From Enterovibrio norvegicus DSM 15893 (GTDB taxonomy: Bacteria > Pseudomonadota > Gammaproteobacteria > Enterobacterales > Vibrionaceae), in contig NZ_FOWR01000012.1 of assembly GCF_900115495.1 (NCBI RefSeq), forward strand, positions 1 through 64,000: a stretch of DNA of 64,000 bases. Direction: 5' to 3'. The notes beneath the pieces are model-generated. The model did no database searches, was not told where the DNA came from, and saw only the letters and a list, made by a program, of their open reading frames with translations. Below, piece after piece: positions 1-64,000 of this stretch (positions are counted from its first letter, which is position 1; each line of letters begins with the position of its first letter). Made by a program: the position numbers and the translations under genes.

Positions 1-540
1 TAACGGAAGAGAGGCTTCAGCGAACATCGGCCTGACGCCAAAGCAACATAGCTCTGGTGGCAAAGAACGTATTGGTCATATCTCGAAACGAAATGCAGAT
101 AAGCGACTCCGAAGTATCCTTTTTCAAGGAGCGCTTTCCGTTATCTCCAGCGTCATCAAACGGCCAGCAAGGACGACAAAAGAGCAATGGTTAAAAGCAC
201 TCATAGAGCGACGAGGAAAAAAGGTTGCTGCGATTGCTTTAGCCAATAAAACAGTCAGAACGGCGTATGCATTACTGAAAAGCAATTCGGAGTATCAGCC
301 ACAACTTCTGGCTTAATCACCCGCAATATTCAACAAAGAGCGATGTAAAACAGGTAAGACCAACCAACAGCAGCTCGTTAGGTCCTAAGGCATAAGATGC
401 CGTTTCCTAGATTAAGCCTGTTGGTGCGAATACATTTTTGGGCGAGGTAGCTCCTCATTACAGCCCGTATATAAGCGCGCATCTTAATCCGTTTTACAAA
501 AGCTTCTTGTTGAATCACCGAGGGAGTCCATATAAGTACC
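1..540 (+). mobile_element. IS110-family insertion sequence, right-hand part
   Basis: The 3' part of an IS110-type transposase runs in from the left edge and is followed by about 220 bases of non-coding DNA before the slyD terminator. The stretch around 520-533 (GAGGGAGTCCAT) resembles ends I associate with the IS1111 subgroup of IS110, so I place the element's end near there. That boundary is inference. IS110 elements lack classical terminal inverted repeats and usually make no target duplication, so the end cannot be fixed without a second copy. Confidence 0.55.
2..316 (+). CDS. IS110-family transposase, C-terminal fragment
   Basis: Frame 2 is open from the left edge to a TAA at 314-316, giving 104 residues without a start in the window. 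The peptide contains NIGLTPKQHSSGGKERIG, followed by a basic helix with SKRNADKRLRSILFQGALSV. This is the typical C-terminal Transposase_20 (IS116/IS110/IS902) region, which carries the serine-containing part of the DEDD/serine active site. The protein would catalyse excision and site-specific insertion of its element. Whether the full gene is intact to the left cannot be told here. No internal stop or frameshift is visible. Confidence 0.85.
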   Translation, partial: NGREASANIGLTPKQHSSGGKERIGHISKRNADKRLRSILFQGALSVISSVIKRPARTTKEQWLKALIERRGKKVAAIALANKTVRTAYALLKSNSEYQPQLLA

Positions 541-568
541 TAGGTCCTCTATTCCATACTAAAATACA
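317..568. other. Non-coding DNA between transposase and slyD terminator
   Basis: No convincing gene. A 67-codon open frame at 438-641 runs through the slyD terminator and is taken as spurious. The stretch holds the presumed non-coding right end of the IS110-type element (to about 540) and a small hairpin GGCATAAGATGCC near 387-399. Confidence 0.5.
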
Positions 569-600
569 AAAACGCCGCCCGGTATCCCGGACGGCGTTTT
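569..600 (-). terminator. Rho-independent terminator of slyD
   Basis: A stem of AAAACGCCG plus CCGG pairs with its complement across a four-base loop (583-586), with one C/A mismatch. It is flanked by A on the left and T on the right, so it could act both ways. It lies 38 bases beyond the slyD stop. Confidence 0.85.
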
Positions 601-637
601 ATTCAGTCAAAGGCGAAACGCCTTCAGCAATGGGCGA

Positions 638-1204
638 TTAGTGAGAGCCGCAACCGCCGCCACAACATTCGTGATCGTCGCCTTTGTCTTCGCCACCACA
701 GCAACCACCTTCGTGGTCGTGGTCTTGACCACAGCCACCAGCTTGGTGAATGTGACCGTGTTCGATCTCTTCTTCAGTCGCAGCACGAAGCTCAACAACT
801 TCCACGTTGAACGTCAGTGTTTGGCCAGCCAGCATGTGGTTACCATCAACAACCACTTCGTCGCCGTCTACTTCAGTAACTTCAACTGGGATTGGACCTT
901 GGTCAGTGTCTGCTAGGAAGCGCATACCCACAGTGATTTCGTCAACGCCTTGGAATACGTCAGCAGGAACACGCTGAACCATTGCATCCAAGTACTCGCC
1001 GTATGCGTCTTCCGGCGCTACGGTCACTTCGAATACGTCGCCAGCTTCACGGCCTTCGATCGCATTTTCTAGACCAACGATCAGGTTGTTGTGACCTTGC
1101 AGGTATTGAAGTGGAGACGCTTTGGTTGATTCATCAACCAAAATGCCGTCTTCGTTTTTTACTTGGTAAGCAATGCTTACTACCACGTCTTTAGTGACTT
1201 TCAT
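638..1204 (-). CDS. slyD: FKBP-type peptidyl-prolyl isomerase SlyD
   Basis: 188 residues, close to the 196 of E. coli SlyD. An FKBP domain is split by an insert-in-flap chaperone domain (about residues 1-145, with LQYLQGHNNLIVGLENAIEG and EDAYGEY). A metal-binding tail rich in His and Cys follows (about 147-188; EHGHIHQAGG, several CC pairs). SlyD is a cytosolic prolyl isomerase and chaperone that also supplies nickel for hydrogenase maturation in enterobacteria; that role is family knowledge. It is followed by its own terminator and preceded by yheV. The start is the ATG complementary to 1202-1204. Confidence 0.95.
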   Translation of the reverse strand: MKVTKDVVVSIAYQVKNEDGILVDESTKASPLQYLQGHNNLIVGLENAIEGREAGDVFEVTVAPEDAYGEYLDAMVQRVPADVFQGVDEITVGMRFLADTDQGPIPVEVTEVDGDEVVVDGNHMLAGQTLTFNVEVVELRAATEEEIEHGHIHQAGGCGQDHDHEGGCCGGEDKGDDHECCGGGCGSH

Positions 1205-1314
1205 GTTAACTCCGGAAGCAGTTATTCAAGTCCGGGTGATCATGGAAAGAGATTCCCTGATGAGCACCTGGTTAATTCGGCGCCGATAATACAGAAAACT
1301 TTCCTCCGCGACTA

Positions 1315-1524
1315 TCACTGCGGTTTAAATATCCCGATCACTTGTGCGTCTTGCTCTTCAGGGCGATGTTCATCTTTTTCCTCCGATAACGGCGAACGGC
1401 GGTCTACATGCCCGCATTTCACGCACTCAACCACCTCGACGTGGTGTTCTTTCCACCAACGAAGCGTATCGGATTCTTTACATTCAGGGCAGGTTGCGCC
1501 TGCAATAAATCGTTTCTTACTCAT
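1315..1524 (-). CDS. yheV: YheV family zinc-ribbon protein
   Basis: A 69-residue protein with two CxxC pairs (CPEC near residue 12 and CVKC near 34), the pattern of a small zinc ribbon. Length and sequence (KRFIAGATCPEC, then WWKEHHVEVVECVKCG) match the YheV family, which in gammaproteobacteria lies between slyD and kefB as here. Function is not established. It starts 43 bases after kefB and probably shares the kefG-kefB transcript. Confidence 0.9.
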   Translation of the reverse strand: MSKKRFIAGATCPECKESDTLRWWKEHHVEVVECVKCGHVDRRSPLSEEKDEHRPEEQDAQVIGIFKPQ

Positions 1525-1567
1525 GTCTTTCCTTGTACGTCTTGGTCAACACCGAGCGATGCCAGTG

Positions 1568-3367
1568 CTACTCTCTGTTCCAGCTTTGGTGACGTTCAGT
1601 GTCACCTTTCATCTCAAGGTCAAACAATTCCTCAAGCTCCAAACGTGCTTCTTTCACTCGCGACGCGCCCATCACGTCATCACTGTGGTGTGGCTGCATT
1701 TCATGCAATCGCATCTCATCCAGCTTTCTAAAAAAGGCTTCTGCACGTTTTGCTTTGTACGGGTGCATCCCCAATGAGATCAAGGTTTGTTTCCCCAAAT
1801 CCAATGCACTTAAAAATGTTTCGCGTGAAAAGCCCGTCACGTTATGACCCAGCAGTTGATTGGCCTCAACGCGGCTTCGAGCACGAGCGAACACTTTCAG
1901 GTTCGGGAAATGGCGCTGACAAAGGTCGACGACCTCAATCACTTCTTCCGGCGAGTCTGTGCACACCACAATGGCTTCTGCCGTTGCCGCCCCTGCAGCA
2001 CGAAGTAAATCAAGCTGAGTGGCATCACCGTAATACACCTTGTAACCAAAGCGTCTGAGGAAAGCGATTTGAGACGGATCTTGCTCAAGAATGGTCAGCT
2101 TAATTTTGTTAGCAAACAGCAAGCGCCCAACCATTTGACCGAAACGTCCGAACCCAACAATGATGACACGGCGGTCACCCTCATGGTCAAACTGGTCATT
2201 TTCTGGCTCGGTAACGTCGGCGTTCATCTTTCGAGCAAGCCATGCTTTTTGCAGTAACAGCATCAGCGGCGTGGTCATCATCGACAAACTCACCACCACC
2301 AATAAGAAAGCATTTAATGATGGGTCAAGCAGCCCCTCACCGCGCGCAGCAGTGAACAGAACAAATGCAAACTCTCCACCTTGGCTAAGTAAAATAGCCA
2401 CTTGGCTTCGTGTTCTCGCACGGCCACCAAAGAGGCGAACAAGGCCATAAATAATGGCAGCCTTCACACCGATAAGCGCCGCTACCGCCCCTAAGATCTC
2501 TAGCGGATATTCAAACAGCAAACCCAGGTCAACCGCCATGCCGACCGCGATAAAGAACAAGCCCAGCAATAATCCTTTGAACGGTTCAATCGCCACTTCA
2601 AGTTCATGACGGTATTCACTTTCCGCAAGCAGCACGCCCGCCAAGAAAGTGCCCAACGCCATGGATAGCCCCAGCGCCTGCATGCCAAGCGCAATACCAA
2701 TGACCAGCATCAGCGCTGCGATAGTAAACATCTCTTTGACGCGGCTCGTTACAACCCAGCGTAAGATTGGTCGCAACAAATAATGGCCGCCGATCAGTAA
2801 AGCCGCTATCGCGCCCAACATCATACCCACATCTAGCCAACTGCCGCTCGCCCCGCCCGTTAACGCGGGTAATACCGCCAACATAGGGATAACAGCGATA
2901 TCTTGAAACAGAAGTACCGCAAAGGCCGATTGACCCGATTCACTGCGCATTAGGTGTTGTTCTTCGATAATTCGCATGGCAATTGCGGTTGAGGACAATG
3001 CCAACCCCATGCCCACCACCAGCGCATCCACGCGATTCACACCAAATGAGTACACAATCAAACCGATAACGACGCAACTGATGAAGACCTGACTTCCCCC
3101 TAACCCCAATATGGGTCGTCGCATTTGCAGCAACTTCTTCGGGTTCAGTTCAAGACCGATTAAGAACAACAGCAAGACCACGCCCAATTCGGCGAAATGC
3201 AACGTCGCTTCGACGTCGCTGATCAATCTCAAACCCCAAGGGCCAATCACGATACCCGCGATCAAATACCCCAATACCGAGCCGATCCCTGAACGCTGTG
3301 CCAATGGCACTGCCACAACCGCGGCGGCAAGAAAAATAAGGGCATCAAGCAGGTAGTTATGCTCCAT
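1568..3367 (-). CDS. kefB: Glutathione-regulated K+/H+ antiporter KefB
   Basis: 599 residues (E. coli KefB 601). The N-terminal ~380 residues form a CPA2-type Na+/H+ exchanger domain with about 12 hydrophobic segments. A cytosolic RCK_N/TrkA-N domain follows, with the Rossmann signature GFGRFGQMVGRLL near residue 400. The protein sits in the inner membrane and exports K+ in exchange for H+ when glutathione adducts bind the RCK domain. This acidifies the cytoplasm and protects against electrophiles. I chose the ATG at 3365-3367 over an upstream TTG because it forms a TGATG overlap with the kefG stop, implying translational coupling. Confidence 0.95.
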   Translation of the reverse strand: MEHNYLLDALIFLAAAVVAVPLAQRSGIGSVLGYLIAGIVIGPWGLRLISDVEATLHFAELGVVLLLFLIGLELNPKKLLQMRRPILGLGGSQVFISCVVIGLIVYSFGVNRVDALVVGMGLALSSTAIAMRIIEEQHLMRSESGQSAFAVLLFQDIAVIPMLAVLPALTGGASGSWLDVGMMLGAIAALLIGGHYLLRPILRWVVTSRVKEMFTIAALMLVIGIALGMQALGLSMALGTFLAGVLLAESEYRHELEVAIEPFKGLLLGLFFIAVGMAVDLGLLFEYPLEILGAVAALIGVKAAIIYGLVRLFGGRARTRSQVAILLSQGGEFAFVLFTAARGEGLLDPSLNAFLLVVVSLSMMTTPLMLLLQKAWLARKMNADVTEPENDQFDHEGDRRVIIVGFGRFGQMVGRLLFANKIKLTILEQDPSQIAFLRRFGYKVYYGDATQLDLLRAAGAATAEAIVVCTDSPEEVIEVVDLCQRHFPNLKVFARARSRVEANQLLGHNVTGFSRETFLSALDLGKQTLISLGMHPYKAKRAEAFFRKLDEMRLHEMQPHHSDDVMGASRVKEARLELEELFDLEMKGDTERHQSWNRE

Positions 3368-3930
3368 CAAACCACCTCCGCCACAGGGTTACACAACCAA
3401 TCAGCATACAGTTCTGCATGCGCCACTCTGTCATCATCCGTGACACGACGCGCCCAGTGCAGTACCAAAGGTTCAACCCAACGCATTTGACACAACAACG
3501 CTGTGAGTTCGAAAGGCTGGAGCAATTCCGCCATGCTGTATTTGTTGTAACCGGTTTGACTGAATGCCTCTGCCGCACCACCCGTGGTAACAACAAAACG
3601 GCAGGTTTTCCCTGCGAGGGCATTTCCCCCGCCGTGAGCAAAGCCCTTTCCAAGCACCACATCAATCCACTCTTTAAGGAGTGAGGGACAGGAATACATT
3701 TGAAGGGGATGCTGGAACACAATCACATCATGACTGAGCAACAATTCACGTTCGTAATGAACATCAATAATAAAATCGGGGTACGAGGCATAGAGATCGT
3801 GAACAGTCACGTGATTCAACTGGCGTGCGGAATCGAGCATGTTTTTGTTCGCGACAGACTCATAAGGGTCTGGGTGCGCAAACAGCACTAAAACTTTTGA
3901 TCGGAAAAGTGAGGCTTTGGTGGTTTCCAT
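3367..3930 (-). CDS. kefG: Ancillary protein KefG of the KefB system
   Basis: 187 residues (E. coli KefG 184), a flavodoxin-like NAD(P)H:quinone oxidoreductase fold. VLVLFAHPDPYESVANK near the N-terminus and HPLQMYSCPSLLKEW near residue 95 are typical of the KefF/KefG/MdaB family. KefG is required for full KefB activity and binds the antiporter at the inner membrane. It is the first gene of kefG-kefB-(yheV) and overlaps kefB by one base. Assignment to KefG rather than KefF rests on the kefB/yheV context. Confidence 0.92.
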   Translation of the reverse strand: METTKASLFRSKVLVLFAHPDPYESVANKNMLDSARQLNHVTVHDLYASYPDFIIDVHYERELLLSHDVIVFQHPLQMYSCPSLLKEWIDVVLGKGFAHGGGNALAGKTCRFVVTTGGAAEAFSQTGYNKYSMAELLQPFELTALLCQMRWVEPLVLHWARRVTDDDRVAHAELYADWLCNPVAEVV

Positions 3931-4213
3931 CTCGCAGCAAAATCCTTTTAGCCGTATAAACGGTTCTTTTTATAGTCTTATTATAGTGACACATATACCC
4001 AAGCAACCCGAATACATTACGGACAGGTTGCGCAGATACAACACCACATCGCGCGGCGTTATCTTAACCCTTCCACCATACGGTAATTGGCGCGGGTTTT
4101 CACGGACTGATCGAGGAGCGTCACTCGGTAGGCTGGCAGCCTTAGTGCTTAACTGGTATAACTGCGCGAGAATTTTTTACCCCATTGCACGCGGCCGGAG
4201 CCGCCAAGTAGTC
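3931..4213. promoter_or_regulatory. Divergent promoter region kefG / yheS
   Basis: 283 bases between divergent genes. An open frame continues upstream of yheS through this stretch (to 3917), but its translation resembles no YheS N-terminus, so I treat it as non-coding. No operator could be assigned. The motif TATACCCAAGCAACC near 3996 resembles a short sequence I recall from vibrio intergenic repeats; this is unproven. Confidence 0.4.
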
Positions 4214-6136
4214 ATGATCACACTTTCTGATATCCAGCTTCTTCGCGGCGGCAAACCGCTACTTAATCAAGCATCCGCCACGATCCATCCTGGCGACAAA
4301 GTCGGCCTTGTTGGTAAAAACGGCTGCGGTAAATCAACGCTTTTCGCGTTGCTCAAAGACGAAATGACCTTGGATGCGGGTAGCTGCAATTTTCCAAGCG
4401 GTTGGCAACTGGCGTGGGTCGCGCAAGAAACCCCAGCCCTAGAACGCCAAGCCATCGAATACGTGATTGACGGTGACCGTGAATATCGCGAATTAGAAAA
4501 CATGCTTCGCCAAGCAGAAATCGACGATGACGGCCACAAGGTCGCGATGCTGCATGATCAGATTGACGCCGTTGGCGGATACACAATTCGTGCCCGCGCT
4601 GCAGAATTGCTCGATGGCCTAGGTTTTCGCCAAGATCAAATGGCGTGGAACCTTACCCAGTTCTCGGGCGGTTGGCGTATGCGCCTTAACCTTGCTCAAG
4701 CGCTACTGTGCCGTTCCGATCTCCTGCTGCTTGATGAACCGACCAACCACTTGGATTTGGATGCGGTCATGTGGCTAGAGAAATGGTTGCAGAACTACCG
4801 TGGTACCTTGGTGCTGATTTCCCATGACCGTGATTTCTTGGATCCTGTGGTTAACCGTATTGTTCACATTGAAAACCAACTGCTGAACGAATACACCGGA
4901 AACTACTCGTCGTTTGAGACCATGCGCGCCGAAAAACTGATGCTGCAACAATCCATTTATCAGAAGCAGCAAAAGCAAATGTCGCACATGCAGTCGTATA
5001 TCGACCGTTTCCGCTACAAAGCCAGCAAAGCTCGCCAAGCGCAAAGTCGTATCAAAGCCCTCGAGCGCATGGAAAAAGTGCTGCCTGCGCAATTTGATAA
5101 CCCGTTTAACTTTGAATTTCGCGAACCGTCGGCCCTGCCTAACCCGATCTTGATGATGGAAAAGGTCGCTGCGGGTTATGCTGACAACATGATTTTAGAG
5201 AAAGTGCACCTTAACTTAGTGCCGGGCAGCCGTATTGGTTTGCTGGGCCGTAACGGTGCAGGTAAATCAACCTTAATCAAATTGTTATCTGGCGGCCTTG
5301 CCGCGCAAGCGGGTGAACTTACCTACTCGCAAGGCGTAAAAATTGGTTATTTCGCCCAGCATCAACTTGAAACATTGCGCACAGATGAAACCCCGCTTCA
5401 ACATATGAATCGCCTTGCGCCACTAGCCACAGAGCAGCAACTTCGTGACTACCTAGGCAGTTTTGGTTTTGTCGGTGAGAAAGCACTCGACATCATCGGG
5501 CCATTTTCTGGCGGCGAAAAAGCCCGCCTCGTGTTGGCATTGATCGTTTGGCAGAAACCTAACCTCTTGCTGCTCGATGAACCGACCAACCACTTGGATT
5601 TGGACATGCGTTCGGCATTGACCATGGCACTGCAATCTTTTGAAGGTGCAATGGTTATCGTCAGTCACGACCGTTACCTGCTTCGTGCAACCACAGACGA
5701 CTTATACTTGGTTCATGACAAGCAAGTGGTGCCGTTTAACGGTGACTTGCATGACTACCATCAATGGCTAGCCGAGCAGCAGCGCGCAGAACGTCGCCAA
5801 GAACAGGCTGAATCCGCAAAGCCTGCGAGCGAAAACTCGCAAGTAAACCGTAAAGAACAGAAACGTCTCGAAGCTGAGTTCCGTCGTGAAACCGCGCCAA
5901 TTCGTAAGAAAATTGACAAGTTAGACACAAAACTCGAGCATTTATCTGAGACAATCGCCGAGGCAGAGTCAGCGCTATCAGACGCATCAATTTATGAAGC
6001 GACGAACAAAGGAACGCTAACAGACGTTTTACGTAAGCAGGCTGAAGCGAAATCGTCGTTGGAAGAGGTCGAATTGGAATGGATGGAACTTCAGGAACAA
6101 CTGGAGGAAATGGAAGCGGCGTTCCAAGCCCGCTAA
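4214..6136 (+). CDS. yheS: ABC-F family ATPase YheS
   Basis: 640 residues from the ATG at 4214 (E. coli YheS 637), with two ABC domains in one chain. Walker A is GLVGKNGCGKST (about residue 32) in the first and GLLGRNGAGKST (about 345) in the second. Signatures are SGGWRMR and SGGEKAR, and both domains have the Walker B LLLDEPTNHLDLD. A linker with basic and glutamine-rich helices separates them, and a coiled-coil tail ends the protein (about 560-640). There are no membrane segments. ABC-F proteins act on the ribosome; YheS is linked to relief of translational arrest. The chosen ATG matches the family N-terminus MITLSDIQLLRGGK. Confidence 0.95.
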   Translation: MITLSDIQLLRGGKPLLNQASATIHPGDKVGLVGKNGCGKSTLFALLKDEMTLDAGSCNFPSGWQLAWVAQETPALERQAIEYVIDGDREYRELENMLRQAEIDDDGHKVAMLHDQIDAVGGYTIRARAAELLDGLGFRQDQMAWNLTQFSGGWRMRLNLAQALLCRSDLLLLDEPTNHLDLDAVMWLEKWLQNYRGTLVLISHDRDFLDPVVNRIVHIENQLLNEYTGNYSSFETMRAEKLMLQQSIYQKQQKQMSHMQSYIDRFRYKASKARQAQSRIKALERMEKVLPAQFDNPFNFEFREPSALPNPILMMEKVAAGYADNMILEKVHLNLVPGSRIGLLGRNGAGKSTLIKLLSGGLAAQAGELTYSQGVKIGYFAQHQLETLRTDETPLQHMNRLAPLATEQQLRDYLGSFGFVGEKALDIIGPFSGGEKARLVLALIVWQKPNLLLLDEPTNHLDLDMRSALTMALQSFEGAMVIVSHDRYLLRATTDDLYLVHDKQVVPFNGDLHDYHQWLAEQQRAERRQEQAESAKPASENSQVNRKEQKRLEAEFRRETAPIRKKIDKLDTKLEHLSETIAEAESALSDASIYEATNKGTLTDVLRKQAEAKSSLEEVELEWMELQEQLEEMEAAFQAR

Positions 6137-6591
6137 AGCAAGCTGCCACGCCTGATGGGTTGTGGCAATTTTGCCTCCACCATTACAGCAAGCAAGAGGT
6201 CAAACACGCCAGCCTTAAACTGCAAGACTCGTTTAAAGGCAACGTGAACTTGGCCTTGTTGCTCGTTTGGCTCGAAGACGCAGGCTTTTCATTGTCTGCG
6301 CATTCCCTCGCCGCACTTCAACATTCTTTGACCCACTCTGAAACCTTACTCACGCGTTACCGCTTAATGCGCCGAGAGCTAAAACCTCAGCTTTCGCGTG
6401 GCGCATACCAAAAGATGCTGAACTACGAACTCACCCTCGAAAAGTTCCAACAGCAAGAACTGCTCGCCTGTATCAATCAACAACCCTGGCTAGATACAGG
6501 CCCTTCCACGGTTGAGCGCTATTGCGAGCAACTGGATAGTGCTGCCCGCTATTTATACCCAACGCTGATGAAAGGGCTCAATACGCGCTAA
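6079..6591 (+). CDS. TIGR02444 family protein
   Basis: 170 residues, no known function. The core (LWQFCLHHYSKQEVKHASLKLQDSFKGNVNL in part; then LLLVWLEDAG) matches the small helical TIGR02444/DUF2390 family found after yheS in gammaproteobacteria. With the ATG at 6079 the gene overlaps yheS by 58 bases. GGAAGAGG at 6061-6068 is a plausible ribosome site 10 bases upstream. The first ~20 residues are glycine/serine-rich and poorly conserved-looking, so translation could begin later, for example at a TTG before WQFCLHH. The overlap suggests co-expression with yheS. Confidence 0.8.
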   Translation: MDGTSGTTGGNGSGVPSPLKQAATPDGLWQFCLHHYSKQEVKHASLKLQDSFKGNVNLALLLVWLEDAGFSLSAHSLAALQHSLTHSETLLTRYRLMRRELKPQLSRGAYQKMLNYELTLEKFQQQELLACINQQPWLDTGPSTVERYCEQLDSAARYLYPTLMKGLNTR

Positions 6592-6614
6592 ACGCCCTCT
6601 TAGCGGTATGCCAT

Positions 6615-7217
6615 TCACATCCAAATGAATAACAAGCAAGATGCGGTTAATACGCCCATGATGCGATTGAACACGACCCAGCTTCTTTCGGTGGAAAGTG
6701 CTTTTCCTACCCATACCCCAAAGCCTGCCCACAGCGAAGTAAGTGGAAAACCCACCACCACAAACGCCATGACGATCACTAACGCAGACCACCAATAGTC
6801 GCCACCAGACAAAGTAAACGTACCGACAGCACTCACCGACATCGCCCACGCCTTCGGGTTCACATACTGGAACAGTGCGCCTTCCATTAATGTCATCGGG
6901 CGACGTTCGGACGGTGCAGATTCCGACGGCGCACCCGCACTTGCAATACGCCATGCGAGATAAAGTAGATAACCACTGGCAACCAACTTCATGCCCTCTT
7001 GCACCATAGGGTAGGTTTTAAATACCACGCCGAGACCTGCTGCCACCACCGCAATGAGCGAAGCAACACCTAACGTAATACCCACCAAATGCGGCACAGT
7101 GCGGCGATAACCAAAGTTAGCCCCCGATGCTGTAAGCATCATATTGTTCGGTCCCGGCGTGCCTGTCATGGTTGCAGCAAACACCGCCAAGGTTACTAAG
7201 AACGAAACTTCCATCAT
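6615..7217 (-). CDS. LysE/RhtB family amino-acid exporter
   Basis: 200 residues with six hydrophobic segments and the family signature GTPGPNNMM at residues ~19-27. LysE/RhtB proteins export amino acids or their derivatives across the inner membrane; the substrate here is unknown. GGGGAGA lies six bases before the first ATG. The gene diverges from a MocR-type regulator at 7342, with a 16-bp palindrome between them. This is the common arrangement of a transporter controlled by its neighbour. It ends 23 bases from the convergent TIGR02444 gene. Confidence 0.88.
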   Translation of the reverse strand: MMEVSFLVTLAVFAATMTGTPGPNNMMLTASGANFGYRRTVPHLVGITLGVASLIAVVAAGLGVVFKTYPMVQEGMKLVASGYLLYLAWRIASAGAPSESAPSERRPMTLMEGALFQYVNPKAWAMSVSAVGTFTLSGGDYWWSALVIVMAFVVVGFPLTSLWAGFGVWVGKALSTERSWVVFNRIMGVLTASCLLFIWM

Positions 7218-7236
7218 GAATTGTCTCCCCGCTCAT

Positions 7237-7252
7237 ATTGTATCGATACAAT
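7237..7252. promoter_or_regulatory. Candidate MocR operator palindrome
   Basis: ATTGTATCGATACAAT is a perfect 16-bp palindrome in the 124-base gap between the divergent lysE-type and mocR genes. It lies 20 bases upstream of the exporter start. Its symmetry and place fit a binding site for the GntR-type HTH of the neighbouring regulator. The assignment is inferred from position only. Confidence 0.6.
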
Positions 7253-7341
7253 CCACACAAATTTGTTGAAAAAGTCACCATTATTGGTTAAAAATAACGC
7301 TAACAGGGATCGAAAATCGGATCAAAAGGTTTATTGTCACC

Positions 7342-8724
7342 ATGACAATCATGACAATTACGTTAGAGAAGCAAGGTTTGCCGCTGTATCGACAGATTGC
7401 CGATGCAATTGCAGAGCAAGTTGCTGCCAACACGCTTCAGCCAGGCACAAAGCTTCCTACACACAGGGCGCTCGCCGATGCCTTGTCTGTGACAGTGGGT
7501 ACCGTCACGCGAGCCTATGCAGAAGCAGAGCGGCGCGGCATCGTGGAAGCCAAGGTGGGAGCAGGTACATACGTTTGTCAGACCGACAAACCCCTTTGGA
7601 CGTTTGCACCACCGCCAACCCCCGGCATCATGAGCTTTGGCTACAATGTGCCGCCAGCCATTAATCGTGCTGATTTAATATCAGAAGCGCTTCAACAACT
7701 CGCCGCGCACCCGAATGAGCTCAATAATTTGATGCTCTATCAATCGCCCATGGGTATCGCGCACCATCGTGAGATCTTATCCAAGTGGCTCGCACAACAT
7801 AACGTGAAGACCGATCCTAACCGCCTGCTCTTTTGCTCAGGTGCGCAAAATGCCATGCAGCTTTGCTTGGTCACCCTGTGCCGCGCAGGCGATACCATTT
7901 TGACCGATAAGCTCACCTACCCCGGTTTACTGAGCCTTGCTAAACAGCTTCGATTAACGGTTAAACCCGTCGAGATGGATGACGAAGGCATGCTGCCTGA
8001 ATCCCTCAAGGCGGCTTACCATCAATATCAACCTCGCTTGGTGTACATGACGCCAACCCTGCAAAACCCCACCACCGCGACCATGAGTGAAGAAAGGCGT
8101 CATGATGTGATCCGTGTGTGCCGTGAATTGCAGTTGGTGATATTGGAAGATGACATTAACGGCATCTTGCCCAAAGAAAGGCCGAACCCGATTGTTAACC
8201 TCGCCCCGGATGATGTTATTTACGCCGGAGGGTTGGCGAAAACCTTAGCGCCAGGCTTAAGGCTGGGGTTCTTACAACTTCCGGAGCGTTACTACCCACA
8301 CTTCGTGAACGCGCTTCAAAATCACAGCTGGATGATCAGCCCTTTGCTTACCGCAATGGCATCGATTCTGTTAGAAAATGGGGCAGCGAATCAGATACTC
8401 GAGACGATCCGCGATCAAATGGAAGCACGTTGGCGCATCGCGCAAGCGTATTTAAAAGACGTAGATTTTCGCTATCACCCCAACAGTTTTCATGGCTGGC
8501 TTCGACTGCCCGATGAGTGGTCATTGAGCGAGTTCCTCGCGGAAAGCAAAGCCCGGGGTGTCGAAGTGAAATCGTCAGAATTGTTTGTGCCAGCAGGCTA
8601 TTCAGCGCCGCCTTACGTACGTATTGCATTGAGTGCGCCACCAGACAGAGAAACGCTGGAAAAAGGCCTTCATGAACTGGCAGACTTATTGGCCAATCCT
8701 CCCTTGTCCGATTTTGCGTTGTGA
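7342..8724 (+). CDS. MocR-type transcriptional regulator (GntR HTH + aminotransferase fold)
   Basis: 460 residues. The N-terminal ~75 form a GntR winged helix (GLPLYRQIADAIAEQV, then LPTHRALADALSVTVGTVTRAY). The rest is a class-I aminotransferase-like domain with the PLP lysine region GLAKTLAPGLRLGF near residue 300. MocR proteins bind PLP or an amino-acid-PLP adduct and switch transcription of nearby genes; several (PdxR, GabR, TauR) are activators and autorepressors. Divergence from a LysE exporter suggests it senses an amino acid and controls its export. ATG codons at 7342 and 7351 are both possible starts. Confidence 0.88.
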   Translation: MTIMTITLEKQGLPLYRQIADAIAEQVAANTLQPGTKLPTHRALADALSVTVGTVTRAYAEAERRGIVEAKVGAGTYVCQTDKPLWTFAPPPTPGIMSFGYNVPPAINRADLISEALQQLAAHPNELNNLMLYQSPMGIAHHREILSKWLAQHNVKTDPNRLLFCSGAQNAMQLCLVTLCRAGDTILTDKLTYPGLLSLAKQLRLTVKPVEMDDEGMLPESLKAAYHQYQPRLVYMTPTLQNPTTATMSEERRHDVIRVCRELQLVILEDDINGILPKERPNPIVNLAPDDVIYAGGLAKTLAPGLRLGFLQLPERYYPHFVNALQNHSWMISPLLTAMASILLENGAANQILETIRDQMEARWRIAQAYLKDVDFRYHPNSFHGWLRLPDEWSLSEFLAESKARGVEVKSSELFVPAGYSAPPYVRIALSAPPDRETLEKGLHELADLLANPPLSDFAL

Positions 8725-8734
8725 GAACCCGAGA

Positions 8735-9748
8735 ATGACAACAGATATAGCGACGGTTTCTGTCGCACAAGACCACACAACAGATCACGACTTCGTGCCC
8801 ATGAAGTGGGGAAGTAACCCACACGTTCAAACCCTTCTGCCTCGCTTTGTTAGGCGCAAGGCGCTATTTGAACCTGTGTGGCAACGCATTAATACGCCAG
8901 ACGGGGATTTTCTCGATCTCGCATGGACAGAAGCCCCAGAGCACGCGCAAGGTAAACCGCTCGTGGTGCTATTTCACGGATTGGCAGGGTGTTTCTACAG
9001 CCCCTATGCCAATGGATTGATGAAGGCATTCAAAGACAAAGGGTGGCTGTGCGTGCTCATGCATTTTCGTGGGTGCAGCGGCCTTATCAACAAACAGCCA
9101 AGAAGTTACCATTCCGGTGAAACCAGCGACGCCCGGTTTTTCTTGGAGCACATCAACCAACACTTCCAAGATGTACCCCGCGTGGCAGTAGGGGTCTCTC
9201 TGGGCGGCAATATGCTGGTGCGTTATTTGGCGGAGTTTAAACACGATCCACTCATCAAAGCGGGTTGCGTTATCAGCGCGCCGCTCGATTTGCTGTCATG
9301 TTCAAGCCGCATTCAACAGGGATTTTCGAAGGTTTACCAAGCGTATTTATTGCGCTCAATGAACCGTGCACTGGTCAATAAACTGCAACGCCACCCAGAA
9401 ATTGGCCATTGGAAAAGCGGCGAGAAAGTCCAGATATCGAGCGTGTACGAGTTTGATCAAACCGTCACCGCCCCACTTCATCAGTTCCAAAGTGCCGAAG
9501 ATTATTATCAGCAATGCAGTGGCTTAGGTGTACTGCACGACATTGCGACACCACTAAAAGTGATCCATGCTAAAGATGATCCTTTTATGACTGATGCGGT
9601 GATCCCAACAACACCTTTACCTAACAATATTGAGTATCACCTCACTGAGAACGGCGGTCATGTTGGATTTGTGTCCGGCACACCTCAAGCTCCTGAGTTT
9701 TGGCTTGAGAAAGAAGTGCCCCGCTGGCTAGCCCTGCACCTAACATAA
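8735..9748 (+). CDS. yheT: YheT-type alpha/beta hydrolase
   Basis: 337 residues from the ATG at 8735 (E. coli YheT 340). The alpha/beta hydrolase features are the oxyanion-hole LFHGLAG, the nucleophile elbow VGVSLGGN (serine) and a late catalytic histidine in GGHVGFV. An acidic residue in AKDDPFM completes a plausible triad. The substrate is unknown; related YheT/ABHD1-3 proteins are lipid esterases. The start lies 10 bases after the mocR stop. An in-frame extension back to 8633 lies inside mocR and was rejected. From here the order yheT - barrel gene - yheU - prkB is co-directional. Confidence 0.9.
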   Translation: MTTDIATVSVAQDHTTDHDFVPMKWGSNPHVQTLLPRFVRRKALFEPVWQRINTPDGDFLDLAWTEAPEHAQGKPLVVLFHGLAGCFYSPYANGLMKAFKDKGWLCVLMHFRGCSGLINKQPRSYHSGETSDARFFLEHINQHFQDVPRVAVGVSLGGNMLVRYLAEFKHDPLIKAGCVISAPLDLLSCSSRIQQGFSKVYQAYLLRSMNRALVNKLQRHPEIGHWKSGEKVQISSVYEFDQTVTAPLHQFQSAEDYYQQCSGLGVLHDIATPLKVIHAKDDPFMTDAVIPTTPLPNNIEYHLTENGGHVGFVSGTPQAPEFWLEKEVPRWLALHLT

Positions 9749-9780
9749 AACCATCATAAGCAGGGCGAGAGAGGTGAAGT

Positions 9781-10779
9781 ATGACGTTTTCTCGCACCCT
9801 AATTTTCGCCATGGTTGGCGGTATGGCTGCAACACCTGCATACGCAAAAATAGAACACACAGAGACCGAAGCTCCCCGCTTCGGTCCACTCATTATGCAA
9901 ACGCAAGCCCCGCTCCAGATCACAGGACTCACCCCACTCATACTCGACCCTTTCGCACTCACAACGAATGAAACCGACGTTTTCGCGACCGGCACTATGG
10001 CAAGTATTTGGGCCAATACGCCCGAATACCAATTCGACTACTACCACAACCAATTCATGCTAGGGATGCTTCATGCGCTTTCCGACGACATCAACGTCGG
10101 GCTTTGGTATCAATATCGCTATACCGCAAACAATCGATTAGACGGGCTCACTGAAAAATTCCACAGTGTCTTTGGCATCGACCAAAATGGTCGTACAAAC
10201 GTGGATGAAGACAGGTTCTATATTTACGTCCCTGAGTACCAACCAACGCCAAGTGAGGACTTTATTGGGGATGCCGTGGTCAACGCGGTGAACCTGTATG
10301 CTGAACACAATGTGTATCGTACCGACCACCATGCTTTCAGTGTTGGCACGACGCTGTTTTTCAACCAAGTGGGATCCGGCGAATTTGAGAACACAGCGTT
10401 TGAACAATCACTGCAACTTAACTACGGCTTTAAGCAGCAAAAACATAAAGTTGCCGCCATGCTTTCCCTTGTGCATCGACCAGACAATCAGCAGCACGGC
10501 ATCGATCTTCGAAATTGGGGCGTTAACGGCGGCATCAGTTACCAGTACCAATGGTTAAAGCACCATGAGCTCATCGCGGAATATCTTGTGTCAACGGGCA
10601 AGGCACACGACAACCACCTTACTGAGTTAACTGACATCGTCCATGAATTCGCGCTCGGCTATCGCTACCTTTTTGGCAACAGTGCGATAGAATTAGGGGC
10701 ACTCGAAAACATGTTTAACCACGATAACAGTTCCGATATCGTGTTTTCAGCCTCCTTTCGGCACCGCTTAACCTTGTAG
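9781..10779 (+). CDS. DUF3187 family outer-membrane barrel-like protein
   Basis: 332 residues with a signal peptide (about 1-22, ending ATPAYA). The mature chain alternates polar and aromatic residues in short strands ([38 protein letters not shown]) and ends SFRHRLTL, where the last residue is hydrophobic though not the usual Phe. This is the look of a small outer-membrane beta-barrel and fits DUF3187. Function is unknown. A good ribosome site (GAGAGGTGAAG) precedes the ATG. It lies between yheT and yheU, 10 bases from the latter. Confidence 0.8.
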
Positions 10780-10789
10780 GTATCAGTAC

Positions 10790-11008
10790 ATGATTGTTCC
10801 TTGGCAAGAAATCCCCGAAGAATCCTTGAGAGGGTTAGTCGAGCATTTTGTATTACGTGAAGGCACGGACTACGGCGAGCAAGAAGCCAGCTTCGAAGAG
10901 AAAGTCGAGCAGGTCTATAACTTGCTCAAACGCAAAGAAGCCGTAGTCGTTTATTCTGAATTACACGAAACGGTCGATATCAAACCGACCCGATCACTGA
11001 GCGCATAA
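10790..11008 (+). CDS. yheU: YheU (UPF0270) family protein
   Basis: 72 residues, the same length as E. coli YheU. The sequence begins [29 protein letters not shown] in part, the family hallmark, and is acidic and helical with no membrane segment. Function is unknown. It starts 10 bases after the DUF3187 gene and precedes prkB, its usual partner in gammaproteobacteria. Confidence 0.92.
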
Positions 11009-11076
11009 CACGCGCTTGACCTCTCCTCTACACCCTGTTAATTGTTGGCTATCTATTAAAATTGACAGGGTTTGTC

Positions 11077-11946
11077 ATGTCTGCAAAACACCCCATCATT
11101 GCAGTCACCGGTTCGTCCGGCGCAGGAACAACCACAACGTCCGACGCATTCCGTAAAATTTTCAACATGATGGACATTAAAGCAGCGTGGGTAGAAGGCG
11201 ACAGCTTTCACCGCTTTACACGCCCGGAGATGGACGTTGAAATTAGGAAAGCACGAGAACAAGGACGACACATCAGCTACTTTGGCCCACAAGCCAACGA
11301 TTTCCCGACGCTTGAAGCATTCTTTCGTGAATACGGCGAGCACGGCACAGGAAAATTCCGACGCTACCTTCATACCTTTGATGAAGCTGTGCCTTACAAC
11401 CAAATGCCCGGAACCTTTACCGCGTGGCAAGATCTACCTGATGGCACCAACACCATGTTCTATGAAGGGCTTCATGGCGGTATCGTCGATGGAGACATCA
11501 ACGTTGCGCAGCATGTGGATTTATTGATTGGCATGGTGCCCATCGTGAACTTAGAGTGGATTCAAAAGTTCGTGCGCGATACCCGTGACCGTGGCCATTC
11601 ACGTGAAGCCGTGATGGACTCCATTGTACGTTCGATGGATGACTACCTGAATTACATTACGCCGCAGTTCAGCCGCACACACATTAACTTCCAGCGCGTA
11701 CCCACGGTGGATACGTCAAACCCACTCAATGCGAAAGCCATTCCAAGCTTGGATGAAAGCTTTGTGGTTATCCGTTTTCGTGGCATCAAGAAGGTCGACT
11801 TCCCGTATTTGCTTTCAATGATCCAAGGATCGTTCATGTCTCGCCACAACACCTTGGTCGTGCCAGGGGGGAAAATGAGCTTTGCGATGGAATTGATCAT
11901 CAGGCCGCTTATTCAGCAATTGATCGAAACTGGAAAAATCAGCTAG
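11077..11946 (+). CDS. prkB: Phosphoribulokinase family protein PrkB
   Basis: 289 residues, exactly the length of E. coli PrkB. The P-loop GSSGAGTTTT is at residues ~12-21, followed by the phosphoribulokinase/uridine kinase fold (GDSFHRFTRPEM near 43, EGLHGG near 130). No RuBisCO or other Calvin-cycle gene is in the window, so the true substrate in heterotrophs is unclear. The ATG at 11077 was preferred over 11062 because MSAKHPIIAVTGSSGAG matches the family start. It is followed by a strong bidirectional terminator. Confidence 0.92.
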   Translation: MSAKHPIIAVTGSSGAGTTTTSDAFRKIFNMMDIKAAWVEGDSFHRFTRPEMDVEIRKAREQGRHISYFGPQANDFPTLEAFFREYGEHGTGKFRRYLHTFDEAVPYNQMPGTFTAWQDLPDGTNTMFYEGLHGGIVDGDINVAQHVDLLIGMVPIVNLEWIQKFVRDTRDRGHSREAVMDSIVRSMDDYLNYITPQFSRTHINFQRVPTVDTSNPLNAKAIPSLDESFVVIRFRGIKKVDFPYLLSMIQGSFMSRHNTLVVPGGKMSFAMELIIRPLIQQLIETGKIS

Positions 11947-11964
11947 TCGAAGGGTTCGACGTAT

Positions 11965-12022
11965 TAATTGTGCGACAAAAAGAGAGATACGTTCTGACAT
12001 AACGCAGAATATTGCACAATTA
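11965..12022 (+). repeat. Nine-base inverted repeat with 40-base loop
   Basis: TAATTGTGC at 11965-11973 is the exact inverse of GCACAATTA at 12014-12022. It lies between the prkB stop and the shared terminator at 12045. No coding sequence fits. It might be part of a transcript's 3' structure or a small RNA; nothing more can be said. Confidence 0.45.
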
Positions 12023-12044
12023 TCCAGACATATAATTGATAAGT

Positions 12045-12069
12045 AAAAGGAGGGAATTCCCTCCTTTTT
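12045..12069. terminator. Bidirectional terminator prkB / yhfA
   Basis: AAAAGGAGGGAATT is followed by its inverse, ending CCCTCCTTTTT, a near-perfect palindrome with A and T flanks. It sits between the convergent prkB and yhfA, right against the yhfA stop. Confidence 0.88.
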
Positions 12070-12071
12070 CA

Positions 12072-12476
12072 TTATTTAGCGATGATTTCGTAAGAATGTG
12101 TCATTTCGACACCTTTGCCTAGCATTAAACACACTGAGCAATACTTCTCCAAACTGTCTTTCACAGCACTCGCCACTTGCGCCTCATCCAACGCCGTGCC
12201 TGTCACAACAAAATGAATGTTGATCTTGGTAAACAAGCGTGGAGACTGCTCGCGGCGTTCCGCAGAAAGCACGGCTTCACAACCTGCAATTGCCTGATTT
12301 GCTTCTTCAAGTGCAGAAACCACATCCACAGAGCTGCAACCACCCGCACCTAACAACACCATTTCCATTGGGCTAGGCGCATTTTCGCCACCATTGCCAT
12401 CCATGACCACGCTGTGGCCCGAATTCGACAAACCTAAAAAGGTCTTATTTCCGCTCCATTTGACGCTTGAGTGCAT
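12072..12476 (-). CDS. yhfA: OsmC family protein YhfA
   Basis: 134 residues, as in E. coli YhfA. OsmC/Ohr fold with two cysteines in the expected places (GAGGCSSVDV near residue 48 and EKYCSVCLML near 116). OsmC-type proteins reduce organic hydroperoxides with the paired thiols, though YhfA itself is uncharacterised. It lies divergent from crp, the same neighbourhood as in enterobacteria. Confidence 0.9.
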   Translation of the reverse strand: MHSSVKWSGNKTFLGLSNSGHSVVMDGNGGENAPSPMEMVLLGAGGCSSVDVVSALEEANQAIAGCEAVLSAERREQSPRLFTKINIHFVVTGTALDEAQVASAVKDSLEKYCSVCLMLGKGVEMTHSYEIIAK

Positions 12477-12502
12477 ATCATTCCTCTACTTACTTTCAGG
12501 GT

Positions 12503-12518
12503 CGTGATCTTGTCCACG
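12503..12518. promoter_or_regulatory. Possible CRP site upstream of crp
   Basis: CGTGATCTTGTCCACG has the GTGA-N6-(t)CAC skeleton of a CRP box, imperfect at its ends. It lies between divergent yhfA and crp. CRP autoregulation is known in E. coli, which makes the site plausible, but the match is weak. Confidence 0.3.
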
Positions 12519-12712
12519 TTTTTAGCCTTTAATTGAAGGGGAAGTCCATATCAAAATCAAGAAATCGTGCAGGAAAAAGGATAAACTCAATGACTCAAAC
12601 AGAGAGCTTGTAGCCTGACTGCTGAAACTTTATGCTATCCCACGGACTTGTGCCGCAGGACGGTGGGCTAAGGAAGACTCATCAGGCAACAACTGCAGAG
12701 GAAATGAGATAT

Positions 12713-13345
12713 ATGGTTCCAGGAAAACCTCAAACAGACCCAACATTAGAGTGGTTCCTTTCACACTGCCACATTCATAAGTATCCGTCGAAGAGCACGC
12801 TTATTCATGCGGGCGAGAAGGCTGAGACACTTTACTATATTGTTAAAGGCTCTGTGGCTGTACTAATCAAGGATGAAGAAGGTAAAGAGATGATCCTCTC
12901 TTACCTAAACCAGGGCGACTTCATTGGCGAACTGGGCCTCTTCGAGGAAGATCAGGAGCGTACTGCTTGGGTTCGCGCTAAATCACCGTGCGAAGTCGCT
13001 GAAATCTCATTCAAGAAATTCCGCCAGCTGATCCAAGTTAACCCTGATATTCTGATGCGCCTATCTTCACAGATGGCTCGTCGTCTTCAGGTCACTAGCC
13101 AAAAAGTCGGTGACTTAGCATTCTTGGACGTAACAGGCCGCATTGCTCAGACTCTGTTGAATCTGGCAAAACAACCAGATGCGATGACTCACCCAGACGG
13201 TATGCAAATCAAGATTACTCGTCAGGAAATCGGTCAAATCGTAGGTTGTTCACGCGAAACCGTTGGCCGCATCTTGAAGATGTTGGAAGAGCAGAACCTA
13301 ATTTCTGCACACGGTAAAACCATCGTGGTATACGGCACTCGCTAA
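12713..13345 (+). CDS. crp: cAMP receptor protein CRP
   Basis: 210 residues, identical in length to E. coli CRP. The cyclic-nucleotide domain has [10 protein letters not shown] and the cAMP-binding RTAWVRAKS (about residues 70-90). The C-terminal HTH recognition helix is [21 protein letters not shown] is the global activator/repressor that binds TGTGA-N6-TCACA sites with cAMP. The ATG at 12713 with an upstream GAGGAAATGAG was chosen because it gives the family N-terminus [15 protein letters not shown]; the upstream 27-codon extension is leader. It ends in a perfect palindromic terminator. Confidence 0.98.
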
Positions 13346-13361
13346 TCCACGTTCGGTAATG

Positions 13362-13391
13362 AAAAAAAGCCACGTTAACGTGGCTTTTTTT
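13362..13391 (+). terminator. Terminator of crp
   Basis: AAAAAAAGCCAC-GTTAAC-GTGGCTTTTTTT is a perfect palindrome with A and T tracts, 17 bases after the crp stop. Confidence 0.93.
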
Positions 13392-13544
13392 ATGCCCAAA
13401 TTTCGGCGCAATTAACATTTAATTGTTGATCATGTGATCTGTGTAACGTTCATTTTTTCATCAGCAAGGCTTTTCGATGCTACCTTTCAGTGCAGGATAT
13501 GTACGCACTTTTATGCATAACACGCATGACAAAGGAAAACAGAA

Positions 13545-13739
13545 ATGGACATCGAAAACTTGGCGTCTGGGTCAGCGGCTTCTACCCTAGGTTGGGTGCA
13601 AGCAAGCACGACGGAACTGACAGGATTTTGTGGCCCCACCCATTATCATATGCAACGTTTACTGGGTGAAGATAGCAACAAACAAAGCGTTACCAATAAT
13701 GAAGAATGGCCGACACATCTGCCGACCTCTCTTTGTTGA
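13545..13739 (+). CDS. Small hypothetical protein (64 residues)
   Basis: Not recognised. The ORF has a plausible ribosome site (AAAGGA, 9 bases before the ATG) and lies alone between the crp terminator and the convergent DUF1338 gene. The product is soluble-looking with two cysteines and no signal or membrane segment. Upstream, CAATTAA-CAT-TTAATTG (13409-13425) is a short palindrome. It could be a real small protein or a chance frame; codon use gives no clear answer by eye. Confidence 0.35.
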   Translation: MDIENLASGSAASTLGWVQASTTELTGFCGPTHYHMQRLLGEDSNKQSVTNNEEWPTHLPTSLC

Positions 13740-13840
13740 ACCGCTAAGTCACCCACTTTTCATGCAGACTAAACAGCCTGCATAGGCGGGGCTTTACCTC
13801 TCAAACACACTCGTCATCTCACTGACAACGAGTGGGCTTG

Positions 13841-14635
13841 TTATTTGTCTGTGCTTTCAAAAATCTTGTCGGCAGATGCTTCGACAAATCCTTGATACAA
13901 GTTTCCATCCGCCAACGGGTAGCGCTTCGCAAACTCGTAAAATCCCCCCGGGATATCTCGCTCCCCATCGCTGAAATTCACAGACACTTTGTCAGCCATT
14001 GTTGAAGATTGCTCAAGGCACACTTGTGGGTCACCTTTCACTTCGCCACCTGATTCATTGATAGCAAACCCCGACTGACGCAGTAAATCATTCACTGCTT
14101 TCACTTCATCAAGCGTACTCAATTGGTTCACGCTAACGGTGAAATGATTGGCTCCAAAACCATGCGCCGCTAACCATCCGGCGTACTCGCTTTCCGCAGC
14201 CAGCATCTCATAGGTTTTACTGTCCAATGACCAAGGACGGCCACTGTACAAAAACGATGGATCTTTCATCGCATCATCATCCACCTGATCGACCAAGCCT
14301 CTCACCGCAGTTTGCAATTCTGTGGAGCATTGACCAACAAGGAGTTCGCTGATAAACACTTTCGGCGCTTCTGGATTTGGATGCTCGTAGTGATGCGCGT
14401 ACAGCTTTTTACTCTCAAAGTGGTACTCACCTTTTGGTTCATAGCCCATCGCAATGAACGGCGCGGCTAATCTGTCTAACCCCACCTTGGGCAGCGCAAA
14501 CGTGCGAAGCGCAATATGATCATTGAGCAGCGGTGTGCCCTCTTCCAGCAAGGTGTGTACTTTTGCCGCCGAAGGGCAAAGCCTCGTGGTGTAATCCTGC
14601 CAAAGCGCATCAAATAAAGCGTGAACGCGTTCCAT
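13841..14635 (-). CDS. DUF1338 protein (2-oxoadipate dioxygenase/decarboxylase family)
   Basis: 264 residues. The sequence has the VOC-like DUF1338 features: HIALRTFALPKVGL (His near 40), YHFESKKLYAHHYEHPN (about 71-87) and FGANHFTVSVN (about 159-169). These histidines and a glutamate could bind a metal. A P. putida member, HglS, converts 2-oxoadipate to D-2-hydroxyglutarate in lysine catabolism. Here the gene is last in astC-astA-astD, 97 bases after astD, so a role in amino-acid catabolism is likely but its substrate is not shown. ATG at 14635 was chosen: AGGAGG lies 5 bases upstream, too close to the alternative GTG. Confidence 0.85.
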   Translation of the reverse strand: MERVHALFDALWQDYTTRLCPSAAKVHTLLEEGTPLLNDHIALRTFALPKVGLDRLAAPFIAMGYEPKGEYHFESKKLYAHHYEHPNPEAPKVFISELLVGQCSTELQTAVRGLVDQVDDDAMKDPSFLYSGRPWSLDSKTYEMLAAESEYAGWLAAHGFGANHFTVSVNQLSTLDEVKAVNDLLRQSGFAINESGGEVKGDPQVCLEQSSTMADKVSVNFSDGERDIPGGFYEFAKRYPLADGNLYQGFVEASADKIFESTDK

Positions 14636-14732
14636 CACATCCTCCTAGAGAGCGATATTCATCGATAATGTCGTACGGATTTACGATCAGCCTGCAAAGC
14701 AAGACGCTTCACAGGCGATAAGATGTCAAAAG

Positions 14733-16202
<1,470 letters not shown>

Positions 16203-16253
16203 TCACCATCACGAACGAGGCGTTCAATAAAGCCGTGCAAACAAAAGGGCGCC

Positions 16254-17270
16254 TTACAGCGCAACCACTCGCACCGTATCGCCTTCACTGACCAGCAGCG
16301 CGTCAGCCACTTCTTGGCTGATCAGGGCTTCATTACGCTCTACATCTACGCCAATTTTGGTCGCTGTCGCTCGGAATGATTGAAAATCGTTATTACAGAT
16401 AAGGTAATCTTGCGCGCTACCATGCTCGGCAATTTTCACTCTCGCGGTGAAAGAGCGGCGAATAGAATCAATGTTCTGGCGCATACATTCGACCGTCGGG
16501 CCAGCATCGAAAATGTCGACATACCCTCGGCGACTAAAACCTTCTTTTTCAAGCAAACGCAGCGCTGGGCGTGTTTTCTCATGCACTTGCCCTATCACTT
16601 CACGCGCTTCCTCGCTTAGCAGGTTCACGTAAATGGGCAGCTTCGGCATCAAGTCTGCGATGAAACCTTTCTGGCCAATCCCCGTGAGGTAATCCGCCAA
16701 GGTAAACTCGATAGAAAAGAAGTGCTCTTTCAGCCACGCCCAAAACGGAGAGTTTCCGTCCTCGTCGGACACGCCACGCATCTCTGCAAAGATAATGTCG
16801 GAGAACTTGTCAGGAAATTGTGCCAGCATCAAAAAACGACATTTTGACAACAAACGTCCATTCAAGCCGCCGCGGAATTCGGGACGTAAAAACAAGGTGC
16901 AGATTTCTGTCGCACCTGTGTAGTTGTTGCCAAACGTCAGCACCTCTACCACGTTGTGCACGTTCAAGCGACGCGAGTGATGCACCACTTTACTGATGTG
17001 ATAGCTATAGAAAGGGTTCTCTAACCCAATAGCCGCTTCGATCCCTGTCGTACCTGCAATTTCTCCCGTTTCCGTGTCTTCAGCCACCATCAAGTAGCCT
17101 TCAGTTCCTGGGGACGTTGCGTTACGCGCGAAGCTTTCAACAGAGTGATCAATGCGACCACGAATTAATTCTTCGTTAACGGGTAACGAGGTAAAACCAA
17201 TTCCAGACTCTTCCGCGCACAGCATGAGCGCGTCAAAATCAGATTCTCTGATTGGGCGAATTACCAGCAT
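16254..17270 (-). CDS. astA: Arginine N-succinyltransferase
   Basis: 338 residues (E. coli 344). Single-chain AstA with the N-terminus MLVIRPIRESDFDAL, the ICTLFLRPEFRGG block (about residue 120) and EMRGVSDEDGNSPFW. It transfers succinyl from succinyl-CoA to arginine, the first step of the AST pathway, in the cytoplasm. It is second in astC-astA-astD-DUF1338. Confidence 0.95.
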   Translation of the reverse strand: MLVIRPIRESDFDALMLCAEESGIGFTSLPVNEELIRGRIDHSVESFARNATSPGTEGYLMVAEDTETGEIAGTTGIEAAIGLENPFYSYHISKVVHHSRRLNVHNVVEVLTFGNNYTGATEICTLFLRPEFRGGLNGRLLSKCRFLMLAQFPDKFSDIIFAEMRGVSDEDGNSPFWAWLKEHFFSIEFTLADYLTGIGQKGFIADLMPKLPIYVNLLSEEAREVIGQVHEKTRPALRLLEKEGFSRRGYVDIFDAGPTVECMRQNIDSIRRSFTARVKIAEHGSAQDYLICNNDFQSFRATATKIGVDVERNEALISQEVADALLVSEGDTVRVVAL

Positions 17271-17333
17271 CCTACTTCCTCCTGATGCAGCAAACTTTGG
17301 TGGCGTTCAAGGGAACGCCACAATGGCGACAGC

Positions 17334-18551
17334 TTAGGCTGCCGCGAGTTTTGCAAGTGCGCGGTCGAGACGCGCTAAACCTTCCTCGGCTTCTTCTTTG
17401 GTGATAACAAGCGATGGCGTCATACGCACAACATTGGTGCCTGCCACCAGCAAGAGCAGTCCTTCGTCGCCAGCTGCCAGCAACACATCACGTGCGCGAC
17501 CTTGCCACTCATCGTTGAGCGCCGCACCGATCAGCAAGCCTTTACCGCGGATTTCACTGAACATATTGTATTTCGCGTTAAGCGCTTCCAGCCCTTCACG
17601 GAACCAGCCTTCACGCTCTTTTACGCCAGCCAATACTTCTGGCTTGCTGACTTCTTCTACCACGGCTTCCGCCACTGCACATGCCAGCGGGTTACCGCCA
17701 TACGTCGAACCGTGCGTGCCCACTTTCATGTGTGCCGCCAGCGCTTCCGTCGTCAGCATGGCACCAATAGGGAAACCACCACCCAGCGATTTTGCTGTGC
17801 TCAGAATGTCTGGTGTCACACCTGTTTGCTCATACGCGTAAAACGTACCTGTACGGCCATTGCCGGTTTGTACTTCATCAAAAATCAGCAGGGCTTTGTG
17901 CTTGTCACACAATTCACGAACGCCCTGTAAGAACGCAGGATCTGGCGTGATGATGCCGCCTTCGCCTTGCAATGGTTCCATCATGATGGCGCAGGTTTTG
18001 TCAGACATGGCGGCTGAAAGCGCGTCTAAATCGTTATAAGGCAAGTGAGTGACGTCACCCGGCTTAGGACCAAACCCGTCTGAATACGCGGTTTGACCGC
18101 CAACAGTCACGGTAAAAAATGTGCGGCCATGGAAGCCTTGGGTGAAGGCAATGATTTCGCTTTTCTCTGGGCCATGAACATCCACCGCCCAACGACGCGC
18201 TAATTTCAACGCCGCTTCATTGGCTTCTGCACCGGAGTTAGCAAAGAACACGCGTTCAGCAAAACTGACTTCCGTTAGCTTTTTCGCCAAGCGCAGTGCA
18301 GGTGCGTTGGTCATGACATTGCTGAGGTGCCACAGTTTTTCGGCTTGCTCTTTCAAGGCGTTAACCATGACGGGGTGACAATGCCCCAGACAGCTCACTG
18401 CAATACCACCTGCAAAATCGATGTACTCTCGGCCGTCCTGATCCCAAATGCGCGCGCCCTTTCCTTTCTCAGGAATCATGGTCATAGGTGCATAACATGG
18501 CACCATGACCTCATCGAACAGTTTACGTTCTACTTTATGTTCGGCTGTCAT
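17334..18551 (-). CDS. astC: Succinylornithine / acetylornithine transaminase
   Basis: 405 residues (E. coli AstC 406, ArgD 406). Class-III PLP aminotransferase with the Schiff-base lysine in [15 protein letters not shown] (about residue 255) and [14 protein letters not shown] for cofactor binding. First gene of the ast cluster. In AST catabolism it deaminates succinylornithine. Vibrios often have one enzyme serving both this step and the ArgD step of arginine synthesis, so argD is a possible alternative name; the context favours astC. Confidence 0.93.
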
Positions 18552-18840
18552 CGCTCATATCCTTCTGTCGATTCTGCTATAAGCATAGTATTTACATTTC
18601 GTTAACCGCATCAATAGCAGATAATTTTATATTCGTTGGTGACGTAACGTGGAAATTCACCCTTGGGCCATATTTATGCGCAATATGGGGCGATTAATTA
18701 ATACAGGAAGTGGCAAGAGTGTCTTTCCTTATGGGAAAGAAAGGTGACATGTCCCGCGCAGACTGAATAAGGTTTCAGTGTTAACGGTACGAAAACAGAG
18801 AAATGAAAATGTAAAATCGGTGAGGTTGATCGTCTTTCAA
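18552..18840 (-). promoter_or_regulatory. astC upstream region with two hairpins
   Basis: About 290 bases without a gene between pabA and astC, apparently the astC promoter and leader. CCATATT/AATATGG (18668-18688) forms a 7-bp stem with a 7-base loop, and CTTTCC/GGAAAG lies near 18722-18738. In E. coli astC is controlled by sigma-54, NtrC and ArgR. I see no clear GG-N10-GC sigma-54 site and no good ARG box here. Confidence 0.4.
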
Positions 18841-18863
18841 CAACGCGCGCGGGTGGCGCGTTG
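18841..18863 (-). terminator. Possible pabA terminator hairpin
   Basis: CAACGCGC pairs perfectly with GCGCGTTG across a seven-base loop, 26 bases beyond the pabA stop. There is no good T run after it, so termination would be weak. Confidence 0.5.
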
Positions 18864-18888
18864 AGCATGAAGACACGAAAATCGGAGA

Positions 18889-19482
18889 TTAAGCGTTTGA
18901 AGAAAGGAAGTTTGCGAGCAGTTGATGACCTTGCTCAGTCATGATGCTTTCAGGGTGAAATTGCACTCCTTCAAGCGGCAGTTCACGGTGACGTATCCCC
19001 ATAATTTCATCAAATTCGCCATCGCGTTCTGTCCACGCAGTGATATCGAACGCCTCTGACAACGATTCACGTTCCACCACCAATGAATGATATCGCGTAA
19101 CAGTGAGCGGATTATTCAGGCCTTGAAAAACCCCTTGATTTTGGTGCACCACAGGGCTTGTTTTGCCATGCATTACTTGGCGTGCACGAACGACGTTTGC
19201 CCCAAACACTTGTGCTAACGCTTGGTGCCCTAAACACACCCCCAAGATCGGTAACTTGCCCGCGAAATATCGAATGGCGTCAAGGGAAATGCCTGCATCA
19301 TCAGGCGTACAAGGACCAGGAGAAATAACGAGATGTGTCGGCGACATGGCCTCAATATCAGCAAGCGTCAAGGTGTCGTTGCGGCGCACCACAACGTCTG
19401 CGCCCAACTGACAAAAATACTGATACAGGTTGTAAGTAAAAGAGTCGTAATTATCGATAATTAACAGCACAAGCATTCCCAT
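18889..19482 (-). CDS. pabA: Aminodeoxychorismate synthase glutaminase subunit PabA
   Basis: 197 residues. Class-I glutamine amidotransferase with [12 protein letters not shown] at the start, the nucleophile loop GVCLGHQAL (Cys near 85) and the late histidine-glutamate pair in [13 protein letters not shown]. It supplies ammonia to PabB for 4-aminobenzoate and folate synthesis, and in some bacteria also serves TrpE. The lone position near ast/argD matches pabA rather than trpG. The ATG at 19482 has AGAGGG five bases upstream. Confidence 0.9.
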
Positions 19483-19561
19483 CACATCCCTCTCGCTTTA
19501 CGTCAGCGAGATTGTGCGCAAATGCTATCACAGCTTCTCGTGGCTGCACCAGATGGTGCAG

Positions 19562-20530
19562 CTAAAACTCATTGATAGGCAAAATCGGGGTGGGCCAAGG
19601 GTTATGAAGCCACTCGCGATAAAGGCCCGTCAGCTCGTCGCTGTGCTCGTCAATCAAATGAATAATGCGTGGGTCAATCAGGGTGCCCGCTTCTTGTGTC
19701 AACGCATTGATGCCTCGCTGAACCCGTTCTTCAATGTTGCCGTCACAACCTTCAATGGCCTTATCGAGTAGCTCGGCTGCAATGGCGACGCGACACTCTT
19801 CAGGAATTTTATCCCCTTCAATTTCAGGAAATCCGGAACCATCCCATCGGGTATTCTTGTAGGTCAGTAAACTCACCGACACAGAAGCAAACCCATTGGT
19901 TGCCTCTGAGAGTAACAACATACTGCGGCAATCTGGGGTGCTGTTTCCTCCCTCATCATCCCAAAGCTCACCCAATGCACAAAGCGGGTACGCCAAACTG
20001 ATGTCTTCCGCTTTGGCTTTCGTTAACCCGTACTTGATGGCCAGCCATTCACAACATTGCGCTATACGTGGAGCAGAGATTTCGACTTCGTTGTTATGCA
20101 ATGCCGCCACCGCCGCGATTTGGTTCATCACCAATTGATAGTTTTCACGCATGGCCGTTGCGCGCGCTTCGCCCAACAAATGCCCCACTCGGCTTTTCAC
20201 CAATTCAGGCGACACAGGCTTGATCAGAAAATCTACCGCGCCACTTTTCAGGCCTTCCACTTCGCTTTGGTATTCATCCAGCGCTGACACAATGACAATG
20301 GGAATATGACTCACTGTGCGCTCTTTTTTCAAAATACGGCACACCTCGTAACCGTTCATGCCAGGCATCATGATGTCGAGCAAAATGAGATCCGGTTTTT
20401 GCTGCATCGTGAGCTCAATAGCACGCTCCCCACTTTTGGCAAAAATGAGGGTGTATTGATCTTGCAGTATGGTGCGCATCACGTGCAGATTGCTCGGCTC
20501 GTCATCCACCACCAGCACTTTATATGCCAT
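19562..20530 (-). CDS. Response regulator with degenerate HD-GYP-like output domain
   Basis: 322 residues. Residues 1-120 are an intact receiver: acidic pair D9-D10, phospho-acceptor D52 in LLDIMMP, S82 and K104 in IKP. Residues ~130-300 resemble an HD-GYP domain only in outline: RWDGSGFP (228-235) followed by IPEECRVAIAAELLDKAIEG. The metal ligands are gone: the usual LHDIGK is LCALGE (183-188), and HHE before the RWDG block is replaced by YKN. It is therefore unlikely to hydrolyse cyclic di-GMP, but might still bind ligand or partner. Its start overlaps the end of the hybrid kinase by 11 bases, so the two are translationally coupled. Confidence 0.88.
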   Translation of the reverse strand: MAYKVLVVDDEPSNLHVMRTILQDQYTLIFAKSGERAIELTMQQKPDLILLDIMMPGMNGYEVCRILKKERTVSHIPIVIVSALDEYQSEVEGLKSGAVDFLIKPVSPELVKSRVGHLLGEARATAMRENYQLVMNQIAAVAALHNNEVEISAPRIAQCCEWLAIKYGLTKAKAEDISLAYPLCALGELWDDEGGNSTPDCRSMLLLSEATNGFASVSVSLLTYKNTRWDGSGFPEIEGDKIPEECRVAIAAELLDKAIEGCDGNIEERVQRGINALTQEAGTLIDPRIIHLIDEHSDELTGLYREWLHNPWPTPILPINEF

Positions 20531-23500
20531 AACCTTTTACTCCAGATTCTTGCGCTGCAGGTACTTGGTCTAACACAGTCAGGAAGATGTCGTAGGCATC
20601 GTCCAATTCGAAGTTCTCGATGGCAGCAACAAAGGTCGCCAACAAAGGTGGCTCTACGTAGCTTGCCATGGCGGGCACCAGTTCCTTGTAAAGCACATCG
20701 TCGAATTGGCCTTCCGCCAGCTTAGAAACAAACTCTTCGGTCTTCTTGTTAAACGTTGCAGGAGGCATGGTAATGACCTCCGCATCATCCATTTCTTCTC
20801 TGCGCACGCCGAGGTACGCCAACACATTGTCGAACGACGCAGACAAACAGTCGTTCAATGAATCCAACTGTTTACCGAGTTCGGATACCTCTCCCTCTTG
20901 CAACGCAGAGAGTAATTTTTTCAATTCATAAGCCAGCTTTTCAAAGCCGAGGCATTCGGCTGCATCAATGGCCGTATTGAAATAGCCATCAATGCTATCA
21001 GGCTGCTCCTGCACCATGCGCTTCACCACCACAGGCATGTCAAGGTAATTCAACCGGAACTCTCTCACGATGCTGAGAAGAATGTCTGACGTTGGCCATT
21101 GTTGGAATGCCCATGATTCGTTGAAATAGACTTTCTCTTCTTGCGTGATTGGCTGGGTTAATACAGTGACATTGCTGTTTTCATCAATGCCCATACAGCG
21201 TTTAAGCACATCAAACACGGCTTCACACTCAAACGGTTTATTGATGACGTCGTCGAAGCCACGCCCTTGCCATTCTTCAGTCGTTGTCGGGTCAACAGCC
21301 AATTTCATCGCTATCACCCGCACAGGCTCTTGGCGCGAATCTCCCACCCAGTCACGCAGTGTTCTTGGTGATGGGTACATCTCTTCCGACACATAGGCGT
21401 CCATCAGCACCACATCGACTTGCTGCGTTCGAATTAAATCTTCGGCAGCATCCATGTCCGTGAAGGTCAGTACTTTCACCCCTTGGCGCAGCAGCATATC
21501 GCGAAGCTCTTGCTGATTGCGCTGCACATCATCAATCACCAAGACTTCTAGTGGCGGTAAGGCATAATGCTGCACCGCATCTCTGTCGATAGATTTCGCG
21601 GCATGTTGTACAGCAATCAACGGCAAATCGGCATACACCACAGAGCTTTGAATCGATTCACCGTCAAACCATAAATTCCCTCGCATCAGTTCAATAAGCT
21701 GGGTGATCAAAGTGGCTGATAGCGTTTGTCCGGTGTGGACGTTTTTCTTTTCAAGGATGTCACTCGGTTGCACGGCGTAACTCGCAACCGCAAACCGCAC
21801 CATGTCATTCATGGGAAGAACATGCAGAGACACATTGCCGTTCTCAGTATTGGTTAATGCGCTGCGCATCATGTTCTGTAGTAACTGCTTAATACGGCGG
21901 GAATCCCCGACATAGCTATCAAGCAGCGCGTCGCTGTAATGCAGACTGACGTGGAGTTCGCGCGCTTGCACGGTTTCACGGGCGATGAATTCGATTTGTC
22001 GGCAAAGCTGAACCAAAGAAAACTCCCCAATGTCGAGGGGTAAAGACTGGCTTTCGAGCTTTGAAGTATCAAGAATGTCATTGATGAGTTTCATCAGGCT
22101 GTTACCTGACTCTTTAATCACTTCAAGGTGATGCCGGTGAATGGGGTCTTTTTCCGCATCAATAAGAATGTCTGCTAACCCCAAAATGGAGTTCATGGGC
22201 GATCGGAATTCGTAACTCATGTTCGCCAGGAACGAGGCTTTCGATTGCGAAGCTTTCTCCGCCAATCGCACTTTCTCTTCAACGTCCTCTTCTGCTTGGC
22301 GCTTGTCGGTGATATCAACAATGACGCCATCAATCCAAGTACTGCCATCCTCCGCACGGTAGCTCAGACCAATTTCCCAAAACCATTTTTCCTCATCGCT
22401 ACGGGTCGAAAACCGGTATTCACAGTCGTATTTGCCGTTACGGCGAGACACGTTTTCGCGCACTTTACGGTAATTGGCCGCATCGGTGGGGTGAATACGA
22501 TCTACAAAATGCGATACCCCATTCTCCCCTGTCAGTACAGATGCGCTATATCCGGTGATCGATTTCGCCGCATCACTGATGTACACCATGTGCCGAGTGC
22601 CTCCCGTCATTTCACGGAATGCCATGCAGGGTAAATTGGCGATCAAAGATCGATACTGTTTAGCATTTTCTCGCAGCGCCCACGCCAAATGACGTTGCTC
22701 GGAGATATCAGAAATCACTGCCACAAAACTGTTTTCTGCAGCGCCTTGATGAAAGCCAATGGCCAGTCGAATCGGGAACGATGTGCCGTCTTTTCGCTTC
22801 GCCATGACCTCACGGGTCGAACCCACCACGTCTGATGAACGGCGCTCGATAAAGTTATGGATATACATATCGTGGCGGTGTTGATGCTCGTCCGTCACCA
22901 AAATACGCACGTTCTTGCCCATGGCTTCAGACGCTAGCCAACCGAAAATACGCTCAGCCGATGAGTTAAAAAAGGTGATGTGGCCTTTGCTATCAATCGC
23001 GACGATGGCGTCGGTAATGGTGTTAATCACACGATCCAATTCTTCGTCTTTAACAGAGAGGTGTTTAACGCGGGCTTTTAGCATAAACAATGCATTGGCA
23101 ATCTGGCTAACAATCGCAATGAACACAAAGCCGAAGATAAACATCATCAAGGCATCACGACGGTCAAAGGGGGCGCTCTCCACCCGAACCGGTTGCCCTG
23201 ATAACGTCAGTGTGTCGCGCATGATCAAAGCGACCGTGAGAGAAGCCACCGTGATGGTCGCACCGCTGAGGAGCGCGCTGCTCATGTCTCGGTTCCACTT
23301 TGCTTGCTTAGGGCGACCAAAGCGCTGCCACAGCGCCGTGCCCACCAGCAATGAGCAAATTCCCAATGCCATCGTAAACATCGCCATATCAAACTGAGCA
23401 ATCGATACGCCGTTAATGGCCGCAAAGCCAAAGGTATGTTGAATCATCACCGCAAGAGAAATCAGCCCGGTGGCCATGAGTATCTTGATGGGAGGGTTGG

Positions 23501-23858
23501 ATTTGTACGCAATCAATCGAAACGCGTACAAGCAAAGCAAAAACGTCAGTACTGGGGGAAACAGCAATAAGGCAGGCACAAAACCAAGATCTTGATAGAC
23601 CGACACGGAGAGGACATTGACCACCTGCATGAGCCACAGCGAAAATGCCAGCGTGAGAGCATTCACGGGCAATGGCGTAAACTGCCAGACAGGCTGTCGC
23701 CTCGCTTGCAGTGGGCGATATAAGAAAGCCAGAGCGGCTACAACGAATGATGCACCACCTGCGAGCAGCAACATCCATGGATCGGTATACCCTTCCAGCA
23801 GAGGCTGGTCTGTCACTGGCGGCAGAAAAAAGAGAGTCAGTGATTCGATTATCGACAT
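20520..23858 (-). CDS. Hybrid sensor histidine kinase-like protein lacking its acceptor histidine
   Basis: 1112 residues from the ATG at 23858 (a GTG at 23900 would add 14). In order: about seven membrane segments (25-265), resembling an MHYT-type sensor but without clear M-H-Y-T motifs; two PAS domains (about 275-400 and 405-530); a HisKA/ATPase region; a receiver with D820 in VVLMDAYV; and a helical HPt-like tail. The H-box reads NMSYEFRSPMN, with Tyr549 (codon 22212-22214) where His is expected. The ATPase part lacks a recognisable DxGxG and GxGLGL. In the tail, Asn961 stands where an HPt histidine would align. The receiver residues look intact. Probably a non-catalytic scaffold or signal sensor for the overlapping response regulator. 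Confidence 0.87.
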   Translation of the reverse strand: MSIIESLTLFFLPPVTDQPLLEGYTDPWMLLLAGGASFVVAALAFLYRPLQARRQPVWQFTPLPVNALTLAFSLWLMQVVNVLSVSVYQDLGFVPALLLFPPVLTFLLCLYAFRLIAYKSNPPIKILMATGLISLAVMIQHTFGFAAINGVSIAQFDMAMFTMALGICSLLVGTALWQRFGRPKQAKWNRDMSSALLSGATITVASLTVALIMRDTLTLSGQPVRVESAPFDRRDALMMFIFGFVFIAIVSQIANALFMLKARVKHLSVKDEELDRVINTITDAIVAIDSKGHITFFNSSAERIFGWLASEAMGKNVRILVTDEHQHRHDMYIHNFIERRSSDVVGSTREVMAKRKDGTSFPIRLAIGFHQGAAENSFVAVISDISEQRHLAWALRENAKQYRSLIANLPCMAFREMTGGTRHMVYISDAAKSITGYSASVLTGENGVSHFVDRIHPTDAANYRKVRENVSRRNGKYDCEYRFSTRSDEEKWFWEIGLSYRAEDGSTWIDGVIVDITDKRQAEEDVEEKVRLAEKASQSKASFLANMSYEFRSPMNSILGLADILIDAEKDPIHRHHLEVIKESGNSLMKLINDILDTSKLESQSLPLDIGEFSLVQLCRQIEFIARETVQARELHVSLHYSDALLDSYVGDSRRIKQLLQNMMRSALTNTENGNVSLHVLPMNDMVRFAVASYAVQPSDILEKKNVHTGQTLSATLITQLIELMRGNLWFDGESIQSSVVYADLPLIAVQHAAKSIDRDAVQHYALPPLEVLVIDDVQRNQQELRDMLLRQGVKVLTFTDMDAAEDLIRTQQVDVVLMDAYVSEEMYPSPRTLRDWVGDSRQEPVRVIAMKLAVDPTTTEEWQGRGFDDVINKPFECEAVFDVLKRCMGIDENSNVTVLTQPITQEEKVYFNESWAFQQWPTSDILLSIVREFRLNYLDMPVVVKRMVQEQPDSIDGYFNTAIDAAECLGFEKLAYELKKLLSALQEGEVSELGKQLDSLNDCLSASFDNVLAYLGVRREEMDDAEVITMPPATFNKKTEEFVSKLAEGQFDDVLYKELVPAMASYVEPPLLATFVAAIENFELDDAYDIFLTVLDQVPAAQESGVKGYGI

Positions 23859-23993
23859 GCGTTTTACCGAGTTTGCGCCTAATTCATTGAACAAGCACAC
23901 AAATGATCATTACTGAGAAAAACAAACAACTTTCGAGACATCTTTTAAGCTTAGTCAAGATTTGGCAGGTAACCCATTAAAACGAAGGTAAAA

Positions 23994-24019
23994 AAATAGG
24001 CTCCCAAGGGAGCCTATTT
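23994..24019 (-). terminator. Terminator of the extracellular nuclease gene
   Basis: AAATAGGCTCCC-AA-GGGAGCCTATTT, a 12-bp stem with a T run on the minus strand, 15 bases past the stop. Confidence 0.92.
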
Positions 24020-24033
24020 CAATGCGTTTTACG

Positions 24034-26847
24034 TTATTTTATTTTGCACTGCAGTCCACGGAACACCGCGACGGTTTTCTCATCAATCACCGCATCACCA
24101 CACGGAATATCAATGAATCCCCATAAACGAACACTCAACGACACGGTGTCGCCGTAAGCCACGCCCATGTCTTGCAAGAATGGGCTGTCTTGGGTGTATT
24201 TACGGTTTTTCTTCCAACGCAACCACGGACGGTCGCTGTCGATGTTTCCATTGATGGCAGGTTGCACCCAGAACACGCTTTTGTTCTTAAAGCGCAGCTT
24301 GAACATCTCAGCCGCTTCTTCATAATTCAAACTGATGATCACCGGATCATGGTCTGAGGAAGAATAAGGGTTGGTGGATTTCACCAGATCACCCGTAAAG
24401 CGGCCTGAGTATTGGAACAACGTGCTTTCTACAGCATTGATGTGCCAATCTTCGACACCGGTTAGTTTGCTCACGACACCTTGGTTACCCACGGCATGGT
24501 CAAGGCTACCCAGCTCACCATCAAAGGTGTACGAGAAGGCTTCATCGCCCAAGAACGAGGTCGCGAGATTCACATAGCCAAAGCCATTGCCCACTTCTCG
24601 CGCAGCCTCATCCAAGGTCACGCCAGCAATAGAGGTTCCGGCAGCGGTCACAATCTTACGTTCTGCAGAAGCAGCGTCGTAATCGGTCATGACACGCATT
24701 GGATCTTCTTGGCCATAAGCATTGAAATCACCCAACGCGATAATGTCGCCTTCGATGTCAGCCAATGCATTGCCAAGCGTTTCCGCAGCAGACACACGGA
24801 ATTCATTACAACGACCTTGAAGGTCCGCGGGATCATCATCGAACTCGCCGGCAACCCAATCTTCGTAACAACCTGAGCCTTTCGATTTGAAGTGGCTAAC
24901 CGCGATAGACAGTGTTTGTTCGTCAACCACACTAAAGGTTTGCACCAAGCTATCACGCTGGAATTTATCCAGCTGGCGCGTTTCGCCGTCAGGGTTTTCA
25001 CCCGAAATATGCTGTTCTGGCATACGCACAACCACTGCATCACCCGATGGAGACACAACCGCAGCACGGTAAATCAACGCCACTTGAATCGCATCGCCAC
25101 CCAAGAATGCGCCTTGATTGAGATCGTCAACCGCTGGCGTCACATAGGTGTAGTGATCAGCGTCATCCGCAAAGCGCGTGTTCAGCTCGGTCACTAAATC
25201 CGCCAATGCACCGTTGTCACCAAAACCGTTGTTCTCGATTTCCATCAAGCCAACAATGTCAGCATCCATGGCTTCCAACGCATTCACGATTTTCGCGCGT
25301 TGCAGTTCAAACTCCGCCGCATCTTTGGTGCCACGGTTACAACCACGCGATGCATCCGCATCAGCTTGGTCATCACAGGTGACATTCAAATCACCGCCCA
25401 CAGCACTCGCACTGGTGAAGTAGTTGAGCACGTTAAAGCTCGCCACTTTCACGTTGGTGTCAGCAAATGTCTGAGGCGCTGCTGTGCGGTCTTCTTCGCG
25501 TACAAAATCACCCGCAGTGATTTCGTTGGTTGCCACCAAACGGTATTTGCTGAAGCTATACCCCATCACCCCTTCAAGGTTGGTGACGACATCGCCAATG
25601 CGAATATACCCTTGGTCTGCATCCAGACCAGGGAAATAAGGCACCACGCCATTTGGCGCTTTGGTGTCTGTTTCAATGTAAAGCTGGTTTTGTGCATTTT
25701 CAGCAGCAAGGGCTGCAGCTTCTGCAGAGCCCGCTATGTAAAGCTGTGTTGGCTTGATCAGCGGTGCTTCATGGGACAACACCATGTTGTTTCGGAACGC
25801 ATCAAAGTCAAAACCAAAGTTACGCGTGACCACCATGTCACTGCTTTGAGTGAGGCGTACTTTCATGCCTTCATAACGCTCAAGGGCGTCTTCAAGCACT
25901 TCGTCTTCTCCCACTTCAATGTCCGTCGCCGCCAGCTCACCCACGGTATCGATCACTTCCCATTGGTTGCTCTGCGCATCCAGCTCGGTCAAGTTGAAGA
26001 ACTCTTTGACCTTACCGCCCGCACACACTTGCATGCCCGGCTCAATCCCAACAGGCTCACTCCCCGTGAAGATGTACAAACCGTCAGAGGTTGATGTATC
26101 ACCATCGCCATTCGCGTCTTGCAGCCAAAAGCCTTTGTACAAATCGGTGGTTACCGCTGTTACGACGCCGCTGACATAGTAGGTGTCTTCGCTTTCAAAG
26201 CTGCCATCCGGGACAAGTGGGCTTTTATCGCCACTGCCTTGGACAGCATAAATGGGCGTCAGGGTTTGATCGTCACACGTGAAGGTATTGCCGCCACCGC
26301 CGCCATCACACGCGCTTAGGCCACTACAACCCAAACCATCAAATGTATCTTGGTCAAAAGATTGCCATTCAGCAGACACATCAAACGTGGCAGTAAGATC
26401 GGTTCGTCCAACACTGCCTTCTTGGCGACGAAGGGTGACGTCTTTGGCGTAGTTGCTGCCTAAAGCAAGCTCACCAAGGCTATCAATGACATTGTCATTG
26501 CCATCAATAAGCGCGACCACGTCGTTGCCGTTAAAGTTAACCGAACCCGATGTAATTTGACTGACGTCAGTGATGTCTGTCGATGCACTGCTGTTACCAA
26601 TCACCAAAGAATCACCGGCCGCCAACGCGCCACTTAAGGCAATGGTGGAACCGAAAGACGTGTTGTTATTGGACGCGATTTTGACCGCCCAATTATCGAG
26701 AGACACGCTGTCACTGCCGAGATTGGTGATTTCAACGGCTTTGTTGTTTGATGAACCTTCGACATATTCCGTAATCAGTACGTCTGCACTTGCTGGAAGT
26801 GCTGCACTTAAGGCTAGAGCCAGTGGACTCCATGTTGAGATCTTCAT
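24034..26847 (-). CDS. ExeM/NucH-type extracellular nuclease (Xds-like)
   Basis: 937 residues. A signal peptide (1-21, ending LPASA) precedes a lamin-tail domain (about 22-165; LITEYVEGSSNNKAVEI) and a glycine linker near residue 185. An OB-fold-like segment (about 205-450) follows. The endonuclease/exonuclease/phosphatase domain (about 465-840) has VKVASFNVLNYF, LMEIENNG, IALGDFNAYG and SSSDHDPVI carrying the acidic and histidine catalytic residues. A C-terminal ~90-residue extension ends the chain. The family degrades extracellular DNA for biofilm remodelling, phosphate supply and escape from neutrophil traps (V. cholerae Xds). Secretion to the outside is probably by the type II system. Confidence 0.92.
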   Translation of the reverse strand: MKISTWSPLALALSAALPASADVLITEYVEGSSNNKAVEITNLGSDSVSLDNWAVKIASNNNTSFGSTIALSGALAAGDSLVIGNSSASTDITDVSQITSGSVNFNGNDVVALIDGNDNVIDSLGELALGSNYAKDVTLRRQEGSVGRTDLTATFDVSAEWQSFDQDTFDGLGCSGLSACDGGGGGNTFTCDDQTLTPIYAVQGSGDKSPLVPDGSFESEDTYYVSGVVTAVTTDLYKGFWLQDANGDGDTSTSDGLYIFTGSEPVGIEPGMQVCAGGKVKEFFNLTELDAQSNQWEVIDTVGELAATDIEVGEDEVLEDALERYEGMKVRLTQSSDMVVTRNFGFDFDAFRNNMVLSHEAPLIKPTQLYIAGSAEAAALAAENAQNQLYIETDTKAPNGVVPYFPGLDADQGYIRIGDVVTNLEGVMGYSFSKYRLVATNEITAGDFVREEDRTAAPQTFADTNVKVASFNVLNYFTSASAVGGDLNVTCDDQADADASRGCNRGTKDAAEFELQRAKIVNALEAMDADIVGLMEIENNGFGDNGALADLVTELNTRFADDADHYTYVTPAVDDLNQGAFLGGDAIQVALIYRAAVVSPSGDAVVVRMPEQHISGENPDGETRQLDKFQRDSLVQTFSVVDEQTLSIAVSHFKSKGSGCYEDWVAGEFDDDPADLQGRCNEFRVSAAETLGNALADIEGDIIALGDFNAYGQEDPMRVMTDYDAASAERKIVTAAGTSIAGVTLDEAAREVGNGFGYVNLATSFLGDEAFSYTFDGELGSLDHAVGNQGVVSKLTGVEDWHINAVESTLFQYSGRFTGDLVKSTNPYSSSDHDPVIISLNYEEAAEMFKLRFKNKSVFWVQPAINGNIDSDRPWLRWKKNRKYTQDSPFLQDMGVAYGDTVSLSVRLWGFIDIPCGDAVIDEKTVAVFRGLQCKIK

Positions 26848-27048
26848 TTGCTGTCCTTTTTTGCGTGTGAAGTCATAAGCAACGCAAATATGTAACAGTC
26901 ATGGATTTCATTTTCGTGATGTAAGGCTCATATCACTGAATAGAGCATAAGGTGCTGACGTGATTTTCGAGACTCGTTCAGCAATCAACAGATAAAGAAA
27001 GCGTCAAAAGAGAGAGAATATGATGGGAACAGGAGAGATTAAGACAAA

Positions 27049-27072
27049 AAAAGCAGCGAAATCGCTGCTTTT
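27049..27072 (-). terminator. Terminator of trpS
   Basis: AAAAGCAGCG-AAAT-CGCTGCTTTT, 10-bp stem with A/T flanks, 30 bases past the trpS stop. It is followed leftward by about 200 bases of promoter DNA for the nuclease gene, in which I see nothing assignable. Confidence 0.9.
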
Positions 27073-27101
27073 TGATCTGATTAGACGAGATTAGGTTTCG
27101 A

Positions 27102-28118
27102 CTAAGGACGGGTAACAAAACCCACAGCTTCGTACACTTTCTTCAAGGTCACAGCCGCGCGCTCAGAGGCTTTTTCTGCACCTGATTTCATGACTTGATC
27201 TAAGTAAGCACGGTCTTGGCGGAATTGCGCATAACGCTGTTGAACAGGCTCAAGCATCGCAACAACCGCTTCTGCCGTGTCGGTTTTCAGGTGGCCATAC
27301 ATTTTGTCAGCGTAGTCTGCTTCAATTTCAGCGAACGTCTTGCCTGTCGCAACAGACATCAGACCCATCAAGTTCGCCACGCCTGGCTTGTTTTGGATAT
27401 CAAACAGAACACGTGGTGGCTCTTCTGAATCGGTCATTGCGCGTTTAATTTTCTTCGCAATCGCTTTCGGGTCTTCAAGCAAGCCAATCACGTTGTTGCG
27501 GTTATCGTCAGACTTCGACATTTTCTTCGTCGGATCTTGCAGGCTCATCACACGCGCACCCACTTGTGGGATGTACGGTTCTGGCACGCTGAACACGTCG
27601 CCGTATACATTGTTAAAACGGGTCGCGATATCACGCGCAAGCTCCAAGTGTTGCTTCTGGTCATTGCCCACAGGCACTTGGTTTGCTTGATACAGAAGAA
27701 TGTCCGCAGCCATCAATACTGGGTAGCCGAACAAACCCGCATTAATGTTTTCTGCATGACGTGCTGACTTGTCTTTGAACTGGGTCATGCGGTTAAGCTC
27801 GCCCATTTGCGTGTAGCAGTTCAGCACCCAGCCCAATTGCGCGTGCTCAGGCACGTGCGATTGAATGAACAAGTTACTTTTTTCAGGTGTTACACCTACC
27901 GCAAGGCAAAGCGCAAGTGAATCGAGTGTCGCTTCACGCAGTTTTTCCGCTTCCTGACGAACAGTGATCGCGTGCAAGTCTACGATGCAGTATTGGCAAT
28001 CGAAGTCATCTTGCATTTGTTCCCACTGACGCAAAGCACCGATGTAGTTGCCGATACTGAGTTCACCTGAAGGTTGAACACCGCTAAGTACAATGGGTTT
28101 GGTCGTTGGGTTACTCAT
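27102..28118 (-). CDS. trpS: Tryptophanyl-tRNA synthetase
   Basis: 338 residues (E. coli 334). Class-I aminoacyl-tRNA synthetase: the HIGH-type motif is in [12 protein letters not shown] (about 18-29) and KMSKS is in [11 protein letters not shown] (about 200). It charges tRNA-Trp in the cytosol. The ATG at 28118 gives the family N-terminus; the in-frame extension upstream was rejected. Last gene of rpe-gph-trpS. Confidence 0.96.
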
Positions 28119-28197
28119 GTTCTTTCTGTTCCTGTCAGTAAAATCAGCCAGAGTGACCACACCCTGGCTTTAAGCTCGAGAAAATCGAAGGTTTAAT

Positions 28198-28896
28198 TTA
28201 CGCTGTTTTTTCGGTACTGAGAACCGTTAAAAGTTGGTCAAAGTGATCTGCCACGCTATCCGGCGCACTATCACTGATCGGCTCGCCGTAGTTGTAGCCA
28301 TACGTCAGACCAAAAGAGGCGATACCTGCATTTTTCGCAGCAAGAATATCGTTCTTCGAGTCACCAACCATCAGCATTTGGTCTGCAGTTAAACCATGCT
28401 TGTCACGCAGCGAGAACAAACCTTCTGGGTCGGGTTTGTTGGTTGGCAACGAATCACCACCAATCACGTCGGTGAAGTATTGTGCCAACCCCAAGTCAGC
28501 AAGGATTTCTGGAACAAACTCATACGGCTTATTGGTGACAATGCCCAAGACAAAGCCTGCATTTTTAAGCGCAGCCAAGGTGGTTTTCACCCCTGGGTAG
28601 ACAATGGTTTTGTCGTGGCCGTTGTTCGCATAGTGGAAGTTAAAACGCTCACGCACTTGGCGGTATAGCGATTCATCGATATCAGGACGAATCGTCACGC
28701 TTTGGCTAAGCGCGCGCTTGAGCATGATCTCTGCACCGTTACCAATCCAGTTACGCACTTCATCATCCGTGGCGGTGTGCAGATTGAAATCTGCCAGTGC
28801 CATACGAATGCCTTCAGCCAGATCAGGCACGCTATCAACCAGCGTTCCGTCTAAATCGAATGCGATGTATTTGATGTTTTCAAATCTTGCCGTCAC
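28198..28896 (-). CDS. gph: Phosphoglycolate phosphatase
   Basis: 232 residues (E. coli 252). HAD superfamily with motif I AFDLDGTLVDS (nucleophile Asp near 14), motif II in GIVTNK and motif III/IV in MVGDSKNDI. It dephosphorylates 2-phosphoglycolate arising from DNA repair. The start is a GTG three bases after the rpe stop, with AGGA about nine bases upstream, consistent with coupling. Confidence 0.94.
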   Translation of the reverse strand: MTARFENIKYIAFDLDGTLVDSVPDLAEGIRMALADFNLHTATDDEVRNWIGNGAEIMLKRALSQSVTIRPDIDESLYRQVRERFNFHYANNGHDKTIVYPGVKTTLAALKNAGFVLGIVTNKPYEFVPEILADLGLAQYFTDVIGGDSLPTNKPDPEGLFSLRDKHGLTADQMLMVGDSKNDILAAKNAGIASFGLTYGYNYGEPISDSAPDSVADHFDQLLTVLSTEKTA

Positions 28897-28899
28897 GAA

Positions 28900-29574
28900 T
28901 TATTGTCCTACTTTGCTCAGTTCTGCGCGCATTTCATCAACCACGGCTTTGTAGTCAGGTTGACCAAAGATTGCAGAGCCTGCCACAAACATGTCAGCAC
29001 CTGCTTCTGCAATTTCGCGAATGTTGTCAACTTTCACACCGCCATCAATTTCAAGACGGATATCGCGGCCGCTTTCATCAATACGACGACGCACTTCGCG
29101 CAGTTTATTTAATGTTTCAGGAATAAAGGATTGGCCACCGAAACCCGGGTTTACTGACATCAAGAGCACCATGTCGATTTTATCCATGATGTGGTCAAGA
29201 TGGTGAAGTGGCGTTGCAGGGTTAAAGACCACGCCCGCTTTACAGCCATGCTCTTTAATCAATTGTAAGGTACGGTCAACATGGTCACTGGCTTCTATAT
29301 GAAAGGTGATCATGCTCGCGCCCGCGTTCGCAAAATCAGGGATAATGCGGTCAACCGGTTTCACCATCAAATGCACATCGATTGGGGCTGTGATGCCGTA
29401 ATCGCGAAGCGCTTTACAGATTGGCGCACCAAATGTCAGGTTTGGCACATAGTGGTTATCCATGACGTCGAAGTGAACAACGTCAGCACCTGCTGCCAAT
29501 ACTTTATCGACATCTTCACCTAAACGCGCGAAATCCGCCGAAAGGATCGACGGTGCAATAAGAAAATCCTTCAT
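28900..29574 (-). CDS. rpe: Ribulose-phosphate 3-epimerase
   Basis: 224 residues (E. coli 225). TIM barrel with [16 protein letters not shown] at the N-terminus, [16 protein letters not shown] (catalytic Asp, metal His), [12 protein letters not shown] and EIDGGVK. It interconverts ribulose-5-phosphate and xylulose-5-phosphate in the pentose phosphate pathway. First of rpe-gph-trpS, and preceded by a long inverted repeat. Confidence 0.96.
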
Positions 29575-29595
29575 CCTGTAGCCTCACTTATACCA

Positions 29596-29640
29596 ATTAC
29601 CCTAAGCCTCTGTGTACGGTTTGCAAAAACTTAGGGTAAT
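29596..29640. repeat. Eleven-base inverted repeat upstream of rpe
   Basis: ATTACCCTAAG (29596-29606) and CTTAGGGTAAT (29630-29640) are exact inverses around 23 bases; two more C/G pairs lie outside a mismatch. It begins 21 bases before the rpe start codon. It may be a transcript hairpin or the remains of a small mobile repeat; the flank TTATACCAATT resembles a motif I recall from vibrio intergenic repeats, but this is unverified. Confidence 0.7.
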
Positions 29641-29823
29641 GGGTAGCGCGTTAAACTCACTTGAGGTTGTAGCAAAGTCGGCGCAATTCTACCCGATTGA
29701 ACGTCGCCTGTCTTATCAGATGCGTTGATAGCTAGCATTAGCAAAAGTTTTACCAATGGCACACAGGGGAGGCTTGTTTGTCAGCTAAGCTGGGGGAAAG
29801 CGAAGAAACATGAAGAAGAGAAG

Positions 29824-30036
29824 ATGCCGAATACTGACAATAACAAAGATAACGTTGGCTTTATCGATATCGTAAAGAGTGTATTTGCGGCGATGTTTGG
29901 GGTGCAATCAGACAAGAACCGACAACGGGACTTCAAACAATCAAGCATGGTGCCTTACATCGTTGTCGGCGTGGTGTTCGTGGTGCTTTTTGTGCTTGGA
30001 CTCATGGCTATCGTGTCCGTGGTGATATCAGCCTAA
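29824..30036 (+). CDS. DUF2970 small membrane protein
   Basis: 70 residues with an amphipathic N-terminal half (IDIVKSVFAAMFGVQSDKNRQRDF, in part) and one strong C-terminal membrane helix of about 25 residues. This is the DUF2970 pattern, common as an inner-membrane protein of unknown function. It is on the plus strand, wedged between the minus-strand dam and rpe genes, and ends 18 bases from the dam stop. The ATG at 29824 was preferred to 29725 because the extension is unlike the family. Confidence 0.8.
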   Translation: MPNTDNNKDNVGFIDIVKSVFAAMFGVQSDKNRQRDFKQSSMVPYIVVGVVFVVLFVLGLMAIVSVVISA

Positions 30037-30054
30037 ACGTACCACCTCATACCG

Positions 30055-30888
30055 TTATGGCAACTCAGGGCTGTCGCCACTGAACAACGCCAACAGTTCA
30101 TCTACCTTGTTACGCCCACCCGCATTTCTGCTGATCGTGCGCTTTACACGTACCACATTCAGTACCGCCCCATGGTATAGGCTTCGCGTTAGCTGAGTGT
30201 CGTGGTTCGACACGAGCACTGGAACGTTCTTTTCCATGGCCGCTTTGCGCGCAATCTCACCCAGCAGCGCTTGGTCATCCAAACTAAAACCGCCACTTGC
30301 GTAAGTGGTGAAATTCGCGGTGGTTGAAAGCGGAGCATACGGTGGATCGCAGTAAATCACGCTGCCACGGCGTGCCGCTTTAAAGCTCTGCTGATAACTC
30401 TCACACACAAACGTGGCTTTCTTGGCTTTCTCTGAGAAATACTCAAGTTCGGCTTCTGGGAAGTATGGTTTTTTATACGAGCCAAACGGCACGTTAAAAC
30501 CACCTTTCTTGTTGTAGCGGCAAAGGCCATTGAATCCGTGGCGGTTCATGTAAAGAAAATACAATGAACGCAGGTAGGGGTCTGTGGTGGCGTTAAACTC
30601 TTCGCGGATGGCAAGAAACGCAGGCTTTTGATTGTACTCTTGTGTAAACAGTTTTCGCGCGTCGTCGATATAACGTTCCGGCGATTGCTTAACCAGGTTG
30701 TAGAGGTTAATCAAATCAGGATTGATGTCAGCCAAGCGATAGTGCTCGTAATCCGTATTCAAAAATACAGACCCGGCGCCGACAAAGGGTTCGATCAACT
30801 TTTTGCCTTCAGGCAAGTGTTTGCGGATTTCTTCAACCAGAGAGTATTTCCCTCCAGCCCACTTCAGAAAGGCACGATGCTTTTTCAT
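30055..30888 (-). CDS. dam: DNA adenine methylase Dam
   Basis: 277 residues (E. coli 278). N6-adenine methyltransferase of alpha group: FLKWAGGKYSL (about 8) for AdoMet, RFNFHY-like insert replaced by YRLADINPDLINLYN, and the catalytic DPPY in IYCDPPYAPLS (about 180). It methylates GATC and guides mismatch repair, replication timing and gene control. It is last in aroK-aroB-damX-dam, 104 bases after damX. Confidence 0.96.
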   Translation of the reverse strand: MKKHRAFLKWAGGKYSLVEEIRKHLPEGKKLIEPFVGAGSVFLNTDYEHYRLADINPDLINLYNLVKQSPERYIDDARKLFTQEYNQKPAFLAIREEFNATTDPYLRSLYFLYMNRHGFNGLCRYNKKGGFNVPFGSYKKPYFPEAELEYFSEKAKKATFVCESYQQSFKAARRGSVIYCDPPYAPLSTTANFTTYASGGFSLDDQALLGEIARKAAMEKNVPVLVSNHDTQLTRSLYHGAVLNVVRVKRTISRNAGGRNKVDELLALFSGDSPELP

Positions 30889-30992
30889 TAATGTGTATCC
30901 ACTACCACTGCTGCTTGAAAGGGGGCGGATTGTATCTCATTTTTAGCCATCAATCAGCGTAAATTCACGCCCCAATCAAGTTGAAGGTAAGG

Positions 30993-32528
30993 TTAGTTGG
31001 CAAGCGCAATCTCTTTATGGATTTGCGCAAATGATTTCACCCAAGGTGTCAAACGGCGAACATTGGCTGACAATTCCAGCTCAGCGCGTCGCGCGGCATT
31101 CACCGATGGATAATCCCCAATAAGAATCATGTACCACGCTTCGTCGTTACGTACCGTCTCGTAAACACGCGCTGTATTTTCGATGCCGTACTGCTGGAGG
31201 AAATCATCCACGGCCGCTTTTGACTGTAATGCAGCAAGCTGCAGTGCGTAGCGCGTCTCTGAAATAGCCAACAACTCCGCATTTGAAAGCGTCACGTTCA
31301 CCGCTTGAGGCGCAGGAGCAAGTGGCTCAGGTGTCTGCTGCGCATTCTCGGCCTGTTCTTGCGTTGTCGCTGATGCCTGAGTATTTTCAGTGGCAGGCGT
31401 TGCTGGCACTTGGTTTTGCTCTGCAAGCTCAGGGATCAAGGCTTCATCAACGGCAGCTGTTCCATCGCCACCAATGGCTTGGTCGTCAATAATGGCATCA
31501 ACCACACGGTCTGGCACCACGATACGACGGTTTTCATCACGGCGACCCACCGTCATACCTTCCACCGTGGGATCTTCCGGCAACGCGATATTGTCATCAA
31601 TGGCATCGGCATTCAGCACTGTTGCCTCGCTACCTTGTGCTTCGGCAGCATTTTGCTTGGCCATTTCAGCTTCTTTTTCATCGAGCAACTCTGACAACTC
31701 TTTCACGCCATCAGGAATGACGTTTGTTGCTTCTACGTTTTCCGTAGATTGCTGTGTCAGCGTCCACCAAACAATGCCAGCCCCCGCAACCAGCAAGAGG
31801 AAGGCTAATATCAGTAAAGGGAGTAACGAACGACGTTTTTTCTCTTCCATCGAAGATGTCTCCTGTTGCTCGAGCCCTTTCAGGGCACCGGGTAAAGCTG
31901 GCAATAGTGCGGCTTTTTGTTTAAGTGCGCGTCGCTGTGCCGCATCAAGTTGGCGACTCACCATCATAACTTCAATAAACATTTCCCGTTCGTTTTCTGC
32001 GAGCGGGCTAACCTCAAGCTCAAGCGGTTTAACCCCTTGACCATAGGAGACTTTCTGTAGCCATTTGTTCAATTTACCACGCAAGCTAAACAGCAATACG
32101 TTGATTTGCCAGTTTTCACGCTGCTGCGCTTCTGTCACCAACGCCCAAAGCTCTGCGATTAACGTCGCACTCAATCGGTGTGCTTCGTCAATGACAATCA
32201 AGGTATGGATATTTTGGCCTTCGAGCATGTACTCAAGGCTTTGCAGCATAGAATCGTTTTCGTTGAACACACCATCGCGCACGATTTGGCGCAGGATGAT
32301 GGCACGGTGCTGCGCATCCTGTTGGCTGGGATTACAAATTAGGAGAGATTGATTGGGCTCGTTTGCCCAATTTTCGAGATAGCGCTCACTCAGCCAGGTT
32401 TTACCTGCGCCAGATTCACCTGTCACTTGGACAAGGTTAGAACTAAATCGAGTAAGAAATTGAATTCTAGACAAAAGTTGGATCTGGGTGTCCAAATCCA
32501 ACGCAATCATGTCGTGGGAGCCTGTCAT
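30993..32528 (-). CDS. damX: DamX: AAA-type ATPase, membrane helix and SPOR domain
   Basis: 511 residues from the ATG at 32528, longer than E. coli DamX (428). The cytosolic N-terminus has an ExeA/AAA-like ATPase with Walker A GESGAGKT (about 37-44) and Walker B TLIVIDEAH (about 110-118). A membrane helix follows (about 230-252), then a low-complexity periplasmic linker rich in Ala, Glu and Gln, and a C-terminal SPOR domain (about 425-505) that binds denuded peptidoglycan at the septum. DamX is a cell-division protein. It starts 12 bases after aroB, in the conserved aroKB-damX-dam cluster. Confidence 0.92.
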   Translation of the reverse strand: MTGSHDMIALDLDTQIQLLSRIQFLTRFSSNLVQVTGESGAGKTWLSERYLENWANEPNQSLLICNPSQQDAQHRAIILRQIVRDGVFNENDSMLQSLEYMLEGQNIHTLIVIDEAHRLSATLIAELWALVTEAQQRENWQINVLLFSLRGKLNKWLQKVSYGQGVKPLELEVSPLAENEREMFIEVMMVSRQLDAAQRRALKQKAALLPALPGALKGLEQQETSSMEEKKRRSLLPLLILAFLLLVAGAGIVWWTLTQQSTENVEATNVIPDGVKELSELLDEKEAEMAKQNAAEAQGSEATVLNADAIDDNIALPEDPTVEGMTVGRRDENRRIVVPDRVVDAIIDDQAIGGDGTAAVDEALIPELAEQNQVPATPATENTQASATTQEQAENAQQTPEPLAPAPQAVNVTLSNAELLAISETRYALQLAALQSKAAVDDFLQQYGIENTARVYETVRNDEAWYMILIGDYPSVNAARRAELELSANVRRLTPWVKSFAQIHKEIALAN

Positions 32529-32540
32529 ATACAAACCCGC

Positions 32541-33617
32541 TTAACGTGTCGCAATGACCTCTGCAAGCGTCTCGGTAGTAACGTTCGCAACCACTTCCGC
32601 CGTTCCAATCGAGGTTGGCAGAACAAATCGTAGTTGCCCGGAAAGCACTTTTTTGTCGCGTTTCATGTGCTTGATAAAGGCATCATAGTCCATGGTGGCG
32701 GGTGCTTTCACGGGGAGTTTTGCATTTTCAAGCAAGGAAGTGATACGGCTAACATCTTCTTGCGAAAGTAGTTGTTGAAGGTGAGCGGTTTGCGCAGCCA
32801 TAACGGTACCTGCAGCAACAGCTTCACCATGCAACCAGTTGCCATATCCCATCTCAGCTTCAATCGCATGCCCAAACGTATGGCCAAGATTCAACAGTGC
32901 GCGAACACCGGATTCTTTTTCATCCTCAGCAACGACATCTGCCTTGATTTGGCAACAGCGCTTGATGGCATAAACCAACGCATCTGCGTCGAGAGCGTTG
33001 AATGCATCAAGGTTTTCTTCCAACCACACAAAGAAAGGTAAATCTGTAATGATGCCGTATTTGATCACTTCTGCGATGCCCGCTGCGAATTCTCGCTCGG
33101 GAAGGGTTGCCATCACATCGATGTCAATCACCACAGCTTTAGGTTGATAAAATGCGCCGATCATATTTTTCCCGAGCGGGTGATTCACTGCGGTTTTACC
33201 GCCAACAGACGAATCAACTTGGGAAAGTAATGTGGTAGGAACTTGAATGAAATCAACACCGCGCTGGTAACAAGCGGCAGCAAAACCGACAACATCACCA
33301 ATCACACCACCACCCAAAGCAACGATAAGGACATCGCGGGCGTAGTTACCTTCAAGCAAGAAGGTATTGATGACATTAAACGTGTCGAGGGTTTTGTACT
33401 GCTCACCATCAGGCAGTGAGAGCAAAGCTGGCATGCCGCCAGCTTCTTTCAAGGTATCCATGAGCTTTTCAGCATACAAAGGTGCAATGGTTTCATTTGT
33501 CACCACCACAACCTGACGGCCCTGAGCGTCAGTAAAGAAGGCGGGATCAGATAACAATCCGGCCCCAATAGAGATAGGGTAACTTCTATCGCCCAGGTTT
33601 ACGTCAATCCTTTCCAT
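32541..33617 (-). CDS. aroB: 3-dehydroquinate synthase
   Basis: 358 residues (E. coli 362). Features: NAD-binding [15 protein letters not shown] (about 100), [17 protein letters not shown] (about 135) and zinc ligands in [13 protein letters not shown] (about 240) and [11 protein letters not shown]. It turns DAHP into 3-dehydroquinate, the second shikimate step. It sits 30 bases after aroK. Confidence 0.96.
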
Positions 33618-33647
33618 GGAATACCTTTTTGCGTCGAGATTTAGTGC

Positions 33648-34166
33648 TTAGTGATCTTCTAGCAACTCAATGATCTGATTAGCAACCACTTTGGCGCTTT
33701 GATCATCCGTGCGAACCACATAGTCAGCAATCTCTTCGTACAAAGGATTGCGTTCGCCAGCTAGCTCTTCCAGAACTTCACGAGGTTGTTCGGTTTGGAG
33801 TAACGGACGCTTTTTGTCACGCTGAGTACGTGCCAATTGTTTTTCAATCGTGGTTTCTAGATATACCACGATGCCACGAGCAGACAGACGATTGCGGCTC
33901 TCTTTGCTCTTGATGGAGCCACCACCGGTCGCCAAAACGATACCCTGCTTTTGGGTCAGATCGTTAATGACGTTCTCTTCGCGGTCGCGGAACCCCTCTT
34001 CACCTTCTACATCAAATACCCATGCGATATCAGCACCAGTGCGTTCTTCGATCACGGTGTCCGAGTCAAAAAATTCCATGTGTAGTTGCTGAGCAAGGTG
34101 ACGACCAATTGTGCTTTTGCCAGCCCCCATTGGACCTACAAGAAAGATATTTCGTTTTTCAGCCAT
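33648..34166 (-). CDS. aroK: Shikimate kinase I
   Basis: 172 residues (E. coli AroK 173). P-loop [12 protein letters not shown] (about 10-21), shikimate-binding Asp/Arg in [13 protein letters not shown], and ATGGGSI with the third substrate contact. It phosphorylates shikimate. The ATG at 34166 gives the family start [11 protein letters not shown]; the upstream extension was rejected. First gene of aroK-aroB-damX-dam, immediately after pilMNOPQ and its terminator. Confidence 0.95.
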
Positions 34167-34358
34167 TTTAAGCAGTTTACGCGCGGTTAATGAAAACAAC
34201 ACCGCCCGCAGGCTCGTAATCGAAAGCCCGAGGCGCCAATTTCCTCACAGATAATTCGTGATCAGACCAAAAATTATCTCAGGTCACTATGCCTGTTGGC
34301 AACTTAAAATACACCCAAGCGTCAGTTTAAATTCTATAAGGCCCGATGTTTGAAAAGA

Positions 34359-34401
34359 AAAATGGCTGAAACAGACGTTTGGTCTCGTTTACAGCCATTT
34401 T
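34359..34401 (-). terminator. Terminator after pilQ
   Basis: AAAATGGCTG pairs with CAGCCATTTT, extended by AAAC/GTTT inside, around a short loop. On the minus strand it is followed by a T-rich run. It lies about 50 bases past the pilQ stop and separates pil from aroK transcription; the rest of the 282-base gap (to 34166) shows no gene. Confidence 0.8.
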
Positions 34402-34448
34402 GGTCTTTTCCTTCAAATTATGCTTTTAACCGCATGAAGGCTATACAT

Positions 34449-36188
34449 TTACTGAGTGATGATCCGAGGCGTTACAAAGATTAATAGCTCTCGTTTCGTC
34501 ATATTTTCATAGTCACGACGAAAGAGTTGACCCAGCCCAGGAATATCTCCCAGCAATGGCACCTTATCCACTTTCTCTGTCATTTCATGTTGATAAATCC
34601 CACCGAGAACCACAGTTTCGCCGTCATTTACCAATACCTGAGTACCAATACGTTGCGTACTAATGGCCATAGCCTCACCTCCACCAGCAACAACAGAGCC
34701 CGCAGGTTTATCCTGTGTAACCTCCAAATCCAGAACCAGTTTGTTATCAGGTGTGATTTGAGGCGTCACGGAAAGGCTGAGTACTGCTTTTTTAAATGAC
34801 ACGGCAGCAGCACCACTGGATGATGCTTCTAGGTACGGTAATTCCGTTCCTTGCTCAATGTAAGCCGCTCGCTTATTCGTCGTAAGCAATCTCGGGCTCG
34901 AAATGATTTCAGCACTTGATTCCGCTTGTAACGCAGATAGTTCCAAGTCTAAGAGAAGGTTCTTACCCAGATTCGCTACTTGGAAAGCCACACTAGGCGC
35001 ATTGATGCTGGTTGCAGCGAGGTTGACGTTAAGCATATCGTTCACACTACTGGAACCTTCGCCTCCAGAGTCAGCATCCCCAAATTGCTGCCCTTGGCCT
35101 TCAATTGACCCGCTGGTTGAAAAACTGCCATTTGTATTCGTGACGCCCCAGCGAACGCCGATTTCATCCAATACACCTTCTTCGACGGTCACAATCCGCG
35201 CTTCAATTTCAACTTGCTCAACCGGAACATCCAGTATCTCAATCAGCGACTTAACAATCTCGATATTGTCAGAAAGATCTTTAATAACCAGTGAGTTAGT
35301 TCTCACATCAAACGCCAAACTGCCACGTTCCGATAACAAGCTAATGCCTTCATCTTCTTCATCGTCGTCACCGCCATCGAGTAGGGTTTTAAGATCTTCC
35401 GCATTGGCATATTTAATCTGAATCACTTCAGAGCGCAATGACGCAAGCTCCCTTTCGTGGCGACGCTTTTCAAGCACCAAACGTTCTTGTTCATCCAACT
35501 CTGCTTTGGGAGCGACCAACAAGATATTGCCCGTTTCGCGCTTATCTAACCCTTTCACTTTCAAGATGGTATCCAGCGCTTTTTGCCACGGCACATCATC
35601 AAGGCGTAGGGTTAAACTACCATCCACACTGTCAGACACCACCAAGTTGAAGCCATTGTGCTCAGCAACCATCTGCAGCACGGAACGAACAGGAATATCT
35701 TGGAAATTGATGGAGATGCGGGAATTGCCTGATGTGGTTTTGTTTTTAGTTGTTTTACCTCTAACAACAGTGGCCTGAGGCAATAGCTCCACGGTCAATA
35801 CATTGCTGGTTTGGTAGTAGTCATACGCGTAATCATTTTGCGTTGCTATGTTTAACCAAACATCATCATCGCGAGACTCCACCACCATCGACAATGCGGT
35901 TTTGCTTAGCCCATCAAGGCTTTTTGAACCCACAAGATTATCAATCACCTGCGTGTCTTTAAGGCTGATTTCTAGGCTTTGTTTGTTCTTTTTAAAATCG
36001 GTAACCACCGCATTTTCAGCCAAGATCAATGAAAACAACGTGCTGCCTTTTTCATTTTTACTGACATCAATCTGATGTAGTTCATTGGCTGCTATCGCAA
36101 AGGAAGAAAAGAAAAACAGTGACACAACGCTTAAAACCTGCCCCCTTTTTCTCAGCTTGCCTTGGCATCCCTTCCTCAGGCTTTTCAT
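34449..36188 (-). CDS. pilQ: Type IV pilus secretin PilQ
   Basis: 579 residues. Signal peptide (about 1-33, ending FAIAA), AMIN-like N-terminal part (about 35-135), STN/N0 domain (ISINFQDIPVRSVLQMVAEHNGFNLV, in part, about 155-220), N1 domain, and the secretin barrel (about 320-579) ending LLIFVTPRIITQ. It forms the outer-membrane channel for type IV pili (MSHA-independent PilA system) and for DNA uptake. Its ATG overlaps the pilP stop by four bases. Last gene of pilMNOPQ. Confidence 0.95.
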   Translation of the reverse strand: MKSLRKGCQGKLRKRGQVLSVVSLFFFSSFAIAANELHQIDVSKNEKGSTLFSLILAENAVVTDFKKNKQSLEISLKDTQVIDNLVGSKSLDGLSKTALSMVVESRDDDVWLNIATQNDYAYDYYQTSNVLTVELLPQATVVRGKTTKNKTTSGNSRISINFQDIPVRSVLQMVAEHNGFNLVVSDSVDGSLTLRLDDVPWQKALDTILKVKGLDKRETGNILLVAPKAELDEQERLVLEKRRHERELASLRSEVIQIKYANAEDLKTLLDGGDDDEEDEGISLLSERGSLAFDVRTNSLVIKDLSDNIEIVKSLIEILDVPVEQVEIEARIVTVEEGVLDEIGVRWGVTNTNGSFSTSGSIEGQGQQFGDADSGGEGSSSVNDMLNVNLAATSINAPSVAFQVANLGKNLLLDLELSALQAESSAEIISSPRLLTTNKRAAYIEQGTELPYLEASSSGAAAVSFKKAVLSLSVTPQITPDNKLVLDLEVTQDKPAGSVVAGGGEAMAISTQRIGTQVLVNDGETVVLGGIYQHEMTEKVDKVPLLGDIPGLGQLFRRDYENMTKRELLIFVTPRIITQ

Positions 36189-36715
36189 TCTGTACCCTTA
36201 TGTTTGTTATTAAGTACTAATCTGACGTTTCTTACTTGCCAACACCCCAGCCCATCGGGCAGGTGCTCTGTCAGCGATAGCGTTTGCTGACTGATGCTAT
36301 CAACACGTCCGCGATTGCTGCCAAGCATGCGGCCAATGCCAACACGGTGAATACTGTTGTCCGGCGATGACACCAACGCCCAATAACTGCCTGGTGCACC
36401 GATCACCCCTTTAAACGTCAATGACGACAATTCAAAGCGTTCAAGCGGATCATTCTTCGGTAACCTTTCTGGTTGCCAGCAATCGCCTTTCGCCAACGCC
36501 TCCTCTTCCATCGCCATCGGCAACACAAAGGGATCCGTCTTCACGGGCGGTGCGAACGCTAACGGAGAGAAACTCGGTTTAGGGGGTAACGGCGTTGCAG
36601 TAACCTCAGCCGACGCATAGGTTTTACTGATAAAGCGCTCTAAGTCGTCATGGCCGTTATCATCACCACAACCGGAAAGGACCAGCACCATCATCAATAG
36701 GGAAACACTTTTCAT
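36185..36715 (-). CDS. pilP: Type IV pilus lipoprotein PilP
   Basis: 176 residues. Lipoprotein signal with lipobox LSGC (Cys16), a proline-rich linker, and a C-terminal PilP/GspC-HR-like domain (about 95-170; RFELSSLTFKGVIG, HRVGIGRMLGSNRG). It connects the PilNO inner-membrane complex to PilQ in the periplasm. ATGA-type four-base overlaps with pilO and pilQ indicate translational coupling. Confidence 0.93.
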   Translation of the reverse strand: MKSVSLLMMVLVLSGCGDDNGHDDLERFISKTYASAEVTATPLPPKPSFSPLAFAPPVKTDPFVLPMAMEEEALAKGDCWQPERLPKNDPLERFELSSLTFKGVIGAPGSYWALVSSPDNSIHRVGIGRMLGSNRGRVDSISQQTLSLTEHLPDGLGCWQVRNVRLVLNNKHKGTE

Positions 36716-37302
36716 TGCGTCTCTCCTTGTCCGCCGATGTAGCGATAGGTATGAGCAGATACAGAGAACATCAGCTCGCCATTTTTATCCTTGAGTCGTG
36801 ACAACTGAAAATCTTGCAATGCGACAATGCGTGGCATTCTTGCGAGAGCGGCTGAAAAGTGGCCTATCTCGTGATACGGCCCCGACAGTTCCATTTCCAG
36901 AGGCACTTGGTAGAGCCAGCCGACTTTTTTCCCTGCTCTCCAGTTCAAGTTTTCAAAGTTCAAATTAAACTGAAGTCCAGTGTCATTAATACCTGCGAGC
37001 AACAGAGCAAGCTCATCTTCCGCAGGGAGTTGCAACGCAAGGTGATCGTAGAAAGATTGCAGTTCGTTGATCTGCTCTTCCACATCCGGTAAAGCCGCCA
37101 CTTTTTCCGCTTTTATCCGAAACTGGGTCCGCAATAGACTCTCTTCTTGTTTCGCTAACGTCGCGTCACCTAAAAGTGGCATCACCACAAAAAATGCCCC
37201 GACCACAAGCCCCACAACAGAAAAGAGACCCAGCAGAACATTTTGTGCCGTTGCGGACCATTCAGGGATTTCATCAAGTTCCCAATCACGCCAATCAGCC
37301 AT
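36712..37302 (-). CDS. pilO: Type IV pilus assembly protein PilO
   Basis: 196 residues. Short cytoplasmic N-terminus, a membrane helix at about 22-46, a coiled-coil-like helix and a periplasmic ferredoxin-like domain (GPYHEIGHFSAALARMPRIV near 140). It pairs with PilN as an inner-membrane alignment complex. It overlaps pilN by eight bases and pilP by four. Confidence 0.93.
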   Translation of the reverse strand: MADWRDWELDEIPEWSATAQNVLLGLFSVVGLVVGAFFVVMPLLGDATLAKQEESLLRTQFRIKAEKVAALPDVEEQINELQSFYDHLALQLPAEDELALLLAGINDTGLQFNLNFENLNWRAGKKVGWLYQVPLEMELSGPYHEIGHFSAALARMPRIVALQDFQLSRLKDKNGELMFSVSAHTYRYIGGQGETQ

Positions 37303-37885
37303 TCTTCTTCGCCTCTATTGGTAAACTCGGAAGGATAAAACCCACCAACTCAAACGTGGCGCTGAATTGCTTTGCCACCATTTGGTCTTCGCTGGCGTTA
37401 TTCACGATGGAATGCATCTGAACATGCGTCGCGCCTTTATGGGTTTCAAGCAGCGCTAACAGCGTTGCCAATTGGGCATTAGACCGACTGCGCCCTCGTA
37501 ACGTGACTTTTCCTGCTTTTAACGACACGTCGTCCAGCACAACCCCTTCCGGCGTAATTTCAGGCAGCAGATTGAATAAGAGTATTGAGTTATTCCTTTG
37601 CTGTTGAAGAGAATTCACGAGCATCAGGCGTCGCTGAAGCTCTTCCCGCTCCACCGCTCTTTTTGAAAAACGTTGTAGTGTCTGGTTCAAGGTGGTGATT
37701 TCTTGCTGAATGCGCGCATTCCGTGCCTCTTGACGCTCAATTTGTACATTGGCATACCACGACGCACCACCGAGCAAGATGGCCACAGAGACAGCCGCCG
37801 CACCCATATGATTGAAGAATGTGCGTCGTTGTTTGAGGCGACGTGTTTCTCGCCAAGGCAGTAAGTTAATTGACTGTCGCATCAT
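37295..37885 (-). CDS. pilN: Type IV pilus assembly protein PilN
   Basis: 196 residues from the ATG at 37885 (or 195 from the adjacent ATG at 37882). The cytoplasmic SINLLPWRE motif near the start binds PilM; a membrane helix lies at about 23-45, then a coiled coil and a periplasmic domain. It overlaps pilM by 20 bases. The longer upstream reading lies wholly inside pilM and was rejected. Confidence 0.92.
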   Translation of the reverse strand: MMRQSINLLPWRETRRLKQRRTFFNHMGAAAVSVAILLGGASWYANVQIERQEARNARIQQEITTLNQTLQRFSKRAVEREELQRRLMLVNSLQQQRNNSILLFNLLPEITPEGVVLDDVSLKAGKVTLRGRSRSNAQLATLLALLETHKGATHVQMHSIVNNASEDQMVAKQFSATFELVGFILPSLPIEAKKNG

Positions 37886-38810
37886 CCATCCCGCGCAATG
37901 CCAATCCAATGGCCGTCGTCCAAGTTGAAGGTGGCTCGTCCAACCCTTCTACCAATTTTTGAGTGAGTGACATCGTCATCAAAGGATTGAACGTCTCGAC
38001 ATGCCATGAAAGGTGCGCTTCTAAATGGAGAGCATCCACATCAGAAAGCCCTTCTCCCGATAACATCAAGTTTGACACGTGTTTACCCGGAAATTGTGTC
38101 GCCGCAAGCTGATATTGTCGTTGGATAGTATCGGCAAGCGTTTCTGCGTAGCGATTACGCCCCAACAAAGAATCCGCCCCCAAACTCTCGTTAGGCAACG
38201 GCAACTCTCGGAAAAAGGGGTCGGAAAGGTTGTCACCTAGGCATATTTGCATGCGCTCATGACTGATATCGACAAACAGTTCAGTGCCCGTTGCTTCACC
38301 TTTTTCGCTGTGATGTTGATGAAGTCGCATGAGTGCATGTGCTTGCAGCTCTATAACGGACAAATGAAACCCAGCTTCTGACAGCGCATCGAGCGAGTCT
38401 TTCAGCGTCACTTTTCGACACGCATACACCTCAACACCTTCGCCATTGGGCAACACGCGATAATCGTACAAAAGCTCATCCATGGGCAGGCCGAGGCTTT
38501 CAGCCAACATCATGCCGACCTGAATAAATTGTTCGTTTTCGGGTAAATCTGTCGGAACGGCGATTCTTTTGAGGACGACTTTGCTTTGTGGCACACCCAG
38601 CACTTGTTGAGAAGGCCATTGCCAAGGCGCTTTAATGTTTTTGCGAAGTCGCTCTTTTAACAAACGCAACGCATCGGTAAGAGAATTACCGCCATACTTT
38701 TCTGACACCAACGCATTCACACGATATGTATCGCCATGCTTTTGAATCAGTGCAGCTCTGACAGCATGCGTACCAAACTCGATACCTAATGCCGTGGTTT
38801 GACCAAACAT
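37866..38810 (-). CDS. pilM: Type IV pilus assembly ATPase-like protein PilM
   Basis: 314 residues. Actin/FtsA-like cytosolic protein: phosphate-1-like ALGIEFGTHAVRAA at the start and VDISHERMQICLGD (about 185-198). It docks on the N-terminus of PilN. It seems shorter and more diverged than the ~355-residue members of other bacteria. The ATG at 38810 was chosen for its AAGGTG upstream and the family start MFGQTTALGIE. First gene of pilMNOPQ, divergent from mrcA. Confidence 0.9.
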   Translation of the reverse strand: MFGQTTALGIEFGTHAVRAALIQKHGDTYRVNALVSEKYGGNSLTDALRLLKERLRKNIKAPWQWPSQQVLGVPQSKVVLKRIAVPTDLPENEQFIQVGMMLAESLGLPMDELLYDYRVLPNGEGVEVYACRKVTLKDSLDALSEAGFHLSVIELQAHALMRLHQHHSEKGEATGTELFVDISHERMQICLGDNLSDPFFRELPLPNESLGADSLLGRNRYAETLADTIQRQYQLAATQFPGKHVSNLMLSGEGLSDVDALHLEAHLSWHVETFNPLMTMSLTQKLVEGLDEPPSTWTTAIGLALRGMDDATVN

Positions 38811-38957
38811 CTGAAATGACACCTTCTTAAAAGTCAGCATCAAGTAACTTTTTTGAAAGTTCTCTCAGCAGGTTCGATATTTTTTGTTCAGTTATCTTTA
38901 TACTAGCGACACTAATCTATTGAACAGTTCGACAAAAAACGTTACGGGAAATATCTA

Positions 38958-41468
38958 GTGAAGTTCATTAAGCGACTGCTTATCCTTGCAATAATTTGCA
39001 TATTACTTGGAGTGGGTACAATTTTCGGGTTCTACCTTTACGTCAAGCCAGAGCTACCCGATGTAGCCACGCTGAAAGACGTAGAACTCCAAACCCCAAT
39101 GCAAATTTACAGTGCGGATGGAAAGCTCATCTCTCAATTTGGCGAGAAGCGTCGAATTCCAGTGACCTATGATGAGATCCCTAAAGATCTGATCGATGCA
39201 CTGATTGCCACCGAAGACAGCCGTTTTTATGAGCACCCAGGTATCGACCCAATCGGTATCACACGAGCTGCACTCGTCGTCGCCATGTCCGGCTCGGCAA
39301 AACAAGGTGCCAGTACCATTACCCAACAGCTTGCGCGTAATTTCTTCCTTTCTAACGAAAAGAAAATAATGCGTAAAATCAAAGAGATATTTATTGCGAT
39401 CCACATCGAGCAACTTCTTTCCAAACCGGAGATAATGGAGCTTTATGTCAATAAGATCTTCTTGGGATACCGCTCTTACGGCTTCGGTGCTGCTGCTCGT
39501 GTTTACTTCGGGAAAAGCCTCGATCAGCTCACGTTGAGTGAGATTGCGACCCTTGCAGGTATGCCAAAAGCCCCGTCTACAATGAACCCTCTTTACTCGG
39601 TAGCTCGTGCAACAACACGCCGTAATGTCGTGCTTGGTCGTATGCTGACCGAAGGCTACATCACCCGCTCTGAATATGAGCAAGCCAAAAACGAGACCAT
39701 CCTTTCTCGTTACCACGGTGCTGAAATTGAACTCAGCGCCCCGTATGTGGCGGAATTAGCTCGCTCTTGGGCGGTTGAGAAATATGGTGAAGGCGTTTAC
39801 GAGTCAGGCATGAAGGTTTACACCACCATCGATTCTCGTCTTCAAAATGCAGCGCAACATGCTGCCATTTCTAACCTCTTGTCTTACGACCAACGCCATG
39901 GCTATCGCGGTGCAGTTGCCACCTTGTGGGGAGAGAAAAGTGCAGCATGGGATGCCAACAAGATCCAAGCACACCTGAAAAAACAACCCAGCTATGGCGA
40001 ATTAAAGCCAGCGGTTGTTGTTAAGGTTGAAGAGAAAACGGCCAACGTTGAACTGGAAACAGGCGACGTTGTGGCGCTTCCTTGGGACGGCATAAAATGG
40101 GCACGTCGCTATGTCACGGATACACGCCAAGGCCGCGCACCAAAACGTGCCGGTGATGTGCTGAATGCTGGCGAGCAAATTTGGGTACAGCAAATCGGTG
40201 AAGATTGGCACCTAAGCCAAGTGCCAGATGCAAACACCGCCATGGTGGCACTGTCGCCAGAAAACGGTGCCGTCAAAGCGTTGGTTGGTGGGTTTAACTT
40301 CGTCCACAGTAAATTTAACCGTGCAACCCAATCCGTCCGTCAGGTCGGTTCGGGGATCAAACCCTTTATCTATTCTGCGGCCATTGATCAGGGCATGACG
40401 CTGGCGACACTCGTGAACGATGCGCCAATCAACCGCTGGGATTCAAGCCAAGGCACCGCATGGCGCCCTAAGAACTCGCCACCAACGTACACAGGTCCAA
40501 CGCGCGTGCGTATCGGTCTTGCACAATCTAAGAACGTAATGGCTGTGCGCGTGCTTCGTCGTGTTGGCCTTGATGAATCCATCGATTTTCTGACGCGCTT
40601 TGGCTTTAAACGCAACGATTTGCCACGCTCTGAAACCTTGGCATTGGGTGCAGGCAGTTTGACGCCAATGGAAGTCGCTCAAGGCTACAGTGTTTTTGCG
40701 AATGGCGGTTACTACCTCAAGCCTTACTACATCAGCAAAGTGGACGACCCATTTGGCGAACCACTTTTCGTTGCGAACCCACAAACCATTTGCCGTGAAA
40801 ATTGCGATGCGGTGGTGAACAAGCGAGATTCAGAGAACCTTCAGGAAGAAGAAAGCCTGCTTGATCAGACCGCAGACATGGAAAACGAACCGTCGTTAGC
40901 GCCGCAAGTGATCAGCGAACAAAATGCATTCCTTGTACGCGAAATGCTTGAAGCCAACATCTGGGGCGGCGGCAGCTGGCGCAGTGGAACAGGTTGGAAC
41001 GGCACAGGCTGGCGTGCGCAAAAACCGTTAAACCGACGTGACATTGGCGGTAAAACCGGTACCACCAACGATTCGAAAGATGCGTGGTATTCAGGCTTCG
41101 CACCTGGTTTGGTTGCAACGGTTTGGGTTGGCTTTGATGACCATTCACGTAATCTAGGTCGCACCTCAAACAACGCGAACCTTGGCAAAGAGCAAATTGC
41201 GGGTGCGGAAGCCGGCGCGAAAACAGCGCAACCTGCGTGGATCGATTTTATGGTTGATGCAGTCGCCGATGTGCCGGAGCAACGTAAAGTCACGCCGTCA
41301 GGAATTGTGAAAGTCCGTATTGACCGTGATACCGGATTGCTTACCCGCAAAACCGACGGCAGCTCTATGTTCGAGTACTTCGAAAAAGGCTCTGAACCGA
41401 AAGATTACGTCTCTGCGGCAGCAAGCAGCGGCAACATCTACGAGAGCGAAGGCGAAGAGCTGTTCTAA
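38958..41468 (+). CDS. mrcA: Penicillin-binding protein 1A
   Basis: 836 residues (E. coli PBP1A 850). One N-terminal membrane helix (about 7-28); a GT51 glycosyltransferase domain with EDSRFYEHPGID (about 87) and GASTITQQLARN (about 117); an OB-like insert; and a transpeptidase domain with SGIK (SxxK, about 464), SKN (about 522) and KTGTTND (about 698). It polymerises and cross-links peptidoglycan. The start is a GTG at 38958 after GGGAAAT. It is divergent from pilMNOPQ, its conserved place in gammaproteobacteria. Confidence 0.95.
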   Translation: MKFIKRLLILAIICILLGVGTIFGFYLYVKPELPDVATLKDVELQTPMQIYSADGKLISQFGEKRRIPVTYDEIPKDLIDALIATEDSRFYEHPGIDPIGITRAALVVAMSGSAKQGASTITQQLARNFFLSNEKKIMRKIKEIFIAIHIEQLLSKPEIMELYVNKIFLGYRSYGFGAAARVYFGKSLDQLTLSEIATLAGMPKAPSTMNPLYSVARATTRRNVVLGRMLTEGYITRSEYEQAKNETILSRYHGAEIELSAPYVAELARSWAVEKYGEGVYESGMKVYTTIDSRLQNAAQHAAISNLLSYDQRHGYRGAVATLWGEKSAAWDANKIQAHLKKQPSYGELKPAVVVKVEEKTANVELETGDVVALPWDGIKWARRYVTDTRQGRAPKRAGDVLNAGEQIWVQQIGEDWHLSQVPDANTAMVALSPENGAVKALVGGFNFVHSKFNRATQSVRQVGSGIKPFIYSAAIDQGMTLATLVNDAPINRWDSSQGTAWRPKNSPPTYTGPTRVRIGLAQSKNVMAVRVLRRVGLDESIDFLTRFGFKRNDLPRSETLALGAGSLTPMEVAQGYSVFANGGYYLKPYYISKVDDPFGEPLFVANPQTICRENCDAVVNKRDSENLQEEESLLDQTADMENEPSLAPQVISEQNAFLVREMLEANIWGGGSWRSGTGWNGTGWRAQKPLNRRDIGGKTGTTNDSKDAWYSGFAPGLVATVWVGFDDHSRNLGRTSNNANLGKEQIAGAEAGAKTAQPAWIDFMVDAVADVPEQRKVTPSGIVKVRIDRDTGLLTRKTDGSSMFEYFEKGSEPKDYVSAAASSGNIYESEGEELF

Positions 41469-41488
41469 GCCTCTCGGCGTAAAAAAGC

Positions 41489-41514
41489 AAAAAGGCGCTA
41501 TCAAGCGCCTTTTT
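41489..41514 (+). terminator. Terminator of mrcA
   Basis: AAAAAGGCGCT-ATCA-AGCGCCTTTTT, 11-bp perfect stem with A and T flanks, placed between convergent mrcA and oxyR; it may serve both. Confidence 0.93.
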
Positions 41515-41573
41515 CGTTTCTGCTATATCAGCATTGATGCGAGAGGTATTTACGAATCTATGCGGATAGCCAC

Positions 41574-42476
41574 CTAAGCAGCGTTACAGTGCGCGCTCAT
41601 GGTCTCGCTAATGATGCTAGCAAGCTTCTCATAGCGTGCTCTTAACGGCGAACCTGGGCGGTAATCCAGCGTGATCAGACGCTGAGGCTCAGGGTCTACC
41701 GCCTTAATGTACACCACACCATCTCGACGCAGCGTGTCAGGCACAGAAAGCTTCGGCAGCAAGGTAATGCCGGTTTCAGCCGCCACCATGTTTCGCAGCG
41801 TTTCTAGGCTCGTTGCTCTGAATCGTAAATCTTCATGAGCACCTGCTGCAAAACAAAAACCCATCGCTTGGTCACGCAAACAATGCCCATCCGCCAGCAT
41901 CAGCAAGGTTTCGCCTTGCAGTTTTGGCATTGGAATTTCTGCTTCATCTGCCCAACGATGACTTTCAGGTACCGCAAGGATCATCGGCTCGTGATAAAGC
42001 GGGATCTCTTTGAAGTGTTCGGTTTCTCGCACTGACGCAAGGATCAAACAGTCCAACTTGCCCTCTTCCAACTGCTGAACCAGTTGGTGGGTTTGTGCTT
42101 CGTGAAGAAAAAGCTCTAACTCAGGAAAGGCTTGCTTGAGGGCCGGCACAATGTGCGGCAACAAATAAGGACCCACCGTTGGAATAAACCCGATATGCAA
42201 CGGCCCAGACATGTCTTCGCCCTGCTGGCTCGCCATTTCGGTCAGCACTTTCACTTCCATCAGGATCTTCTGCGCTTGCTTAACCAGCGACATACCCGCA
42301 TCGGTAAACAGGACTTTACGGCTAGTGCGTTCAAGTAATACCACACCTAACTCATCTTCCAGTTTACGAATTTGTCCACTAAGAGTAGGTTGACTGACAA
42401 AGCAAGCCTCTGCGGCTTTTCTAAAATGCTGGTGTTCAGACAACGCCACCAGATACTCAAGATCGCGAATGTTCAC
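41574..42476 (-). CDS. oxyR: Peroxide-sensing regulator OxyR
   Basis: 300 residues. LysR-type: N-terminal winged HTH (NIRDLEYLVALSEHQHFRKAA, in part) and a C-terminal sensor with the redox cysteines in GHCLRDQAMGFCF (E. coli Cys199/Cys208), so peroxide sensing should be intact. It activates antioxidant genes once oxidised to the disulfide. I chose the GTG at 42476: it has GGAG six bases upstream and gives the E. coli N-terminus (M/V)NIRDLEYL. The ATG at 42488 has no ribosome site. It is divergent from the peroxiredoxin gene across an OxyR operator. Confidence 0.95.
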   Translation of the reverse strand: MNIRDLEYLVALSEHQHFRKAAEACFVSQPTLSGQIRKLEDELGVVLLERTSRKVLFTDAGMSLVKQAQKILMEVKVLTEMASQQGEDMSGPLHIGFIPTVGPYLLPHIVPALKQAFPELELFLHEAQTHQLVQQLEEGKLDCLILASVRETEHFKEIPLYHEPMILAVPESHRWADEAEIPMPKLQGETLLMLADGHCLRDQAMGFCFAAGAHEDLRFRATSLETLRNMVAAETGITLLPKLSVPDTLRRDGVVYIKAVDPEPQRLITLDYRPGSPLRARYEKLASIISETMSAHCNAA

Positions 42477-42490
42477 TGCTTGCTCCATTG

Positions 42491-42527
42491 ATAGATTTTA
42501 CTTATTGAAATGATAAACCCAATCAAT
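42491..42527. promoter_or_regulatory. OxyR operator between oxyR and peroxiredoxin gene
   Basis: Two 15-base elements spaced by seven bases follow the published OxyR pattern ATAGnTnnnAnCTAT-N7-ATAGnTnnnAnCTAT. The first, ATAGATTTTACTTAT, matches all but one defined base; the second, ATAAACCCAATCAAT, matches about seven of ten. It lies immediately upstream of oxyR and about 100 bases from the peroxiredoxin start, suited to autorepression of one and activation of the other. Confidence 0.75.
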
Positions 42528-42624
42528 TAGAACTATCCAGTCTTAAAATACTAATATAGCTTCATCAACCGGGAACACCGGATTTAGAAAACGACTTAAA
42601 GAATAATATCCAAGGGGTAACAAC

Positions 42625-43356
42625 ATGGAATTTGTAAATAAAGAAGGTCAAAACGTACCAAGCGTTACTTTCCCAACCCGTCAAGGCGACGCATGGGTAA
42701 ACGTAACAACTGATGAGCTGTTTGCAGGCAAAACAGTGGTTGTGTTCAGTCTTCCAGGCGCATTCACACCAACATGTTCTTCTAGCCACTTGCCACGCTA
42801 CAACGAACTGTTCCCAGTATTCCAAGAGTACGGCGTAGACGAAGTACTTTGTGTATCCGTTAACGACACCTTCGTAATGAACGCATGGAAAGCTGACCAA
42901 GAAGCAGAAAACATCCGATTCATCCCAGACGGCAACGGTGATTTCACCCGCGGTATGGGCATGGCAGTGCCGAAGAACGACATTGGTTTCGGCGAGCGTT
43001 CATGGCGTTACAGCATGCTGGTGAAAGACGGCGTGGTTGAGAAAATGTTCATCGAACCAAACGAGCCAGGCGACCCGTTCAAAGTGTCTGATGCAGACAC
43101 CATGCTGAACTTCTTGGCACCGAACCATAAACTGCAAGAATCAATCACTGTATTCAGCAAACCAGGTTGCCCATTCTGTGCGAAAGCGAAGCAACTTCTG
43201 ATTGATAACAAGCTACAGTTCGAAGAAGTGATTTTGGGCCAGGATGCCACCACTGTGAGCCTACGCGCTGTAACAGGCCGCGCTACAGTGCCGCAAGTCT
43301 TCATCGGCGGTAAGCACATCGGTGGTAGCGAAGAGCTAGAAGCTTACCTCGCTTAA
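42625..43356 (+). CDS. Hybrid peroxiredoxin-glutaredoxin (Prx5-Grx)
   Basis: 243 residues. An N-terminal Prx5-type peroxiredoxin (1-160) has the peroxidatic cysteine in [15 protein letters not shown] (about Cys50). A C-terminal glutaredoxin (about 170-243) has the redox pair CPFC in KPGCPFCAK, then [14 protein letters not shown] for glutathione binding. The fusion reduces peroxides with glutathione in the cytosol. It is divergent from oxyR and carries the OxyR operator upstream. GGGG lies nine bases before the ATG. Confidence 0.95.
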
Positions 43357-43365
43357 TCCTCCAAA

Positions 43366-43387
43366 CAGGGCGGCAATCGCCGCCCTG
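43366..43387 (+). terminator. Terminator of the peroxiredoxin-glutaredoxin gene
   Basis: CAGGGCGGC-AATC-GCCGCCCTG, a perfect 9-bp stem just after the stop. The T run is short (CTTTCCC), so readthrough into the next gene is possible. Confidence 0.65.
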
Positions 43388-43500
43388 CTTTCCCAATCAA
43401 TCGTTTAATACACACCTTCTACCCACATGACAAGGCTGCGGTGGCTGACTTTCTGCACCTTAAATTTGGGAAAAATAATGCGTTCGTCTGGAGTAATAAC

Positions 43501-44952
43501 ATGAAAACCCTAAACGTTGATGTGGCAATCATTGGTGGTGGTACCGCAGGTCTCGGTGCGTATCGTGCAGCAAAAGCCCATGCTGACAATGTCGTCATGA
43601 TTGAAGGCGGCCCTTACGGCACAACCTGTGCGCGAGTTGGTTGCATGCCATCAAAACTGCTTATTGCCGCTGCTGAAGCTGTTCACCACATTGAAAAAGC
43701 GCCGGGTTTTGGTATTCATCCTCAAGGCGAGATCCTTATCAATGGTCGCGAAGTCATGGACCGTGTAAAACGCGAACGTGACCGCTTCGTGGGCTTTGTA
43801 TTAGAAGGTGTTGATGACATTCCTGCTGAAGACAAAATCGCAGGTTATGCCAAATTCATTGATAACAACACCTTGGTTGTCGACGACCACACCCGCATTG
43901 AAGCGAAACGCATTGTTATTGCAACAGGCTCGCGCCCTGCATGGCCAGCACCTTGGAATGATTTGGGTGACCGACTGATCGTGAATGACGATGTGTTTGA
44001 TTGGGATGACCTTCCAAGCTCAGTTGCGGTCTTTGGCCCAGGTGTCATTGGCTTAGAACTCGGCCAATCACTGAAAAGACTGGGTGTCGACGTGGTGATG
44101 TTTGGTGTTGGCGGCCAAGTGGGTCCGCTGACAGACCCAACGGTCATGGCATATGCCGATAAGACCTTTAACGAAGAATTCTATTTAGACCCAGACGCGA
44201 AAGTCGAAGAAATGGTGCGCGAAGGCGATAACGTCCACATTCGCTACATCGACAAGCAGGGTGAAACCCAACGCATCGCCGTTGATTATGTATTGGCAGC
44301 AACAGGCCGTCGTCCGAATGTCGACAAGCTCGACATCGAAAACACAGGCATGGAACTTGATGCTCGCGGTGTCCCTACTGCCGACCCGTACACCATGCAA
44401 ACCAGCGTTGCGTCTATTTTCGTCGCGGGTGATGCCAGTAACCAATTGCCGTTGCTGCATGAAGCTGCAGACCAAGGTCGAATCGCCGGTGATAACGCGG
44501 GCCGTTTTCCTGACATTCGCGCAGGACTGCGTCGCAGCAAGATTTCAGCGGTATTCTCTGATCCTCAAATCGCAATGGTCGGTGAAACCTATAAAGAAAT
44601 CACAACACGCTTAGGGACGTGTGGGTGCTTTGAAACAGGCACCGTCTCTTTCGAAGGCCAAGGTCGCTCACGTGTGATGCTGAGAAATAAAGGTGTATTG
44701 AACGTCTATGGCGAACAAGGCACTGGCCGCTTCTTAGGTGCAGAAATGATGGGCCCGAACGCAGAGCACCTTGCACACCTGCTTGCCTGGGCGCATCAAA
44801 ACAAAATGACCATTTCACAGATGCTAGACATGCCGTTCTACCATCCTGTGATTGAAGAAGGTGTCCGCACCGCCCTTCGAGACCTAAATGCCAAGCTGCA
44901 CTTAGGCCCTGAAATGATTAAACACTGCTTGGATTGCGGTCCAGGCTGTTAA
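43501..44952 (+). CDS. Dihydrolipoyl dehydrogenase-like flavoprotein
   Basis: 483 residues from the ATG at 43501. FAD Rossmann motif IIGGGTAGLGAYRAA at the N-terminus, redox disulfide in TTCARVGCMPSKL (about 43-55), NAD-binding FGPGVIGLELGQSL (about 180) and VAGDAS near 310. The C-terminal active-site HP is present in PFYHPVIEEG, and the chain ends in a cysteine-rich HCLDCGPGC. It is a disulfide oxidoreductase related to Lpd, but no 2-oxoacid dehydrogenase genes are near. Its place beside OxyR and Prx-Grx suggests a role in thiol redox defence; the substrate is unknown. Confidence 0.87.
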   Translation: MKTLNVDVAIIGGGTAGLGAYRAAKAHADNVVMIEGGPYGTTCARVGCMPSKLLIAAAEAVHHIEKAPGFGIHPQGEILINGREVMDRVKRERDRFVGFVLEGVDDIPAEDKIAGYAKFIDNNTLVVDDHTRIEAKRIVIATGSRPAWPAPWNDLGDRLIVNDDVFDWDDLPSSVAVFGPGVIGLELGQSLKRLGVDVVMFGVGGQVGPLTDPTVMAYADKTFNEEFYLDPDAKVEEMVREGDNVHIRYIDKQGETQRIAVDYVLAATGRRPNVDKLDIENTGMELDARGVPTADPYTMQTSVASIFVAGDASNQLPLLHEAADQGRIAGDNAGRFPDIRAGLRRSKISAVFSDPQIAMVGETYKEITTRLGTCGCFETGTVSFEGQGRSRVMLRNKGVLNVYGEQGTGRFLGAEMMGPNAEHLAHLLAWAHQNKMTISQMLDMPFYHPVIEEGVRTALRDLNAKLHLGPEMIKHCLDCGPGC

Positions 44953-44987
44953 TTCACCACCCCTTGCCAACACTACATAGTGTTTTT

Positions 44988-45014
44988 GCCCTCCGCTTGC
45001 GGGGGCTTTTTTAT
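44988..45014 (+). terminator. Terminator of the Lpd-like gene
   Basis: GCCC-t-CCGC pairs with GCGG-g-GGC around a short loop and is followed by six T. It lies 35 bases past the stop. Confidence 0.85.
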
Positions 45015-45108
45015 GGCGAGGATTTGATCCCTCGTATTGCGAGAAAACCAACAACTGATTATCTTTAAGAACATCAACCCGAGCCCCACACTGCCTTAGA
45101 GAGTTCCG

Positions 45109-45381
45109 ATGAGCTGCCGCACCTGTAAAAATCCCGCAATATCTCTCAGCGCCAAACTTGGTCGTTGTAAGCGCTGCATGATGCAACTCGCGGTAATGAA
45201 TGTGGTGCTTTGGCCAATATGGTTGGCCGGGTTCAGTGATACCCCTAAATCCGTCGAGTCCATTTCGATCTTGTTTGCTGCGGGGGCGAGTGCCGGGTTA
45301 CTCGCTCTACACCTTATTGTGATGCCCTTTCGAAAACCGCTACCTGACAAAGAAAAAACCGGCACAAGGCCGGTTCAGTAA
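45109..45381 (+). CDS. Small membrane protein with N-terminal zinc-ribbon-like cysteines (DUF3624-like)
   Basis: 90 residues. CRTC (residues 3-6) and GRCKRC (about 18-23) could bind a metal; two hydrophobic segments follow (about 27-43 and 50-70) and a basic tail. I associate the pattern with DUF3624, a vibrio family of unknown function. A C+G hairpin (ACCGGC-ACAAG-GCCGGT) overlaps its last codons and a T-rich run follows the stop, so the terminator seems to begin inside the gene. Confidence 0.65.
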   Translation: MSCRTCKNPAISLSAKLGRCKRCMMQLAVMNVVLWPIWLAGFSDTPKSVESISILFAAGASAGLLALHLIVMPFRKPLPDKEKTGTRPVQ

Positions 45382-45429
45382 TTTTTCTTTCTCACACGCC
45401 TATTGCGCTACTCGCTAAGCGAACTGCGA

Positions 45430-47307
45430 TTACGCGACGTTAGACTTTGCAATCAAACGATCTTGGTCGTAAGTGAATTCTAGTGCCACTTCATCACACG
45501 CGTGCAAGCGTGGGCAACGGTCACAATCCTTCATCACCTTCTCTGGCAACAAAGATTTCGACGTTGGAATGAAGCCCATTCGCATGAAGAACTCAGGCAC
45601 ACGGGTTAACACAAACACCTTCTTGATGGCCATGTTGCCCGCTTTTTTCAGCAGATGTTCGACAATCGCACTGCCCTGTCCTTGATGCTGCCAACCGGCT
45701 TCTACACCCAGTGAACGCACTTCAGCCAAACCAGAGTCATACACATACAAAGAAGCACAACCGGTGACTTCGCCTTGGTGTTCTGCAACCGCAAACGAAC
45801 CAATATCACGCACCAGCTCGTTACGCTCTCGTGGTAGGTTTTCACCCAAGCCCGCCCAGTACACCACCATGCCTTCAATGGCATCCAAATCCGTCAAACG
45901 CGCACCGCGTACCTTCACGCGCGGTGAGTAACGTTTTTCTAAACGCTTCTCTGCGTAACTGATGGCGAATTCAACCTGATTGGGTGCAACGCCACCAAGG
46001 GCACAGCGCTTCTCAAGGCAAGATTCAATGGTCAAGATCGGGTAAACATCATCGTCAATCACAGAGGAGAATTGTTTCATCTCTTCCAGTGACAGTTCTT
46101 CCAATGCACACCCTTTTTCGATGGCCGCGACGACCGCGACACCAACAATGTGGTGGGCTTCACGGAAAGGAATGCCTTTAGCAACCAAGTAATCCGCAAG
46201 CTCTGTTGCGTTCGAGTAGCCCTGCATCGCAGCTTCAAGCGTACGATCTTTGTTGATTTTGATGCCGTCAAAACACAGTGCCGCCATTTCCAAGCAGTCA
46301 TGCCATGTATCTAACGCATCAAACAAGCCTTCTTTGTCTTCTTGCATGTCTTTGTTGTACGCAAGCGGCAAGGCTTTCACTGTCATCATCATCGCAGACA
46401 TTGCGCCGTAAACACGGCCCGTCTTACCACGAATCAATTCAAGTGCATCTGGGTTTTTCTTCTGTGGCATCAAGGATGAACCTGACGTCACGGTATCCGC
46501 TAACTCAACGAAGTTAGATTCGCCAGAGTTGTAGAAGATCAGATCTTCTGCCATGCGCGATAGGTGAAGCATGGACACTGACGCTACAGACATCAGTTCC
46601 ATCACATGATCACGGTCAGAGACAGAATCTAAGCTGTTTCGGGTCGCGCGGCGGAAGCCCAAGCTATGCGCCAGCGCTTCACGATCGATAGGGTATGCCG
46701 TTCCCGCCAATGCACCTGAACCCAATGGGCAAGTATCAAGGCGGTTGAGTGCATCGCTCAAACGTGAGTAATCACGCTCAAGCATTTCCACATAGGCCAA
46801 ACACCAATGTGCAAATGTCACAGGTTGCGCACGTTGTAAGTGGGTATAACCCGGCAACACCGTGTTTTGATGCACAGACGCAACCTGCACCATTTGGTTT
46901 TGTAACTTATCAAGAGAAAGGAGAAGCTGTTGACCCTGCTGGCGACACCATAGTTTCAGATCTGTCGCGACCTGATCGTTACGCGAACGTCCGGTGTGAA
47001 GCTTCTTCCCTAAATCGCCCACTCGCGCGATCAGTTGTTGCTCCACCCAACTATGAATATCTTCAGCATCAGAGCGAAGAATCTGCTCTGGATCTTCCAT
47101 CACCGCCAATTTGAGCTCGTTCAATGCGAGCTCAAGACGCTGCTGCTCTACCTCGGTGAGAACACCGACCGAGCGCAGCGCTTTAGACCAAGCGATAGAG
47201 CCAATGATGTCTTGCTCCGCGAGGCGATAGTCAAAACGCAACGAATCGTTGAATTGCTTAAATCGAATGTCGGCTGCTTGACTAAACCTTCCGCCCCATA
47301 ACGCCAT
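45430..47307 (-). CDS. argH: Argininosuccinate lyase fused to N-acetylglutamate synthase-type GNAT domain
   Basis: 625 residues against ~457 for plain ArgH. Residues 1-~460 are a fumarase/lyase fold with the signature [12 protein letters not shown] (about 278-289), forming arginine and fumarate from argininosuccinate. Residues ~468-620 are a GNAT acetyltransferase with the acyl-CoA loop [16 protein letters not shown] and an end ([13 protein letters not shown]) like the acetyltransferase half of ArgA. This is the ArgH(A) fusion known in Vibrio and Moritella, making one protein for the first and last steps of arginine synthesis. Last of argC-B-G-H. Confidence 0.95.
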
Positions 47308-47339
47308 ATTTCCGTCTCCTTACCCTTATTGCTTCCTGT

Positions 47340-48551
47340 CTATTTTTGTTTTTTTTCGTTTAGCGCGCGAATGCGGCTCGACAGCGAGTAAAGACGGATG
47401 AAACCACCAGCATGGCTGTGATCGTAAACATCATCTTCACCGAAGGTAGCAAACTCTTCCGAATACAAGCTGTTAAGCGAACGCTTCTGCACTACTGTAG
47501 CTTGTCCTTTATACAGTTTCACCACAACTTCACCCGTAACGGATTCAGCCAGAGAATCTGCGGCAGCTAGAATAGATTTGCAAAGCGGCGTAAACCAGCG
47601 GCCATCATAAATGAGATGCGAGGCTTTTAGGCCTAATTCTTCACGGAATTCAAAACAATCTTTGTCCAGTACCAATTGTTCAACACCACGAAGCGCTTCC
47701 ATCATGATGGTGCCCCCTGGGGTTTCATAACAACCACGAGACTTCATGCCGACCAGACGGTTTTCAACGATGTCGATACGGCCAACACCGTGACGCGCAC
47801 CTTTTTCATTCAAGGTAGTAAGCACTTGGTACGGAGACATTTTCTCGCCATCAACCGCAACCACTTCGCCCTTCTCTACCAATAGAGACACAGTTTCAGA
47901 TTGGTCTGGTGCTTGCTCTGGATCCACAGTCCACACCCAGCAAAGCTCGTTCGGTTGGTTCCATGTATCTTCAAGTACGCCGCCTTCGGTTGAGATGTGC
48001 CATGCGTTTGCATCACGGCTGTAGATTTTCTCAAGGCTTGCAGTACAAGGAATGTTGCGCTCTGCAAGGTAATCCAGCAGCGCTTCACGGCTACGTAGAT
48101 CCCACTCACGCCAAGGCGCAACCACTTTAAGTTGTGGTGCCAGTGCCGCGAATGCACTTTCAAAACGGACTTGGTCGTTACCTTTGCCGGTACAACCGTG
48201 ACACAGTGCATCTGCACCCACTTCCAATGCACACTCAACTTGTGCTTTCGCGATGATTGGACGAGCCATTGACGTACCTAGCAGGTATTTACCTTCGTAA
48301 ACTGCACCGGTCTTCAGGCTTGGGTAGATGTACTCAGCCACCATTTCTTCTTTCAGGTCAGCGATGTAACACGCTGATGCACCCGATGCTATCGCCTTCT
48401 CTTCAATGCCAACCAGCTCTTCTTCGCCCTGGCCCACATCGGCAACGAACGCAATAACTTCACAGTCATAGTTCTCTTTCAGCCATGGAATGATTGCCGA
48501 CGTATCAAGACCGCCAGAATATGCGAGTACGACTTTTTTGATATTGCTCAT
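47340..48551 (-). CDS. argG: Argininosuccinate synthase
   Basis: 403 residues. N-type ATP pyrophosphatase with [15 protein letters not shown] at the start, then [14 protein letters not shown] (about 118) and substrate contacts in [11 protein letters not shown] (about 275). It joins citrulline and aspartate with ATP. It is third in argC-argB-argG-argH(A), 32 bases before argH. Confidence 0.96.
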
Positions 48552-48612
48552 GTTACTTCTCCTTGTGTGCCGCTCTGACGGTCAGTACAGGCGGTCAACT
48601 TCAGTAATTTAT

Positions 48613-49392
48613 CTAAAGGGTAAAACGGGTGCCAATGCTGCTGCCGCTAAATAGCTCAGCCAGCTTATCGGGGTAACGCCAGCTCGCCACTTCAATCGGG
48701 CGACCCAGTGCTTCAGCAGCTTCAAATGCTGCTTTTACCTTCACGATCATGCCATCAGTAATGACACCGCTTTCAATCAGTTCATCAGCCAACGCCACAT
48801 CAAGCGTCGTCATCAATTTACCTTTGCCGTTCAGAACGCCACTAACGTCTGACAGCAATACCAACTCCGCATCTAACGCAGCCGCAACCGCTACCGCCGC
48901 TTGGTCAGCATTCACGTTCATCAGTTGTCCGTTATCATCCAAGCCAATTGAGCTGATGATAGGCACACAACCTGTCGCTAAAATCGCCTGCAAAAGTGCA
49001 GAATTACCCGGTACTGCTTTACCGACACAACCCAATTCAGGATCCAGTTGTGTGATTTGGCAAAGGCCACCGTCAGCAAGGCTCAAGCCCGCCGCATTAA
49101 TGCCGCTTCTTACCGCTTGGCCCTGAAGCAATTTATTTGCGGTTCCTGCAAGTGCACCGGCCACCACATTGATTTGGTCGCTCGGTGTGACACGCAGGCC
49201 TTGTTTCTTTTCAACTTTCAAGTTGAGGCCATTCATGAGCTCATCAACCAAGTAGCCACCACCATGAACCACGACCAATTCACGGTGCGCAGATTCTTTA
49301 TATTCACTGATGGCATTGAACAGTTTTTCGAGTGTTTCTTCACAAGAAAGCGCTGCACCGCCTAGCTTTACTACTAAAGGACGTAAACTCAT
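48613..49392 (-). CDS. argB: Acetylglutamate kinase
   Basis: 259 residues (E. coli 258). Amino-acid kinase fold with VVKLGGAAL at the N-terminus and [12 protein letters not shown] (about 42). No N-terminal extension of the arginine-sensitive type is present, so feedback inhibition by arginine is unlikely in this enzyme. The ATG at 49392 has AGGAGA six bases upstream; the adjacent GTG codons were rejected. It begins 10 bases after argC. Confidence 0.95.
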
Positions 49393-49402
49393 CACCACTC
49401 TC

Positions 49403-50410
49403 CTAAACGATCGCCGTTAGAGGCGCAAAGCCGAAACGAATGTTTATGCACTGCATCGCTTGGCTTGCAGCACCTTTTAATAGATTGTCGATCGCCGAGG
49501 TAAGCACCACATGCTGCCCTTTCACAGACCAACCAATGTCGCAAAAGCCCGTATTTTGAACAGATTGCAGTTTTGCACTTTGGCCTGCACCTAATGGACG
49601 AACCAAAGGTTGATTGTCATACGCGCTCTGAAGAGCTTGTGTTACCGCACTTTCATCAACACCTTCAGCAAGCTTTGCTGTGATGGTGGCTAGGATACCG
49701 CGTTTGAAGTTTCCAAGGTGCGGCGTAAAGATAACTTCTCGACCAAGATGCGCAGAAATCTCAGGTTGGTGACGGTGTGTGAACACCCCATACGCATGCA
49801 GGCTCACTTCGCAAAAGCTGTTGGTCATTGACGCCTTGCGACCCGCGCCAGACACGCCGCTCACAGCGCTGATCACAGGCCACTGAACGTCATCAAGTAA
49901 CCCTGCATCAATAAGCGGTTTTAGTGCCAACTGAGAGGCCGTTGGGTAACATCCCGGCACGGCAATCAAATCCGCCGATGCAATGGCATCGGCATTCCAT
50001 TCAGCAAGGCCGTATACCGCTTGATCAAGCAATTCAGGGAAGGTGTGAGCGAAGCCGTAATAGGTGGTATAGAAATCATCAGACTTCACGCGGAATGCGC
50101 CAGACAGGTCAAACACTTTACAACCCTGCGCAAGGAAAGAAGCCGCCAAATCATGGCTCACTTCATGGGCTGTTGCTAACAACACAACGTCAGCATGTTT
50201 TGCGATGGCATCTACGTCAGCTAAAGGCTGTAACGGTAAATCAATCAGCCCTTTCAGCTGACCATGAAGATCACTGATAGGTGTATTGGCATCGGCACTG
50301 TTTTTCGATACGTATAACCCAGCGAGCTCAAGCTCTGGGTGTAGATGGACCATTTTGGTCAGCTCGGCACCGGTATAGCCACTAGCGCCGACAATCACAG
50401 TCTTTAACAT
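49403..50410 (-). CDS. argC: N-acetyl-gamma-glutamyl-phosphate reductase
   Basis: 335 residues (E. coli 334). NADP-binding [14 protein letters not shown] at the start, catalytic cysteine in [13 protein letters not shown] (about 154-156) and [10 protein letters not shown]. It reduces the acyl phosphate to the semialdehyde. Head of argC-argB-argG-argH(A). The in-frame extension upstream of 50410 overlaps the leader region and has no family match. It is preceded by an arginine-rich leader ORF and ARG boxes. Confidence 0.95.
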
Positions 50411-50496
50411 GGAAAATCCGTTTATGTAATCGGTAGAGAATAGTTGTGTTTCAGCTCGCTCAGCTGCGGGAGGGGTGCGCGTCACCCGGCGTTAAA

Positions 50497-50547
50497 TTAA
50501 CGTCGGCGTCGTCGTAGAAGAGGGGTCTGTGAGTAATAATCCATCAT
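50497..50547 (-). CDS. Candidate arginine-rich leader peptide of the argC operon
   Basis: Sixteen residues, MMDYYSQTPLLRRRRR, then TAA. It ends in five consecutive arginine codons (CGA CGA CGC CGA CGT) in the 5' leader of argC, 86 bases before the argC ATG. AAAAGG lies about nine bases before its first ATG. The layout is that of leader peptides controlling amino-acid operons by ribosome stalling. After it, a hairpin CCGACGTTA-ATT-TAACGCCGG (one mismatch) overlaps the last arginine codons and stop, and GGGTG-ACGCG-CACCC follows. There is no T-run terminator, so the mechanism might be Rho-dependent or translational. I do not know this leader as described. Confidence 0.65.
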   Translation of the reverse strand: MMDYYSQTPLLRRRRR

Positions 50548-50585
50548 CGTATCGTACCTTTTCACTGCATCCATGAGCGAATTTT

Positions 50586-50620
50586 TTAATTGTTATTCAT
50601 TTAATATGAATTTATATGTG
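50586..50620 (-). promoter_or_regulatory. Tandem ARG boxes (ArgR operator) of argC
   Basis: Two ARG-type boxes meet as ATTCA-N7-TGAAT, which equals the 3-base spacing of paired ArgR boxes (TGAATnnnnATTCA). Read on the minus strand, the proximal box TGAATaacaATTaA matches nine of ten bases. The distal box has a good inner half (ATTCA) and a poor outer half. They lie just downstream of the predicted -10, 40 bases before the leader peptide, fit for arginine-ArgR repression. Confidence 0.72.
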
Positions 50621-50621
50621 C

Positions 50622-50650
50622 TTTTTATCGCGATAAGTGACTAATGTCAA
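50622..50650 (-). promoter_or_regulatory. Predicted argC promoter
   Basis: A perfect -35 TTGACA (50645-50650) and a TAAAAA (50622-50627) 17 bases away on the minus strand, abutting the ARG boxes. A TATAAA nearer the boxes is an alternative -10 with poorer spacing. Confidence 0.5.
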
Positions 50651-50882
50651 CTCTTTGTACAAACAAAAAGCACAAAGGCTGGATGCAACGCAAATTCGGC
50701 GTTTTCTGCCACTTTCAGTTGTAATTTTGTTACATCTCGCTGTATGCCTTGCTAGCACTGGGATGAACGACAAAAAGTCGACAATTCGACGCATGGGTGA
50801 TTGACCTTAGGGTCGTATATTGGCTAGATTGAGTGACTATGATTGCAATTTGGATGTAACAAAGTTACGAAATGGATGCCTT
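50651..50882 (+). promoter_or_regulatory. ppc promoter region; no argE
   Basis: About 230 bases before ppc. TTGACC (50801-50806) and TAGATT (50825-50830), 18 bases apart, form a possible promoter, and GTAAC-AAA-GTTAC lies just before the start. In E. coli, and as I recall in V. cholerae, argE stands divergent from argC; no deacetylase gene or remnant is seen here or elsewhere in the window. Confidence 0.4.
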
Positions 50883-53513
50883 ATGAATGACAAGTACGAC
50901 GCGCTAAAAAGCAACGTCAGCATGCTTGGTCACCTGTTGGGAAACACCATCAAGGATGCCCACGGTGACGAATTGCTGGCTAAGGTAGAAGAGATCCGCA
51001 AACTCTCAAAATCTGCCTCTGCAGGAAACGACGACGATCATGCAAAACTGATCGATGTGCTTCAAAGCCTACCGAACGATCAACTTCTTCCTGTTGCTCG
51101 CGCTTTTAGTCAGTTCTTGAACTTGACCAACATCGCAGAACAATACCACTCAGTCTCTCGCCACTGCGAAGAAACCGTTTGTAGCCCAGATGCGCTCGAC
51201 GGTTTATTCCAACGTCTAAAAGGTAGCGACATTTCTCCTGCTGAGACAGAGAAAGCGATTGATGACCTGAAAATAGAGTTGGTATTGACGGCGCACCCAA
51301 CGGAAATTGCTCGTCGTACAACCATTCATAAGCTCGTGCAAATCAACAAATGCCTTTCTAAGCTAGAGCTGGGTGACATTTCTTATAGTGAGCGCAATAA
51401 AACAGAACTCCGCCTTGAGCAACTTATCGCACAGGCTTGGCATTCTGACGTTATTCGCCAGCAACGCCCAACACCACTTGATGAAGCCAAGTGGGGCTAT
51501 GCCGTTATCGAAAATAGCTTGTGGCAAGCCGTGCCTGAGTTCCTTCGTCAATTCGACCTCAAGCTAAAAAGTCACATTGGCCGCGGCCTGTCAGTCGATG
51601 CATCACCGATTCAGATTTCAAGCTGGATGGGCGGTGACCGCGATGGCAACCCGTTCGTGACCTCTGACGTGACCCGTGAAGTGTTGCTTCTTTCTCGTTG
51701 GAAAGCCGCAGACCTTTACCTGACCGACATTCAAGAGCTCATCAGTGAATTGTCGATGACCCGCTGTAATGACGTGGTTCGCGCAATGGCAGGTGACGAG
51801 CACGAACCGTACCGCGCAATTTTAAAATCCCTGCGTAAAACACTGACCAACACCCTTGATTACCTCGATGCGAAAATCAAAGGTCAGCGCGCAGAAGATA
51901 AAGACATCCTGACGCACATTGATCAGCTTTGGACGCCTCTTCACGCGTGTTACCAATCGCTGCACGATTGCGGCATGGGCATCATCGCTGATGGTTTGCT
52001 ACTTGATACGCTTCGCCGTATTCAATGTTTTGGCGTTAACCTTATCAAGCTAGATATTCGCCAAGAAAGCACCCGTCATGCTGACGCACTGTCTGAAATC
52101 ACCCGTTGCCTCGGCATGGGCGATTACAGCCAATGGAGTGAGCAAGACAAACAAGCCTTCTTGATCCGCGAGCTAAGCTCGAAGCGCCCTCTTCTCCCGC
52201 GTAACTGGGAACCGTCTGACGACGTACAAGAAGTGCTTGAAACGTGCCGTGTGGTTGCGCAGCAACCGCGTGAAGCATTAGGATCTTACGTTATCTCAAT
52301 GGCCCGTACTGCATCGGATGTACTTGCTGTACACCTACTGCTGAAAGAAGCTGGCTGTCAGTTCCGCATGGACGTGTGTCCACTGTTCGAAACCCTAGAG
52401 GATTTGAACAATGCTGAATCCGTGATCAATCAGTTGCTAAGCATTGATTGGTACCGTGGCTTTATCCAAAACTTCCAAATGGTCATGATCGGCTACTCAG
52501 ACTCTGCAAAAGACGCAGGTGTGATGGCGGCTGGCTGGGCGCAATATAAAGCCATGGAAGCCTTGGTTAGCGTCTGTGAAAACGCCGGCGTTGATTTGGT
52601 TCTGTTCCACGGTCGCGGCGGTTCAATTGGTCGTGGCGGTGCACCTGCACACGCAGCATTACTATCTCAACCACCACGCAGCTTGAAAGGCGGCCTTCGC
52701 GTCACAGAACAAGGCGAGATGATTCGCTTCAAACTGGGTCTGCCAGACGTTGCGACGAACAGCCTCAACCTTTACGCGAGTGCTATTCTCGAAGCAAACT
52801 TGCTGCCACCACCAGAGCCAAAACAAGAATGGCGCGATCTGATGGAAACCTTGAGCGAAGTGTCATGCGAAGCATACCGTGACATCGTTCGTGGTCATTC
52901 TCAGTTCGTTCCTTACTTCCGCTCAGCCACACCAGAGCTAGAGCTTGGTAAACTGCCTTTGGGTTCGCGTCCTGCAAAACGTAATCCAACGGGCGGCGTT
53001 GAAAGCCTACGTGCCATCCCTTGGATTTTCGCATGGAGCCAAAACCGCCTTCTGTTACCGGCATGGCTAGGTGCTGGACAGGCGATTCAATTCTCTATCG
53101 ATCACGGCCACCTCAAGCAGTTGGAAGAAATGTGCAGTGAATGGCCATTCTTCTCAACGCGCCTTGGTATGTTGGAAATGGTCTTCACCAAAACCAGCCC
53201 TTCAATCTCGAAGTACTACGATGAGAAGCTGGTTGATAAAGAGCTTTGGCCTCTGGGAGAGCAATTACGTGAACGCCTAAACCAAGACATCAAAGCGGTG
53301 TTGATGGTTGAAAACAGTGATCACCTCATGGAGCAAAATCCGTGGGGCGCTGAAGCCATTCGCCTGCGTAACATCTACGTAGAGCCATTGAACATGCTTC
53401 AAGCAGAACTGCTGTGTCGTACACGCGCAACAGAAGGTGACACATCCGCATTGGATGATGCGCTGATGGTCACCATCGCAGGTATTGCTGCAGGTATGCG
53501 CAACACCGGATAA
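50883..53513 (+). CDS. ppc: Phosphoenolpyruvate carboxylase
   Basis: 876 residues (E. coli 883). Catalytic blocks [13 protein letters not shown] (His near 137), [14 protein letters not shown] (about 580) and the C-terminal MRNTG. It carboxylates PEP to oxaloacetate to refill the TCA cycle. The ATG at 50883 gives the family start [16 protein letters not shown]. The longer reading from 50820 includes promoter-like DNA and was rejected. It ends in a clear terminator. Confidence 0.97.
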
Positions 53514-53537
53514 ATGAGAAAATGTTCCAAAAATAAG

Positions 53538-53565
53538 AAAGGCTGCATTCTTGCAGCCTTTTTTA
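53538..53565 (+). terminator. Terminator of ppc
   Basis: AAAGGCTGCA-TTCT-TGCAGCCTTT, 10-bp stem followed by a T run, 25 bases past the ppc stop. Confidence 0.93.
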
Positions 53566-53596
53566 TTTTCCGTGAGTCTTTTTCCATTGTTGTCGC

Positions 53597-53614
53597 ATTG
53601 ATAATGTTATTAAT
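53597..53614. promoter_or_regulatory. LuxR/HapR-type box in the aphA promoter
   Basis: ATTGATAATGTTATTAAT is an 18-bp near-palindrome (one mismatched pair) like the vibrio quorum-sensing regulator consensus TTATTGATAAATTTATCAATAA. It lies about 250 bases upstream of aphA. HapR/LuxR repression of aphA is established in vibrios, which makes the assignment plausible; the distance is longer than I would expect unless the aphA transcript has a long leader. Confidence 0.55.
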
Positions 53615-53865
53615 ATGTTGAAGTGCTTAGACGATGTGCATACATAGCGCATCGCAGGGCACCAACGACGGTAAATAACCGTTCTGATTCCCACGTACTG
53701 TGTCTTTTTCAGTATCCGCGCCATTTTTGGATACGACGTTGGCAAGGGACACAGCGAGGGCGTTGGATACGTTTCGATCCGCCCAGTTTTGTGGAATAAA
53801 CAAACTCGCCAAAGAGCGACATCCCAGGGCACCGGATCGCCTTTTTATGATTTTGGATAGAAGAG

Positions 53866-54438
53866 ATGTCACTACCACACGTAATTCTCACGGTACTAAG
53901 TCACCGGGATGCTACTGGTTACGATATAACCAAAGAGTTTTCTAACGCCATCGGTCAATTCTGGAAAGCCAGCCACCAGCAAGTGTATCGCGAACTTAAT
54001 AAACTCGCAGATATGGGCGCTGTTAGCTGCAAACTCGAACCTCAAGACGGCAAACCTGACCGCAAAGTCTATTCCATCACGGACATCGGCAGACAAAGTT
54101 TGTATGAGTGGTTCTTGTTACCCGCTAAACACCCAACTGACCGCGATGAAGTGTCTGCAAAGCTTCTAACTTGCAGCCTTTTTGAACCTGCGCCTATGAT
54201 CCAGCATATGCATGCATTGATCGATGAGTCGCGCCTCCAGCTAAGCCAATACCGCGATCTGGAAAAGAATCACTATGCTGATTCTGCGCTTCTAACGCGA
54301 GATGGACGCCTTGAGCGCCTGACGCTACGTCGAAATATTTTGCGTAAGGAAGCTTGGTTAACCTGGGCTGAAGAAGTATTGATTGAATTGAACGCCATGG
54401 AAGCCTCTGTGCTAGAACCCAAGTTGGCCATGCGTTAA
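53866..54438 (+). CDS. aphA: PadR-family regulator AphA
   Basis: 190 residues. The winged-HTH N-terminus (LPHVILTVLSHRDATGYDIT, then FWKASHQQVYRELNKL and GKPDRKVYSIT) is nearly that of V. cholerae AphA. The C-terminal half forms the antiparallel coiled-coil dimer (RLERLTLRR, TWAEEVLIELNAME). AphA is the low-cell-density master regulator of quorum sensing in vibrios and activates tcpPH in V. cholerae. Target genes in this strain are unknown. The position after ppc and before metF matches V. cholerae as I recall it. The 352-base upstream gap holds the ppc terminator and the LuxR-type box. Confidence 0.93.
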   Translation: MSLPHVILTVLSHRDATGYDITKEFSNAIGQFWKASHQQVYRELNKLADMGAVSCKLEPQDGKPDRKVYSITDIGRQSLYEWFLLPAKHPTDRDEVSAKLLTCSLFEPAPMIQHMHALIDESRLQLSQYRDLEKNHYADSALLTRDGRLERLTLRRNILRKEAWLTWAEEVLIELNAMEASVLEPKLAMR

Positions 54439-54458
54439 ATCATATTCACTGCTTACAA

Positions 54459-54484
54459 AAAAACCGTCGTTATCGACGGTTTTT
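54459..54484. terminator. Terminator of aphA, possibly also metF
   Basis: AAAAACCGTCG-TTAT-CGACGGTTTTT, 11-bp perfect stem with A and T flanks, between convergent aphA and metF (70 bases from metF). Confidence 0.92.
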
Positions 54485-54554
54485 CTTTTTCTGCTGTTCA
54501 CACAAAGCGTAAATTCATGGCAAGCAACATTGAGCGTTAGGCGAACAATGTCAT

Positions 54555-55463
<909 letters not shown>

Positions 55464-55501
55464 CTATACAGCCGATAATTCCTTATGACGAGCTTCCATT
55501 T

Positions 55502-55525
55502 AGCCGTCTATATGTCTAGATGATG
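55502..55525 (-). promoter_or_regulatory. MetJ operator of metF (three met boxes)
   Basis: Contiguous 8-base units AGCCGTCT, ATATGTCT and AGATGATG, compared with the met box consensus AGACGTCT. The middle and first match six of eight. Placed in the metF promoter region, consistent with SAM-MetJ repression. Confidence 0.72.
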
Positions 55526-55601
55526 TATTGCGAACATATCAAAGTCAACTTGGTTTAGTTGAATTTTATTCATGTTGATCATCATGATTTTTCAAAAAGA
55601 A

Positions 55602-55629
55602 AAAAGCGGAGGGGCTAACCTCCGCTTTT
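55602..55629 (-). terminator. Terminator of metBL
   Basis: AAAAGCGGAGG and CCTCCGCTTTT form an 11-bp stem with a 6-base loop and T run on the minus strand, 55 bases past the metL stop. Confidence 0.92.
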
Positions 55630-55656
55630 ATCCTCAGTCCTAATCGCCATTTAAAC

Positions 55657-55672
55657 CTTGTTCTAGAACAAG
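55657..55672. repeat. Perfect 16-bp palindrome after metL
   Basis: CTTGTTCTAGAACAAG is a perfect palindrome between the metL stop and its terminator. It might be a protein-binding site or an RNA hairpin; it has no loop of its own, so a binding site is slightly more likely. Confidence 0.5.
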
Positions 55673-55683
55673 TTTAAAGCCCG

Positions 55684-58125
55684 CTAAAGCAAAGACGCGA
55701 TTCGGTTCAAATCTGATAGCAGTGCACCCGCAGTAACGTCTCGTCCAGCGCCAGGGCCTCGGATCACCAAAGGATTCTCTCGGTACCACTGGCTCTCAAT
55801 CGCGAAGATATTGTCACACGGCAGCAAATTCGCCAGAGGATGCTCATCAGAGACCACCTCTAAGCCAACACGCGCCTTTCCATCACGCGCAAAGCGCGCA
55901 ACATAGCGTAGGACACCTTTTTCTTTCTTCGCTTCTTCTAGCCACTCTGACAGCGTGCTGTCCAATGCGTCGCTTTGATCAAGAAACGCATCGAGCGACA
56001 AATCCATTAATGCCTCAGGCACCAACGATTGCACGCGCACGTGTTCCGGCTCAATCGTCAACCCTGACTCTCGTGCCAAAATCACCAGCTTACGCATTAC
56101 ATCTGCGCCGCTGAGATCTTCACGAGGGTCAGGCTCCGTTAATCCCTGCTGCCACGCTTGCTCAAGCAGGTCACTGAATGCCACGTCACCGTTGTATTGC
56201 TGGAATAGCCAAGACAAGGTGCCAGAGAAAATACCCGACAAGGCAATGATTTTGTCGCCACTCTCACGAAGGTCTCGAACAGTGTAGTTAACAGGAAGGC
56301 CTGCCCCTACCGTTGCGTTATACAGCCAATGGCGACCCGTTTTCGCAAACGCATCTTGCACCTTGTTGTACTCGGTACCACTGGCTGAACCCGCCACTTT
56401 ATTCGCAGACACAAGGTGAAAGCCGTGCTCTGCCAACTCAGGGTATTGTTTAGACAACGGCGCACTTGCCGTGACATCCAATACAACGACATCGTCATAC
56501 GGGTGATTGAGCAGTCGAGATATCCAATCGTTGTCTTGATACGCCTCTGAATGTTCGCTGAATGCATCCATCACACACGCTGGATCGATCCCCTTGAAAT
56601 CAATCCATTGACTGCCACTATCGAGAACAGAAATCAGCTCGAAGTTCATGCCATGACGCTTTTCCAATGCCGACTTTTGCTCGGCAAACAGGCTCAACCA
56701 GCGACTGCCAATGTTACCTTTACCTAACAGCACGAGACCGATACGGCGCTGCGCTTGAAACAGCGCACGGTGAATGCCTGCAACCAGTGCGCCCGTGTTC
56801 GCTTTGCGCAACAATGCCGCGATGCTGAGCCCATTTTTAGACTCACAGATAAACTCTATTGGCTGCTCACGAAGCTGCTGGTAGAAGCCGTGGCAATGTA
56901 CCGGGTTTCCCGTGACACCCGCACCCACGGCAGCAACCAGACTGAAACCTTCACGCAAACGAATTTCAGCAGGAATACCAGCATTTTGTAGCAGCTCCAA
57001 CACGCTATTGACCACTTCAGAGGTGTAGGCGAGTTGAATGCGGTGCTGATCTTCACTGGAAGATGTCGCTAGCGGTTGTAATTGATTGCGGGTCAGTAAG
57101 CGTTCTAAATCTAAACGGGCGATATCAAAATCGTGCGAACGCGGTACGTCCAATTGCAACAAGCACACATCATCAAGAGATGTGATGATTTTCGCGCCGC
57201 GGCCTGATGCCAATACGCGTTCAATGCGCGTAGAACCTGATTCAGGTTCATAGCTGCAACGAAGGTTTAAGTCGATACAGCTTTGCGCGACAGGTTGTAG
57301 CGTTCGTGTGTGCATGACAGGCGCAGCGAGGCGCGCCAACTCTGCCGCTTCATCAAGGCGAAGCAAAGGCAGTAAGCAAGCATCGGTTACAACGCGAGGG
57401 TCGGCGCTATAAACACCGGCAACATCGCTCCAAATCGTCACGCGGTTTACGTCCGCCAATGCACCAATCAGGGTCGCGGAGTAATCAGAACCATTGCGCC
57501 CAAGTAACACCGTTTCACCTGCTCGGTTTTGTGCCATGAAACCGGTGATCACAACACGGTGGTGGTTATGCTGCACCAGTTGTTCTTTGAGCAATGGCCA
57601 AGAACTTGCGCGATCCACTTCAGGTTGTGCAGCGCGTTCTGCACGGAGAAACGAACGCGAATCCATGCTGACAGAGGGCATACCCATTTGGGTAAGCAGC
57701 GCAGGTAAAAGGCGTGAAGACCATACTTCACCAAACCCTTGCGCCCATGCGCGCTGCGCCTCGGTTAAACGCGCTTCAGCCGCTTGTGCCAATACGCTGA
57801 AATCATCATAAAGCGCATCGACCAATGCTTGCTTGGCATCACCTTCAATCAGGTTCTCAATCAAATCCTGCTGATATTTGCGTAAGCTTTGCAGGCTTTC
57901 ATGCGCAAGACGGCCATCTTTCTCAAGAAGGCCTAACCATTCGATAAGACGATTGGTGGTTTTACCGGCAGCAGAAACCACGACCAAGTCATCTTCGCCA
58001 CTGTATTGCTCGAGGATACGAGCCACGCGACGAAAACACGCAGGGTCGGCAAGGCTACTGCCACCAAACTTGTGTAACTGGCGGGACAGCGAATGCTGTG
58101 GGGGTACTACTTCAACCGCGCTCAT
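55684..58125 (-). CDS. metL: Bifunctional aspartokinase II / homoserine dehydrogenase II
   Basis: 813 residues (E. coli MetL 810). Residues 1-~450: aspartokinase with HKFGGSSLADPACF and its degenerate ACT-like regulatory region. Residues ~460-813: homoserine dehydrogenase with NAD-binding LVLLGKGNIGSRW, SANKVAGS, GAGLPVNYTVRDL, GIFSGTLSWLF and the C-terminal GPGAGRDVTAGALLSDL. It catalyses steps one and three towards homoserine. It overlaps metB by one base (TAATG), so the two are coupled and both under the MetJ array. Confidence 0.96.
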   Translation of the reverse strand: MSAVEVVPPQHSLSRQLHKFGGSSLADPACFRRVARILEQYSGEDDLVVVSAAGKTTNRLIEWLGLLEKDGRLAHESLQSLRKYQQDLIENLIEGDAKQALVDALYDDFSVLAQAAEARLTEAQRAWAQGFGEVWSSRLLPALLTQMGMPSVSMDSRSFLRAERAAQPEVDRASSWPLLKEQLVQHNHHRVVITGFMAQNRAGETVLLGRNGSDYSATLIGALADVNRVTIWSDVAGVYSADPRVVTDACLLPLLRLDEAAELARLAAPVMHTRTLQPVAQSCIDLNLRCSYEPESGSTRIERVLASGRGAKIITSLDDVCLLQLDVPRSHDFDIARLDLERLLTRNQLQPLATSSSEDQHRIQLAYTSEVVNSVLELLQNAGIPAEIRLREGFSLVAAVGAGVTGNPVHCHGFYQQLREQPIEFICESKNGLSIAALLRKANTGALVAGIHRALFQAQRRIGLVLLGKGNIGSRWLSLFAEQKSALEKRHGMNFELISVLDSGSQWIDFKGIDPACVMDAFSEHSEAYQDNDWISRLLNHPYDDVVVLDVTASAPLSKQYPELAEHGFHLVSANKVAGSASGTEYNKVQDAFAKTGRHWLYNATVGAGLPVNYTVRDLRESGDKIIALSGIFSGTLSWLFQQYNGDVAFSDLLEQAWQQGLTEPDPREDLSGADVMRKLVILARESGLTIEPEHVRVQSLVPEALMDLSLDAFLDQSDALDSTLSEWLEEAKKEKGVLRYVARFARDGKARVGLEVVSDEHPLANLLPCDNIFAIESQWYRENPLVIRGPGAGRDVTAGALLSDLNRIASLL

Positions 58126-59288
58126 TACTGACTCTCTCTCACTGTGTCGAATGCATGTTTCAGGTCAGCGACCAAGTCGTTATGATCCTCTAGACCGATG
58201 GATAAACGCAATAGCGTTGCGGCAATACCCGCTTCCGCCTGCGCTTCATCAGACATGGCTCTGTGCGTCATCGAACCTGGGTGAGTCACGAGACTCTCCA
58301 CACCGCCGAGTGATTCTGCCAACGTGAATAGCTTAAGGGAGCGAAGGAAAAGTTTCAGCTCACTTTCGTTTCCTTCGAGCTCAAAGCTCAACATTCCACC
58401 AAAACCTGATTGTTGTTTCTTCGCAATCTCATGGCCAGGATGCTCTGGCAGCGATGGATGATAGATAATGCGTACCAAAGGCTCGCCTTGTAAGAAGGCC
58501 AGCACCTCTGCACTGTTTTCTTCATGCTGGCGCATTCTCGCGCTCAAGGTACGTAACCCACGCAACGTCATGTAGCTATCGAATGCATTGCCCGTTGCGC
58601 CGATACAGTTACCCCACCATTTCAGTTCGTCCGCCAAATCCTGATCTTTGGCAACCACAACACCACCAACGGTATCAGAGTGACCATTGATGAATTTCGT
58701 GGTGGAGTGAACAACGAAGTCAGCGCCTAGGTTAAGTGGCTTTTGAAGCATTGGAGACAAAAAGGTGTTATCCACGCCGACCCACGCGCCCACCGCATGA
58801 GCCTGCTGGCAAATCGCTTGCACATCTACCACGCGAAGAAGCGGGTTTGATGGGGTTTCAATCCATACCAGTTTCGGGTTCTTCGCAAGCGCTGACGCCA
58901 AGGCCGCTTCATCAGACTGATCAACAAACGCAATCTTGAATGCCCCTTTTCTCGCGCGCGAATCAAACAAACGATACGTGCCACCGTAGCAATCGTGCGG
59001 CGCAACAATCAGATCGTCAGGCCCTAATAAAGACAACACCAAGTTAATGGCTGACATGCCGCAGTTCGTTACCACCGCTCCCGCGCCATTTTCTAAATCA
59101 CAAAGTGCAGTCTCTAGCAGGTTTCGTGTTGGGTTACCGCCACGTGCATAGTCGTAGGTTGGCACTTCCCCAAACTCTGGGAATTCGTAATTGGTTGAGA
59201 GATAAATAGGAGGAACCACTGACTGGTATTGTGAATCTGTGGTGATACCAGTGCGGACGGCGATGGTGGCTGACTTCTTGTCGCTCAT
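58125..59288 (-). CDS. metB: Cystathionine gamma-synthase
   Basis: 387 residues (E. coli 386). Cys/Met-metabolism PLP enzyme with the Schiff-base lysine in VVHSTTKFINGHSD (about 198), YDYARGGNPTRNLLE for PLP phosphate, and AGIAATLLRLSIGLE. It forms cystathionine from O-succinylhomoserine and cysteine. The ATG at 59288 gives the family start MSDKKSATIAVRTG; the upstream extension was rejected. It is divergent from metJ across five met-box-like units. Confidence 0.96.
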   Translation of the reverse strand: MSDKKSATIAVRTGITTDSQYQSVVPPIYLSTNYEFPEFGEVPTYDYARGGNPTRNLLETALCDLENGAGAVVTNCGMSAINLVLSLLGPDDLIVAPHDCYGGTYRLFDSRARKGAFKIAFVDQSDEAALASALAKNPKLVWIETPSNPLLRVVDVQAICQQAHAVGAWVGVDNTFLSPMLQKPLNLGADFVVHSTTKFINGHSDTVGGVVVAKDQDLADELKWWGNCIGATGNAFDSYMTLRGLRTLSARMRQHEENSAEVLAFLQGEPLVRIIYHPSLPEHPGHEIAKKQQSGFGGMLSFELEGNESELKLFLRSLKLFTLAESLGGVESLVTHPGSMTHRAMSDEAQAEAGIAATLLRLSIGLEDHNDLVADLKHAFDTVRESQ

Positions 59289-59358
59289 AGGTGCTTCCCT
59301 GTAAAAAATGCGTGCGGAATATGTTTGAATTATGATCAACCTTAAACATTCAAGAGCA

Positions 59359-59398
59359 AGACGTCAATACTTCTAGACGTCTATATGTCTTTACATGT
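59359..59398. promoter_or_regulatory. MetJ operator array between metB and metJ
   Basis: Five contiguous 8-base units: AGACGTCA, ATACTTCT, AGACGTCT (perfect consensus), ATATGTCT and TTACATGT. It is 71 bases upstream of metB and about 100 bases before the divergent metJ. MetJ with SAM binds such tandem boxes cooperatively, so it should repress metBL and autoregulate metJ. Confidence 0.87.
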
Positions 59399-59496
59399 AG
59401 CGGTTAATATCGCTAAAATTTATGTTCATCCAACCTGGGCGATTGCTTCCGGCGTTGACTGCGATTTGAGAATTGAACTGCTTATGAAGGTGAACG

Positions 59497-59814
59497 ATGG
59501 CAGACTGGAATGGCGAATATATTAACCCTTACGCCGAGCACGGTAAAAAGAAAGAACAAGTAAAGAAGATCACCGTCTCTATCCCGCTGAAAGTGTTAAA
59601 GATTCTGACTGATGAGCGTACTCGTCGTCAGGTGAACAATTTGCGCCACGCCACCAACAGTGAACTGCTGTGTGAAGCATTTTTACATGCTTACACCGGT
59701 CAACCACTGCCCACGGATGATGATATTCGCAAGGACAAAGGCGATAGCGTGCCTGCGGAAGCAAAGCGCATTATGAAAGAACTGGGTATCGAGTTTAACG
59801 AAGAAGAATATTAA
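59497..59814 (+). CDS. metJ: Methionine repressor MetJ
   Basis: 105 residues, exactly the E. coli length. Ribbon-helix-helix repressor: the beta-ribbon [15 protein letters not shown] binds the met box, then [20 protein letters not shown] (in part) and a C-terminal tail. SAM is its corepressor. It sits divergent from metB with the met-box array between. A strong terminator follows. Confidence 0.97.
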
Positions 59815-59833
59815 TTTCGTTAGCAGAATGACA

Positions 59834-59862
59834 AAAAAACCAGCCGATTGGCTGGTTTTTTT
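59834..59862. terminator. Terminator of metJ
   Basis: AAAAAACCAGCC-GATT-GGCTGGTTTTTTT, 12-bp stem with A and T tracts, 20 bases past the metJ stop and 68 bases from the convergent malic-enzyme stop. Confidence 0.93.
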
Positions 59863-59929
59863 TATTTAAAAGAAAACAGTACTATTTTCCTTTCAGAGTA
59901 CTACGGAAGAATTATGCGTTGATAAACGC

Positions 59930-61180
59930 TTATTTATCTTCCATGTAGTTTTCTGGCATCTCGATGCGCGACACACCAGATTCCACCGCAGCTACCGCTA
60001 CGGCTTTCGCGACGCGAGGCAACAAACGTGGGTCCATCGGCTTAGGAATGATGTAATCAATACCAAAACTCAACGCATCAGCACCCGCAGCCTTCAACAC
60101 TTCTGCTGGCACAGGCTCTTTCGCTAGAGAACGAATGGCTTCAACCGCTGCTAACTTCATTTCGTCATTGATGCGGCTTGCACGTACATCCAGTGCGCCG
60201 CGGAAAATGAATGGGAAACAAAGCACATTGTTCACTTGGTTCGGGTAATCCGAACGGCCAGTGCCCATGATCAAATCATCACGCACTTGGTGTGCAAGCT
60301 CAGGTTTGATTTCAGGATCCGGGTTTGAACACGCAAACACGATTGGCTTCTCTGCCATCAGCTTCAACGCTTCCGGAGGCAGCAAGTCAGGGCCAGACAC
60401 ACCCAAGAAAATGTCCGCACCTTCAATCACATCTTCAAGCGTGCGCTTGTCAGTGTTGTTCGCAAACAATTGCTTGTATTCGTTGATGTCATCACGACGC
60501 GTGTGGATAACGCCTTTACGGTCCAGCATGTAAATCTTTTCACGCTGAGCACCACATTTGATCAACAGCTCCATACACGCAACAGCCGCTGCACCTGCAC
60601 CCAAACAAACGACGACCGCGTCTTCGATGTTTTTACCTTGCAGTTCTAGCGCGTTCAGCATGCCCGCCGCGGTGACAATCGCCGTACCGTGCTGGTCATC
60701 ATGGAAAACAGGGACGTGGCAACGTTCGATCAACTGCTTTTCGATTTCAAAACAATCAGGTGCTTTGATGTCTTCAAGGTTGATGCCACCAAAGGTGTCA
60801 GAGATGTTGGCGACCGTGTCGACAAACTCTTCGATGGTGCGGTGCTTCACTTCAATATCAATGGAATCCAAACCCGCGAAGCGTTTAAACAGTAGCGCTT
60901 TACCTTCCATCACAGGTTTTGATGCAAGTGGGCCCAAGTTACCTAGGCCAAGGATAGCGGTGCCGTTTGAAATCACGGCAACCATGTTCCCTTTCGCTGT
61001 GTATTTATAAACATTATCAGCGTCTTGTGCGATTTCACGTACGGGTTCAGCCACACCTGGGCTGTACGCCAACGCCAGATCTTCCACGGTATCAGCTGGC
61101 TTGGTAAGTTCTACCGAAATTTTACCTGGCACTGGATAGGCGTGATAGTCCAGAGCCTGTTGGCGTTTGTCTTCAGACAT
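59930..61180 (-). CDS. maeB: Malic enzyme (short form)
   Basis: 416 residues. Malic enzyme N- and C-terminal NAD(P) domains: AYSPGVAEPVREI (about 38), NGTAILGLGNLGP (about 72), FHDDQHGTAIV (about 159) and CLGAGAAAVACMELL. It oxidatively decarboxylates malate to pyruvate. Unlike E. coli MaeB (759) it lacks the C-terminal phosphotransacetylase-like regulatory domain, so acetyl-phosphate-type control is not expected from sequence. The symbol is by relationship. Upstream, 61181-61412 holds its promoter region, in which I see no assignable site. Confidence 0.9.
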   Translation of the reverse strand: MSEDKRQQALDYHAYPVPGKISVELTKPADTVEDLALAYSPGVAEPVREIAQDADNVYKYTAKGNMVAVISNGTAILGLGNLGPLASKPVMEGKALLFKRFAGLDSIDIEVKHRTIEEFVDTVANISDTFGGINLEDIKAPDCFEIEKQLIERCHVPVFHDDQHGTAIVTAAGMLNALELQGKNIEDAVVVCLGAGAAAVACMELLIKCGAQREKIYMLDRKGVIHTRRDDINEYKQLFANNTDKRTLEDVIEGADIFLGVSGPDLLPPEALKLMAEKPIVFACSNPDPEIKPELAHQVRDDLIMGTGRSDYPNQVNNVLCFPFIFRGALDVRASRINDEMKLAAVEAIRSLAKEPVPAEVLKAAGADALSFGIDYIIPKPMDPRLLPRVAKAVAVAAVESGVSRIEMPENYMEDK

Positions 61181-61412
61181 GTTGTTATTTCCTGATTGTA
61201 TTTATCGTCATTGGTTAAAAGACTTGCCACGTTAGCGATCTCGCAAGCAAAGAGATCAATCCGTAACAAGTTCAGGGCGAGAACATCCCTACCCTAAATG
61301 TAATCGTAAAATGTTAACGCAGTGAGAATTTCAGAACCACCCTATTCCACGGTTATTATTAATTAGTATCTATAGTGATTTATGTAACGGGTATTACATG
61401 CCGAGATGGCAT

Positions 61413-61447
61413 AAAAAAAGGGAGGTGCTTTCGCACCTCCCTTTTTT
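61413..61447. terminator. Terminator of rpmE
   Basis: AAAAAAAGGGAGGTGC-TTTC-GCACCTCCCTTTTTT, 15-bp stem with long A and T tracts, 16 bases past the rpmE stop. Confidence 0.95.
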
Positions 61448-61463
61448 CGTTGTCTTTGCAATA

Positions 61464-61676
61464 TTACTTGCTAGACAGTGCGCCAAAACGCTTGTTGAAG
61501 CGATCAACACGGCCGCCAGTGTCAACAACACGTTGCTTACCAGTGTAGAATGGGTGGCACTTGTCACATACGTCCAGGTTGATATCTTTACCTAGAGTAG
61601 TGTTGAATTCAAAAGTGTTGCCGCATGAACATTTTGCAGTTACTGCAGCGTATTCTGGATGGATACCAGCTTTCAT
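61464..61676 (-). CDS. rpmE: 50S ribosomal protein L31, zinc-binding type
   Basis: 70 residues, as in E. coli. The four zinc cysteines are present (CSCG near 16-18, CDKCHPF near 37-40), so this is the C+ form that serves as a zinc reserve rather than the C- YkgM form. It bridges ribosomal subunits. The ATG at 61676 gives the family start MKAGIHPEY; the upstream reading was rejected. Confidence 0.97.
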
Positions 61677-61760
61677 AGGGATAACCTCTAATATAAGGCC
61701 GTGTCGCTCTCCCGAGCCTATCGGGCACCACACGTCGTTAACAAACAAATTGTAAGGCGC
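61677..61760 (-). promoter_or_regulatory. rpmE 5' leader, possible L31 autoregulatory RNA
   Basis: The rpmE leader contains a hairpin CCCGA-GCCTA-TCGGG (61713-61727) enclosed by GTGT/ACAC. L31 leaders bound by the protein itself are described in gammaproteobacteria, but I cannot match this stretch to that motif with certainty. The remaining gap to 61940 is the priA promoter region and shows nothing else assignable. Confidence 0.3.
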
Positions 61761-61940
61761 GAAATTCTAATCAAGGAGACCTAGGATCGCAACTTTTTTG
61801 TTCAATTCATTTCAAGACCAAGGATTACACTGCTTCAGCGCCTTGATTCAAAAAGATTATACTTTCGTCCTTTGCGCACCTGTTCCCCATAGGTACACTG
61901 TTCCGATGACAAGTTTCTTAATACGCAGCCTTTACACCTC

Positions 61941-64000
61941 ATGATCCCAATCATTGCCCAAGTGGCCTTGCCTGTGCCGTTGCACAAAACGTTTGATTAC
62001 CGAATTGGCAGTGACATGCCTGTTATCGGTGGGCGAGTACGCGTGCCATTTGGTAAGCAATTCAAAGTGGGCATAGTGGTTGCGCTGTCCGATACGTCAG
62101 ATTTTCCGCTAGAACAAATCAAACCGATCAATAGCGTCATAGATGCAGCGCCTTTGTGGCCCTCTCCTTTATATCAGCTATTAAATTGGGCAAGCCGCTA
62201 CTATCAGTACCCACTTGGTGATGCACTTGGCACGGTAATGCCCGGCCATTTGAGAAAAGGAAAGCTTGCGCAGCGTGAACGCGAACGCGTTTGGCAGATC
62301 ACCGAATCAGGTAAAGACCAACCGCTCACGGCATTAAATCGCGCCCCCAAGCAAGCGCGTCTTTTAACCTTGCTAAGAAGCGGTGCGATGACACACAGCG
62401 ATCTGCTTGATACCGAACTCACGGCAGCCGTTATCAAAGCGGTTGAGGACAAAGGTTGGATTGCGCCCGTAGAGAATGTGCGTGCGAAACCGTGGACACC
62501 AGGTTATGCCGTCGTCGAAGACAAGCCGACCCTCAACCATGAGCAAGCCATGGCGGTGGCAACCATCAATGCCAACCCAGAGTTTGGCTGCTATTTGATT
62601 GAAGGGGTGACAGGTTCAGGTAAAACAGAGGTGTACTTGAACCTGCTTGAGCCTGTTCTGTCAAAAGGCCAACAAGCCCTGATCCTTGTGCCTGAGATTG
62701 GTTTAACGCCGCAAACCATCAACCGGTTTAGACGCCGCTTCAATGTGCCCGTTGAAGTACTGCACTCAGGCTTGAACGATACCGAGCGCCTAAATGCTTG
62801 GCTCGCAGCCCGAGATAACGAAGCCGCCATTATTATCGGCACTCGCTCTGCGCTTTTCTCGCCGTGCAAATCTCTCGGCATCATCATTGTCGATGAAGAG
62901 CACGATGCCTCTTATAAGCAGCAAGACAGTTTTCGCTATCACGCCCGCGATCTGGCTGTGATGCGTGGCCATGAAGAAAACATTCCCGTGGTTCTTGGCT
63001 CTGCCACTCCCTCACTGGAAAGCCTTCACAACGCCACCACAGGCAAATACCATCATTTAATTTTATCGATTCGAGCCGGTAACGCCGTAAAAGCCAAACA
63101 CGGCGTGTTAGATATCCGAGGTTTGTATCTCGAGTCAGGGCTCTCTGCGCCCATGATTGCGGAAATGCGTAAGCATTTGTCCGTGGGTAATCAGGTGATG
63201 TTGTTTTTGAACCGCCGAGGTTATGCCCCTGCGTTAATGTGTCATGAGTGTGGCTGGCTGGCTGAATGTAAGCGTTGCGATGCTTACTACACACTGCACC
63301 AGCAAAGCGGTGAACTCCGCTGCCACCATTGCGGAACGCAGCGCCCAATCCCACACCAATGTGGCAGTTGTGGTTCAACGCAGTTAATCAGCGTCGGAGT
63401 GGGCACGGAACAGCTTGAGTCCCAATTGGCTAGCCTGTTTCCTGAATACAAAACCATTCGTATAGACCGCGATAACACGCGACGCAAAGGCGCGTTAGAG
63501 GAATACCTCAACGCCATCCACAATAAAGAATATCAAATCCTTATTGGCACGCAGATGTTGGCAAAAGGGCATCACTTCCCTGACGTCACGCTCGTGGGCT
63601 TGGTGGATGTAGACAGTGCCCTGTTTAGCAACGATTTTCGTGCCCCAGAAAGATTGGCGCAGCTTTTTGTGCAAGTAGCAGGTCGAGCAGGCCGTGCCAG
63701 CAAGCCCGGTTTAGTCTTGTTGCAAACGCACCACCCAGAACACGCACTGCTGCAATCCTTGATTCACAAAGGCTATGACAGCTTCGCACGGGCGGCTTTG
63801 CAAGAACGCCATCAAGCGCAATTGCCGCCATTCAGTTTCTTTGGGTTGATCCGCGCCGAATCCCACCAAAGCGACATGGTTGAACAGTTCCTGCAACAAG
63901 CACGTACCGTGCTGGATGCCAGCCCATTGGAAGATGACGGTTGCGCCGTGATGGGGCCAGCCCCAGCGCCGCTTCATCGCCGAGCGGGGCGCTACCGTTG
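61941..64000 (+). CDS. priA: Primosomal helicase PriA (3' end beyond window)
   Basis: The first 686 codons of about 730 are present, without a stop. N-terminal 3'-DNA-binding domain (1-~105), winged-helix region, helicase lobe 1 with Walker A GVTGSGKTEVY (about 224) and VDEEHD (about 317-322), a two-zinc insertion with eight cysteines (about 433-475; CHECG, CKRC, CHHCG, CGSCG), and lobe 2 with GTQMLAKGHHFPDV and QVAGRAGRA. PriA reloads replication forks after collapse. It starts at the ATG 61941, divergent from rpmE as in E. coli. Confidence 0.96.
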   Translation, partial: MIPIIAQVALPVPLHKTFDYRIGSDMPVIGGRVRVPFGKQFKVGIVVALSDTSDFPLEQIKPINSVIDAAPLWPSPLYQLLNWASRYYQYPLGDALGTVMPGHLRKGKLAQRERERVWQITESGKDQPLTALNRAPKQARLLTLLRSGAMTHSDLLDTELTAAVIKAVEDKGWIAPVENVRAKPWTPGYAVVEDKPTLNHEQAMAVATINANPEFGCYLIEGVTGSGKTEVYLNLLEPVLSKGQQALILVPEIGLTPQTINRFRRRFNVPVEVLHSGLNDTERLNAWLAARDNEAAIIIGTRSALFSPCKSLGIIIVDEEHDASYKQQDSFRYHARDLAVMRGHEENIPVVLGSATPSLESLHNATTGKYHHLILSIRAGNAVKAKHGVLDIRGLYLESGLSAPMIAEMRKHLSVGNQVMLFLNRRGYAPALMCHECGWLAECKRCDAYYTLHQQSGELRCHHCGTQRPIPHQCGSCGSTQLISVGVGTEQLESQLASLFPEYKTIRIDRDNTRRKGALEEYLNAIHNKEYQILIGTQMLAKGHHFPDVTLVGLVDVDSALFSNDFRAPERLAQLFVQVAGRAGRASKPGLVLLQTHHPEHALLQSLIHKGYDSFARAALQERHQAQLPPFSFFGLIRAESHQSDMVEQFLQQARTVLDASPLEDDGCAVMGPAPAPLHRRAGRYR

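Follow-up and report, generated by a model that had tools for sequence, protein, structure and literature searches.

A histidine kinase and its adjacent response regulator in Enterovibrio and Grimontia have lost their active sites under continued selection and probably signal by binding

In Enterovibrio and Grimontia, a hybrid histidine kinase and the response regulator encoded beside it both lack their active sites, are still under selection and probably signal by binding and not by chemistry. The pair was studied in a stretch of 64,000 nucleotides from Enterovibrio norvegicus DSM 15893 (contig NZ_FOWR01000012.1, hereafter the window). The two proteins share descent with a pair that is intact in related genera, they lost their catalytic motifs jointly, both genes evolve under purifying selection, and the dimerisation/docking helices (DHp) of the kinase and the receiver of the partner regulator were preferentially retained. 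The explanation that we favour, with a probability of about 0.5, is that an ordinary phosphorelay gave rise to a pair that now consists of a DHp docking platform, a receiver and a binding output. The features on which the comparison is based are as follows:

20520..23900, minus strand: hybrid pseudo-histidine kinase gene, 1126 aa counted from GTG (open reading frame list)
23076..23858, minus strand: MHYT-derived membrane region of seven-helix (7TM) ancestry (hhalign, site table)
22695..23045, minus strand: PAS domain 1 (Pfam PAS, 70 bits)
22311..22658, minus strand: PAS domain 2 (Pfam PAS_3, 52 bits; 80% mean identity within the genus)
22050..22268, minus strand: DHp (HisKA) dimerisation/docking helices (Pfam HisKA, 55.6 bits)
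22212..22214, minus strand: H-box phospho-acceptor codon, TAC (Tyr; Y549 in ATG numbering)
21615..21920, minus strand: ATPase (CA) domain, degenerate and shortened (HATPase_c below cut-off, site table)
21201..21554, minus strand: C-terminal receiver of the kinase, partly eroded (Response_reg, 36 bits)
20826..21158, minus strand: HPt-derived helical region without its His (hhalign, AlphaFold helices, site table)
20523..20798, minus strand: C-terminal helical tail of the kinase (alignment; hhalign 76% to the intact tail)
19562..20530, minus strand: gene of the partner response regulator (322 aa), with an 11-base overlap with the kinase gene
20165..20530, minus strand: partner receiver domain (Response_reg, 97 bits; canonical D9, D10, D52, S82, K104)
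19601..20164, minus strand: degenerate HD-GYP domain, 7/8 metal ligands lost in the window, Glu at the eighth (E185 of PmGH)
19565..19600, minus strand: conserved C-terminal tail of the regulator, PWPTPILPINEF, absent from intact partners (alignment)

The ATG at 23858 lies fourteen codons inside the frame that starts with the GTG at 23900, and it is probably the true start of the kinase, as conservation between species begins there; Y549 and the receiver Asp D820 in ATG numbering correspond to Y563 and D834 in GTG numbering. The two genes have the same offset in eight of nine named loci, and for the ninth (L005) the coordinates of the G007 copy show the same overlap.

The H-box of the window kinase reads ANMSYEFRSPMN, with Tyr replacing the phospho-accepting His, so that the initial annotation was right about Tyr549 and its TAC codon. 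It was also right to call a sequencing error unlikely, and one is ruled out by the concordance of all 15 full-length Enterovibrio/Grimontia copies (codons TAC in 6, TAT in 9); a 16th copy, whose frame is broken in a draft assembly, encodes Tyr as well. In the related genus g6 the position is Thr in both copies, because of which the Tyr chemistry is not demonstrable as ancestral, and the His is present in none of the 17 aligned orthologues (15 Enterovibrio/Grimontia and two g6). The H-box Glu and Arg are kept in all 17, with Ser or Thr at position +4. No normal H-box was thus found within this set, but the intact homologues of two other genera, g7 and g12, do carry one. The ATP site is likewise ruined. 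In alignment with intact homologues, neither G1 (DxGxG) nor G2 (GTGLGx) was found in the window kinase, the G1 site reading VASYAVQ, just as had been proposed from the sequence (which also listed GxGLGL as absent), and the site table shows that the F motif of the CA domain is lost too. The claim that no N-box with proper Asn spacing exists holds in part: the first Asn is present and correctly placed (NMMRSAL), but the second Asn has become Ser and the Lys has become Thr. HATPase_c scores 16.3 bits in the window against a cut-off of 26.4 and 97-109 bits in three intact homologues, while HisKA, at 55.6 bits, is above its 26.9 cut-off. Of what marks an active kinase, the window protein thus lacks the acceptor His and an ATP site with its N, G1, F and G2 boxes, and by sequence it is a pseudo-histidine kinase (HisKA fold kept, His lost, gene under selection).

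Outside the kinase core, the erosion extends to parts that had not been remarked on before, namely the active residues of the sensor, of the HPt region and of the HD-GYP domain of the partner; the intact pair in related genera had been missed as well. All three MHxxxM motifs are broken in the window, where a single His is left, and Pfam MHYT gives no match to the window kinase up to E 1, where three intact homologues score 141-163 bits; by hhalign, the window membrane region still matches the intact MHYT region with a probability of 97.7%. A complete MHxxxM motif occurs in none of the seven tabulated pseudo copies (a lone His survives at one motif in the window copy, L019 and L027), and all are kept in the eight intact ones. 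The kinase receiver scores 36 bits with Response_reg, compared with 81-86 in three intact homologues. It does retain the acidic pair, D820 and the Lys, as first described, though the Thr/Ser switch position is Lys. In the HPt region, where the alignment is weak, the His column contains N, A, K, G, L, K and E in the seven pseudo copies and His in 8/8 intact ones. The window region matches the intact HPt region by hhalign at 74% (E 2.7e-5), whereas the g6 region reaches 6.7% against the intact HPt profile and 98.7% against the Enterovibrio region; HPt descent in g6 is supported only by likeness to the Enterovibrio region and not by profile comparison. Throughout the seven aligned pseudo copies, the sites kept are the H-box Glu, Arg and Pro, the first N-box Asn, the first acidic Asp, and the receiver Asp and Lys. 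The second N-box Asn is found only in the two g6 copies, and otherwise the pseudo copies match intact sites only singly and in a scattered manner. AlphaFold models, built from shallow alignments (9 sequences) and of modest confidence (mean pLDDT 61 and 65), were used solely to suggest that helical and alpha/beta elements remain.

The partner regulator shows the same combination of loss and retention. Its receiver keeps the acidic pair, the phospho-acceptor Asp, the Thr/Ser and the Lys in 15/15 genus copies and 2/2 g6 copies, and the phospho-acceptor Asp is kept in all 30 rows of the alignment. HD_5, on the other hand, scores 25.0 bits in the window versus a cut-off of 27.2 and 131-140 bits in two intact partners. 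Scored in the numbering of PmGH, as given in the available portion of PMC4159591, H221, D222, H250, H276, H277 and D305 are kept in none of the 17 degenerate regulators (Glu stands at D305 within the genus), H189 is lost in 16 of them, and the E185 column is Glu or Asp in 8, versus all eight ligands in the 13 tabulated intact HD-GYP regulators. Judged on these residues, the HD diad and metal ligands expected of an HD-GYP phosphodiesterase are lacking in the partner regulator. Its C-terminal tail has a mean identity of 96% (12 sequences of 322 aa).

The intact gene pair was found in two related Vibrionaceae genera, g7 and g12 (16/16 kinases checked and 9/9 adjacent regulators), as an MHYT-PAS-(PAS)-HisKA-HATPase-REC-HPt hybrid kinase with a REC-HD-GYP regulator. 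These are the nearest intact relatives found: they share gene pair, domain order and tree position with the window pair, which falls in the same group by gene order, architecture and clade, but their catalytic, sensor and phosphotransfer motifs are intact in both proteins, and all 32 tabulated kinase sites are kept in the 8 aligned intact homologues. A motif scan did not pick up G1 and one of the MHYT motifs in a g12 copy (G264), which raised the suspicion of a partly degenerate intermediate; its full sequence shows that the copy is intact and carries variants of the motifs. In both gene trees g12 branches off first and g7 second, followed by a very long branch (2.66 in the kinase tree, 1.82 in the regulator tree) leading to Enterovibrio plus g6 with a support of 100/100, and most catalytic losses are common to Enterovibrio/Grimontia and g6. 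Identity to the intact g7 homologues is 55% in DHp helix 1 and 51% in the partner receiver, versus 22% in the lid/G2 region, 23% in the kinase receiver and 22% in the HD domain. Within the genus, conservation of the kinase is highest in DHp (85% mean identity, 47/73 columns invariant), with no non-synonymous change in two of the four unsaturated pairs and one in each of the other two. By these sequence comparisons, DHp and the regulator receiver are the best preserved parts of the pair. For the kinase, dN/dS is 0.034, 0.031, 0.045 and 0.152 in the four unsaturated close pairs (0.03-0.15; two further pairs are saturated), and for the regulator 0.018, 0.027 and 0.014 in three. Together with the missing His in the orthologues, this long-term purifying selection supports well the earlier description of a maintained pseudokinase. 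A functional paralogue replacing the kinase in its own genome was rejected: the best other match listed in G000 has 26% identity (residues 286-902).

Among known systems, DivL of Caulobacter crescentus (Y550; structure 4q20) provides the closest guide to what such a protein may do. In the part of PMC4211667 available to us, DivL is described as lacking kinase and phosphatase activities, binding DivK~P and having a dispensable CA domain. Like the window protein, it has a clade-wide Tyr at the H-box His, an Arg three residues past it (R553) and PAS domains before the kinase fold, and it matches the window core in sequence (E 1.2e-11) and fold as a distant relative. Unlike the window protein, it retains N, G1, F and G2, according to the same partial source, and the window pair differs further in the eroded receiver and HPt after the core, the broken MHYT sensor and the co-degenerate HD-GYP partner in an overlapping gene. 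Orthology to DivL was rejected: in a tree without a DivL row, the core clusters with the MHYT hybrid kinases of Vibrionaceae, and the PDB search gave 27 distant matches, DivL among them. By analogy, the pseudokinase would most likely dock a receiver and, without catalysis, either read whether it is phosphorylated or modulate that state. The ancestor would have been a working phosphorelay of the intact architecture, in which most catalytic residues of both proteins were gone by the common ancestor of Enterovibrio/Grimontia and g6, with strong selection afterwards. As a dimer, PAS and DHp would now offer a docking site to a receiver domain, primarily to that of the partner regulator, whose phosphorylation state would be set by another kinase or a small phosphodonor. 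Docking would link this state to that of the PAS domains and the membrane region, and what used to be the HD-GYP domain would act, together with the conserved tail, by binding other proteins. The initial annotation had proposed that signals are passed on without phosphorylation, which would fit, and had raised phosphorylation by another kinase, which from the residues kept seems likelier for the partner receiver than for the partly eroded receiver of the kinase. DHp conservation alone is weak evidence for docking, because intact kinases conserve DHp well too (66% identity from one g7 sublineage to another, 90% for the two g12 sequences). The kept Asp and Lys of the kinase's own receiver (7/7 pseudo copies) are not required by the docking model. 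More tentatively, an entire phosphorelay may have become a catalysis-free allosteric pathway in one ancestral branch, with the former kinase informed by its former target. On that idea, sensor, kinase, HPt and output enzyme would have been stripped of active residues, and the surface by which kinase and regulator dock would have been kept along with the regulator phosphosite.

An antagonist in the manner of RetS of Pseudomonas aeruginosa, which acts by forming a heterodimer with GacS, is an unlikely alternative, in which DHp would heterodimerise with an active hybrid kinase and block or redirect it, the regulator being one of several clients. In sequence and structure, the window core has the RetS core (6dk7, 6dk8, 7n0e), the RetS-GacS co-complex and GacS among its top matches, DHp is the best-conserved kinase domain, and 43 HisKA matches in the genome (pseudokinase included) offer possible partners. 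However, the high rank of RetS may only reflect that RetS/GacS-type hybrids are among the nearest solved relatives, its sensor and gene setting are different, and the tight gene pair suggests the co-degenerate regulator as the partner; we know of no such HD-GYP partner for RetS. Somewhat less probable still is that the pseudokinase acts by itself on the partner receiver as a phosphatase or sink, by means of the H-box Glu and the Ser/Thr at +4. The conservation of these residues and of the Arg would suit it, but HisKA phosphatase activity usually also needs the nucleotide-binding CA domain, which is ruined here. According to the accessible part of PMC12632262, the His contributes to HisKA-mediated phosphatase activity and is not essential for it. 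DivL, reported without phosphatase activity (PMC4211667, consulted in part), also speaks against a phosphatase.

A decaying pseudogene pair is very improbable and was rejected. It is true that three of the 18 Enterovibrio/Grimontia genomes searched have no intact copy of either gene: all that is left in G004 is stop-containing pieces of the regulator next to pabA, with no match to the kinase in the vicinity, the genome search found no orthologue of either gene in G012, and both frames are broken in the draft G006 (L010). Yet full-length kinase frames are present in the other 15, dN/dS is far below 1 for both genes, the gene is missing from two small genomes (2.1 and 2.6 Mb, compared with 3.6-5.7 Mb), and the completeness of the broken draft is only 87%. 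A still-active kinase with a Tyr acceptor and an unusual ATP site, suggested by the strict conservation of Tyr across the genus, is hardly credible given the loss of G1, F and G2 (plus that of the second N-box Asn within the genus), the Thr of g6, and the lack of autokinase activity in DivL despite its retained motifs (PMC4211667, in part).

Partial parallels exist for each member of the pair. RcsD (YojN) of enterobacteria has a degenerate kinase module within a phosphorelay and keeps an active HPt His, which the window protein has lost as well. The HD-GYP fold of the partner regulator is shared with Bd1817 and PA4781, and its fold search returned 4r8z (PA4781) and 4mcw (an HD-GYP protein with a tri-nuclear metal centre) among the matches. 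Bd1817 is an inactive HD-GYP protein that binds a di-iron centre, as stated in the available text of PMC4159591, whereas the window regulator is without 7/8 metal ligands. Single pseudo-histidine kinases are already known, and HisKA domains without His amounted to 722 of 76,471 sampled (0.9%) in a 2025 paper, of which a part was available (PMC12632262); here, a single ancestral branch saw most of the chemistry disappear from both members of a pair. The intact relatives within the same family offer a natural before/after comparison, which addresses how a two-component system functions once phosphate transfer by the kinase is gone, which residues persist, and whether the direction of the signal may be reversed, as in DivL.

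The kinase gene and the gene of its partner response regulator share an 11-base overlap, and the features discussed here are the following:

19562-20530, minus strand: partner gene, coding for a receiver and a degenerate HD-GYP domain
19565-19600, within the partner gene: 12-residue C-terminal tail
20520-23900, minus strand: hybrid pseudo-histidine kinase gene of 1126 codons
23858: ATG, the more likely kinase start

Interspecies conservation sets in at the ATG, which is therefore judged the likelier start, and counting from it, Tyr549 and Asp820 had been correctly numbered in the initial annotation. By Pfam, the kinase contains two PAS domains as well as a HisKA domain scoring 55.6 bits and a receiver scoring 36.

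Using the N-terminus of the window kinase as query, hybrid kinases were found in two related genera, g7 and g12, and in all eight regions fetched, a REC-HD-GYP regulator gene adjoins the intact kinase in the same order. These kinases carry three MHYT motifs, NMSHE(I/L)RTP, an N-box, D(S/T)GIGI, GGTGLG and the His of the phosphotransfer (HPt) domain, whereas the window protein has none of them. The three intact kinases examined with Pfam score 141-163 bits for MHYT, 97-109 for HATPase_c and 25-30 for Hpt, while the window kinase has no MHYT or Hpt match and its HATPase_c match (16.3 bits) falls under the cut-off of 26.4. An intact N-terminus, run against 296 family genomes, retrieved 16 strong homologues (E below 1e-90; nine in g7 and seven in g12, the eight fetched regions included). 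All have the His in the H-box, and 15 passed a motif scan covering MHYT, N and G1; the sixteenth was intact on full reading, as was its regulator. In profile comparisons with the intact regions, the N-terminus matched MHYT at 97.7%, the remnant of the ATPase (CA) domain 98.9% and the HPt region 74%, the HPt region of the related genus g6 failing at 6.7%. This supports descent of the N-terminus from MHYT and of the remnant from an intact CA domain, and weakly suggests that the HPt region derives from HPt. A REC-HD-GYP regulator with intact motifs also adjoins a large hybrid kinase that is differently composed in four further genomes, L108 in g12 and L106, L111 and L112 in other families of the order, so that this pairing looks recurrent.

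A contig scan of genomes gave 10 kinase loci, all of which recur in a search of 61 related genomes (each counted once). Orthologues were found in 16 of the 18 genomes of the genus, the named records being Enterovibrio and Grimontia species, and in two g6 genomes (33-36% identity to the window kinase). With the kinase of G006 (locus L010) excluded for its broken reading frame in an 87% complete draft, 15 genus and two g6 copies remained. The Tyr noticed earlier in place of the phospho-accepting His is not isolated, since it occurs in 15/15 genus copies (TAC in six, TAT in nine); both g6 copies have Thr. A DNA pattern for the Tyr-bearing H-box matched in 16 of 296 family genomes, always in the genus and at the kinase gene. 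This pattern is strict, its His version finding only five sites in the window's own genome versus 43 HisKA matches, and looser Tyr variants elsewhere would therefore escape.

In the sensor, kinase, receiver and HPt domains, 32 positions were tabulated for eight intact kinases, which keep all of them, and seven degenerate copies (five of the 15 from the genus and both from g6). All seven retain the first N-box Asn, three H-box residues (E, R and P) and, in the receiver, the first acidic Asp, the phospho-acceptor Asp and the Lys. The receiver Thr is gone from four of them and the second acidic Asp from both g6 copies. One G2 Gly persists in five, one MHYT-motif His in the kinases of the window, L019 and L027, and other single matches are scattered. 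The g6 copies still have the second N-box Asn, which the genus has lost; thus, erosion went on past the split between the two.

The partner is degenerate as well. The 11-base offset recurs in eight of nine loci examined (in the ninth, L005, the start was missed by the script). By Pfam, the partner's receiver scores 97 bits versus 85 and 95 in two intact partners, and its HD domain 25.0 bits (cut-off 27.2) versus 131 and 140. In the single g6 partner examined this way, HD was not matched at E values up to 0.1. Numbering the metal ligands after PmGH (excerpts of PMC4159591), H221, D222, H250, H276, H277 and D305 are lost in 17/17 degenerate regulators and present in 13/13 intact ones. According to the same excerpts, PmGH mutants of E185 and D305 retain some activity, while those of the other six ligands do not. 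The E185 column holds an acidic residue in 8/17 degenerate regulators, including the window's, the D305 column is Glu in all genus regulators, and H189 persists in one g6 regulator. The tail, PWPTPILPINEF, is a new feature that hardly varies among the 12 copies of 322 aa compared, and could possibly be a new binding motif. It is missing from the L081 and L082 regulators, and neither the aligned intact partners nor g6 nor genomes G002 and G014 show it.

Gene trees were built from 33 regulator rows and 29 rows of the kinase core. In both, g12 comes off first and g7 next, before a single long branch (1.82 changes per column for the regulator, 2.66 for the kinase core) that leads to the genus plus g6 (100/100); branches inside the genus are short. 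The losses common to the genus and g6 would be most simply placed on that single branch for both proteins. The unity of the degenerate clade is better established than its closest intact relative: the node that joins the clade to g7 is supported at 97/87 by the regulator data but at only 91/81 by the kinase data, and in the kinase tree long branches meet at it. Across the loss event, PAS1, the HisKA docking helices (DHp) and the partner receiver stay near the intact pattern and the active-site domains do not. Identity of degenerate copies to g7 (intact g7-g12 control in brackets) is 48 (59) for DHp, 41 (48) for PAS1, 29 (56) for CA, 23 (49) for the kinase receiver, 17 (42) for MHYT and 15 (22) for HPt; in the partner, it is 51 (58) for the receiver and 22 (59) for HD.

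Maintenance of the pseudokinase, as initially proposed, is well supported by kinase dN/dS values of 0.034, 0.031, 0.045 and 0.152 in four close pairs, two more distant pairs being saturated. In DHp, two of the close pairs show no non-synonymous change and the other two a single one each; the C-terminal and HPt parts are less constrained (0.05-0.22). Three regulator pairs gave 0.018, 0.027 and 0.014. Within the genus, mean identity in the kinase is highest in DHp (85%), followed by PAS2 (80%), the CA remnant (73%), PAS1 (70%), the receiver (67%) and the C-terminus (55%), and lowest in the membrane and HPt parts (44%). In 12 partner copies, it is 93% in the receiver and 77% in HD.

The nearest understood case is DivL, in which, according to excerpts of PMC4211667, Tyr550 replaces the His, kinase and phosphatase activity are both absent, CA is dispensable, and DivK~P is bound specifically, with PAS domains tuning this specificity. 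DivL keeps its ATP motifs, whereas the window kinase has lost them and goes further. Given that DivL is non-catalytic and that even its ATP motifs are missing here, we favour, by analogy, a pseudokinase that would dock the partner receiver and pass information by conformation. A RetS-like heterodimer seems unlikely, and a phosphatase, the activity absent from DivL, somewhat less probable still. Foldseek, run on the kinase model (residue 535 to end, mean pLDDT 61), ranks ShkA, RetS and GacS at the top and DivL (4q20) 31st; for the partner model (mean pLDDT 65), PleD comes first and HD-GYP structures rank 20th, 21st and 35th. Among the open-licence PMC matches listed, no paper on the Enterovibrio/Grimontia pair was found.

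The pair is dispensable in two genomes. The reduced genome G004 of the genus (2.1 Mb) has lost it: only regulator fragments with stops lie beside pabA (L117:6480-7050), and the 14 kb fetched contain no kinase match. In G012 (2.6 Mb), an orthologue of neither gene was found. In the draft of Enterovibrio sp. JCM 19048 (L010, G006:C10:141663-145955; 87% complete), kinase and regulator are each split over several frames, through either draft errors or real decay. The kinases of L024 and L025 (G014 and G002; 3.6-3.7 Mb) form the pair with dN/dS of 0.152, versus 0.03-0.05 in the three other unsaturated pairs, and the value peaks in PAS1 and the membrane region, a hint that selection there is relaxed or has changed.
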